Assembly: GCA_021162615.1 (NCBI GenBank)
Contig: JAGGYH010000141.1
Coordinates: forward strand, 1 to 33,925
Source: Candidatus Aminicenantota bacterium
GTDB lineage: Bacteria; Acidobacteriota; Aminicenantia; Aminicenantales; Aminicenantaceae
DNA: 33,925 nucleotides
Reading direction: 5' to 3'
Shown here piece by piece: positions 1 through 33,925 of this stretch. Position numbers and translations under genes: made by a program. Each line of letters starts with the position of its first letter. Positions within the stretch are counted from its first letter, which is position 1. Below the pieces are notes generated by a model that had not been told where the DNA came from, made no database searches, and saw only the letters and a program-made list of their open reading frames with translations.

Positions 1-1
1 A

Positions 2-145
2 GATTACGTTGTTATCCATGAACTTGTTCATCTTGAGGAAAGAAATCACAAAAAGACATTCTGGAACAAAGTTAAAATGTTGATGCCTGACTATAAAAAA
101 CATAAAGATTGGTTAAAGCAGTATGGCTATTTGTTGAGGTTATAA
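2..145 (+). CDS. YgjP-like (DUF45) metallopeptidase, C-terminal fragment
   Basis: This is the 3' end of a gene cut by the window start; 47 codons remain before a TAA. The reading frame begins DYVVIHELVHLEERNH. It contains the zinc-binding HExxH-like motif HELVH and then a downstream His (RNH), followed by FW, LMPDYKKHKDWL and a short end. That order is the C-terminal signature of the YgjP/DUF45 family of SprT-like zinc proteins, in which two His of HExxH and a third His bind the metal. The Glu and both His are present, so the site looks intact. The family's physiological substrate is poorly defined. Too little remains to see the N-terminal part, the start or the promoter. No other gene was found between its stop and the convergent gene ending at 381. 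Confidence 0.8.
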   Translation, partial: DYVVIHELVHLEERNHKKTFWNKVKMLMPDYKKHKDWLKQYGYLLRL

Positions 146-380
146 CATAAAAATTAATTCAGGGGACGAATCTATCGATGCAATATTGCTTTATGATGTT
201 CTACATTATATGGAATTGAAAAAAAGGAGAAAAGTACATGAGAACGCCTAAGGATTTTAAAAACTGATGCAATACTTTCGGTTTATCCCAAACACTGTAA
301 ATCGGATGAACCCTTATGGAACCTAGCAAATATGAAATTAGAAGATATTATAAACTGGAAACAGGTCTTTTTCAAAAAGG

Positions 381-2600
381 TCAGTAGATATTCTTCAAAT
401 CAATCCCGTGATAGTACTTTTTCAATATCTCTTTATAATCAGCGCCGGCCAGGGCCATACCATAAGCACCCACCTGGCAGAGCCCGACTCCGTGTCCCCA
501 TCCTTTCCCATTAAAGGTGAAATATTTGACGTTGCCGTCCTCGTCATACTCTCTGTCAATGACAAAATAAGTCTCTCTCAGTCCTAAAACCCTTCGTATC
601 CTTAAGCCGCTGACCTCAGCTTCTGAAAGAGTCCCCCTGACAATGAGCTTTGATATCCTCTTGGAATCACCTCGGTCAACAGGGACAATATCAAGAACAT
701 CACCCACCGGATAAAACCGGTTGATCCTTCGGCTTATCTCTTCGACGGATTTTCTGACTCTCCACATATGGTGGCTTGATTTTCGGTCCAGAACATTGGT
801 CTCATACGGATAGATGACTTCAAGGAAAACTGCTCTTTCTCCGTTATCTATGATATTCACTCTTTCGCCCCCCACCATGCGCAGATTGGAAACAAATGTT
901 CTCTCTCCCGTATAATTTTTAATGAAATAGGCATCATCAGCTATTGTATACTTGCTCTCATTGTTCTCATCATCTCCAAACACCATCTCATCATTATCAA
1001 AGTTTTTAAATGTTCCCATTTTAAAGGGGATTTTTTGAGTCAGGATAGCTTTCCATAAATAGTAAGCAGCTTCTCCCCTAGACATATCCTTATCAGCCTC
1101 TTGAGCCTCCTCTGCAGATGGGAAAATACCTGCCTTAATAAAGTAAGCTGCATGGGATTTACTGCTTCCTGTCCATTCTTCCATTCCTTTTGTTAAAAAT
1201 TTTTCCTCAGAATCAACTAAGAGGTTATCCATTCTTTTCTGCAAATCAAAAGCAGAAGCAGCCAATTCTGCAAAATTCCTGTATGTCAATGAATTCTTTT
1301 CCGGAAGCCCACCGGCCTGTTTTAATCCCAGAACCCCGGCTGCTTTCTGGAACCAATCCCTGACCTCATGATACGGTGCGGTCTGCTTGTAGTAAAGGGG
1401 CTCCCTTCCATCCTGGAGAACTCCCAGGCTTGTAAGGGCAGCGATCTCATAACTTATGTTTCTTGAATGAGAATAATGAGGCAGGACTTTCCTCGATGTT
1501 TTGAACGCCCATTCTTTCTGTGACTCATACGTACATTCCGTGCTTCTGAGATAAGGAAGCGCAGGCCCCATAAAAACATCTTCCACATTTTCTGTCCTTC
1601 CTCCGCATGTGCTTGTATAAAGGGCTTCGATCAGCTTGCCTTTATAAACCGCCACTTCGCCTTTTGTTTGCTCCACAGCTTCTGTGCTCAACGGATGCTC
1701 TGCATTCATTCCTTTGTAAAACTGGGAGTTCGGTGTGTCATCCAGATCAAAATCAAGCCCGTCATTCAGCTCTACATTTTTAAGGGCATATGTCCGTGCG
1801 GCAACGGCCTGGGCTTTCTGAGCTTCCAGCTCCCTGAATGCATAAGGAGACAGCTCACTGGGAACAACCGATTTTAAATAGTCTTCAATATAAAGAGTAT
1901 TGATCAATACAATCCCCCGGGTGCCTTTCCTGAGTATAAAAATCCCTCTGTAATCCCGGCCTTCATAAGATAAATAGCTCTGATAGCTGGAAGGAATAAA
2001 ATAAAGAACCGCATCTTCATCCAGACTCTTTACTTTGTCCCCGACCATTATCCACAACGGTCTGGAATCCTTATCCGCTATATCTTCCCTTATGATCCAC
2101 GGGTCATATTTTCCGATCTCTCCCAGCCTGGCAATGAATCCAAGCGCATCACTTCTGGTCGGAAAATCTCCGACCATGATACGAAACTGACCTGTGACAT
2201 CTGCTTCAGGGCTTCTGGTTATAAAGACCTTGTGAAAAATTTTGCTTCTCAATTCCTGGGCCATCAATTCCGCCTTTTCTCTTCCTTCAGCATAAGCGAC
2301 TTGAACCAGGTACTTTTCGTTCAATTTGTCCTTTTTGCCTTTTATATACGCTTCATTGGCATTCTCAGCGATCAGCCTATAATTTGTTTCTACTTCATAT
2401 ATGTTCATCCCCGAAGAAGCTGATATCTCGATATTTTTAAGATTATCACCCAACCCGACTCGTACGACCGGATTTTGAATGGAATATCCTTGAAAAAAGT
2501 TTTTCTCACTTCCGTATTCCAGAGGAAGCCCTCCCGTAATAAAAACAGAGAGGGATATGATGATAAAATACTTTATATTTTGGGAAATGAGTTTTCGCAT
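381..2600 (-). CDS. SPOR and SpoIID/LytB domain cell-wall protein
   Basis: A 739-residue exported protein likely to act on peptidoglycan. Residues about 10-25 form a hydrophobic signal or anchor segment. Residues about 96-172 look like a SPOR domain, which binds denuded glycan strands. Residues about 215-360 form a SpoIID domain, with VVPSELSPYAFRELEAQKAQAVAARTYAL-type sequence. E249 in VPSE is in the position of the catalytic Glu of SpoIID lytic transglycosylases. The C-terminal SpoIID signature GWGHGVGLCQVGAYGMA is near residues 700-720. Between these halves lies an insertion of roughly 300 residues (about 370-670), part of which resembles SLH-type repeats. SpoIID proteins of sporulators are about 340 residues, so this is a much larger, non-sporulation version. 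A consensus sigma-70 promoter sits just upstream. No clear Shine-Dalgarno is visible before ATG 2600. The domain calls are secure; the exact enzymatic activity is inferred. Confidence 0.85.
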   Translation of the reverse strand: MRKLISQNIKYFIIISLSVFITGGLPLEYGSEKNFFQGYSIQNPVVRVGLGDNLKNIEISASSGMNIYEVETNYRLIAENANEAYIKGKKDKLNEKYLVQVAYAEGREKAELMAQELRSKIFHKVFITRSPEADVTGQFRIMVGDFPTRSDALGFIARLGEIGKYDPWIIREDIADKDSRPLWIMVGDKVKSLDEDAVLYFIPSSYQSYLSYEGRDYRGIFILRKGTRGIVLINTLYIEDYLKSVVPSELSPYAFRELEAQKAQAVAARTYALKNVELNDGLDFDLDDTPNSQFYKGMNAEHPLSTEAVEQTKGEVAVYKGKLIEALYTSTCGGRTENVEDVFMGPALPYLRSTECTYESQKEWAFKTSRKVLPHYSHSRNISYEIAALTSLGVLQDGREPLYYKQTAPYHEVRDWFQKAAGVLGLKQAGGLPEKNSLTYRNFAELAASAFDLQKRMDNLLVDSEEKFLTKGMEEWTGSSKSHAAYFIKAGIFPSAEEAQEADKDMSRGEAAYYLWKAILTQKIPFKMGTFKNFDNDEMVFGDDENNESKYTIADDAYFIKNYTGERTFVSNLRMVGGERVNIIDNGERAVFLEVIYPYETNVLDRKSSHHMWRVRKSVEEISRRINRFYPVGDVLDIVPVDRGDSKRISKLIVRGTLSEAEVSGLRIRRVLGLRETYFVIDREYDEDGNVKYFTFNGKGWGHGVGLCQVGAYGMALAGADYKEILKKYYHGIDLKNIY

Positions 2601-2629
2601 GATGCTGACTTTTTTGTTAGCTTTATATA

Positions 2630-2659
2630 ATTATAGTCGTTTTTTCTTTATAATGTCAA
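2630..2659 (-). promoter_or_regulatory. Consensus sigma-70 promoter of the SpoIID gene
   Basis: On the minus strand the sequence reads TTGACA, an 18-bp spacer, then TATAAT; both hexamers match consensus exactly. The -10 box lies about 30 bp before the ATG at 2600, giving a short leader. The only weakness is the lack of a recognisable Shine-Dalgarno in that leader. Confidence 0.75.
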
Positions 2660-2759
2660 TAAAAATTACAATATATTCAACATTTTTATTTATCCATACT
2701 ATATGTTGTATCACATCTTTTTCTTCACGTTTGTATACCCTAGCGGAAATCATTTCCCC

Positions 2760-2833
2760 TGTCAAGGGCAAAAAATTATTTTGTGATAACAAAGCAAAAA
2801 TGTCCCCATCAACTGCAATGCTAAAATGTCCCC
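2760..2833. repeat. Possible insertion-sequence end remnant with AAAATGTCCCC repeats
   Basis: Two near-identical 14-bp direct repeats, GCWAAAATGTCCCC, lie at 2794-2807 and 2820-2833 with a 26-bp period. They are preceded by TGTCAAGGG at 2760. Closely spaced AAAATGTCCCC-type repeats behind a TGTCAA tip resemble the ends of IS21-like elements as I remember them. No transposase and no matching opposite end are visible, so this would be a relic. It sits directly upstream of the promoter for the hydantoin cluster. The repeats are seen directly; the family assignment is a guess. Confidence 0.4.
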
Positions 2834-2851
2834 TTCGGATCTGTGGGTTTC

Positions 2852-2881
2852 TTGACTGGAGATGATTTTTGTGTGTATTAT
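2852..2881 (+). promoter_or_regulatory. Sigma-70-like promoter of the hydantoin cluster
   Basis: TTGACT (5/6 to consensus) and TATTAT (5/6) are separated by 18 bp. Transcription would begin near 2888, leaving a leader of about 70 nt before the ATG at 2960. It is the only good promoter seen ahead of the five-gene cluster. It lies 19 bp after the AAAATGTCCCC repeats. Confidence 0.55.
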
Positions 2882-2959
2882 ATTCGATAAAAATGAAATC
2901 CACTCAATTTATCCTGATGGGTCCGCTGAGAATAAAGAGAATAAAGGGCGGAGCTTGAA

Positions 2960-4333
2960 ATGAATAAAACACTGATTAGAGGAGGCGATGTAGTTCTGGA
3001 TGGAGATGTCTTGAAGCAGGACATCCTTATTCAAGGAGAAAAAATAGCTGCTGTGGGAGACCTTTCCGGTGTTCAAGCTTCAAAAGAATACAGCGCCCAG
3101 GGACTTCTGGTGCTTCCAGGGGCTGTGGATACCCATGTGCATTTCAATGATGAGTTCATGGACACCAAGAGTGTCCATGACTATGAGACCGGCACTGTTG
3201 CCGCTGCATTTGGCGGAGTCACCACTGTGGTGGATTTTTCAAACCAGATTCCTGAAAAGCCTTTGATCCACACTCTGGAAAAGAAAAAAAAAGAAGCTGA
3301 GGGCAGAGCCATAGTAGACTGGGGAGTTCATCCGGTTATCACAAATGCCGCCTCAGAAATCCTCAAGGAAATCCCTTTGTTAGTGGAAAAAGGAGCGCCC
3401 ACCATAAAGTGCTATATGGTTTACAGAGAAGAAGGATTAATGGTCAAGGAGCACGACCTCAGGCGCATTATGGAACAGCTTAAAAGTGCCGGCGGCATGC
3501 TCATGGTTCATGCGGAAGATAACGACATCATTGAAAAAAACAGTTCTTCCCTGATAAAACAGGGGCTGACAGAGCCTATCTATCATGCAAAAAGCCGCCC
3601 TCCTGAAGCTGAAAATAAAGCCATAGAGAAATGCATTCATTTGGCTGAACAGACACAAGCCAGGATTTTTATTGTTCATTTGTCCACAGCCAAAGGAGTC
3701 CGGCTTATAGGTCAAGCTCGAAAAAAAGGGATTAACGTGTATGCAGAGACCTGCATCCATTATCTTTATTTTACAGAGAGCCAGCTTAAGCATAGGGACG
3801 GTATTAAATGGATCTGCTCTCCCCCCCTCCGAAGTAAATCAAACCAGGAAAAACTATGGGAGGGACTTCGGGACAAACGAATCTCTCTCGTAACCACTGA
3901 TGATGCGGCTTATTCCTGGGCCGCCAAGATGATGGGAGCTCACCGTTTTGATAAATGCCCAAATGGAATTCCAGGGATCGAAGTGAGACTTTCTCTCTTG
4001 TATTCAGAAGGAGTTCAAAAAGGGCGAATCTCTCTTAACCGCATGGTGGAGCTTATCTCAACTCAACCCGCTGAAATTTTCGGTATGTCTCCTCAAAAAG
4101 GGTCTCTCTCTCCCGGTGCTGATGCGGATATTGTTTTATTTGATCCCAAGAAAAAATGGACTATGGGAAGAGATTCCCTGCACATGGCTGCTGACTGGTC
4201 TGCGTATGAGGATATTGACATTACTGGAAAGATCGAGAAGGTCTTTTCCAGAGGAGAGCTGATTGTGGATGGCGAGCGGCTGCTGGCTCAAAAAGGGAGA
4301 GGAAAGTACATCAAAAGAAAATTAAAATGGTGA
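2960..4333 (+). CDS. Dihydropyrimidinase / D-hydantoinase
   Basis: A 457-residue cyclic amidohydrolase of the dihydropyrimidinase family. It opens the ring of dihydropyrimidines or 5-substituted hydantoins to N-carbamoyl amino acids in the cytoplasm. The binuclear metal ligands are all visible: H59 and H61 (DTHVHFND), K150 as the carboxylated Lys (TIKCYMVYREEGL), H184 (MVHAED), H240 (IVHLST) and D314 (TTDDAAYS). The last motif is usually TDHCPF in hydantoinases, so the H-C pair is replaced here and the substrate may differ. GGCGGAG lies before the ATG. The C-terminal codons KLKW overlap the left arm of a hairpin repeat. A hydantoin racemase homologue four genes downstream favours hydantoins over pyrimidines. 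Allantoinase is a less likely alternative. Confidence 0.85.
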   Translation: MNKTLIRGGDVVLDGDVLKQDILIQGEKIAAVGDLSGVQASKEYSAQGLLVLPGAVDTHVHFNDEFMDTKSVHDYETGTVAAAFGGVTTVVDFSNQIPEKPLIHTLEKKKKEAEGRAIVDWGVHPVITNAASEILKEIPLLVEKGAPTIKCYMVYREEGLMVKEHDLRRIMEQLKSAGGMLMVHAEDNDIIEKNSSSLIKQGLTEPIYHAKSRPPEAENKAIEKCIHLAEQTQARIFIVHLSTAKGVRLIGQARKKGINVYAETCIHYLYFTESQLKHRDGIKWICSPPLRSKSNQEKLWEGLRDKRISLVTTDDAAYSWAAKMMGAHRFDKCPNGIPGIEVRLSLLYSEGVQKGRISLNRMVELISTQPAEIFGMSPQKGSLSPGADADIVLFDPKKKWTMGRDSLHMAADWSAYEDIDITGKIEKVFSRGELIVDGERLLAQKGRGKYIKRKLKW

Positions 4334-4374
4334 TGAAATGAATAATAAAATCATCGCCATTTTTTTATGAATAG
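4324..4374 (+). repeat. Intercistronic hairpin carrying a repeat-family end (copy A)
   Basis: The arms AAAATGGTGATGA (4324-4336) and TCATCGCCATTTT (4351-4363) pair over 13 positions with one G-U, around a 14-nt loop. A run of seven T follows. It therefore resembles a weak intrinsic terminator or attenuator between hydantoinase and decarboxylase. The stretch 4338-4374 is 35/37 identical to copy B at 5758-5794. The end ATGAATAG plus GTCAGG matches the outward end of the dispersed TTAA-associated repeat family. The hydantoinase stop codon lies inside the left arm. Confidence 0.7.
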
Positions 4375-4384
4375 GTCAGGGTCA

Positions 4385-5752
4385 ATGAGTGACGAGAAAG
4401 AAAACAAAAAAACAGCAAGAATTTTTTCAGGAGCCTCTCCCGAAAAAGTAGCTCAAGACCTCTCCCCTCTTATTCATTTCAAGGAACAGGGAATGCCGCT
4501 TTCAGAACTGCGCGCCCTTTTGGAGAAAAGCCTGTTCCCCCATCTGATGAACTACGCTTCTCCCCAATTCCAATCCATGTTCAATACTTTTCCTGAACCC
4601 GGAGCTAAATTCGGGGCTGTGCTGGAAATTCAATACAATCAAGGAGTGACCAACTGGCAAGTCTCCCCCGGAGGCGCCATGCTGGAAGAGCTGTGCGCCA
4701 GAGCTTTATGCCATATGTTCGGCTTCCCCCCGGATTCAGATGCCACATTCATGTACTGCGGCACCTCTGCCAATCTGCAGGCTCTTTTTCTGGCGCTCCA
4801 CAGGCATGCCGAAAAACAGGGATTTGACCTCTGTCAAAAAGGAATTACCGGATTTGAAAATCCTGAAAAATTATTTCTGCTCTGCTCTGAAGATGCTCAC
4901 TTTTCTTTGAAACATGCGGTGCGCACTCTGGGTTTGGGTGAGAAAAGCCTAGTTCCTGTAAAAGTGGACCAAAACCGGAGAATGGATGTGAATCACTTTC
5001 AACAAAAAATTGATCAAACAGGAAGGAAAAATATCTTTGGCGTTGTGGCCACAGCAGGGACCACCTCCACTGGTTCTGTAGATCCTCTTTCTTTAATAGC
5101 TGAGATCTCTATAAATGAAAATATCTGGGTCCATATAGACGGGGCCTATGGACTGGCTTATTCTCTGGTTCCTGAGTGGGAGCCTCTTTTCCAAGGAAAA
5201 GAGCTGGCTGATTCTGTGTCCTGGGATCCTCATAAACAATTTGGAGTCCCTATCCCAAACTCTGTATTGTTTGTGAAAAATGAACAAGACTTTGAGCGAA
5301 TGACACTATACAGTGATTATTTCAATCCCTCACAGGACACACATCCCAATCCAGGCCTTAAATCCGCCCCATCAACCCGGCCTTTTTCTGCCCTTCCTCT
5401 CATAACATCTATACTGCATCAGGGCCTAAAAAAAATAAGACACAGGCTGCGTTCACCTCTGGAAGCTGTGAAAAAAGCAGCTGTACAGATCCAATCAGAG
5501 CCTGAATTGGAGCTCTGCCTCAAACCAGATACAGGAATCCTGTGCTTTCAGGTGGTACCCAAGAATATAAAGCCGGATAAAATCAATGACCTTCAGGAAA
5601 TGATATACAACGAAATCATGTCCAAAGGAGAGAACGCTCTTTCGAAAACAAAAATAGGAGATAAAACAGCACTCAGGCTGGTTGCTGTTTCTCCTGCCGT
5701 TCAAAGCAGGCACCTTCTGGAAACAGCTTATTTATGCCGCAGCATCGCTTAA
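4385..5752 (+). CDS. Group II PLP-dependent amino acid decarboxylase
   Basis: A pyridoxal-phosphate decarboxylase related to aromatic-L-amino-acid, glutamate and histidine decarboxylases, about 455 residues. Motifs, numbered from the upstream ATG at 4367: EDAHFS with H178 stacking on the PLP ring, HIDGAYG with D258 binding the pyridine nitrogen, and SWDPHK with K290 as the Schiff-base Lys. All key residues are present. I chose ATG 4385 rather than 4367 because the earlier ATG belongs to the repeat and has no ribosome-binding sequence, while 4385 follows AGGTCAGGG. If 4367 is used, six residues are added. Its place between a hydantoinase and an amino-acid symporter suggests it decarboxylates an amino acid (possibly aromatic) released from or related to the hydantoin. 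The substrate cannot be read from sequence. Confidence 0.85.
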   Translation: MSDEKENKKTARIFSGASPEKVAQDLSPLIHFKEQGMPLSELRALLEKSLFPHLMNYASPQFQSMFNTFPEPGAKFGAVLEIQYNQGVTNWQVSPGGAMLEELCARALCHMFGFPPDSDATFMYCGTSANLQALFLALHRHAEKQGFDLCQKGITGFENPEKLFLLCSEDAHFSLKHAVRTLGLGEKSLVPVKVDQNRRMDVNHFQQKIDQTGRKNIFGVVATAGTTSTGSVDPLSLIAEISINENIWVHIDGAYGLAYSLVPEWEPLFQGKELADSVSWDPHKQFGVPIPNSVLFVKNEQDFERMTLYSDYFNPSQDTHPNPGLKSAPSTRPFSALPLITSILHQGLKKIRHRLRSPLEAVKKAAVQIQSEPELELCLKPDTGILCFQVVPKNIKPDKINDLQEMIYNEIMSKGENALSKTKIGDKTALRLVAVSPAVQSRHLLETAYLCRSIA

Positions 5753-5757
5753 ACAAA

Positions 5758-5805
5758 ATGAATAATAAAATCGCCGCCATTTTTTTATGAATAGTAAATG
5801 TTAAA
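5758..5805 (+). repeat. Dispersed repeat end between decarboxylase and symporter (copy B)
   Basis: Positions 5758-5794 match copy A at 35 of 37 bases, including the A-rich left part, CGCC followed by seven T, and ATGAATAG. The end then diverges (TAAATGTTAA in place of GTCAGG), although TTAA is present at 5801 minus one. Copy B lacks the long left stem arm of copy A, so it would form only a short AAAATG/CATTTT stem. It fills nearly the whole intergenic gap. Confidence 0.7.
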
Positions 5806-7227
5806 GTGTTAGAGCCAATATTAAACACAGCTTCATTTATTGACCAGGTATTATGGGGGCCCTGGACCATAATTTTCATTGCAGGAGTGGCGGTCTTTTT
5901 AACCATTAAATCAAAAGCCTTTCAAATAACCCGGATAGGACTCATATTTAAAAACACATTCGGAAAAATATTTGAGACAACAAAAATCCAGCCCAAGGGA
6001 AGGATGACCCCTTTTCAGGCCACTTCCACAGCTTTAGCTTCCACTGTGGGGATGGGCAATATTGCCGGAGTGGCCACAGCTCTGTCCATCGGAGGACCGG
6101 GCGCCATATTCTGGATGTGGATTTTAGCTCTTTTCAGCATGATCATCAAAACCGCAGAAATAACTCTGGCTGTTCATTACAGAGAAGTGGGCAAAAACGG
6201 AATCCTTCACGGGGGACCTATGTACTATATGAGAAAGGGCCTGGGCTGGAAATCCCTGGCAAAGATATTTGCAGGGGGAGTTCTGGTTAATTCCCTGCTC
6301 AGCGCCACTCTGCTCCAGCAGCACACAGTAGGACGCGCTTTTCTCTCCAGCTATAAAATAAATCCCTACCTTACCACAGGCCTCATGGCTGCGATCACAG
6401 GATTTGTGGTGATCGGAGGCATTAGACGCATTGGCAGGGTTTGTGAGAGGCTGGTTCCTTTGATGTCTCTTGTTTATATTCTGGGAGGCGTGGCTGTCTT
6501 CCTTATCAATTATGCCAAAATACCCGAAGTGTTTGGAATGATCATCAAGTATGCCTTTTCTCCGGTCCCGGCAGTGGGAGGGATGGCAGGTGTGGCTGTA
6601 AGTGCCGCCCTTAAGGAAGGCATGGCTAAAGGCATGCTTTCCAATGAAGCTGGCCTGGGCACAGCTCCCATGGCTCATGCCACAGCAGACACAACGCATC
6701 CTTTTCAGCAGGGATTATGGGGGGCTTTTGAAACCTTTATCGATACCTTCATTATCTGCTCCATAACTTCATTTGCGGTTTTATCGACAGGACTCCTGGG
6801 AAGTGGTCAATCCGGTATAGAGCTGGTGATCGACTCATTCTCTTCAGTGTTTCCTTCTTGGCTGGCTTCAGCCGTCATATCCTTTTCCATACTGCTGTTT
6901 TGCTTGTCCACCCAGATCGGATTTTTTATCTATTATGAAACCTCTGTGGTCACTCTTTTTGGTAAAAAATCAATCCGCTATCTCAAATGGCTTTATTTTC
7001 TGCCCGGAGTGATCTTTGCTGGGGTCGCTCATGTGAACAAACTTTGGGTTTTTGCCAACATATCTGTGGGTGTGTGCGCCCTTCCCAATCTGGTTGCTCT
7101 TTTGGCTTTAAACGGCGCGTTCTTCAAGCTGATGAATGATTTCTTGGAGAAGCACAACAAGTACGCTGTTTTAAAGGTTGACTCTAACAGGAATTATGTT
7201 GTAAAAGCAAACAGAAGACAACAATAA
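5806..7227 (+). CDS. AGCS-family sodium:amino-acid symporter
   Basis: A 473-residue inner-membrane carrier of the alanine or glycine:cation symporter family, usually 440-550 residues with about eleven helices. Family motifs include ATSTALASTVGMGNIAGVATALSIGGPGA-type sequence near residues 70-95, HGGPMYYMRKGLG near 130, and NEAGLGTAPMAHATADTTHPFQQG near 280. It probably imports an amino acid, or a hydantoin-like derivative, with Na+. The start is a GTG at 5806, the only usable start after an in-frame TGA at 5788, and the Shine-Dalgarno is poor. Position in the cluster suggests it supplies substrate to the hydantoinase or decarboxylase. AGCS carriers normally move Ala or Gly, so hydantoin transport would be a new role and is only inferred. 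Confidence 0.9.
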   Translation: MLEPILNTASFIDQVLWGPWTIIFIAGVAVFLTIKSKAFQITRIGLIFKNTFGKIFETTKIQPKGRMTPFQATSTALASTVGMGNIAGVATALSIGGPGAIFWMWILALFSMIIKTAEITLAVHYREVGKNGILHGGPMYYMRKGLGWKSLAKIFAGGVLVNSLLSATLLQQHTVGRAFLSSYKINPYLTTGLMAAITGFVVIGGIRRIGRVCERLVPLMSLVYILGGVAVFLINYAKIPEVFGMIIKYAFSPVPAVGGMAGVAVSAALKEGMAKGMLSNEAGLGTAPMAHATADTTHPFQQGLWGAFETFIDTFIICSITSFAVLSTGLLGSGQSGIELVIDSFSSVFPSWLASAVISFSILLFCLSTQIGFFIYYETSVVTLFGKKSIRYLKWLYFLPGVIFAGVAHVNKLWVFANISVGVCALPNLVALLALNGAFFKLMNDFLEKHNKYAVLKVDSNRNYVVKANRRQQ

Positions 7228-7228
7228 G

Positions 7229-7250
7229 CCTGGATGATGAATATTTCAGG
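7229..7250 (+). repeat. Degenerate repeat end after the symporter gene (copy I)
   Basis: A 22-bp near-palindrome, starting CCTGGATG and ending TGAATATTTCAGG. The right part, read on the minus strand, is CCTGAAATATTCA, a 12/13 match to the right end of the element at 7794-8173. It starts one base after the symporter stop codon. With a G and C on either side it can form a short GCCTG/CAGGC hairpin. Confidence 0.5.
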
Positions 7251-7279
7251 CAAACAAGAACTGTCCAGGAGAAATAATC

Positions 7280-7768
7280 ATGGAATCTTATCAAGAAGGA
7301 TTGGAAATAGACCACCACTCATTTCAATTAGGCATGATCAACTGCTTTGTGGAAATGGTAGCTTGTGGAGTGAAAAAACTTGCGCTGAGTCCGCCTCTTA
7401 AGCCTGATGACTATGAAACCATAAAGAATTCATCAGAAACCATTGTGGATGCTTTTGGAGTGAAATCCTATCTTGAGCAGTCTCTGATTGTGACAGACCT
7501 CCAGTCTGAAGAATTTACACAAGGCAAGTATTCTATTCTCTATTACAAAGATGACTCTGTTCTTGAATCTTATTTGAATTTAAAAAAGAGAAAATCAGAA
7601 TTAGTCAAAAAAGGAAAATATGACCAAAAAGCGAGGAAGCAGATATCCCGGGAATTCATGAGTCTGTTGAGTTATCCGGAAAAAATTATCGAAGAAAAAC
7701 TTTCTCAAAAATCCCCCTCATCCCCTTACATGCTGGGCAATGACAACGAACAAAAAAAAGCAACATAA
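7280..7768 (+). CDS. Unknown protein in the hydantoin cluster
   Basis: A 162-residue protein I do not recognise. It has no signal peptide and no membrane segment. Residues 1-60 include a mixed, folded-looking stretch (HSFQLGMINCFVEMVACGVKKLALSPPL in pieces), with two Cys. The central part is acidic, and residues about 95-150 are rich in Lys and charged residues and look helical. AGGAGAAATA precedes the ATG, a good Shine-Dalgarno. It lies 52 bp after the symporter gene and in the same direction. The phrase ACGVKKLALSPPL and a conserved-looking DDYE suggest a cytoplasmic enzyme accessory or ligand-binding domain, but that is speculation. Presence between symporter and racemase genes makes a role in the same pathway plausible. 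Confidence 0.7.
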   Translation: MESYQEGLEIDHHSFQLGMINCFVEMVACGVKKLALSPPLKPDDYETIKNSSETIVDAFGVKSYLEQSLIVTDLQSEEFTQGKYSILYYKDDSVLESYLNLKKRKSELVKKGKYDQKARKQISREFMSLLSYPEKIIEEKLSQKSPSSPYMLGNDNEQKKAT

Positions 7769-7793
7769 TACTTATTCCCTATTTTTATATTAA

Positions 7794-8173
7794 CCTGGAT
7801 TATTCACGAGTCAAGGTTGAAGAGAGCTTACTGAAATTCAGGTGTGGCTGAAGCGACATTGAAGATTTAGCCTTCGGAGTGCTGTGTTTGAGGGAACTCA
7901 GCAAAGCTGTGCTGCGAGCATGTCTGACCCACGGACGGGGGGAGTTGCGCAGCAGCCGAGAACACAGCACAAAGAATGGCGTTAAAAATCTTTAGCGAGC
8001 ACAAGCCATATCTGAATTTCATTTTGGCTCGCCTCAATGGTAAAAAAATGGCGATTAAAATGAAAGTAAAAACTAACAAAAATATTTCAGTTGTCATTTT
8101 TATCAAAAACATGTATATCCTTGAAAGCAAAATAAAATAATGAACGTCGCCATTTTTTTATGAATAGTTCAGG
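7794..8173 (+). mobile_element. 380-bp MITE-like element flanked by TTAA
   Basis: The element starts CCTGGATTATTCAC and ends, on the minus strand, with CCTGAACTATTCAT, an imperfect inverted repeat (11/14). TTAA flanks it on both sides (7790-7793 and 8174-8177), as expected for a 4-bp target duplication. No coding region is credible inside. Two parts can be seen. Positions 7831 to about 8032 are a palindromic core shared with 33778-33925. Positions 8041-8160 are a 120-bp segment bounded by a perfect 13-bp inverted repeat, TAAAAAAATGGCG and its complement. Termini beginning CCT and the general form recall IS1380-type ends, but this is from memory and no transposase is present. It lies between the unknown gene and the racemase gene and leaves the racemase Shine-Dalgarno intact. 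Confidence 0.7.
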
Positions 8174-8187
8174 TTAAAGGAAGAACG

Positions 8188-8811
8188 ATGAAAATTCTGA
8201 TCATCAATCCGAACAGCGATTTGGAGATGACCCTTTCCATTCAGAAAACCGCTGAAAATTTCAGTAAAGGAAATTTTGAAGCAACATGCTTTCCCACTCC
8301 CGGAGCTCCAAAATTCATTGAAACCTATGAGGATCAGAAAAAAGCGGCCCCAGGGATGATCAAGCTGGTTAAAGAAAACCAAGCTCAATATGATAGCTTT
8401 GTGGTGGCCTGTCACTGCGATCCCAATTTAGAAATGATTAAAGGAATCACCAAAAAACCAGTGGTGGGAATCGGAGAAGCCTCCATGAAAATCGCCTCTA
8501 TGTTGGGGCAAAGATTCTCTGTGATACAAACCAGCGAATTTTCCATATCCATTAAGGAAAATCTAGTGAAAAAATACCGTCTTGAAGACTCCTTGGCTTC
8601 CATAAGAGCTCCGAAAAAAGAAATGGAAAACATGAGCGAATACCAAAAATATCTCCAGACGGCCCGGGCCGCTGTGGAAGAAGATGGGGCTGACGTCATT
8701 GTGCTGGGATGTGCGGGTATGACCGGATTGAACCGAAAAATAAAAAAAGAACTGGGGATACCTGTGCTGGATGGAGTGGAGTGCGGTCTGAGTGTTGCTG
8801 CCTCAACCTGA
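8188..8811 (+). CDS. Asp/Glu/hydantoin racemase family protein
   Basis: A 207-residue cofactor-independent racemase that would interconvert D- and L-5-substituted hydantoins. The N-terminus KILIINPNSD is typical of HyuE. The two-base mechanism needs paired Cys: C75 in VVACHCDPN and C175 in VLGCAGMTG occupy those places, and a further Cys, C77, is nearby. AAAGGAAG precedes the ATG. HyuE-type proteins are usually 230-250 residues; this one stops soon after GIPVLDGVECGLSVAAST, so the last helix appears short. It is the last gene of the cluster. Other members of the superfamily (aspartate, glutamate or maleate enzymes) remain possible, but a hydantoinase in the same operon supports the hydantoin role. 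Confidence 0.8.
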   Translation: MKILIINPNSDLEMTLSIQKTAENFSKGNFEATCFPTPGAPKFIETYEDQKKAAPGMIKLVKENQAQYDSFVVACHCDPNLEMIKGITKKPVVGIGEASMKIASMLGQRFSVIQTSEFSISIKENLVKKYRLEDSLASIRAPKKEMENMSEYQKYLQTARAAVEEDGADVIVLGCAGMTGLNRKIKKELGIPVLDGVECGLSVAAST

Positions 8812-9049
8812 GAGCATGAACTCTCCCAACCTAGAAGCCTGGTCTTCCAGATCATGAGTGGGAATTATTGAGCATTACAAACTGGCTGATATGGTGGGGG
8901 CCTACCGCCGGATGTAACGGCAACGCAAATTTTATTCCCTTGATTGGCGGCTATCAAATGTCAATTACCAGAAATCAAGGATCGTCATTGTCAATTTATC
9001 TTTAAAATCTTTGCCTGAAACATTAAACTTATCTTACGGAGGACGAAAA

Positions 9050-12000
9050 ATGAGAAAAAAGATATTAGGGGTCATCTGTCTGGCAGTCTTGTTTTCCTTT
9101 GGCTTCGGAAGCAACATCAACAGTCTTTCCGACGTGTTTGCCCCGGGGAAAGGGCTTCTGGATAAAGACGGGGACGGTTTTCCTGACGGCATCGGGCTGT
9201 ACCTCATCATTCCTGAGAACGCCTCGTCCTATGAAATCACTTCTGCATCTGACATCGCAGCCAGAGCTAATCTGGAAAGCCTGGTGGTCGACATGGACCT
9301 TCTCTCAAGAGACACCTCTGCTGTTTTTAACAGTAAACACAGTGCTTTTCCCATTATCATAAGTCACGACCTATCATGGATAAAAAAAGTTTTCCCCGGT
9401 CTCAATGAACTGCCGGATGAGCTCCCCTCTCATCAAGGACTGGTCTGTGTTTCCACATCAAAACACGGAAAAATCATAATGGTTACAGCCGGATCCAAAG
9501 AAACTTTGCTCAAAACCAGCCGGGCCTTTTTCCTGAGATGGCCTTATCTCTGGGATATTTGGGGAAGAGAACAGGGAGTGACCTATCCCAAAGTAGAAAA
9601 AGACATCAAGACCTATTTAAAACCTCTCCACATAACCATTCCGGAGGTCAATATCATCTCTGCTCTTTACGAATTTCCGGACAAAGAATCCTCTTATAAA
9701 ACCATCAACAGGCTGGAATTCAACCAGGACCAGATCAAAAGCCTCACGGTCGAACTTGTATTCGAGAACACAAATGATAGGAATCAGGCCTATAAAGCCC
9801 TCCAGGATCTGACCGTTAACCATAAAAGGGGTTTGGAGACCGAGGTGCTTTCCTATCCGGGATGCGCTGAGCTCAGCCTCTGTATCAAATCACAAAGGGA
9901 TTCCAGGGCACTCAAGATACCCCGGGTAGGCTATCCTAAGAGGATACTCACCCCCTCCTACAAATCACCTGTAAGAATAAAAGTCAAGGAAAACGATTTT
10001 GACCTTATCGATATGCTTTCTCTCAGCGGTATCTATTCGGATAAAAACCAGGACAGGATCCCGGATGACATAAACACTTCTTTAATCGTACAGGAAAAAG
10101 GCAGCCTGAGAGAAATCGCCTCTTTTTCGTCAAGGCTGACCCTCCATACAGCAGGAGCCTCCTTTCCTCTGACCTACCTGGATTCAGAGATCGAAAAACC
10201 GGAGGAGCTTCCCAATCCTATCATCATAGGGAAAAACAACATTTTATTTAAAAAACTTATCAAAACAGGAAAACTGATTGAGCCAGATTTAAAACCAGAA
10301 ACAGCTGCTGTTTGCATAGTCCCTCAGGCTTTTAATAAATCCAATGCCGTTGTCATTTCCGGCTCGGATAACAGCAGTTTAGGGAAACTCATTGATTATC
10401 TCTCCCGGGTCTATCCTTATTTTGACGCATATGAACCAGGCCGCCTGAAACTGCAGGACATCCCTCCTTCCCTTGAGGAGTTTTTTAAAGGAAAAAGGGG
10501 CAGCACAGAAGGATATTTTCTTTACAAATTAAAGGACATCACTAAAAAATTAAACCATAAGAAAATCAAAGCATTCTCGGTCGACCTCTGCTTGCCGGAA
10601 AAAAACAAAGACTATGAAAATTACATACACAAATACTTAGAAAATGCATTGGCTTCGGAAGAAATAAACGTCCAATCTTTTTCCTTTGAAGACAGCCAAA
10701 CCGTTTTTCAGATGGAAAAAACCTTTGACTGGGAAGCTGATGACGTCTGCCTCAGGCTTGAAAAATTCATAAGCAGCGGCCAATGGAGCGGAAACCCTCT
10801 CAGCATAAGCATCGGTGTCAGCGAATCCCCTGAAACCAGGGAAAAAATAAAAAAAACGGTCAAAGAAATGCTGGAGAAAAACGAAATCAATAACTGCCGG
10901 ATCGATGTTCTGTCCTCCTATAAACAGGGTTTTTTCTGGCTCAAAGAAAAAGTGGTCCCCTCTCTTAAATCCGGGAACACAGATCATGTCGTCATCCGAT
11001 TCTCCCAATTCGCGGATGACTTTCAAAAGCCAAAAAGATTCTATGCTGACCCTTACCGATGGCTTCAAGAGCTGTATCCTATAGATGATATCATCACTAG
11101 AGAGACAGGAATCCCCCTTGATAAAATCATCTTTGAGATAAAAGACGAAAAAGAGCCTACGTATGTCATCACAGCCTATGACGATAAGGAAAAGGAAATC
11201 TTCACGGACCATTTCTCGCCCCATGTTACAAAGGCCAGCTATCTCAATGTCCTTCCTGAATGGGGAACCGTGGTACGAACCACAGGGTGGCTTCAAATCA
11301 GAGATAAAGAGAAAATCGTTCTGGATACCCCCATTGACAGTGATCTGGAAAGATTCTGGGATTTTTATCAAAGCGAGGTCCTTGCTTCTGTCTATGACTA
11401 CATCCTTAAGAAAACGGATAACAAACCGTCGTTTAAAAAACAGCCCTATTTCAAGCGGCTTTTAATAGAAATGTGGCTGAGCGAACCTGACTACAGGCTT
11501 GGCCTGGACCAGGAAATCATAAGCAGCCTGGAAGCCATTCATGATGAGATATATTTTGACACCCTTGATTTTCTCAGGGGAATCACAGACATCCAGACGG
11601 AAGAGACCGACCTTCCTGAAGACTCATCCCGTTACTCAGCCCCGGGAAACGTCCTTCCCTTGATCCATCCTTCCACAGAAGGGGAAATGGGTAAAGTAAG
11701 CATATTGTTTGAAGACCGGCGGGCACAATCTCCTTTTATGAGCATAAGCTGGAGTGATGATGCAGGAAACACATCAAAGGAACGAATCGAATTCGATCCA
11801 GTTGAAGTGAAAAGACTGAGCACTTCCGTTCTTCTCTATGACTCAGAGAAAAACAGGGTCCACAACCTCACTATCGAGGCAGAGATAGAAAAAGAAGAAC
11901 ACTATCTTGAACTCATAGAGATCATTGATTCTTTAAAGGAACTCACTGACCAAGGAATCCTACCGCTTTCCTTTCATTTTCCCAATCTCAACCATCTAAC

Positions 12001-13189
12001 CCTTAAAATAAGACATAAAGAAATCTTTAAGGAAGAAAGCCTTCCTGTTTCTTACGATGATTCAGAAGACCAACCCACGGCAAAAGAGAAAGAGGCGGAA
12101 GACCATGATATTGTTCCCACCGACGAGATCATTTCTCCCGAGATGTGTCTGGATATCGTGGACAGGCTCTCTGGATTTGAGCCAATCCACAGCTATATAG
12201 GCGGGAGGTCCTATGAGGGGAAAAAGATCCCTGTGATTGAGATGTACTCTCCTGCTGACCGGTACACTTCTCTCCAGAGGCTCATCACGTTTAAGCCCAC
12301 ACTTTACTGCAACGGCCGCCAGCATGCCAATGAAGTCTGTTCGACAAATTACATACTCAAATTCGCGGAACTCGTTGCAAAGAACGACGAATACATGTCT
12401 TTTTTGAAAAAAATAAACTTCGTTTTTCATCCCATGGAAAATCCGGACGGTGCGGAACTGGCCTACAAACTGCAAAAACTAACACCTTTTCACAGCCTGC
12501 ATGCAGGGCGGTATTCCACATTAGGGATAGATGTCGGTCATCAGGTCAATGCAGACCATCCCATACTTCCGGAAGCTAAAGTCAGAAAAAATCTGTACGA
12601 CAGGTGGCTTCCTGACATCCATCTCAATCTCCACGGCTATCCTTCACATGAATGGGTCCAGCCTTTCTCGGATTACACCCCGTTCCTTTTCAGAGATTAC
12701 TGGGTGCCCCGGGGATGGTTTGTGTACTACAGAACCCTCTCCCTTCCCATATATGAGAAATGGAAAAAAGCCGGGGAAGAACTGAAAAAATATATCATAG
12801 AGGGCCTGCATTCCACCGAAAACATCCGCCTCTCAAACAAATCACTTTACGACAGATACTTTCGCTGGGCTGCGCGATGGCATCCTCATATGAATAACCT
12901 GGAAATCCAGGGTGGCGTCAATATCTATTCAAAGAGGCAGAGTCCCACGGAAAGCAAGCTGACTGAGAGAAGAAAAATAACTTTCGCAGAAGAAACTCCG
13001 GAACTTATGGATGAAACAGCCCAGGGAAAATGGCTGGATTTTCTTGTTGAACAAGGGCTCGCTTACATCAAAGCCCATGCCCTCTACCTATCAGAAAGCA
13101 CCTGCCAGGTTTCAAGGATAGAGGAAGAGATCAAAAACAAAATATATATACAATTCATAAGGAGCAGGCCGGGAGAGTTGGAAAAATAA
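9050..13189 (+). CDS. Very large secreted M14-family zinc carboxypeptidase
   Basis: A 1379-residue exported metallopeptidase. I chose ATG 9050, preceded by GGAGG, since it starts directly with a signal peptide (MRKKILGVICLAVLFSFGFG). Residues 38-46 (DKDGDGFPD) and 331-339 (DKNQDRIPD) are calcium-loop-like motifs in two related N-terminal modules, which suggests an internal duplication. The M14 domain is C-terminal: H1092 and E1095 in GRQHANE match the HxxE zinc motif, and DIHLNLHGYPSHEW (H1191 or H1195) supplies the third ligand. The general-base Glu is not certain. Typical M14 catalytic domains are about 300 residues, so some 1000 residues precede it. Its location would be periplasmic or extracellular. 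It likely trims peptides and could feed amino acids to the neighbouring cluster, though that link is inference. Confidence 0.8.
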   Translation: MRKKILGVICLAVLFSFGFGSNINSLSDVFAPGKGLLDKDGDGFPDGIGLYLIIPENASSYEITSASDIAARANLESLVVDMDLLSRDTSAVFNSKHSAFPIIISHDLSWIKKVFPGLNELPDELPSHQGLVCVSTSKHGKIIMVTAGSKETLLKTSRAFFLRWPYLWDIWGREQGVTYPKVEKDIKTYLKPLHITIPEVNIISALYEFPDKESSYKTINRLEFNQDQIKSLTVELVFENTNDRNQAYKALQDLTVNHKRGLETEVLSYPGCAELSLCIKSQRDSRALKIPRVGYPKRILTPSYKSPVRIKVKENDFDLIDMLSLSGIYSDKNQDRIPDDINTSLIVQEKGSLREIASFSSRLTLHTAGASFPLTYLDSEIEKPEELPNPIIIGKNNILFKKLIKTGKLIEPDLKPETAAVCIVPQAFNKSNAVVISGSDNSSLGKLIDYLSRVYPYFDAYEPGRLKLQDIPPSLEEFFKGKRGSTEGYFLYKLKDITKKLNHKKIKAFSVDLCLPEKNKDYENYIHKYLENALASEEINVQSFSFEDSQTVFQMEKTFDWEADDVCLRLEKFISSGQWSGNPLSISIGVSESPETREKIKKTVKEMLEKNEINNCRIDVLSSYKQGFFWLKEKVVPSLKSGNTDHVVIRFSQFADDFQKPKRFYADPYRWLQELYPIDDIITRETGIPLDKIIFEIKDEKEPTYVITAYDDKEKEIFTDHFSPHVTKASYLNVLPEWGTVVRTTGWLQIRDKEKIVLDTPIDSDLERFWDFYQSEVLASVYDYILKKTDNKPSFKKQPYFKRLLIEMWLSEPDYRLGLDQEIISSLEAIHDEIYFDTLDFLRGITDIQTEETDLPEDSSRYSAPGNVLPLIHPSTEGEMGKVSILFEDRRAQSPFMSISWSDDAGNTSKERIEFDPVEVKRLSTSVLLYDSEKNRVHNLTIEAEIEKEEHYLELIEIIDSLKELTDQGILPLSFHFPNLNHLTLKIRHKEIFKEESLPVSYDDSEDQPTAKEKEAEDHDIVPTDEIISPEMCLDIVDRLSGFEPIHSYIGGRSYEGKKIPVIEMYSPADRYTSLQRLITFKPTLYCNGRQHANEVCSTNYILKFAELVAKNDEYMSFLKKINFVFHPMENPDGAELAYKLQKLTPFHSLHAGRYSTLGIDVGHQVNADHPILPEAKVRKNLYDRWLPDIHLNLHGYPSHEWVQPFSDYTPFLFRDYWVPRGWFVYYRTLSLPIYEKWKKAGEELKKYIIEGLHSTENIRLSNKSLYDRYFRWAARWHPHMNNLEIQGGVNIYSKRQSPTESKLTERRKITFAEETPELMDETAQGKWLDFLVEQGLAYIKAHALYLSESTCQVSRIEEEIKNKIYIQFIRSRPGELEK

Positions 13190-13212
13190 AAATTCAATCA
13201 AAGAGAACAGTA

Positions 13213-13241
13213 TTGTAAAACAAATGAGAAACTGATAATAT
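13213..13241 (+). promoter_or_regulatory. Weak candidate promoter of the sigma-54 activator gene
   Basis: TTGTAA and TAATAT stand 17 bp apart, 44 bp before the ATG of the activator gene. Matches to consensus are moderate (4/6 each), and GATAAT overlapping the -10 is an alternative. In this AT-rich spacer a chance match is possible. Confidence 0.3.
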
Positions 13242-13284
13242 AAAAATCAGATTGTTGGATTTCATTTCATAAGTGTAACTTAAG

Positions 13285-14640
13285 ATGAACCTTCTTTTAA
13301 TAGACGAGGGGCTGTCACTGTACGACAAAGTCAAGGATTCCTCTTTCGTCGATATGTGTGAGGTCTATTTTTCTGAAAGCACGAATTCCATTCTCAAGTA
13401 CATAAAAGACCATCACATTGATGTCGTAATGACGGATATGGACAAATACAGAGACAAAGCCTTCTCTCTTATTAAAGAGCTCCATAAGTTTGATTCTTTG
13501 ATTGATATCATACTTACCGGCAATGCCAAATCCACAGAAAATGTCATGGATATCATAAAAAGAGGGGCCTCCGATTATATTGAAAAACCCATTAAACAGG
13601 ATGTCATAGAAAAAACACTGGGCTCCATAAATGAAAAAAGAAATCTCAGAAAAGAAACATATCTTCTGGAGAAAAGGCTGGAAGGAAAATATTCGTTCAA
13701 AGGAATCGTAGGAAAAAGCCCTTATATGTTTGAAATCTTTTCTCTGGTCGAAAAAATTTCAAAATTTTTTTCCAGCATTCTGATTACCGGAGAGACCGGT
13801 ACAGGGAAAGAACTGATTGCTCAGGCCATCCATGAGCTGAGCACCAGAAGCGACAAACAGCTTGTCATATGCGACTGCGTTTCCATTCCGGAAAATCTAT
13901 TCGAATCAGAACTCTTTGGCTATAAAAAAGGGGCTTTTACCGGGGCTGTGGCAAACAAACAGGGGCTTTTTGAAGCCGCTCATAAAAGCATCATCTTTTT
14001 GGACGAAATAGGAGAGATCCCTTTGACTGTCCAGGCCAAATTACTCAGAGTGCTCGAAAGCCATCAATTCAGGCCTCTTGGATCTAACGAGACCAAAGAA
14101 GTGGATGTAAAAGTCATTGCTGCCACGAACAGGGATCTGTCAGAATGCATAAAAAACAATACTTTCCGGGAAGACCTTTTCCATAGGCTCAACAAGGTGG
14201 AAGTCCACCTGCCTCCTCTGAGGGAAAGAAGGGAAGATATTCCGCTTCTGGTCAGGCATTTCTTAGAAAATTTAAGCATAAAAGTCGACAAAAAAATAAA
14301 AGGGATATCCATGAAAGTCCAAAAGCTGTTTTCAAAATACAACTGGCCCGGAAATATCAGAGAGCTTAAAAATGTCCTGGAAAGGGCCGCTCTGGTTACA
14401 AAAAAAGAGTTTATTGATATTAATGACCTTCCTGAATATCTCCGTGATACCTCGATTTTAAAACAGAAAAACCCTCTTATAGATAAAGAAAACTTTTCTT
14501 CTCTGGAAGATCTGGAAAAAGACTACATCACCTATCTGATAAACCAGACAGACTACAATATAAAAAAGACGGCGGATATTTTAAACATATCAAGGACCAC
14601 CCTCTATAGCAAGCTAAAAAAATACAATATCCCCCATTAA
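13285..14640 (+). CDS. Sigma-54-dependent response regulator (bacterial enhancer-binding protein)
   Basis: A 451-residue NtrC-type activator. Residues 1-110 form a receiver domain with phospho-acceptor D51 (VVMTDMD), T78 and K101; the acidic pair is D7-E8. Residues about 140-370 are the AAA+ domain: Walker A GETGTGKE (169-176), the sigma-54 contact loop GAFTGA (216-221), Walker B FLDEIGE (238-244), and an arginine-finger region near REDLFHRLN. Residues about 405-451 form a Fis-type HTH ending LYSKLKKYNIPH. All functional motifs are intact, so it should remodel sigma-54 polymerase. No histidine kinase gene lies nearby, so it is an orphan regulator. The following intergenic region holds matching palindromes and a -24/-12 promoter, which makes the next gene its likely target. 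Confidence 0.92.
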   Translation: MNLLLIDEGLSLYDKVKDSSFVDMCEVYFSESTNSILKYIKDHHIDVVMTDMDKYRDKAFSLIKELHKFDSLIDIILTGNAKSTENVMDIIKRGASDYIEKPIKQDVIEKTLGSINEKRNLRKETYLLEKRLEGKYSFKGIVGKSPYMFEIFSLVEKISKFFSSILITGETGTGKELIAQAIHELSTRSDKQLVICDCVSIPENLFESELFGYKKGAFTGAVANKQGLFEAAHKSIIFLDEIGEIPLTVQAKLLRVLESHQFRPLGSNETKEVDVKVIAATNRDLSECIKNNTFREDLFHRLNKVEVHLPPLRERREDIPLLVRHFLENLSIKVDKKIKGISMKVQKLFSKYNWPGNIRELKNVLERAALVTKKEFIDINDLPEYLRDTSILKQKNPLIDKENFSSLEDLEKDYITYLINQTDYNIKKTADILNISRTTLYSKLKKYNIPH

Positions 14641-14663
14641 CCCATTTTAAAACTAGCTGAAAA

Positions 14664-14680
14664 TGTTCATTTACTGAACA
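14664..14680. promoter_or_regulatory. Candidate enhancer site 1 for the activator
   Basis: A perfect palindrome, TGTTCA-N5-TGAACA, centred about 180 bp upstream of the -12 element. This is the symmetry and distance expected for a dimeric Fis-type HTH of a sigma-54 activator. A related site of the same 17-bp geometry lies 80 bp downstream. Confidence 0.6.
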
Positions 14681-14743
14681 CTTTTTCCATTTTCTTTATT
14701 ACTCCTTTATTTTCAATAGTTTACCGTATATTTGCGAAAAATG

Positions 14744-14760
14744 TGTTCATAAATTGATCA
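14744..14760. promoter_or_regulatory. Candidate enhancer site 2 for the activator
   Basis: TGTTCA-N5-TGATCA, differing from site 1 by one base in the right arm. The spacing and length are the same. It is about 100 bp upstream of the -12 element. Two tandem sites fit cooperative assembly of an EBP oligomer. Confidence 0.55.
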
Positions 14761-14836
14761 CTTCTTTCGTTTTTTCCCTTCCTTAGGTATTCCTGTAACC
14801 TCTTTTTTATAAGCAACATACAAAATACGAGACGCA

Positions 14837-14852
14837 TGGCATCTATCTTGCA
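14837..14852 (+). promoter_or_regulatory. Sigma-54 (-24/-12) promoter
   Basis: TGGCATCTATCTTGCA matches the consensus TGGCAC-N5-TTGCW at every key position, with GG and GC exactly 12 bp apart. Transcription would start near 14863, giving a leader of about 25 nt for the gene at 14889. It is the only such site noticed in the window. Confidence 0.8.
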
Positions 14853-14888
14853 ATTTATAAAGGCAAATTCGAGAAAAGAGAAGATGCC

Positions 14889-15533
14889 ATGATAAACAGC
14901 AAAAAAACAAAAAAAGAAAAAACAACAAAGATTTTGACCATTTCAGTCATTTTATCAATACTGTGCTTTTCATCATTAAAAGCCGAAGGCAATAATGACA
15001 GTGAGGCCCTTTTATCAGGCCGGCAGCTTCTTTCAATGGTCATTATAGAGCCAATCATCACTCCCTTGGAAAAAAGCTCCATTGAATCTGCTTCCTTATT
15101 CGCATACGCAAACAACAACAACGATAAGACTTATAATTTCTCGATCAAGCCGACAACTCCTGAGACAAACTTTCCGGAAACCTATAAATTCGTCCAGGAC
15201 TATAGAAAGAGGCACCGATTTGAAAGCACCTTTTTCGAAGCGAGCCTGATAGCAAATGTGGCCCTCAATGCCGCTGATTATTTTTCCACAAGAGAAGCAT
15301 TGAAATATGAAGGCCTGGAGGAAGGAAATCCTCTCATGAAGCCGTTTGTCAAGAATGATTTGACTTTTGCAGCCGTGAAGATCGGTATGACAATGACAAA
15401 TTACTTTGTGATGAAAAAACTTTTCAAACGAAACAAGACCCTGGCATGGATTGCCAGTATAGTCAGCAATATGGCCCTCTCCTATGTGGTATCAAACAAT
15501 ATGTCTCATATCTATGAAGCAAGAAACAGATGA
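14889..15533 (+). CDS. Small membrane protein with DUF5658-like region, sigma-54 target
   Basis: A 214-residue protein of unknown function. A hydrophobic stretch at residues about 15-30 is a signal peptide or first helix. Residues about 115-205 hold the recognisable part: NVALNAADYFSTREAL, then EGNPLMKPFVKNDLTFAAVKIG, then two further hydrophobic segments. This N-x-x-D, NPLM-x-P-F pattern is seen in DUF5658-type membrane proteins. The region between (30-110) is soluble and variable. A purine-rich Shine-Dalgarno is present. It lies directly behind a sigma-54 promoter and two palindromes, and the activator gene is immediately upstream, so expression is probably conditional. A stand-alone HTH gene follows 6 bp later and is probably co-transcribed. 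Confidence 0.75.
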   Translation: MINSKKTKKEKTTKILTISVILSILCFSSLKAEGNNDSEALLSGRQLLSMVIIEPIITPLEKSSIESASLFAYANNNNDKTYNFSIKPTTPETNFPETYKFVQDYRKRHRFESTFFEASLIANVALNAADYFSTREALKYEGLEEGNPLMKPFVKNDLTFAAVKIGMTMTNYFVMKKLFKRNKTLAWIASIVSNMALSYVVSNNMSHIYEARNR

Positions 15534-15539
15534 AAGGAT

Positions 15540-15752
15540 ATGACCATGAAAAACTTTTTTTACCATTCTGTTGTCATTAAGAACATTAATTCGAATGCAA
15601 GGGAACTGCCTTCCCTTGATAGATTAAAAAAAGAATATATCGAATACCTCTTGAAAATCACAGACTATAATAAAACAGAGACAGCAGCCATACTCGATAT
15701 ATCCATCCCCGGTCTCTATAAAAAAATGCAAAGATATGGACTCAGCCATTAA
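15540..15752 (+). CDS. Stand-alone Fis-type HTH protein, paralogue of the activator's C-terminus
   Basis: A 70-residue protein made almost entirely of a Fis-family HTH. Residues 26-70 align without gaps to the last 45 residues of the activator encoded at 13285-14640, with 22 identities. Shared elements include ITDYN/QTDYN, TAxIL-IS and LY-K---Y---H. It lacks a receiver and an AAA+ domain, so it cannot activate sigma-54 polymerase. By analogy it could bind the same TGTTCA-type palindromes and compete with, or help, the activator. The recognition helix differs (IPGLYKKM against RTTLYSKL), so its target may have shifted. Its gene is 6 bp after the sigma-54-controlled gene, which would make a feedback loop. 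The stop codon overlaps a TTAA that begins a 50-bp repeat element. Confidence 0.8.
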   Translation: MTMKNFFYHSVVIKNINSNARELPSLDRLKKEYIEYLLKITDYNKTETAAILDISIPGLYKKMQRYGLSH

Positions 15753-15802
15753 CCTTATCTATTCATAGAAAAACGGCGATGATTGTTTTTGAATACTCCA
15801 GG
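15753..15802. repeat. 50-bp miniature element with both ends of the TTAA repeat family
   Basis: The left end is CCTTATCTATTCATAG, preceded by TTAA (15749-15752). The right end, on the minus strand, is CCTGGAGTATTCAAAAA, followed by TTAT. Between them is AACGGCGATGATTG, as in the other copies. It is thus an imperfect palindrome holding two family ends with almost nothing between. The left TTAA includes the stop codon of the HTH gene. As RNA it could fold into a hairpin at the end of that operon. Confidence 0.6.
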
Positions 15803-15876
15803 TTATAAATTCCCGTATCTTCCTTAAAACCAATACAAAAATTTTACGTATTTGGAAACACAGAAAAATGTTTTGC

Positions 15877-15905
15877 TTTACACTGTAAAATTTTCATTCT
15901 AGAAT
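15877..15905 (+). promoter_or_regulatory. Sigma-70 promoter of the LolA-like gene, with a palindrome over the -35
   Basis: TTTACA and TAGAAT (each 5/6) lie 17 bp apart, about 25 bp before the ATG at 15930. The -35 box is the left half of a perfect palindrome, TTTACACTGTAAA (15877-15889), which could be an operator. The Shine-Dalgarno AGGAGG follows. Confidence 0.6.
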
Positions 15906-15929
15906 CTAAAAAGGAATTAGGAGGAAAAG

Positions 15930-16685
15930 ATGAAAAAATTGTTTTCAATATCAACCGTATTTTTTATGATGCTCAGCATATCCGCTTTATCCTTATTTTG
16001 CAGCACCGCCCAAAAGAACAAAACAGATGCCAGAGCAGCCAGAATTCTTTCAAAAATGATTGAAGTGCAGGGAGGTAAAGAACGGCTCCAGGAGATTAAA
16101 GACATGGTCGTTACAGGGACCATAGAAATCACCCAGATGGGGCTGGAAGGCTCCCTCACTCTTTATCATAAAGAGCCTAACATGATGCGCACAGATGTCG
16201 AAGTGATGGGAATGATCATCACACAGGCTTATGATGGAAAGATTTCCTGGATGGTCAATCCTCAAACAGGAGAAACTGAAGAAATGCCTGAACAACTGAG
16301 TACTGAAATGAAAAGGGATGCTCTTGGAAACGACTCTCTCCTCCATCCGGAAAAATACGGGATCTCTTACACATACGAGGGCACGGAAACCATTGATGGA
16401 ATGGATCATTATGTGCTTAAACAACACTATGAAGACGGATTCGAAGCCACTCTTTATATCAATGAAGATACCTTTCTCGTCTCCAAAAGCAAGGCTATGA
16501 CCCTGGATCAGACCGGAGTGGAAGTCATGGTTGAATCATATCAATCCGACTACAAGGAAATAGACGGAACCATGGTGGCTCATTCTATTGTTGTCTACAG
16601 AGACGGTGAAGAATTTATGGTATCGACCATAACAGACGTCCAGTACAATACAGGATTGGAAGATTCTTTATTTAAGATGGATTGA
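15930..16685 (+). CDS. Secreted LolA-like (outer-membrane lipoprotein-sorting fold) protein
   Basis: A 251-residue exported protein. Residues 1-27 are a signal peptide. The Cys at 24 follows SLF, which is a poor lipobox, so signal peptidase I cleavage is likelier. The mature part looks like the LolA/LolB half-barrel fold seen in many 'lipoprotein-sorting' relatives: an early helix (ARILSKMIEVQGGKERL), GTIEITQMGLEGSLTLYHKEPNMMR in strands, AYDGKISWMVNP, and late strands with DGTMVAHSIVVYRDGE. Such proteins probably bind lipids or lipoproteins in the periplasm; true LolA function is not implied. It has its own promoter and an AGGAGG site. Its stop is 3 bp from the stop of the convergent oxidoreductase gene, and no terminator is visible there. 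Confidence 0.75.
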   Translation: MKKLFSISTVFFMMLSISALSLFCSTAQKNKTDARAARILSKMIEVQGGKERLQEIKDMVVTGTIEITQMGLEGSLTLYHKEPNMMRTDVEVMGMIITQAYDGKISWMVNPQTGETEEMPEQLSTEMKRDALGNDSLLHPEKYGISYTYEGTETIDGMDHYVLKQHYEDGFEATLYINEDTFLVSKSKAMTLDQTGVEVMVESYQSDYKEIDGTMVAHSIVVYRDGEEFMVSTITDVQYNTGLEDSLFKMD

Positions 16686-16688
16686 GGT

Positions 16689-17603
16689 CTACGTTTCTAT
16701 CTCCGCCAGAACGCGGTGAGCCAATTTAAGGGCTCGCACCCCTTCAGCTCCGCTTACTTTTCTCTGCTTGCCGTCATTAAGGCATTTGAAGAAATTGATG
16801 AGTTCCTTTTTAAGGGGTTCCTCCTTTTTTATCTCCAAAGACTTGATATCAGCCTGCCGTCCGTTTAAAGGAAAGACTTTGATCTCCTGATCAATATAAT
16901 CAACAGAATAATAGGAGGTCGGTTCAAATATTCTTAAATTTCTGACTTTTCCCTGGTGAACCCGGCTGGCCGTTAAAGTGGCCACACACCCCGATTTAAA
17001 CTCAAGCCTGGCATTGGCAATATCAAATTTTTCTGAAAGAACATGAATGGCAGAGGACCTTATGACCTCGACCGTATCATTGATCAAATCGAGAATAATA
17101 TCCAAATCATGAATCATCAGGTCCAATACAACATTCGTATCCAAGGAACGGGCTGAAAAAGAACCAAGCCTCTGGACCTCTATAAACTTAGGTTCCGTAA
17201 TGAGATTCTTCAATCTTTCAACAGCGGGATTGAATCTCTCCAAATGCCCGACCTGGAGTATCAGGCCTTTCTTCTTTGCAAGGTCAACCAGTTCTTCTCC
17301 ATGTTCCACAGTATCTGTAATCGGTTTTTCCACAAGAACCGACTTTCCCTCCTGAAGCAGTTTCTTGGCAATCGAAAAATGTTCGTTTGTAGTGGCCGAC
17401 ACAATTCCAACATCTATATCATCAAGCATGTCTTCAAAATTTTCATAATAAGGGACACGATGACGGTTGCCTATGACCATCGCTTTATTCTTATCAATGT
17501 CTGCGACAGCTTTCAAATCAGCTTCCTCAAGATAAGAAAGAATTCTTGCGTGCTGGGTCCCAAGATACCCGACTCCGATAATTCCTACTCTTTTTTTAGC
17601 CAT
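16689..17603 (-). CDS. Gfo/Idh/MocA oxidoreductase, possible UDP-GlcNAc 3-dehydrogenase (GnnA-like)
   Basis: A 304-residue NAD(P)-dependent sugar oxidoreductase. The Rossmann motif GVGYLG is at residues 10-15, the EKP motif with its Lys at 92-94, and MIHDLDIILDL supplies the conserved catalytic-region His and Asp. Length is normal for the family. It lies 70 bp after lpxI, the last gene of the envelope run. In some bacteria a Gfo/Idh enzyme, GnnA, oxidises UDP-GlcNAc at C3, and GnnB transaminates it, so that LpxA uses a diamino sugar and lipid A has only amide-linked chains. That would fit this neighbourhood, but no GnnB-like aminotransferase is in the window. Other sugar-nucleotide roles are equally possible. 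Confidence 0.8.
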   Translation of the reverse strand: MAKKRVGIIGVGYLGTQHARILSYLEEADLKAVADIDKNKAMVIGNRHRVPYYENFEDMLDDIDVGIVSATTNEHFSIAKKLLQEGKSVLVEKPITDTVEHGEELVDLAKKKGLILQVGHLERFNPAVERLKNLITEPKFIEVQRLGSFSARSLDTNVVLDLMIHDLDIILDLINDTVEVIRSSAIHVLSEKFDIANARLEFKSGCVATLTASRVHQGKVRNLRIFEPTSYYSVDYIDQEIKVFPLNGRQADIKSLEIKKEEPLKKELINFFKCLNDGKQRKVSGAEGVRALKLAHRVLAEIET

Positions 17604-17673
17604 TTCTGATTTCCAGCCTTATTGATTTTCAGCCCTATAGTGTAATGCCTCCGGTTAAAATATTCAAATCATT

Positions 17674-18522
17674 TTAACCCGACTTATTCATAAAAAACAG
17701 CGATGTATCCATTTTTCTTGAAATGATGGTTATTCCGCTTTGTTCTGCCAATTTTAGAGCTTTATCTTTATTCATGAAAAGCACTTTGTCCGCCTCAATA
17801 CACAGTGCGGAACATCCTGCCTTTTTAAGGTTCTGGACAGTCTTTAATCCTACAGCCGGCTGGTCGATCCTTGCATCTTGACGTGTACGGGCGACCTTGA
17901 CCACAACACACCCCTCTCCTCCCAAAAGCCCCCCCCTTATTATAGCCTCGTCCGTTCCTTCCATGGCTTCCACGGCAACTACGGCTTTGTCTTTTACTAT
18001 AACAGTCTGTCCTATCTCAAGATCAGCCATTTGTTTGGCAAGAGGCCATCCATAGTCAACATCCTCTTTTGCGGCTGGAGAAATTTTCCCTTTGGTTAGA
18101 ACACCCTGCTCACAGAAAAGATCCGACAAAAAACGGGAAGGATCCATAACCTCGATCCCCTGACTTTCAATATAGTTAAATACAGCTCTTGCGATTTCGT
18201 CTGGATTTCTGTTTTCAGTACCTTCCAGAAGAGAGGACAAAGGCAAGGGAAAGGTGTCCTTTGAGTACATATTTCTATGCCTGATTTTCCCAGCGAATAT
18301 TATCTGACGGACATCTTTCTTTTTAAAAAAAGAAACAAGCTTTAAAAAATCTTTGACCTCGAAACAAGCATATGAATCAGCCTGCTCTGTGATGCCTTCA
18401 TCAAATTCGTTCTGTATCCCCGCAACAATACAGGTATACCCCTCCTCTTTAGCCTTACGGCATATACACAGAGGAATTCCCCCTGAACCTGCGATAATTC
18501 CTAACCTTTTTTCTCTCTTCAC
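17674..18522 (-). CDS. lpxI: UDP-2,3-diacylglucosamine pyrophosphatase LpxI
   Basis: A 282-residue enzyme of lipid A synthesis. It cleaves UDP-2,3-diacylglucosamine to lipid X and UMP, the same step as LpxH but by an unrelated fold. The N-terminal GIIAGSGGIPL, the central VVAVEAMEGTDEAI and the Asp-containing RQDARIDQPAVGLKTV are LpxI signatures; the last holds the Asp known to be essential in the Caulobacter enzyme. It overlaps lpxA by 4 bp, as expected for coupled translation. The final residues, SLFFMNKSG, are encoded by the end of a dispersed repeat, and the TAA is the repeat's TTAA, so the original C-terminus may have been replaced. Confidence 0.9.
   Translation of the reverse strand: MKREKRLGIIAGSGGIPLCICRKAKEEGYTCIVAGIQNEFDEGITEQADSYACFEVKDFLKLVSFFKKKDVRQIIFAGKIRHRNMYSKDTFPLPLSSLLEGTENRNPDEIARAVFNYIESQGIEVMDPSRFLSDLFCEQGVLTKGKISPAAKEDVDYGWPLAKQMADLEIGQTVIVKDKAVVAVEAMEGTDEAIIRGGLLGGEGCVVVKVARTRQDARIDQPAVGLKTVQNLKKAGCSALCIEADKVLFMNKDKALKLAEQSGITIISRKMDTSLFFMNKSG
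17678..17702 (-). repeat. TTAA repeat-family end inside the 3' end of lpxI (copy E)
   Basis: TTAA (17674-17677) is followed by CCCGACTTATTCATAAAAAA and then CAGCGATG, the family pattern. Only one end is recognisable. It encodes the last residues and stop codon of LpxI on the minus strand, so the insertion must have been tolerated or the likeness is by chance. Confidence 0.55.
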
Positions 18523-19319
18523 TGCTGTTTTTTTAATATTCCACGCTTGGAGGAGCTGATAAAATCAATGATTTCCTTTCTATCCCCACTTGGAGATATC
18601 TCTTCTTTTATTTTCCCAACAGCCTGGCTGGTATTCAAGTCAGAATGAAACAAAAGATTATACATTTTTTTGATTGCCTGAATCCTTTCCCTTGAAAATC
18701 CTCCTCTGCGCAGACCGACCGCATTGATTCCATAAAACAGAACGGGCCGGCTCCCCGCTACCCTGGAAAAAGGAAGGATATCCTGAGTGATCACAGAATA
18801 ACCACCTATGAAAGCATACTTTCCTACCCGGCAAAATTGATGCAGACCACTAAAAGCTCCTACTTGGGCATAGTCGTCAATAAAGCAATGGCCGCCCAGA
18901 GTGGCCCCATTTATAAAAATAACATGATTTCCAACAACACAGTCATGGGCAATATGGGAATAGGCCATGAAATAATTATCATTCCCTATTTTTGTCTCGC
19001 CTCCCCCTTTTACTGTCCCTTTATCTACAGTCATAAATTCTCTGAACACATTCTTGTCCCCTATGACCACCCGAGTGGGTTCCTGTTCATAAGTGAGATC
19101 CTGAGGTTCGGTCCCAACTGATGTGTATGGGGAAAAATGACAGTGCTGTCCGATTTGAGTATGACCGGTCACATAAACATGTGCATCCAGTTTGGTTCCC
19201 TTCCCTATAGAAACATGTTTTCCAATAACAGAATAAGGGCCTATATAAACACTTTCATCCAGAAAGGCCTCTTTGTGTACGTCCGCACTGGGATGAATAT
19301 ATGTTTCACTCCCGTCCAT
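18519..19319 (-). CDS. lpxA: UDP-N-acetylglucosamine acyltransferase LpxA
   Basis: A 266-residue left-handed beta-helix acyltransferase, close to the 262 of E. coli. It transfers a hydroxyacyl chain from ACP to position 3 of UDP-GlcNAc, the first step of lipid A synthesis. Hexapeptide repeats fill residues 10-190 (for example IGPYSVIGKHVSIGKGTKL). The catalytic His is H125 in SHIAHDCVVGN, at the same number as in E. coli, and GTVKGGGETKIG precedes it. The C-terminal helices follow. It overlaps lpxI by 4 bp and fabZ by 14 bp. If the Gfo/Idh gene downstream is GnnA-like, LpxA may act on a 3-amino sugar, but no residue seen here decides that. Confidence 0.95.
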   Translation of the reverse strand: MDGSETYIHPSADVHKEAFLDESVYIGPYSVIGKHVSIGKGTKLDAHVYVTGHTQIGQHCHFSPYTSVGTEPQDLTYEQEPTRVVIGDKNVFREFMTVDKGTVKGGGETKIGNDNYFMAYSHIAHDCVVGNHVIFINGATLGGHCFIDDYAQVGAFSGLHQFCRVGKYAFIGGYSVITQDILPFSRVAGSRPVLFYGINAVGLRRGGFSRERIQAIKKMYNLLFHSDLNTSQAVGKIKEEISPSGDRKEIIDFISSSKRGILKKQQ

Positions 19320-19791
19320 TCATCTCCTCTCGATGCAGCAGAGATGCTATGACCTCAGATTCTGCTACTATATCTCCATCCACTACAGCTTTGCCTTTGA
19401 TTTCACAGAACTTTTTCCTCATCCTGACTATATCGACATAAAATCTAATCTGATCCCCCGGTATAACCGGCTTTCTGAACTTGGCATTGGTTATCTTACT
19501 CAACATCATGAACCAATCCTTAGGATCTGGAACAGAGTGATACACCAGAATACCCCCGCTCTGGGCCATTGCTTCAATAATAAGGACTCCCGGCATGATT
19601 TTGTTTTCCGGAAAATGGCCATTAAAAAAGGGCTCATTATATGTCACATTCTTAATAGTCAAAATAGACTTTCCCTCTTCTAATCTTAAAACCCTGTCCA
19701 CCAACAAAAAAGGATAACGATGAGGCAGGATATTCTGGATTTTGCTTATGTTAATAAAATGATTTTTATTGTTTTGCTTTTTGGTCATCAT
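19306..19791 (-). CDS. fabZ: 3-hydroxyacyl-ACP dehydratase FabZ
   Basis: A 161-residue hot-dog-fold enzyme that removes water from 3-hydroxyacyl-ACP in fatty-acid elongation, and competes with LpxA for that pool. ILPHRYPFLLVDRV and the active-site helix NGHFPENKIMPGVLIIEAMAQ are present, with His59 and Glu73 as the catalytic pair. The usual HFPGHPVMPG is HFPENKIMPG here. It overlaps ompH by 26 bp when started at 19791; the second Met, three bases on, is an alternative. The neighbours ompH and lpxA are the classic arrangement. Confidence 0.93.
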   Translation of the reverse strand: MMTKKQNNKNHFINISKIQNILPHRYPFLLVDRVLRLEEGKSILTIKNVTYNEPFFNGHFPENKIMPGVLIIEAMAQSGGILVYHSVPDPKDWFMMLSKITNAKFRKPVIPGDQIRFYVDIVRMRKKFCEIKGKAVVDGDIVAESEVIASLLHREEMNGRE

Positions 19792-20302
19792 ATCTCTGGA
19801 TCACGTCTTGAGTGATATCAACAGAAGGGCTGAAATAGACAACACCGCTGTTCTGCCGGTCAAAAATAGCCTCAAGCCCCTTCTCTTTCCCGAGCTGCTC
19901 GATAATGGGCATCACTTCATTCTGGATCTTCTGGAAAAGCCTTGCTGCGGTTTCATTCATATCTCTTTGGTTGTCCTCATAGATTCTCTGCCTTTCCGTC
20001 CTTAATCGCTCAAGGTCTGAGTTGAGATTCAACCGAGCTTCCTGAGTCAAGGTCAAACTCTGTGTGCTTATTTTTTTCTGCAGATCACGGATCTCCTCAT
20101 CCTTAGCAGCCAGTTTTTTTTGATTGTTCGATTCCTTTTCTCTGAGCTGGGCCATCACTTTTTTCCCTTCTATGGAATTCTGCAGTATCTGGTTGGAATC
20201 GACAACTCCTATTTTTAGACTCTCCTGAGCGAACCCTGCTGAAAATAAAAGAGAAAGAACAAGAGCAAGAAAAAGAAATTTGCTTGTGCTCCTTGATAAC
20301 AT
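19766..20302 (-). CDS. Periplasmic chaperone Skp/OmpH family
   Basis: A 178-residue protein with a signal peptide cleaved near AGFA-QE (residue 25). The mature protein begins LKIGVVDSNQILQNS, typical of OmpH, followed by a long charged coiled coil (about residues 50-130) and the C-terminal part GLEAIFDRQNSGVVYFSPSVDITQDVI. Skp trimers carry unfolded outer-membrane proteins to the Bam machine. AGGAGG lies before the ATG. It stands between bamA and fabZ, 35 bp after bamA, as in many diderms. Confidence 0.92.
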   Translation of the reverse strand: MLSRSTSKFLFLALVLSLLFSAGFAQESLKIGVVDSNQILQNSIEGKKVMAQLREKESNNQKKLAAKDEEIRDLQKKISTQSLTLTQEARLNLNSDLERLRTERQRIYEDNQRDMNETAARLFQKIQNEVMPIIEQLGKEKGLEAIFDRQNSGVVYFSPSVDITQDVIQRYDDQKAKQ

Positions 20303-20337
20303 CTTAAGCCTCCTATTTATGATTTAAAAATGTTTAT

Positions 20338-22695
20338 TTAAAATGTTGTCCCTATGGCAAAACGAAACTTAAAATTCGAATCCCCTGTCCGTGATATTCG
20401 ATTGTTGTATGAGAATATAAGCCTGAAGGGGACCCTCAGGGCAGGGACAAAAACTCTAGCCTCCAATCCTGCGGAAGAATACATATTATTGATATCGATC
20501 TTTTGTTCAGATGAATAAGCATTTCCCCTATCATAGAACAATATGGCGTATACCGGCCCTCCTAGGGGAATAATGTATTCTGCATTAAACACCAGAGACT
20601 TCACTCCGCCCATATTGTAACCCTCCATACTCCTGGGCCCTATAGTGTAGATGTCATAACCTCTTATTGACCTTTCTCCTCCGAGGTAGAATCTTTCCCA
20701 GTAAGGGATGGCCGAATCCCCGATAGAATTAATGAATTTATATTCAACATGGAAACCCAGAGATGTATTTCCTATAAGAGGTTTGTACAATGTCCACTCA
20801 AAAGCAGGTTTTATCATGGCGACATCCCCGCCTAAAATCCCGCCTGCAAATTCACAACTTACAAGATAAAGGGTGCCTCTCGAAGGGGTTAAAGGGCTGT
20901 CAACTGTATTCCTGTAGATCATTGGAGTAATACTGCTTATATTATATTTGCCGTAAGTATAATTACCCCCATAATAATAAGGATAATAATTATAATTATA
21001 ACCATACATTGAATAATAGAGGTTACTGTAATAGTCATCTCCCTCCTCGCCCTCATATTCACTCATCTCTAAAAACTCAAGTCCATAAGATAACCTGGCT
21101 CTCCAGTATCCTCTTACCCGGCCTCCTAAATGGACATTGATTCCTCTTCCTTTCCTATTAAACAACCCTGGATAAACGATGTACCGGTCATAAATGTTAA
21201 AGCCGGCATTCAAGGGAAGGTCAAATATATACGGCTCTGTAAATCCAAATGAATATATTTTTGTCCGCTTTCCGTATGTCGCAGTCAATTCTAACTTCTC
21301 TCCGGCTCCAAGAAAATTAACGGTCGAGTAACTCAATGATACAAAAGCTCCCTGATATCCACTGTATCCAGCAGAGAACTGAATATTGTTTCTCTGTAAC
21401 TCAGTCACGTTGATAGTGACGTCGACCTTAGTGGGATCTTGGGGGTCAGGATAGATATTAGGGTCTTGTTTGATTTCAACAAGACCCAGTTGATTGATTC
21501 TGAGCAAGCTGTTCTTGAACATATCATAACTGAACCGGTTTCCCTCTCTTATCATCATCTCCCGCCGCATAACTTTATCGTTTGTATACGTATTCCCTTT
21601 AAACTCCATCCTGTGGATATAGGCCACCGGGCCTTCGACTATATTATAAGTCACATTCACTTTTTTATTTTTTGGATCAAGCCGCTCTACCGGAATAATC
21701 CTGACATACATATATCCAAAATTTTGATAGAGTTTGCTTATTTCTTCTACTCCTTTTTCTCTGTCATCTATACTGTATATATTCCCTTCCCTCATAGGAA
21801 TCAGTGTGCGTAAATTTTTTGCATTAAAAAACTCATTCCCCTCTATAGTGACATCTCCGACAAAATACAGATACCCTGCATCTACAGGAATAATGATCTG
21901 TTTCATGGTTTGCTTTTTGAAAAAAATCGACCTTTTCTCAATTTCCTTTACAACAGGTTCCCCGACTTGAGCTTCCATAAAACCGTGCTCTTTGTACTTT
22001 TCTACCAGATTTGACACATCTGATTCCAGTTGATCCTGCTTGAACGTGTCCTTTCCACTGGCCCATGAGATAAAACTGTGTTCCTTGTTCTCTTTCAATG
22101 CGTTCATAAGAGTGCTTTCTCTAAGTTTGGGTTCCCCTTCAAACACAACGTCACCGATCCTGATCTTACGCCCCGCATCAACATTAAAAATGATCTCGAC
22201 CTCATTCTTTCCTCTGTTCTTAACTTCTGTTTTAACTTTTCCCGCAGCAAGACCCTTCTCTTCCATTATGCTTTTTATGGTATCTTCTATCCTTCTGATG
22301 GAATAGGGCCTATAATATGAATACGGAAGTATGTTTACATTTTCTTCCTTCAGCTTATCCACAATATCTTTTTCTTTGATTCTTTTCCCCGTTTTGTATG
22401 TTATTTTTTTTATAATAGGGTTTTCTTTGACATAGACTCTTATGACCTTGCCTTTTTCTCCGTCAACAGCTTCTATTTTTATATCTGAAAAATAACCAGT
22501 GGCCCATAAAACCTTAAAACCATCCTGTAGAGAGTCTTTATTAAAATAATCCCCCTCCTTAAAAGTCAAATAATAGAGAACCGTATCTTCTGTGACCAAT
22601 TCGTTTCCTACAAGCTCTATTTTTTCTATCACTTCCTGGCCGTAGACGACCAAGGGAAGAAGAACCATCATGGCTATCAATACCGCTTTTTTCAT
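20338..22695 (-). CDS. bamA: Outer-membrane protein assembly factor BamA
   Basis: A 785-residue Omp85-family protein, usual size about 800. A signal peptide (residues 1-20) precedes five POTRA repeats (about 21-430), and the C-terminal half is the 16-stranded barrel. The family RGF-like loop is seen as SIRGYDIYTIGP. The chain ends FRFAIGTTF with a terminal Phe, as barrel proteins do. It inserts beta-barrel proteins into the outer membrane. Residues about 553-585 are a Tyr- and Asn-rich insertion, with 15 Tyr in about 31 residues, in an external loop. It has a 131-bp leader after lolD that contains a repeat remnant and could carry its own promoter. Confidence 0.95.
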   Translation of the reverse strand: MKKAVLIAMMVLLPLVVYGQEVIEKIELVGNELVTEDTVLYYLTFKEGDYFNKDSLQDGFKVLWATGYFSDIKIEAVDGEKGKVIRVYVKENPIIKKITYKTGKRIKEKDIVDKLKEENVNILPYSYYRPYSIRRIEDTIKSIMEEKGLAAGKVKTEVKNRGKNEVEIIFNVDAGRKIRIGDVVFEGEPKLRESTLMNALKENKEHSFISWASGKDTFKQDQLESDVSNLVEKYKEHGFMEAQVGEPVVKEIEKRSIFFKKQTMKQIIIPVDAGYLYFVGDVTIEGNEFFNAKNLRTLIPMREGNIYSIDDREKGVEEISKLYQNFGYMYVRIIPVERLDPKNKKVNVTYNIVEGPVAYIHRMEFKGNTYTNDKVMRREMMIREGNRFSYDMFKNSLLRINQLGLVEIKQDPNIYPDPQDPTKVDVTINVTELQRNNIQFSAGYSGYQGAFVSLSYSTVNFLGAGEKLELTATYGKRTKIYSFGFTEPYIFDLPLNAGFNIYDRYIVYPGLFNRKGRGINVHLGGRVRGYWRARLSYGLEFLEMSEYEGEEGDDYYSNLYYSMYGYNYNYYPYYYGGNYTYGKYNISSITPMIYRNTVDSPLTPSRGTLYLVSCEFAGGILGGDVAMIKPAFEWTLYKPLIGNTSLGFHVEYKFINSIGDSAIPYWERFYLGGERSIRGYDIYTIGPRSMEGYNMGGVKSLVFNAEYIIPLGGPVYAILFYDRGNAYSSEQKIDINNMYSSAGLEARVFVPALRVPFRLIFSYNNRISRTGDSNFKFRFAIGTTF

Positions 22696-22778
22696 TTCGC
22701 TATCCTTATACCATATTTGCCTCTAAAAATAAAGGTACTGACTTTGACTCAGACCATGTGATCATCCTTTTCATTAAA

Positions 22779-22800
22779 CCAGGATTTTTCCCGAGTCAAG
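22779..22800 (+). repeat. Fragment of the MITE left end upstream of bamA
   Basis: CCAGGATTTTTCCCGAGTCAAG matches the left tip of the 7794 element (CCTGGATTATTCACGAGTCAAG) at 19 of 22 bases, and it is preceded by TTAA plus one A. Only this end is seen. On the minus strand it contains TTGACT, a -35-like hexamer facing bamA, though no good -10 was found 16-18 bp away. Confidence 0.45.
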
Positions 22801-22826
22801 ACGTCTGTGTCTACGTTATTTAAACT

Positions 22827-23513
22827 TCAGAGATGATTAAATAGTTTCAAATCTCCGCCGTCCATTAAATAGACCCTGTCACAAAATCGAGCCACTTTTT
22901 CATTATGGGTCACAATGATGGAAGACAGTTTTTTCCTGTCATGAAGCTCTCTTATGAGTTTTAATATTTTTTTCCCTGTCTGCCAGTCCATATTTCCGGT
23001 GGGCTCATCAGCAAGGAGCAAAGCCGGTTCATTGATCAAAGACCTCGCAATAGCCACTCTCTGCTGTTCCCCTCCGGAAAGCTGAGAAACACGAATAAAA
23101 GCTTTATCCTCCAAAGACACTTCCTTGAGCATATCCAGGGCCTTTTTTTTCGCCTCATGAGAACTGTAACCGCTGATCAGAAGGGGAAAGCTGACATTTT
23201 CTTGTGCATTAAACTCTGGAAGGAGATGATAAAATTGAAAAATAAAACCTATTTTTTTGTTTCTTATCTCTGCTTTTTGTCTGTTATCTTTGGCATTAAT
23301 ATCCTCCCCTTCGATCAGTATCTTTCCCTTTGTAGGCCTGTCCAAAGCACCGCACAGGTTGAGAAATGTTGTTTTGCCAACACCGGAAACACCCATAATG
23401 GCTGCAATCTCGTTTCTCTTCAAGGAAAAGTTGACATCTTTGAAAACACATAATTTTCCATGCGGAAGCGGATAATCCTTCCTTAGATTCACAATCTTGA
23501 GCGCTTCATTCAT
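22827..23513 (-). CDS. lolD: Lipoprotein-releasing ABC ATPase LolD
   Basis: A 228-residue ABC ATPase. Walker A is GVSGVGKTT (41-49), the Q-loop is FQFYHLLPEFNA (92-103), the signature is LSGGEQQRV (145-153), Walker B is LLLADEPTG, and the switch His is THNEKVA. It is the right length for LolD and MacB-type ATPases. It powers extraction of lipoproteins from the inner membrane for the periplasmic carrier. It overlaps the permease gene by 8 bp. LolD over MacB is chosen because the partner permease is of LolC/E type. Confidence 0.88.
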   Translation of the reverse strand: MNEALKIVNLRKDYPLPHGKLCVFKDVNFSLKRNEIAAIMGVSGVGKTTFLNLCGALDRPTKGKILIEGEDINAKDNRQKAEIRNKKIGFIFQFYHLLPEFNAQENVSFPLLISGYSSHEAKKKALDMLKEVSLEDKAFIRVSQLSGGEQQRVAIARSLINEPALLLADEPTGNMDWQTGKKILKLIRELHDRKKLSSIIVTHNEKVARFCDRVYLMDGGDLKLFNHL

Positions 23514-24726
23514 ACTTCAATGCTCCGACAGGATCGATTTTAGCTGCTCTGTAAGAAGGGAAAAGAGTCGAAACAAAACTTATGAAAATCGCTGAAAATA
23601 TGATGACCAATAAATCCAGAATGCCTATTTTAAAAGGAACAAAGGGAATCTGATAGATATCGATGGGAACTTTTATCAATTCAAAGGTGTTGGCCAACCA
23701 GCACCATGCCAATCCCAGAACCGTACCTATAAATGTACCCAAAATTCCGATTGTGGCTCCCTGGAGGAAAAAAATCTTTCTTATACTCTGGGACGTCGCC
23801 CCCATTGCCATAAGAATTCCAATATCCTTAGTCTTCTCCATGACCATTAAAATCAGAGTAGCTATGATATTTAACGCAGCCACCAGAATAATCAAAGCAA
23901 TTGTGAAAAACATAAGCTTTTTCTCAAGTTTGAGAGCGGAAAAAAGGGATTCATTCATCTCCATCCAGGTAGTGACATAAGTCTCCGGAGGAATAATGTC
24001 CCTTATTTCCTCCTTAAAAGCGGGAGCTTTAAATATATTGTCTATTTTTATCTGTATAAGGTTGACCTTATTGTTAATACCGATGATATTCTGAGCTGTT
24101 TTCAAATCCACAAGAGCTGTGGAAGCATCATATTCATACAATCCTGTACGGAATATACCGGTGACCCGGAGTTTCTTTATCCGGGGGAAGAGTCCTGTGG
24201 GTGTCAGTCTGTTCGAGACCGAGAGCACGGTCACCATATCACCGACTCCGGCTCCAAGATCAAAGGCGAGGTCCCATCCGAGCAGAATATTTTCCCCCTC
24301 TGCACCAGAGCCGGGAAGATCGCCTCTCTCTAAATTATCTTTCCAGAAAGAAGCAGTCTCTTCACGCTCAAAATCAAGCCCTCTTAAAACAATTCCCGAG
24401 TTTTTATAAGGACCTGTTATGAACACGGTAATATACGCAACAGGAGTGACCTCTGTAATGCCATCCATTTCTTTGACTCTTTCTAAAAAAACCTCATAAT
24501 CTGAAATACCTTTTCCGGACAAATCAGAAACCATGATATGTGAAGTGGAGCCCAATATTTTAGCCTGGACATCTTTCTGGAATCCAGTTATCAAAGCAAT
24601 GGCAATGATAAGGGCCATCACCCCTATAGTGATCCCTAACACGGAGATCAGCGTTATGACTGATATGAAGGCCTGCTTTCTTTTGGCTGTTAGGTATCTT
24701 TTAGCTACAAACCATTCGAACTTCAT
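23506..24726 (-). CDS. LolC/LolE-type lipoprotein-releasing permease
   Basis: A 406-residue inner-membrane protein with four helices: one after the N-terminal WFVAKRYLTAKRKQAFISVITLIS and three in the last third. The large periplasmic MacB-type domain lies between about residues 50 and 265. The sequence GITIGVMALIIAIALITGFQKD and the C-terminal SYRAAKIDPVGALKYE are typical of LolC/E. Only one such gene is visible, so the transporter may be a homodimer, as in lineages with a single LolF-like subunit. It overlaps lysS by 4 bp and lolD by 8 bp. Confidence 0.88.
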   Translation of the reverse strand: MKFEWFVAKRYLTAKRKQAFISVITLISVLGITIGVMALIIAIALITGFQKDVQAKILGSTSHIMVSDLSGKGISDYEVFLERVKEMDGITEVTPVAYITVFITGPYKNSGIVLRGLDFEREETASFWKDNLERGDLPGSGAEGENILLGWDLAFDLGAGVGDMVTVLSVSNRLTPTGLFPRIKKLRVTGIFRTGLYEYDASTALVDLKTAQNIIGINNKVNLIQIKIDNIFKAPAFKEEIRDIIPPETYVTTWMEMNESLFSALKLEKKLMFFTIALIILVAALNIIATLILMVMEKTKDIGILMAMGATSQSIRKIFFLQGATIGILGTFIGTVLGLAWCWLANTFELIKVPIDIYQIPFVPFKIGILDLLVIIFSAIFISFVSTLFPSYRAAKIDPVGALKYE

Positions 24727-26276
24727 TTCTCTTCGCCTTTTAAGCGATTCTGTCCAGAAGAATCAGGCTTATCTCCTTTTCCCTTTGGGCGGAGAAGAGG
24801 AAAAAGGATGACCTCTCTTATGGAATTCCGGTTAGTGAAAATCATGACCAGCCGGTCTATCCCTATCCCCTCCCCCCCCGTGGGGGGAAGACCGTATTCC
24901 AGGGCACTGACATAATCATGATCCACTACATGGGACTCCTCATCTCCTTTTTTTCTTTCTTCTGCCTGCTGTAAAAACCTCTTTTTCTGCTCTCTGGGGT
25001 CAGTCAGCTCACTGAAAGCATTAGCGATCTCCATACCTGCTATGATCAATTCGAACCGTTCTGCTTCATCCGGATTGTCTCTGGAAGCCTTTGCAAGAGG
25101 AGAAATCTCTTTCGGAGGATTGATAACAAATGTCGGCTGGATTAGATTTGGTTTCACATATTTATCAAAAATAACATCCAGCGCTTTTCCGTAAGATCTC
25201 AAGGTTTCCTCACCGCTCAGTTCAGAAGCAAATTTAATTATTCCTTCTTTATCATCAAAACGGCTGGGTGCCAGCCCGCTGTATCTCGATAGAGAATCCA
25301 TAAATCTCATCCTCTTCCAGGGCCTTTTAAAGGAGATCTTGTGTTCTCCGTACGTAACTTCTTCTTTCCCTGTAAGATCCAGACTCAACTGGCTTATTAA
25401 ATCCTCAGTGATGTTCATCATGTCATTGTAGTCACAGAAGGCTTCATAAAACTCCAGCATCGTGAACTCAGGATTGTGCTCGGATGATATCCCTTCATTC
25501 CTGAAATTCCTGTTGATCTCATAGACTTTTTCCATACCTCCGACCACCAGCCTTTTTAAATACAGCTCCGGTGCGATTCTCAGGTACAGCTCGACACCCA
25601 ATGCATTATGAAAAGTTTTGAATGGTTTAGCCAGCGCACCCCCCGGTATAGGATGCATCATGGGAGTCTCGACCTCCACATATCCCTTTTTATTGAAAAA
25701 ATCTCTGATCAGGGCTATCATCCTGCTTCTTAATCGAAAAATCTCTGCCACTTCAGGATTGACTATCAAATCAAGATATCTCTTCCTGTAGCGAAGTTCA
25801 ATATCACGCAGCCCGTGCCATTTTTCCGGTAACGGATAAAGGCATTTTGCGAGAAAATCAAACGAATCCAGAAATACGGTCAGTTCATTGGTTCTGGTCT
25901 TAAAAATAACTCCCTCTACAGCAATCACATCTCCAATGTCCAGTAAGGAGAACAGCTCGAATTTTTCTTCTCCGACCCTGTCCCTGCGAATATAACCCTG
26001 CAGCTTTTCCTGACTGTCTTTAATATGAAAAAACACCGCTCTCCCCATCTTTCTTATAGATGTGATCCTTCCAGCCGCCTTGATCCTCTGTTTCTCTTTT
26101 TCTAAATCTTCAGCTCCATAATCACGATATTTTGAAACCACTTCGTGGATCGAATGGGTCACTTCGATTTTGTTGGGAAAAAGCTCTACTCCGGCTTGAG
26201 CCAGCTTTTTCATTTTTTCTTCCCTTACCTTCCTCTGTTCCACTTTTCCGGATGAATTATCTCTTTTTTCACTCAT
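24723..26276 (-). CDS. lysS: Lysyl-tRNA synthetase, class II
   Basis: A 517-residue class II synthetase that charges tRNA-Lys. The N-terminal OB-fold (about residues 60-160) binds the anticodon. Motif 1 lies near VETPMMHPIPGGALAKPF, motif 2 is FRNEGISSEHNPEFTMLEFYEAF, and motif 3 is GIGIDRLVMIF. The length is normal (about 500). It overlaps nusB by 8 bp and lolC/E by 4 bp, so it is translated with them. The first 20 residues are charged and variable. Confidence 0.96.
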   Translation of the reverse strand: MSEKRDNSSGKVEQRKVREEKMKKLAQAGVELFPNKIEVTHSIHEVVSKYRDYGAEDLEKEKQRIKAAGRITSIRKMGRAVFFHIKDSQEKLQGYIRRDRVGEEKFELFSLLDIGDVIAVEGVIFKTRTNELTVFLDSFDFLAKCLYPLPEKWHGLRDIELRYRKRYLDLIVNPEVAEIFRLRSRMIALIRDFFNKKGYVEVETPMMHPIPGGALAKPFKTFHNALGVELYLRIAPELYLKRLVVGGMEKVYEINRNFRNEGISSEHNPEFTMLEFYEAFCDYNDMMNITEDLISQLSLDLTGKEEVTYGEHKISFKRPWKRMRFMDSLSRYSGLAPSRFDDKEGIIKFASELSGEETLRSYGKALDVIFDKYVKPNLIQPTFVINPPKEISPLAKASRDNPDEAERFELIIAGMEIANAFSELTDPREQKKRFLQQAEERKKGDEESHVVDHDYVSALEYGLPPTGGEGIGIDRLVMIFTNRNSIREVILFPLLRPKGKGDKPDSSGQNRLKGEEK

Positions 26277-26697
26277 TTGTATTTCCTCTGCTTTTTTTTT
26301 GAATCCTTGGTTCTTTGCTCAGCGCATCCAAAAGGCCGTTTATGAATTTTGCCGATTCATTACCTCCGAACTTTTTTGCCAGCTCCACTGCCTCATTAAT
26401 AGCCACTGCTACAGGCATCCCTTCCCCAAAAAGCAGTTCATAGACAGCCAGCCGCATTATGTTTCTGTCTATGCAGAGCATCCTGGAGAGACGCCAATTT
26501 TTGGAATAGGCCTGAATCAGAGAATCGATCTCATCTTTATTGGAAACGACTCCACTGATCAGCTCTTGGACATACTCTGAATTTTGACCTTTTCGGTCTT
26601 TCCAGAAACGGTCTAAGGACCGCTCCTCCATGATATCATTAAACTCAAGTTGAAATAAAATTTGGAGAGCCGTTTCCCTAGATTTTCTTCTTCCCAT
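26269..26697 (-). CDS. nusB: Transcription antitermination factor NusB
   Basis: A 142-residue, all-helical protein. The N-terminal RRKSRETALQILFQLEF and the C-terminal VAVAINEAVELAKKFGGNESAKFINGLLDAL are NusB signatures. With NusE (S10) it binds boxA RNA and supports rRNA antitermination. It follows ribH by 22 bp, the common ribH-nusB pairing, and overlaps lysS. Confidence 0.95.
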   Translation of the reverse strand: MGRRKSRETALQILFQLEFNDIMEERSLDRFWKDRKGQNSEYVQELISGVVSNKDEIDSLIQAYSKNWRLSRMLCIDRNIMRLAVYELLFGEGMPVAVAINEAVELAKKFGGNESAKFINGLLDALSKEPRIQKKSRGNTNE

Positions 26698-26719
26698 TCT
26701 TGGCAGCCAACAAATCGAA

Positions 26720-27190
26720 TCAATCTAAATCTGCTTCTCTTATCAAGTTCAATGTTTCAACAAGCGCAAACGCTGAATCATATCCTTTATTGCCTGCTTT
26801 TGTGCCGGCTCTTTCTATTCCCTGTTCAATTGTATCGACCGTAAGAACTCCAAAAGAAACAGGGATCCCCTTGTCCATAGAAATCTGAGCCAAACCCTTT
26901 GTCACTTCAGCGCTTAAGTATTCGAAGTGCGGGGTGTCTCCTCGGATCAGAGCGCCAATGCAAATGATTCCATCAACTTTTTTCGAATCCGCCAGCTTCT
27001 TGGTGATCACAGGTATCTCAAAAGAGCCGGGTACTTTGTAAACAGATATATCTTTTTTATCCGCTCCCAATTTTTCCAGTGCATCCAAAGCGCCTTCCAA
27101 AAGTCTCTCTGAAATAAACTGATTATAACGACTCAATACTATTCCTATTTTAAAACCCTCAGCTTTTAGTTTTCCTTGAAATGTATCCAT
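26720..27190 (-). CDS. ribH: 6,7-dimethyl-8-ribityllumazine synthase
   Basis: A 156-residue enzyme that makes the penultimate riboflavin intermediate, forming a pentamer or an icosahedral 60-mer. [27 protein letters not shown] and [22 protein letters not shown] are the substrate-binding segments, with the catalytic His in TPHFEY. The length matches the family. No other riboflavin gene or FMN riboswitch is visible nearby. It sits between the enoyl-CoA hydratase gene (12 bp) and nusB (22 bp). Confidence 0.95.
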
Positions 27191-27202
27191 TTTATTCTCC
27201 CT

Positions 27203-27988
27203 TTACCTCCCTTGAAATTCAGGCTTTCTTTTCTCAAGAAAAGCTTTTGTTCCTTCTTTGCTGTCTTGAGTGGAACATACCTCTCCAAAAAGTTCTGCCT
27301 CCAGAAGAAGCCCCTCATCCAGGGGCCTGTCTAATCCTTTGTTTATCGATTTTATACAGTATTCCACTGCCTTAGGTCCGCCTGCAATGATCTCCCGGGC
27401 TAATGCCTCGCAGGTAGGGATCAATTCTTCCTGGGATACGACCTTGTTCACAAGCCCTATCCGAAGGGCTTCCTGCGCATTTATTGTTTTCCCGGAAAGA
27501 ATCATTTCCATAGCTACTCCCTTTCCAACCAACCTTGGAAGTCTTTGAGTTCCCCCGAATCCCGGAATAAGACCCAGTTTTACTTCCGGCTGTCCCATCT
27601 TTGCATTATCTGAAGCTATTCTTATATGACAGGCTAAAGCCAGTTCTGTGCCTCCTCCCAAGGCATAACCATTCACAGCCGCAATAACAGGCTTTCTGAA
27701 ATTTTCAATCAGGCTCATTAATTCTTGACCCTCAAGTACATATTTCTTACCCGAAGAGCTATCGAGCCCGGAGAGCTCCTTTATATCAGCTCCAGCTACA
27801 AATGCTTTTTCTCCGGAACCCTTTAATAAAACAGCTTTGATACGGCTGTCATCCTGAAATGAAGAAAAAGCTTTATGCAGTTCCTTTATGGTTTCCTGAT
27901 TCAATGCATTCAATTTATCAGGCCTGTTGATTATGATCCACCCGATATTTTCCTCTTGCCTGATTTCCAGATTCTTATACTCTCCCAC
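27203..27988 (-). CDS. Enoyl-CoA hydratase / crotonase family
   Basis: A 261-residue crotonase-fold enzyme, most likely hydrating a short-chain enoyl-CoA. RPDKLNALNQ and AGADIKEL form the first half of the oxyanion and CoA site, and YALGGGTELALACHIRI the second. The two active-site Glu residues seen in enoyl-CoA hydratases, in GGGTELA and QPEVKLGLIPGFGG, are both present. The C-terminal FLEKRKPEFQGR is typical. A role in fatty-acid or butyrate-type metabolism cannot be separated here. It is 12 bp ahead of ribH and shares its operon without an obvious functional link. Confidence 0.9.
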   Translation of the reverse strand: MGEYKNLEIRQEENIGWIIINRPDKLNALNQETIKELHKAFSSFQDDSRIKAVLLKGSGEKAFVAGADIKELSGLDSSSGKKYVLEGQELMSLIENFRKPVIAAVNGYALGGGTELALACHIRIASDNAKMGQPEVKLGLIPGFGGTQRLPRLVGKGVAMEMILSGKTINAQEALRIGLVNKVVSQEELIPTCEALAREIIAGGPKAVEYCIKSINKGLDRPLDEGLLLEAELFGEVCSTQDSKEGTKAFLEKRKPEFQGR

Positions 27989-28048
27989 TTTTTTCCTCCT
28001 TTTTTCCCTTTTGTTTACTTTTCTTCTTTCCTGTTTATTCTTATATCA

Positions 28049-29170
28049 TTATCCAATATTTTTCTGATAGATTCTATATTTCTTATAAACCCTTCCCCCT
28101 ATGGACATCACAAAATTATTGACAGCCTCATTGTCTTCAAGCTGCCAGGAGGTCTCAGCCCATTTATACCCTTTTTTAAGAGCATTTTTATAGATCCTTG
28201 AATAAAGAAGGTAGCTCAGGCCGGTCATCCTGTACTCCCTGAGAATCCCAAAAACCAAAACCCTGATTCCCTTTATCTTTTTCCTGTTCAAGAGAAACTT
28301 TATGAATCCAAAGGGGAACAGCCGCCCATTCATCTTTTTTAACACCTCATTGTAATTGGGAAGGGCAAATCCAAAGCCGACCGGCTTTCCTTTTTCCTCG
28401 GCGAGGGCGATGATATCCGGGTCTGCGATCTGCTTCAGCTTTTTTGCCATATCCTCCATCTCTTTATCTGTCCATGGAACAAAACCCCAGTTGTTTTCCC
28501 AGCCGTGATTGTAAATGTATTTGATTTTTTCAGCCTCTTCATCCACTCTTTTTAAATCAACAGTTCTCAATTTGATGTTTGTTTGGCTCTCAATTCTCTT
28601 TACTATGGTCTCTAATTTCTTATCCGCTTCCTCATTTTTTTCCATAAGAAAAGCATACAAATCCCTGATTTTGCTCATCCCGTAAGCTTCCATAAGGTCA
28701 AGATAATAGGGCGGATTATAAGGCATCATGAACACAGGAGGAGAATCAAAGCCTTCCAGCAAAAAAGCGCATTCATCATTCAAAGATGTGTTCACAGGGC
28801 CTCTTAAAACATTCATGCCCCTTTCCTCCCCCCATTCACACACTTTGTCCAGCAACGCCCTTGTGATATCCCCATCATTGTAACTTTCATAGAAACCAAA
28901 AAACACGACTTTTTCATTATGGCGGGTATTATGATTTTCATCTAAAATGGCAGCGACTCTGCCTTTAATATCATCTCCGTCAAAAGCAAGAAACAGATCC
29001 ATATCAGCATGATCGAAGAAGGGATGCTTTTCTTTGCTGATTCTCTCCTTTATATCAGCAATCAGAGGAGGCACCCAATTCGGATCATCTTTATATATTT
29101 TCCAGGGAAAACGGATAAACTTGTTTCTTTCTTTACTGGTCTCGACTTTTTTGACCCGAATATCACTCAT
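28049..29170 (-). CDS. GNAT-like acyltransferase of unknown substrate
   Basis: A 373-residue cytoplasmic protein. The opening, IRFPWKIYKDDPNWVPPLIAD, and the later segment GKPVGFGFALPNYNEVLKKMNGRLFPFGF match a conserved family related to GNAT acyltransferases. The C-terminal half (about 200-365) carries the GNAT-like part with REYRMTGLSYLLYSRIYKNALKKGYKWAETSWQLEDN. Substrate and acyl donor are unknown. GAGGAGGAAT precedes the ATG, a strong ribosome-binding site. It is the first gene of the long minus-strand run, 60 bp before the enoyl-CoA hydratase gene, and it is divergent from lon. Confidence 0.75.
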   Translation of the reverse strand: MSDIRVKKVETSKERNKFIRFPWKIYKDDPNWVPPLIADIKERISKEKHPFFDHADMDLFLAFDGDDIKGRVAAILDENHNTRHNEKVVFFGFYESYNDGDITRALLDKVCEWGEERGMNVLRGPVNTSLNDECAFLLEGFDSPPVFMMPYNPPYYLDLMEAYGMSKIRDLYAFLMEKNEEADKKLETIVKRIESQTNIKLRTVDLKRVDEEAEKIKYIYNHGWENNWGFVPWTDKEMEDMAKKLKQIADPDIIALAEEKGKPVGFGFALPNYNEVLKKMNGRLFPFGFIKFLLNRKKIKGIRVLVFGILREYRMTGLSYLLYSRIYKNALKKGYKWAETSWQLEDNEAVNNFVMSIGGRVYKKYRIYQKNIG

Positions 29171-29294
29171 TTATAATTCCTCCTCGTTCAGCTTATCTTA
29201 TCAAATAAAGAATCCTTTTGCACGAAGATTTTCTTACACATACCTGCATGTTTATTGAACAGTCCTTCCAATTTTTTCTCTTCGTCAAAATAGT

Positions 29295-29323
29295 TTGAGG
29301 TTAGCTGGATTTTGTGTTAAAAA
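29295..29323 (+). promoter_or_regulatory. Candidate promoter of the LonB-type protease gene
   Basis: TTGAGG and TAAAAA are 17 bp apart, and TGT directly before the -10 gives an extended -10 motif. Each hexamer matches 4/6, so confidence is modest. The start codon is 50 bp downstream. Confidence 0.35.
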
Positions 29324-29372
29324 GATTACACAAAGCAAAAAATTAAAAGCCTTTTCAAGAAAGGAACAGAAA

Positions 29373-31808
29373 ATGAAATCTGCTTCTCCATTTAAAGAAT
29401 TATCCAAGGAAAAACTTTTTAAAGAGATCGATCCTGATTCAATTCCTTTTGAGACCACAGATTCCTGTAAAAAATGCAAGGAGATCATCGGTCAAACAAG
29501 AGCATTGAAAGCCATCCAAACAGGACTTGATATAAAAAGCCGTGGATACAACATTTTTATAACCGGAATGGTCGGAACCGGAAGAACCACCACCATCAAA
29601 AAATTCCTGGGTAAAATCGAAAAAACCAAGGAAACTCCAGACGATGTGCTTTATGTGTATAATTTCAAATCTCCGGATGAACCATCTCTCATAATGCTCC
29701 CTGCTGGAAAAGGCAGGCGCCTCAGAGAGAGTATGGAGAATATGATCAACGTGCTGCAAAGAGATATTCCAGAGTTCCTAAAAAGTAAATATTATACAGA
29801 CAAAAAAAACAGCATAGTAGAGGGCCAGCAAAAGAAACAAAAAAAAGTCCTGCAGCAGTTTGAGGACGAAGTTTCCAAGGAAGGATTCACCGTCATCCAG
29901 GTACAGATCGGCACCTTTGTCAAACCTGACCTTATCCCTGTGATTGACAAAAAGCCTACTCCGTTCGACAGGCTAGCCCAGTTAGTCAAGGAAAACAAAT
30001 TTTCAGAACAGGAATTTAAGAAACTCAAGAAAAAATACGAAACCCTCACTGATCAGCTGGAAAAAGTGTTTAATGCACTTAAAAACATCGAAGAACAAAC
30101 CCATGAGATGTTAAAAAAATGGGATGAAAGATCTATCATCCCTCTAATAAAGCAAATTGTCTCTAAAGTCAGAAATAACTTCCATTCAGAAAAAGCAGAC
30201 CATTACCTAAACAATGTAGAAGCTGACCTCATCAAAAACATCAACCTTTTTAAAAGCCAAAAAGCACAGCAGAGAGAAAGACTGCCCATTGACCCATTTT
30301 CCAAATACAGAATCAATCTCATGGTCGATAATTCCGAATTAACAGGGGCTCCTATCATTATGGAAACAAATCCAAATTACGTGAACCTTTTCGGATCCGT
30401 TGAATCCAGCATGAACCGCCTCGGTTTACTGGAAACCGACTTTACGAAAATAAAAGCAGGCTCTCTTTTAAAAGCAAACGGAGGCTACATTGTTATCAAT
30501 GCCCTGGACGCTCTGCTGGAACCAGGTGTCTGGCCGTCTTTAAAAAGAACCCTAAAATACCAGAGCCTGGAAATACAGAACTATTCCTCCCTTTTCCTTT
30601 TTTCCGCAAAGGGGCCTAAACCAGAGCCTATAAAAATCAATGTCAAAGTCATATTTATCGGAGAATCTTATATCTATGACCTCCTTTATTATCAGGATGT
30701 AGATTTTAAGAAAATATTCAAAATCAAAGCCGAATTTGATTCAGAGACCAAATTGTCCAGCTCGACCATAAAAGAGTATTCTGATTTTGCAAAAAAAATA
30801 ATCGATGAAGACGGGCTAAAACCCATGGACAAATATGGAATGGCAGCCCTTATCGGAGAATGCGTCAGAATGGCAGGAAAAAAAGAAAAAGTATCCACCC
30901 GCTTCCATCATGTGGCTGATATCATAAGGGAGGCCAACTACTGGGCCAAAAAAAACAGATCAAAAATCATCAGCCGGAAACATATTGAAAAGTCCGTTAA
31001 GGAACGTTTTGAACGAGTCAGCCTTATAGAGGATAAGATCCAGGAAATGATTGAAGGAGGAACACTTATGATCGATACCACCGGATCAGTGGTGGGACAG
31101 GTCAACGGACTTTCTGTTTACAATCTGGGGCAGTCTTATTTTGGCAAGCCTACGCGCATCACAGCCACCACATCAGTAGGACGGGCCGGAGTGATCAATA
31201 TTGAGCGGGAATCAGACCTCAGCGGGAGAACCCATAATAAAGGCGTCCTGATTCTTGGAGGTTACCTCAGAAACAAATACGCTAAAAACAAGCCTTTTGC
31301 TCTTTCTGCAAGCCTTGCGTTCGAACAGTCTTACTCCGGAGTAGACGGAGACAGTGCATCTTCAACCGAAGTCTATGCCATCCTCTCAAGTCTCTCAAAC
31401 CTTCCCCTGAGACAGGACATTGCTGTGACCGGGTCTCTGAACCAAAAAGGTGAAATCCAGCCCATAGGCGCTGTCAATGAAAAGATAGAAGGCTTCTTTG
31501 AAGTATGCAAAGCAAAAAAACTCACAGGTAAACAGGGAGTGATCATTCCGCATAAAAACATAAAAAACCTTCTTCTGAGAAGAGACGTAGTGGAAGCTGT
31601 TGAACAGGGTAAATTCCATATCTATCCGGTCAGGACTATTGACGACGGCATAGAAATACTGACCGGCATAAAAGCCGGAAAGCAGAAGAAAGATGGAAGT
31701 TTTGAAAAGGATACAGTCAATTACCTTGTGGACAAGGAGCTGGAACGGCTGGCGGAAAGCTGGAAAAAATTTTCCGCCCCAGAGAAAAAAAACAGGGACG
31801 CTCCATAA
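29373..31808 (+). CDS. LonB-type ATP-dependent protease
   Basis: An 811-residue protease of the AAA_32/Lon-C group. ATG 29373 is chosen over an upstream TTG because AAAGGAAC lies before it. The N-terminal ATPase has IGQTRALKAIQTGLDIKSRGYN and GMVGTGRTTT (65-74); the usual Walker A Lys is Arg (R71), which I recall as common in this family. A coiled-coil insertion (about 150-290) follows. The protease domain near the C-terminus has Ser661 in GDSASSTEVYAIL and Lys704 in GAVNEKIEGF; the 43-residue spacing equals that of the E. coli Lon dyad. It lacks the classical Lon N-domain. It degrades misfolded or regulatory proteins in the cytosol. It is divergent from the GNAT-like gene and convergent with rluB. 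Confidence 0.9.
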   Translation: MKSASPFKELSKEKLFKEIDPDSIPFETTDSCKKCKEIIGQTRALKAIQTGLDIKSRGYNIFITGMVGTGRTTTIKKFLGKIEKTKETPDDVLYVYNFKSPDEPSLIMLPAGKGRRLRESMENMINVLQRDIPEFLKSKYYTDKKNSIVEGQQKKQKKVLQQFEDEVSKEGFTVIQVQIGTFVKPDLIPVIDKKPTPFDRLAQLVKENKFSEQEFKKLKKKYETLTDQLEKVFNALKNIEEQTHEMLKKWDERSIIPLIKQIVSKVRNNFHSEKADHYLNNVEADLIKNINLFKSQKAQQRERLPIDPFSKYRINLMVDNSELTGAPIIMETNPNYVNLFGSVESSMNRLGLLETDFTKIKAGSLLKANGGYIVINALDALLEPGVWPSLKRTLKYQSLEIQNYSSLFLFSAKGPKPEPIKINVKVIFIGESYIYDLLYYQDVDFKKIFKIKAEFDSETKLSSSTIKEYSDFAKKIIDEDGLKPMDKYGMAALIGECVRMAGKKEKVSTRFHHVADIIREANYWAKKNRSKIISRKHIEKSVKERFERVSLIEDKIQEMIEGGTLMIDTTGSVVGQVNGLSVYNLGQSYFGKPTRITATTSVGRAGVINIERESDLSGRTHNKGVLILGGYLRNKYAKNKPFALSASLAFEQSYSGVDGDSASSTEVYAILSSLSNLPLRQDIAVTGSLNQKGEIQPIGAVNEKIEGFFEVCKAKKLTGKQGVIIPHKNIKNLLLRRDVVEAVEQGKFHIYPVRTIDDGIEILTGIKAGKQKKDGSFEKDTVNYLVDKELERLAESWKKFSAPEKKNRDAP

Positions 31809-32057
31809 GGTGCCACCCTATATTTGGGAAGCCATAATAGAACTGAATCCGTTGGATATTAAAAAAATATTCTCAATTGTCCCCATCTGAAATATTTCCA
31901 TTTATCCTGACTTATTCATAAAAAACAGGTTAATACACCATCAAATCCTGCAGACGTAACCTCTTATATAGAGTTGGGACGAGGGGGGACAAGGGAAGCT
32001 TGCATTCTGGTCGTAAGCCATATACGTAAATACGGGGTTCTATGCTAGGGTGGCTCC
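31809..32057. repeat. Nested inverted repeats between convergent lon and rluB
   Basis: The gap of about 250 bp is framed by inverted copies GGTGCCACCCTA (31809-31820) and TAGGGTGGCTCC (32046-32057), each touching a stop codon of the flanking gene. Inside, TTGTCCCC (about 31878-31885) pairs with GGGGACAAG (about 31990-31998). Within that lies a TTAA-family end (31906-31929). No gene is visible. It may be a two-way terminator, a decayed mobile element, or one element inserted in another. Confidence 0.5.
31906..31929 (+). repeat. TTAA repeat-family end downstream of lon (copy F)
   Basis: CCTGACTTATTCATAAAAAA followed by CAGG and TTAA. It matches copy E closely (CCCGACTTATTCATAAAAAA). It begins CCTG, ends CAGG, and is flanked by TTAT and TTAA, so it could be a collapsed element of 24 bp or a solo end. 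Confidence 0.6.
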
Positions 32058-32764
32058 TAATGGGATGTCCCCAGCTTTTTGATTTCATCCGGCTTGAGAT
32101 ACCGCCATTTCCCTCTTTCCAGACTTCCTAATTTCAACCCGGCAAACTGGATCCTTTTCAATTTCACCACTTGATGCCCCACAGCCTGAAGTATTCTTCT
32201 TATCTCTCTTTTCCGGCCTTCATGAATCTCAATTCTTAAAAGACTCGAATCAGAGTCTCTTTTGATGATTTTGAGCTCATCCGGAGAGGTTTTCCGGTTA
32301 TCCAGATACACTCCTTCTGACAGTGTCTTTAAGTCCCTGCTCTGTATCCTGCCTTTTATTCTGACCATATAGACCTTTTTTATATTGTAACGGGGATGTA
32401 TGAGCTGGTGCGCAAGTTCCCCGTCATTAGTGAAAAGAAGAAGCCCCTCGCTGTTTAAATCAAGCCTTCCCACAGGAAACAAACGGACACCCAAATCAGG
32501 TAGAAGCTCCTTTACGGTGGGCCTTCCAAACGGATCATCCAACGTCACAACATAACCGGGTGGTTTGTTCAGGACCAAATAGTGCTTTGTTTCCGGCTTG
32601 ATTTCAACACCATTGACTTCCACTTTATCTTCTCTCGTATTGACCTGCGTTCCCAGTCTGGTCACTATTTCTCCATTGACCCGGACACTCCCCTGTTCGA
32701 TCAACAAGTCCGCTTTCCTCCTTGAGGTCACACCGGCTCTGGCCAGATATTTATTCAAACGCAT
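32057..32764 (-). CDS. 23S/16S rRNA pseudouridine synthase, RsuA/RluB family
   Basis: A 235-residue enzyme that isomerises uridine in rRNA. The N-terminal S4 RNA-binding domain (1-50) reads MRLNKYLARAGVTSRRKADLLI-like. The catalytic domain follows, with GRLDLNSEGLLLFTNDGEL and the catalytic Asp102. The later IHEGRKREIRRILQAVGH is the usual C-terminal motif. Size and layout match RluB/RsuA; RluE is less likely because an S4 domain is present. Which rRNA it modifies cannot be told. Its stop codon overlaps the inverted repeat behind lon. Confidence 0.92.
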   Translation of the reverse strand: MRLNKYLARAGVTSRRKADLLIEQGSVRVNGEIVTRLGTQVNTREDKVEVNGVEIKPETKHYLVLNKPPGYVVTLDDPFGRPTVKELLPDLGVRLFPVGRLDLNSEGLLLFTNDGELAHQLIHPRYNIKKVYMVRIKGRIQSRDLKTLSEGVYLDNRKTSPDELKIIKRDSDSSLLRIEIHEGRKREIRRILQAVGHQVVKLKRIQFAGLKLGSLERGKWRYLKPDEIKKLGTSH

Positions 32765-32816
32765 ATTTATTCCCCGATGCGGAAATGATGGCCTCCATTA
32801 AGAAAAGAGAATCTTC

Positions 32817-33380
32817 CTAAAAATAAACGCTTAATCCACCGCTGAACGTAAAACCTTTGAAATTGAAATCCATCTCGTCCAAACTGAAATCAAGGTTTTG
32901 ATATTTCCCTTCCGCTAAAACGGAAAACTTTTTCCCTAGATGGATCTCAATACCTGCTCCGACATTCAATTTTCTCACTGTGTCTTTATCGATACTGGTT
33001 AAGTCAGCTGTGTAATATCCATAACCCACTGTAAGATAAGGATGAATAAAGACTATCGGGAAAAACCATTTTAAATTGAGCCCTAAATAATTATAATCCA
33101 CTTCCCGTTCATTCCATCCAAACAGGGCGACCTCCTCAAGGTCCAGGTTATGGGCTGCCTGAAAATAATTGAGCTCTATTCCCACCATGGCTATTTTCAC
33201 TCCGAGCCTGAGCCCGTAAAGAAAAGTGGTATCTGCTGTTAATTCAACACCATCAAGAGTGGGCTTTGGAACGGAAATCCCAGCCTGGGGGCCAATATAG
33301 ATTCCTGTCTGAGCGTTTATATCCGGAACAAAAACGGCTATTATAAGAACAACGCAAAAAAGCACGGCTGTTTTTTTCAT
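32817..33380 (-). CDS. Small outer-membrane beta-barrel protein
   Basis: A 187-residue exported protein. Residues 1-23 form a signal peptide ending near INA-Q. The rest is alternating strands with glycine-rich turns: GIYIGPQAGISVPKPTL, YLGLNLKWFFPIVFIHPYLTVGYGYY and VGAGIEIHLGKKFSVLAEGKYQNL. It ends LSVYF with a terminal Phe. This is the pattern of an eight-stranded OMP of the OmpW/OmpX/OprF-barrel type. Function may be structural, adhesion or small-molecule passage; none can be chosen. A promoter and a GAGGGAA site lie upstream. The distance to rluB is 52 bp. Confidence 0.8.
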   Translation of the reverse strand: MKKTAVLFCVVLIIAVFVPDINAQTGIYIGPQAGISVPKPTLDGVELTADTTFLYGLRLGVKIAMVGIELNYFQAAHNLDLEEVALFGWNEREVDYNYLGLNLKWFFPIVFIHPYLTVGYGYYTADLTSIDKDTVRKLNVGAGIEIHLGKKFSVLAEGKYQNLDFSLDEMDFNFKGFTFSGGLSVYF

Positions 33381-33420
33381 TTGCTTTCCCTCTTCATCGA
33401 TTTGTCCGATCCTGAAGATT

Positions 33421-33449
33421 ATTTTACTTCACCCCCAACCAAATAGCAA
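33421..33449 (-). promoter_or_regulatory. Promoter of the small outer-membrane protein gene
   Basis: On the minus strand TTGCTA (4/6) and TAAAAT (5/6) are 17 bp apart, about 40 bp before the ATG at 33380. It is the best match in the upstream region. Confidence 0.5.
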
Positions 33450-33484
33450 TATTGGAATAAAATTCAGATAGGGTCTGTGCTCCA

Positions 33485-33630
33485 GACTTTCATCAGGCAA
33501 GCTGGTTCTTCAGCCCGCTGATTTTCCCCAGCGAGGAAACTCAGCTTATTCCTCGGCTCGCTCCCCTCTGCGAGGAACCATGCCCGCTCGCCTCCAGATG
33601 ACTTCAGAACCAGCCCGCCTGCCTGAAAGT
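33485..33630. repeat. 146-bp palindromic element, second family
   Basis: The left end, ACTTTCATCAGGCAAGCTGG and on to TTCT, pairs with the right end, which on the minus strand reads ACTTTCAGGCAGGCGGGCTGG and on to TTCT: about 21 of 25 positions with one gap. The middle is rich in CGAGG and CCTCG motifs that can form smaller stems. It does not share the TTAA-family ends. No gene is credible across it. It may be a REP-like or MITE-like element, or a structured RNA. Confidence 0.55.
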
Positions 33631-33675
33631 TGATATAAGTTATGATAATATTCATTTAACAGGATAAACATTAAC

Positions 33676-33727
33676 CTTACGAAATTCAGGTGTGGACGTA
33701 GCGACATTAAAGATTTAGCCTTCGGAT
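33676..33727 (+). repeat. Partial copy of the MITE core start
   Basis: This 52-bp stretch, from CTTACGAAATTCAGG to TTAGCCTTCGGA, repeats the beginning of the core that follows at 33775 with only two mismatches and one gap. It is preceded by TTAACC. The rest of the core is missing, so it is a broken tandem duplicate next to the next copy. Confidence 0.7.
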
Positions 33728-33740
33728 GCAGGAAGTCGAT

Positions 33741-33925
33741 CCTGGTTAATTGTCGAGTCGAGGTTGAAGAGAGCTTACTGAAATTCAGGTGTGGACGCAG
33801 CGACATTGAAGATTTAGCCTTCGGAGTGCTGTGTTTGAGGGAACTCGGCAAAGCCGAGCTGTGAGTATGTTTGACCCACGGACGGGGGGAGTTACGCAGC
33901 AGCCGAGAACACAGTGCGAAGAATG
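33741..33925 (+). mobile_element. Second copy of the MITE-like element, cut by the window end
   Basis: The tip CCTGGTTAATTGTCGAG resembles CCTGGATTATTCACGAG at 7794. From CGAGTC onward the two copies differ at about 14 of 171 positions (roughly 92% identity) up to the window end. The differences keep stems: CAGC-AAA-GCTG becomes CGGC-AAA-GCCG, and changes in AACACAGCAC give G-U pairs. TTAA is not seen at this left end, and the right end is outside the window. Confidence 0.7.

Follow-up and report, generated by a model that had tools for sequence, protein, structure and literature searches.

Repeats at the junctions of a hydantoin gene cluster in an Aminicenantes bacterium are very probably copies and remnants of a genome-wide IS1380-type MITE family

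Prokaryotic MITEs have been reviewed, and partial copies, intergenic placement and transcripts that form hairpins are mentioned for them (PMC10969869), with no mention of IS1380 in that review. The IS1380 family is the prokaryotic outgroup for the eukaryotic piggyBac superfamily (PMC10140906, PMC10813416), in which the target duplication is a 4-bp TTAA, and variants, CTAA and TAAA among them, also occur (PMC10813416). IS1247, which is a member of the IS1380 family, has a 16/13-bp IR and a 5-bp DR (PMC3281130). A limited literature search yielded no publication about MITEs of the Aminicenantes, which is weak evidence.

The DNA analysed here is a stretch of 33,925 nucleotides (the window), which corresponds to contig C77 of a host genome of 2.85 Mb in 146 contigs, 93% complete and with assembly breaks at repeats. 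Among named genomes, its closest relatives are MAGs of Candidatus Aminicenantes. It contains a hydantoin gene cluster with a repeat in each of its four spacers (Table 1). We conclude that these repeats are very probably copies and remnants of a genome-wide MITE family of the IS1380 type, present as ordinary insertions in an older cluster.

The repeats at the four junctions

The preliminary description of this DNA had claimed that a related repeat sits at every junction of the cluster, always in one orientation, and this was borne out, in that all four spacers hold a family member on the + strand. When the window was searched for TTTTTATGAATARNTCAGG with up to three mismatches, six matches were found as compared to 0.18 expected, three of which lie within the hydantoin cluster. 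The positions 4338 and 5758, originally taken as the repeats, are those of an internal ATGAATA, and the conserved tips (TTTTTTTATGAATAGGTCAGG) are found at 4367-4380 and 5787-5800; the repeat placed at 8147 represents no more than the right end of an element of 380 bp (copy D) starting at 7794.

Table 1. Features of the hydantoin cluster and of its junctions (positions in the window)
Feature	Coordinates	Strand	Remarks
D-hydantoinase/dihydropyrimidinase gene	2960..4333	+	TIGR02033, 482 bits, above cut-off
Terminator-like hairpin and T-run	4324..4371	+	copy A with its upstream flank, 13-bp stem
Copy A, shortened MITE	4332..4380	+	right end intact, ATCATCGCCATTTTTTTATGAATAGGTCAGG
PLP-dependent decarboxylase gene	4385..5752	+	PF00282, 9e-44; probable start
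Copy B, right-end fragment, degenerate tip	5744..5800	+	right-end score 32.8 bits at 5769-5800
Sodium:alanine symporter-family gene	5806..7227	+	PF01235, 1e-111
Copy C, 22-bp remnant, left end fused to right end	7229..7250	+	CCTGGATGATGAATATTTCAGG
Conserved 162-aa protein, family unknown	7280..7768	+	61-72% identity in four relatives
Left target duplication of copy D	7790..7793	.	exact TTAA/TTAA
Copy D, full 380-bp MITE	7794..8173	+	left end CCTGGATTATTCACGAG, right end TTTTTTTATGAATAGTTCAGG
Right target duplication of copy D	8174..8177	.	exact TTAA/TTAA
Asp/Glu/hydantoin racemase gene	8188..8811	+	PF01177, 3e-46

The four copies differ in their state of preservation. The right end of copy A scores 50.5 bits (4349-4380), and its left end is degenerate or lost (ATGGTGATGAA being similar to CTGGATGATGAA), with an uncertain left limit. 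The tip of copy B reads GTAAATG in place of GGTCAGG, and neither copy A nor copy B has a clear left end. A search for the 22-mer of copy C with at most one mismatch gave three matches in the genome, copy C included, and none with the reversed control; the other two are likewise 22-bp end-to-end copies, one of them with a mismatch. Copy D is one of the seven copies of the 380-bp length class and has full-length relatives elsewhere in the genome, at 80-88% identity. No recognisable target duplication was seen at the flanks of copies A, B and C.

The match of 35 out of 37 bases between copies A and B was reproduced. These two are shortened right ends of one subtype, while copy D is a full copy of another. 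The nearest copy to B is A (two differences in 37 bases, as compared to four for the next nearest), and both carry AAAATC. This likeness, together with the occupation of four spacers in a row (P about 0.05, see below), would fit with local copying, in which one entrant repeat seeded the other spacers via gene conversion or local transposition. Against this, five copies elsewhere in the genome are as close to A as B is, the closest copy to D lies on another contig, and copy C is of the different, end-to-end form that has its like elsewhere. For this reason, the earlier suggestion that the repeats had spread by copying within the cluster is not supported as a single process; the additional likeness of A and B leaves a small opening for local copying, which we regard as very unlikely.

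The open reading frame of the decarboxylase opens at 4367, inside copy A. Since alignments with the proteins of relatives begin at residue 11-17, the true start is probably at 4385. The 162-aa protein had no match in Pfam or NCBIfam; it is located between the symporter and the racemase in four relatives and is missing at that place in others. A search of the window in Rfam gave no match, and a search for tandem repeats gave none that was relevant.

A genome-wide family with IS1380-type ends

The exact sequence TTTTTATGAATA occurs 183 times in the 2.85 Mb of the host genome, as compared to 6 times for the reversed control, and the 26-bp right end, with up to two mismatches, occurs 158 times, as compared to 0 for the control. 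With weight matrices for both ends, 241 elements or ends were located in 1.43 Mb; the reversed-sequence controls gave 4 vs. 164 real right ends and 8 vs. 154 real left ends. These 241 are distributed among spacers (180), the inside of called genes (18) and the regions outside the last called gene at either end of a stretch (43), and the density of the family is 1.30 per kb of spacer vs. 0.015 per kb of gene. The statistics come from 1.43 Mb of stretches (half of the genome), which were partly picked for holding members, so that occupancy is slightly biased upward; genes were called with a simple codon-score script and no standard gene finder.

Outside the cluster, the window holds further members at 15753-15802, 17678-17709 (overlapping the 3' end of the gene at 17674-18522), 22779-22799, 31906-31937 and 33676-33925; the last of these, at the contig end, consists of two partial left-module copies in tandem. 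Many contigs of the host genome and of genome G004 end about 110-200 bp inside a family copy, which indicates that the family breaks the assembly. Members were also seen in the spacers around genes that, from their translations by eye, are malate dehydrogenase-like, isocitrate dehydrogenase-like and aconitase-like (L094:3306-8453). A 35-bp inverted repeat pair in the window (31786-31820 and 32046-32080, 74% complementary, 225 bp apart) lies between convergent genes and is apparently unrelated to the MITE family.

The ends of the family are inverted with respect to each other, the left one being CCTGGATTATTCAC… and the right one …TTATGAATAGGTCAGG, the complement of which is CCTGACCTATTCAT. The left end takes the form CCTGGATTATTCACAAGTCGAGG or CCTGGATGATGAACAAG, and the right end the form ATCGCCATTTTTTTATGAATAGGTCAGG. 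The elements are small and non-coding, from 22 to about 400 bp, and fall into a 253-bp class (16 copies, median identity 86%), a 380-bp class (7 copies, median identity 83%), a 146-bp class with two right-type ends that are near-perfectly inverted, and short forms that grade continuously down to 22 bp. The 253-bp and 380-bp classes have the right-hand module in common and differ in their left modules, and therefore the family is a mosaic.

An exact 4-bp target duplication was observed in 26 of the 71 paired copies, as compared to 10.6 expected by shuffling (maximum of 20 in 2000 shuffles). The duplicated tetramers are mostly TTAA, and also ATAA, CTAA, TAAA, TTCA and ATAG; no comparable signal for a 2-bp or 3-bp duplication was seen in the flanks of paired elements. 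The family thus shows the features of MITEs, namely terminal inverted repeats, many and mainly intergenic copies, a target duplication and an empty site in a relative. A TA dinucleotide is frequent beside the tips, as would be found if this were a TA-duplicating MITE similar to IS630/RUP, yet the duplication is of 4 bp and not 2, the sole IS630-type match in the host genome is a broken fragment that lacks the ends of the family, and the other four genomes searched, which hold 19-111 copies of the family, gave no IS630-type match; such an origin is extremely improbable. We give next to no probability to REP/BIME-type palindromes spread by a Y1 (RAYT-like) transposase: Y1_Tnp genes do occur in the host genome (two) and in relatives, and the repeats are short, extragenic and able to form hairpins, but the ends of the family are long and defined, 4 bp are duplicated at the target, the size classes reach 380 bp, and the Y1_Tnp loci have no properly paired family ends.

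The parentage of the IS1380-type MITE family is indicated by an intact IS1380-family element of 1626 bp in the genome of a relative from the same family (L228:1377-3002), whose transposase (PF13701, E = 5e-157, 446 aa) is intact. Its ends are CCTGAATAATTCATAAAAAA and CCTGATTTATTCATAAATT; the MITE right end shares 18 of 21 bases with the former (shuffle P = 5e-6) and 15 of 17 with the latter. The flanks of this intact element, TAAA/TTTA, give no exact 4-bp duplication, and the genome that carries it holds 0 MITE copies by the 26-bp pattern. For IS1380 members other than IS1247, a duplication of 4 bp is known.

In the host genome, contig C15 carries two IS1380 copies (L067:6249-6480 and L067 about 3640-3900, minus strand), both of which retain only the first 26 residues of the transposase, with 77-81% identity, and have one internal deletion in common. 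One of them is flanked by CTAA on either side and carries CCTGGATTATTCAC at its left; the other terminates in ATGAATAGATCAGG|TTAA. These deleted copies are intermediate between an insertion sequence and a MITE; apart from them, the interiors of the MITEs are unrelated to IS1380. No intact IS1380 transposase was found in the assembled host genome, where the Pfam profile also gave no match and which is 93% complete and breaks at repeats, and an unassembled intact copy is possible. DDE_Tnp_1 genes were considered as the transposase of the family and rejected, their loci having no properly paired family ends. Outward-facing pairs of ends at a distance of 1.6-3 kb were likewise rejected as autonomous copies; they enclose ordinary genes, which on reading of their sequences are, for example, aminotransferase/cysteine desulfurase-like and enolase-like.

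The ends, the 4-bp duplication and the internally deleted copies lead us to infer that the family was mobilised by IS1380. An element of this kind has no gene of its own, and its ends would be recognised and moved in trans, with an IS1380 transposase as the putative mover. It inserts at TTAA-like sites, with duplication of 4 bp, and would survive where it is least harmful, which is between genes. The short copies would derive from internal deletion and decay, and the family may now be inactive in the host genome.

Age, orientation and folding of the junction repeats

The cluster was compared with those of eight other genomes (L131/L147, L132/L149 and L134/L150, one genome per pair, and L133, L135, L136, L148 and L151). 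The order of its genes is kept in all eight; the small protein is missing in some of them, and the decarboxylase was not found in one. In seven of the eight no family sequence is present in the cluster, and the only one that has any is L131, which belongs to the same genus (69-81% protein identity). In L131 the hydantoinase-decarboxylase junction (L131:4320-4345) has neither a spacer nor copy A, the stop and start overlapping in an ATGA, and the junction between the small protein and the racemase can be aligned across the position of copy D, where the 380 bp are lacking, and thus represents an empty site. The junction between the decarboxylase and the symporter contains a diverged right end of 12.0 bits (L131:5744-5775), a score reached by none of 20,000 shuffles of the spacer. 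Copies A, C and D have no counterpart in any of the eight relatives.

The empty A and D junctions in L131 indicate that the cluster is older than these two copies, and the cluster predates most of its repeats. Copy B probably predates the divergence of the two species. Copy A would have removed the stop-start overlap that is seen in L131, as a secondary effect of its insertion. It had been proposed that the repeats mark how the cluster was assembled; given that the cluster is kept in eight relatives, seven without the repeat and one with a single diverged copy, this proposal is abandoned. Orthologous clusters that lack the repeats, which the preliminary description had named as a test of a special role, were found in part at the closest range, where three of the four junctions are without the repeat, and at all junctions in the more remote relatives. 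By the 26-bp pattern, 24 copies were counted in the same-genus genome, 111, 50 and 19 in genomes of one other genus, and about 0 in the rest.

Among same-direction spacers in the sample, 89 of 726 hold a family member (12%; when only spacers of 20 bp or more are considered, 23%). A run of at least four occupied spacers somewhere in the 1.43-Mb sample arose in 4.5-4.9% of occupancy permutations, and roughly 10% is obtained for the whole genome by extrapolation from half of it; the fact that all four point in one direction adds, by arithmetic, a factor of about 0.2 given a 2:1 bias. Four adjacent occupied spacers are therefore mildly unusual and not decisive. The earlier opinion, by which chance insertion was unlikely to fill four spacers out of four, holds only mildly (P about 0.05), against a background occupancy of 12% for all same-direction spacers and 23% for those of 20 bp or more. 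As for an equal density in all spacers, which had been named as evidence against a special pattern, most spacers are empty, although members are common in spacers throughout the genome.

The orientation of the copies was counted in stretches L061-L100, L118 and L155-L194 and in the window. In same-direction spacers, copies that bear a right end lie with transcription in a ratio of 43:20 (p = 0.005), which becomes 40:20 (p = 0.013) when the hydantoin cluster is left out, and solitary left ends show no bias (15:15). Fold energy did not differ between copies lying with and against transcription (p = 0.51), and thus gives no support to an explanation of the bias by terminators. The orientation bias is the remaining puzzle, in that simple insertion and loss do not explain 43:20. 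That selection has produced it, with MITE right ends acting as intercistronic attenuators throughout the genome and the hydantoin cluster as the densest case, is in our opinion quite doubtful.

The suggestion that the repeats act as attenuation or processing hairpins is tenable for two of the junctions only. The hairpin of copy A (-14.5 kcal/mol, z = -4.3) was not equalled by any shuffle, and copy D gives a hairpin with a long loop at 8040-8159 (-21.2 kcal/mol, z = -3.3); both are candidate intrinsic terminators, with a predicted stable GC-containing stem directly before a U-run. Copies B and C lack this arrangement: copy B, at 5758, forms no hairpin (z = +2.2 vs. shuffles), and copy C, at 7229, folds weakly and is not convincingly set apart from its shuffles (z = -1.1). 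The hairpins of copies A and D may cut readthrough, which would be a secondary effect, and copy A could lower the expression of the decarboxylase. A stronger proposal is that MITE copies in the operon were co-opted and retained as attenuators, their hairpin and U-run setting the relative mRNA levels of hydantoinase, decarboxylase, symporter and racemase. The folding of A and D, much better than that of shuffles and with a T-run after the stem, the 43:20 orientation and the counterpart of copy B in the sister genome speak for it. On the other hand, B does not fold and C does so weakly, fold energy is equal in both orientations, and A, C and D are absent from all relatives; we consider co-option unlikely. 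Ordinary insertion of an IS1380-type MITE family remains the preferred reading, so that a striking local pattern has an ordinary genome-wide cause.

Comparison with known systems

With Correia, ERIC, Chunjie and BOX/RUP/SPRITE elements the present family has in common that it is small and non-coding, with inverted ends and many intergenic copies (PMC10969869), as well as many partial copies and transcripts that form hairpins (PMC10969869). It differs from them in its ends and in its parent transposase, and, unlike those MITEs, it includes 22-bp end-to-end forms and mosaics in which varied left modules are joined to one right module.

With respect to the IS1380 family, the MITE ends, of the CCTG(A/G)..TTATTCAT type, match those of the intact member, and a short direct target duplication is made. 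The differences are that the MITE repeats are without a transposase and that their duplication is of 4 bp and TTAA-preferring. An uncultured phylum, the Aminicenantes, thereby gains an IS1380-linked MITE family. The 4-bp TTAA duplication is also a likeness to piggyBac, where the comparison is by target preference only and no membership is claimed; on the bacterial side of piggyBac/IS1380, a TTAA-preferring family of this kind could provide a natural record of how targets are chosen.

Follow-up and report, generated by a model that had tools for sequence, protein, structure and literature searches.

A 33,925-nt stretch of a Candidatus Aminicenantes genome (the window) holds two copies of a palindromic element, and the locus raises the question of whether the fold of this palindrome is itself maintained and, if so, whether it acts as RNA, as single-stranded DNA or merely as a double-stranded DNA palindrome. 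The copies were detected as a repeat (D1; 185 nt, 90% identity) beginning at 7794 and 33741. A sequence-only reading had proposed a structured RNA from the differences between them: the hairpin CAGC-AAA-GCTG in one is CGGC-AAA-GCCG in the other, and the changes in the long arm (AACACAGCAC versus AACACAGTGC) become G-U pairs in plus-strand RNA. The hairpin difference can be read directly in both sequences, and both arm changes do wobble with the opposite arm. A further helix claimed there, GTCTG/CGGAC, exists only in a subfamily with a 7-nt insert, is absent from the consensus structure, and received no separate count. The same reading conceded that two copies are weak statistics, a concession now superseded by 128 copies and by 86 distinct rows of a second alignment. 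The left-hand palindrome proved to be the middle (7832-8021) of a TTAA-flanked MITE of 380 bp, whose parts are collected in Table 1.

Table 1. Features of the element and of its further copies in the window.
Feature	Position	Strand	Basis or remark
TTAA, left copy of probable 4-bp target duplication	7790..7793	.	Sequence; type D duplication length
Whole MITE, terminal-repeat type D, inverted ends CCTGGATTATTCAC (left) ... TTATGAATAGTTCAGG (right)	7794..8173	+	
Left outer arm TGAAATTCAGGTGTGGC	7832..7848	+	Pairs with 8005-8021; palindromic in all types
Structured core	7849..8005	+	Covariance model R1, 161.8 bits; covariation
Right outer arm GCCATATCTGAATTTCA	8005..8021	+	Sequence, folding
TTAA, right copy of probable target duplication	8174..8177	.	
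Remnant of another copy, its first ~50 nt	33676..33726	+	17.4 bits
Second copy, contig end cuts inside core	33741..33925	+	Core 33796-33925; 122.3 bits, 3' truncated

The window core was more stable than every shuffled version on either strand (0/200 as stable on each), with folding z-scores of -7.8 for plus-strand and -4.9 for minus-strand RNA. Covariation was evaluated in a MAFFT alignment of 128 copies made from sequence only, from which partial copies covering <145 model positions and 6 of 134 sequences with odd inserts had been excluded. The RNAalifold consensus of these copies has a long outer stem and internal loops that are conserved; its inner part contains one three-way junction. Against a null of 60 alignments simulated on the tree without structure (E <0.05), 6 column pairs were significant, and all 6 lie in consensus stems; two subfamilies analysed apart gave 3/3 and 3/3 significant pairs within stems, and parsimony counted 159 double changes that keep pairing over the 61 consensus pairs. 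A covariance model, R1, was built for the core from 39 sequences (40 pairs), and a second, model-fitted alignment of 86 distinct rows reached five further families of the order. There, 94.8% of cells were paired, compared with 34.7-52.7% for slid partners; both sides had changed in 30 of the 40 pairs; both-side-changed cells numbered 555 versus 149.7 +/- 11.6 in shuffles; and the tree null left 5 significant pairs, 5/5 of them in the structure. These 40-pair tests lean towards the model to which the alignment was fitted, whereas the 128-copy test does not. Only a minority of consensus pairs is singly significant in either alignment (6/61 and 5/40), because the tree null is harsh. The covariation suspected from two copies thus exceeds a tree-based null as well as slid and shuffled controls, and stands above the phylogenetic background.

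Conservation is not confined to paired positions: mean conservation is 0.844 for unpaired inner columns, 0.832 for paired inner columns and 0.691 for the arms, and columns conserved to at least 95% make up 30/62 of the unpaired and 52/90 of the paired inner columns. Three motifs persist in the divergent families (TTTAGCC, GGCGTnAAAAA, and GAGTTnCGCAG or a near variant), whose tips are long and variable. A search of Rfam returned nothing at gathering and nothing at E 1, the best hit being a chance snoRNA match (E 2.3). Separately, six copies of genome G014 (L276, L279, L281-L283, L286) carry ~70 extra nt at the apical tip of the core, for a span of 217-220 nt.

A merely decaying DNA palindrome should yield G-U and A-C mismatches equally. 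Mismatches were therefore counted by type, with the count limited to the 56 pairs predicted from both strands, which avoids bias. Among the 41 inner pairs, changes from Watson-Crick to G-U outnumbered those to A-C by 92 to 37 (one-sided p 7e-7), whereas the 15 outer pairs showed no such bias (48 versus 42). The inner excess implies that a single plus strand folds, and favours a fold of plus-strand RNA or of single-stranded DNA over a mere double-stranded palindrome; the outer arms, without asymmetry, fit a DNA palindrome. The plus-strand fold of the core is thus under selection and is not just a DNA palindrome, and the earlier contention that the folded strand matters holds, on covariation beyond the nulls and on the inner G-U excess, in the absence of transcript data. 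The same counts bear on the possibility that covariation is a by-product of template switching that perfects palindromes, with no selection on the fold. Template switching has been proposed to create and maintain hairpins (PMC8794818), and the symmetric outer arms would suit such a process. However, the inner asymmetry would not, unpaired inner columns are conserved like paired ones, and of the 76 inner runs of double changes 65 involve a single pair, not the multi-base pattern that template switching would be expected to favour (PMC8794818); we regard this explanation as highly improbable.

That the core moves within MITEs is shown by the inverted repeats at the element ends, by target duplications and by one empty site. 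The structured-RNA interpretation is supported but needs one correction: the fold belongs to the centre of a mobile MITE and does not constitute an RNA gene standing on its own. Terminal inverted repeats were read directly in types A and D. In genome G011, type A consists of 268-bp elements with 24-bp ends (GGTTCTCTTCCATTTTGTGTGGGT) around the core; exact 8-bp target duplications flank 11 of 19 elements, with 8% mismatch at length 8 versus 53-79% at other lengths. For type D, the type in the window, a 4-bp TTAA-like duplication stands out in length (9/28 exact, 35% mismatch), and tentative duplications were seen for type B (9 bp, 2/19 exact) and type C (8 bp, 1/6 exact). At one locus the whole type C element is missing from a relative at its AAATATYA target (L109 versus L193), and a second (L079 in G001 versus L040 in G000) also looks like an empty site; two further apparent cases, L160/L166 and L204/L178, were rejected as deletions or diverged copies. 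No transposase gene lies inside, the 268-bp and 380-bp elements being too short for one, and because the core varies by 1-nt and 7-nt indels it has no conserved reading frame. An 87-codon minus-strand frame does cross the window element (7867-8130), and its counterparts in other copies look like repeat by-products.

ISL3 elements make 8-bp duplications. A full ISL3-family insertion sequence (PF01610) of 1,328 bp in genome G024 (L344) has an intact 421-codon frame and ends identical to type A ends at 23/24 positions (one mismatch each), and an exact type A end follows an ISL3 transposase in G011 (L345; 24/24). With 8-bp duplications and the 24-bp ends held in common, type A is therefore an ISL3 MITE, and an ISL3-family transposase presumably moves it in trans. 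In contrast to the MITEs, the full element is filled by its transposase frame and leaves no room for a core. No full ISL3 partner was found in G014 (0/1 first-look candidates) or G005 (0/0), and for type D, where PF13701 was the only IS family checked, none of 4 such loci carried the terminal repeats.

Copies of the element are numerous. The genome of the window (2.85 Mb, 146 contigs) holds at least 42 matches, with the best 40 of 223 candidates scored; at least 9 of the 42 abut contig ends, as copies of a repeat that interrupts assembly should do. The type D right end alone has 256 matches in this genome versus 4 control matches, and type D ends are scattered through the window (4324-4386, 5744-5806, 8117-8179, 15748, 17673 and 31901). 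A piece of the 3' end of the element itself (TGAAGGGAGCACAAGCCA) is often found 20-30 nt upstream of a following copy (L012, L030, L034, L040, L075-L077), a placement that reads as if new copies had landed beside older ones. Across the order, the model R1, built as the sequence-only reading had suggested, finds copies in 44 of 60 relatives, at 0 to at least 50 per genome (best 51 candidates scored in each). In a 247-genome sample of the phylum, the core occurred in 7/15 genomes of the order and in 0/232 outside it. A 21-base core motif was found in at least 101 stretches, nearly all from Candidatus Aminicenantes, with 2 under other names among the matches listed. Records named Neomarinimicrobiota and Zixibacteria (L135, L202) hold a copy near a contig end, through mis-binning or transfer. 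A viral link was discarded, an 18-base core motif having 0 exact matches in viral contigs.

The same core sits at the arm tips of several unrelated terminal-repeat types, and several kinds of arms enclose it even inside one genome. A tree of the cores places the G005 type C copy with type A copies from G005 and G032, and puts the type C copies of G014 beside type A copies of that genome; along this tree the type label switches 7 times and the genus label 9 times, with modest support values. The simplest reading is that cores were exchanged between arm types, or arms between cores, although tree support for this suggestion is modest. A stronger version would treat the core as a unit that is itself mobile or exchangeable and enters palindrome tips, the arms being its targets. 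The shared cores and their tree groupings are what this version would lead one to expect, as are the core-free type D MITEs that hold another hairpin module at the same place, and the G011 forms of 400-540 bp in which a third module replaces the core's own tip. No uninserted palindrome with the same inner arms was found, however; the search yielded 5 core-free AGCG-motif hairpins, of which the one with core-type arms (L200) looks like a deletion between repeats. With no recombinase found near copies either, and with the tree support as it is, we consider an independently mobile core doubtful.

Several observations describe these modules further. The core-free type D MITEs (L264:10058-10217; L268:2813-3067) hold at the core's place a second hairpin module (CCTTCACCGCGAGTACCCTGTAACGAAGCAGATGC) that resembles the GAGTA...TTACG motif of the core. 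The third palindromic module, with GGAACCATGCCCGCTC, occurs at 33538-33605 in the window and in L294-L301, upstream of many G000 copies, and inside the core tip in G011. A direct repeat AGCGA bounds the core in many copies (for example at 7852-7856 and 7994-7998 in the window), AGCGG takes its place at both core ends in the type C copies of G014, and the deletion that L200 resembles would lie between AGCGA-like direct repeats.

Copies are intergenic and near genes, at median distances of 40 to 193 nt, and the core folds stably, both of which would suit a role as host regulatory RNAs or 3'-end elements, each retained for the gene beside it. Nevertheless, orientation to flanking genes is random (24/24/22/21 of 91 copies, those near contig or locus ends being excluded), which speaks against a regulatory position near genes, and no recurrent neighbouring protein family was found within 1,500 nt beyond the element's own frames. 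The largest neighbour clusters (31 and 29 loci), judged by example sequences, look like frames through the element plus flanking repeats; the remaining clusters are scattered housekeeping genes. The same survey of neighbours within 1,500 nt, which did not query the IsrB/IscB/TnpB Pfam families by name, bears only weakly on a HEARO/OMEGA link, for which some copies would lie next to such genes. Within one recent burst there is no extra constraint on the core (conservation 0.959, compared with 0.935 and 0.919 for the terminal repeats and 0.987 and 0.861 for the spacers). Together with the target duplications and the empty site, these results make upkeep for each neighbouring gene very unlikely. 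Since fresh copies in the burst decay evenly, selection probably acts on spreading source elements rather than on each landed copy. The benefit would accordingly fall to those source elements, for example by keeping the element active or tolerated, and not to a neighbouring host gene, an inference from these patterns alone.

Which single strand folds, RNA or DNA, is harder to decide. The core may be a single-stranded DNA fold (hairpin or cruciform) recognised in transposition or replication, with no RNA involved, as REP hairpins are recognised by RAYT and IS200/IS605 ends by TnpA; the strand asymmetry suits this reading and an RNA equally well. Judged by local GC skew, 78 of 120 copies have the plus strand of the core on the C-rich side, a mild bias that could point to a replication-linked single-stranded DNA role and that either weighs against RNA alone or arises as a by-product of tolerance; in G014 alone, 20-kb skews gave no clear strand bias. 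RAYT-like Y1 transposases are present in 46 of the 60 genomes, yet none of the 14 loci examined carries a copy, and RAYT was rejected as the partner. Moreover, G007, G029 and G034 have many copies and no Y1 match, type A bears ISL3 signatures instead, and the conserved unpaired motifs and three-way junction look more RNA-like; we therefore consider a DNA-only role unlikely, though it has to be kept in mind. RNA function remains the likeliest reading without having been demonstrated, as there are no transcript data. Against it, the core contains no known promoter, and random orientation to genes means that read-through gives the antisense strand about as often. The RNA would have to be produced by read-through or from a promoter not yet seen. 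Our preferred explanation is a conserved, strand-specifically folded core (~150 nt) of palindromic MITEs in the Candidatus Aminicenantes order that works as RNA, to which we assign a probability of roughly 0.6, with the RNA role inferred; which step of the element's life such an RNA serves is the least certain part.

No literature on noncoding RNA or on such repeats in Aminicenantes was found among open-licence PMC papers. REP/BIME elements with RAYT are high-copy intergenic palindromes that fold as one strand; the Aminicenantes elements share these traits but have a much larger, branched core and target duplications, and no copy at the RAYT loci. HEARO/OMEGA RNAs are RNA-bearing mobile elements with ORF-less copies, and those copies are similarly mobile structured RNAs in high number without a protein gene; unlike them, the Aminicenantes core has neither an Rfam match nor a recurrent neighbouring protein. 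Eukaryotic SINEs are non-autonomous, high-copy elements with a structured RNA inside, and by analogy the same might be said of the present elements, with the difference that these are moved by DNA transposases and give no evidence of reverse transcription. Among prokaryotic MITEs, QMITE2 of Coxiella burnetii is comparable in being short and transposase-free, with terminal inverted repeats and target duplications, and it forms stable stem-loop transcripts and is moved in trans by an IS (PMC10969869), a transcript not having been shown in Aminicenantes. The Aminicenantes elements differ from prokaryotic MITEs in that their inside is an order-wide fold, better kept than the terminal repeats and common to unrelated repeat types. 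It is possible, if only as a tentative analogy, that they represent a bacterial counterpart of SINEs: an order-wide, transposase-less structured RNA that would serve as interchangeable cargo at transposon-palindrome tips, switching MITE types and riding several unrelated IS transposases, with the fold itself selected.

Overall, a MITE would be expected to preserve its ends while its inside decays, whereas here an ancient fold forms the inside and has been preserved both throughout the order and between unrelated ends. That the fold is kept much better than the parts needed for mobility is unusual and suggests that the fold itself has a job. Counting G-U against A-C changes offers a simple means of deciding whether a repeat contains an RNA-like fold or a DNA palindrome, and it is now possible to test the old question of whether non-autonomous elements in bacteria can bear an RNA that aids their own spread.
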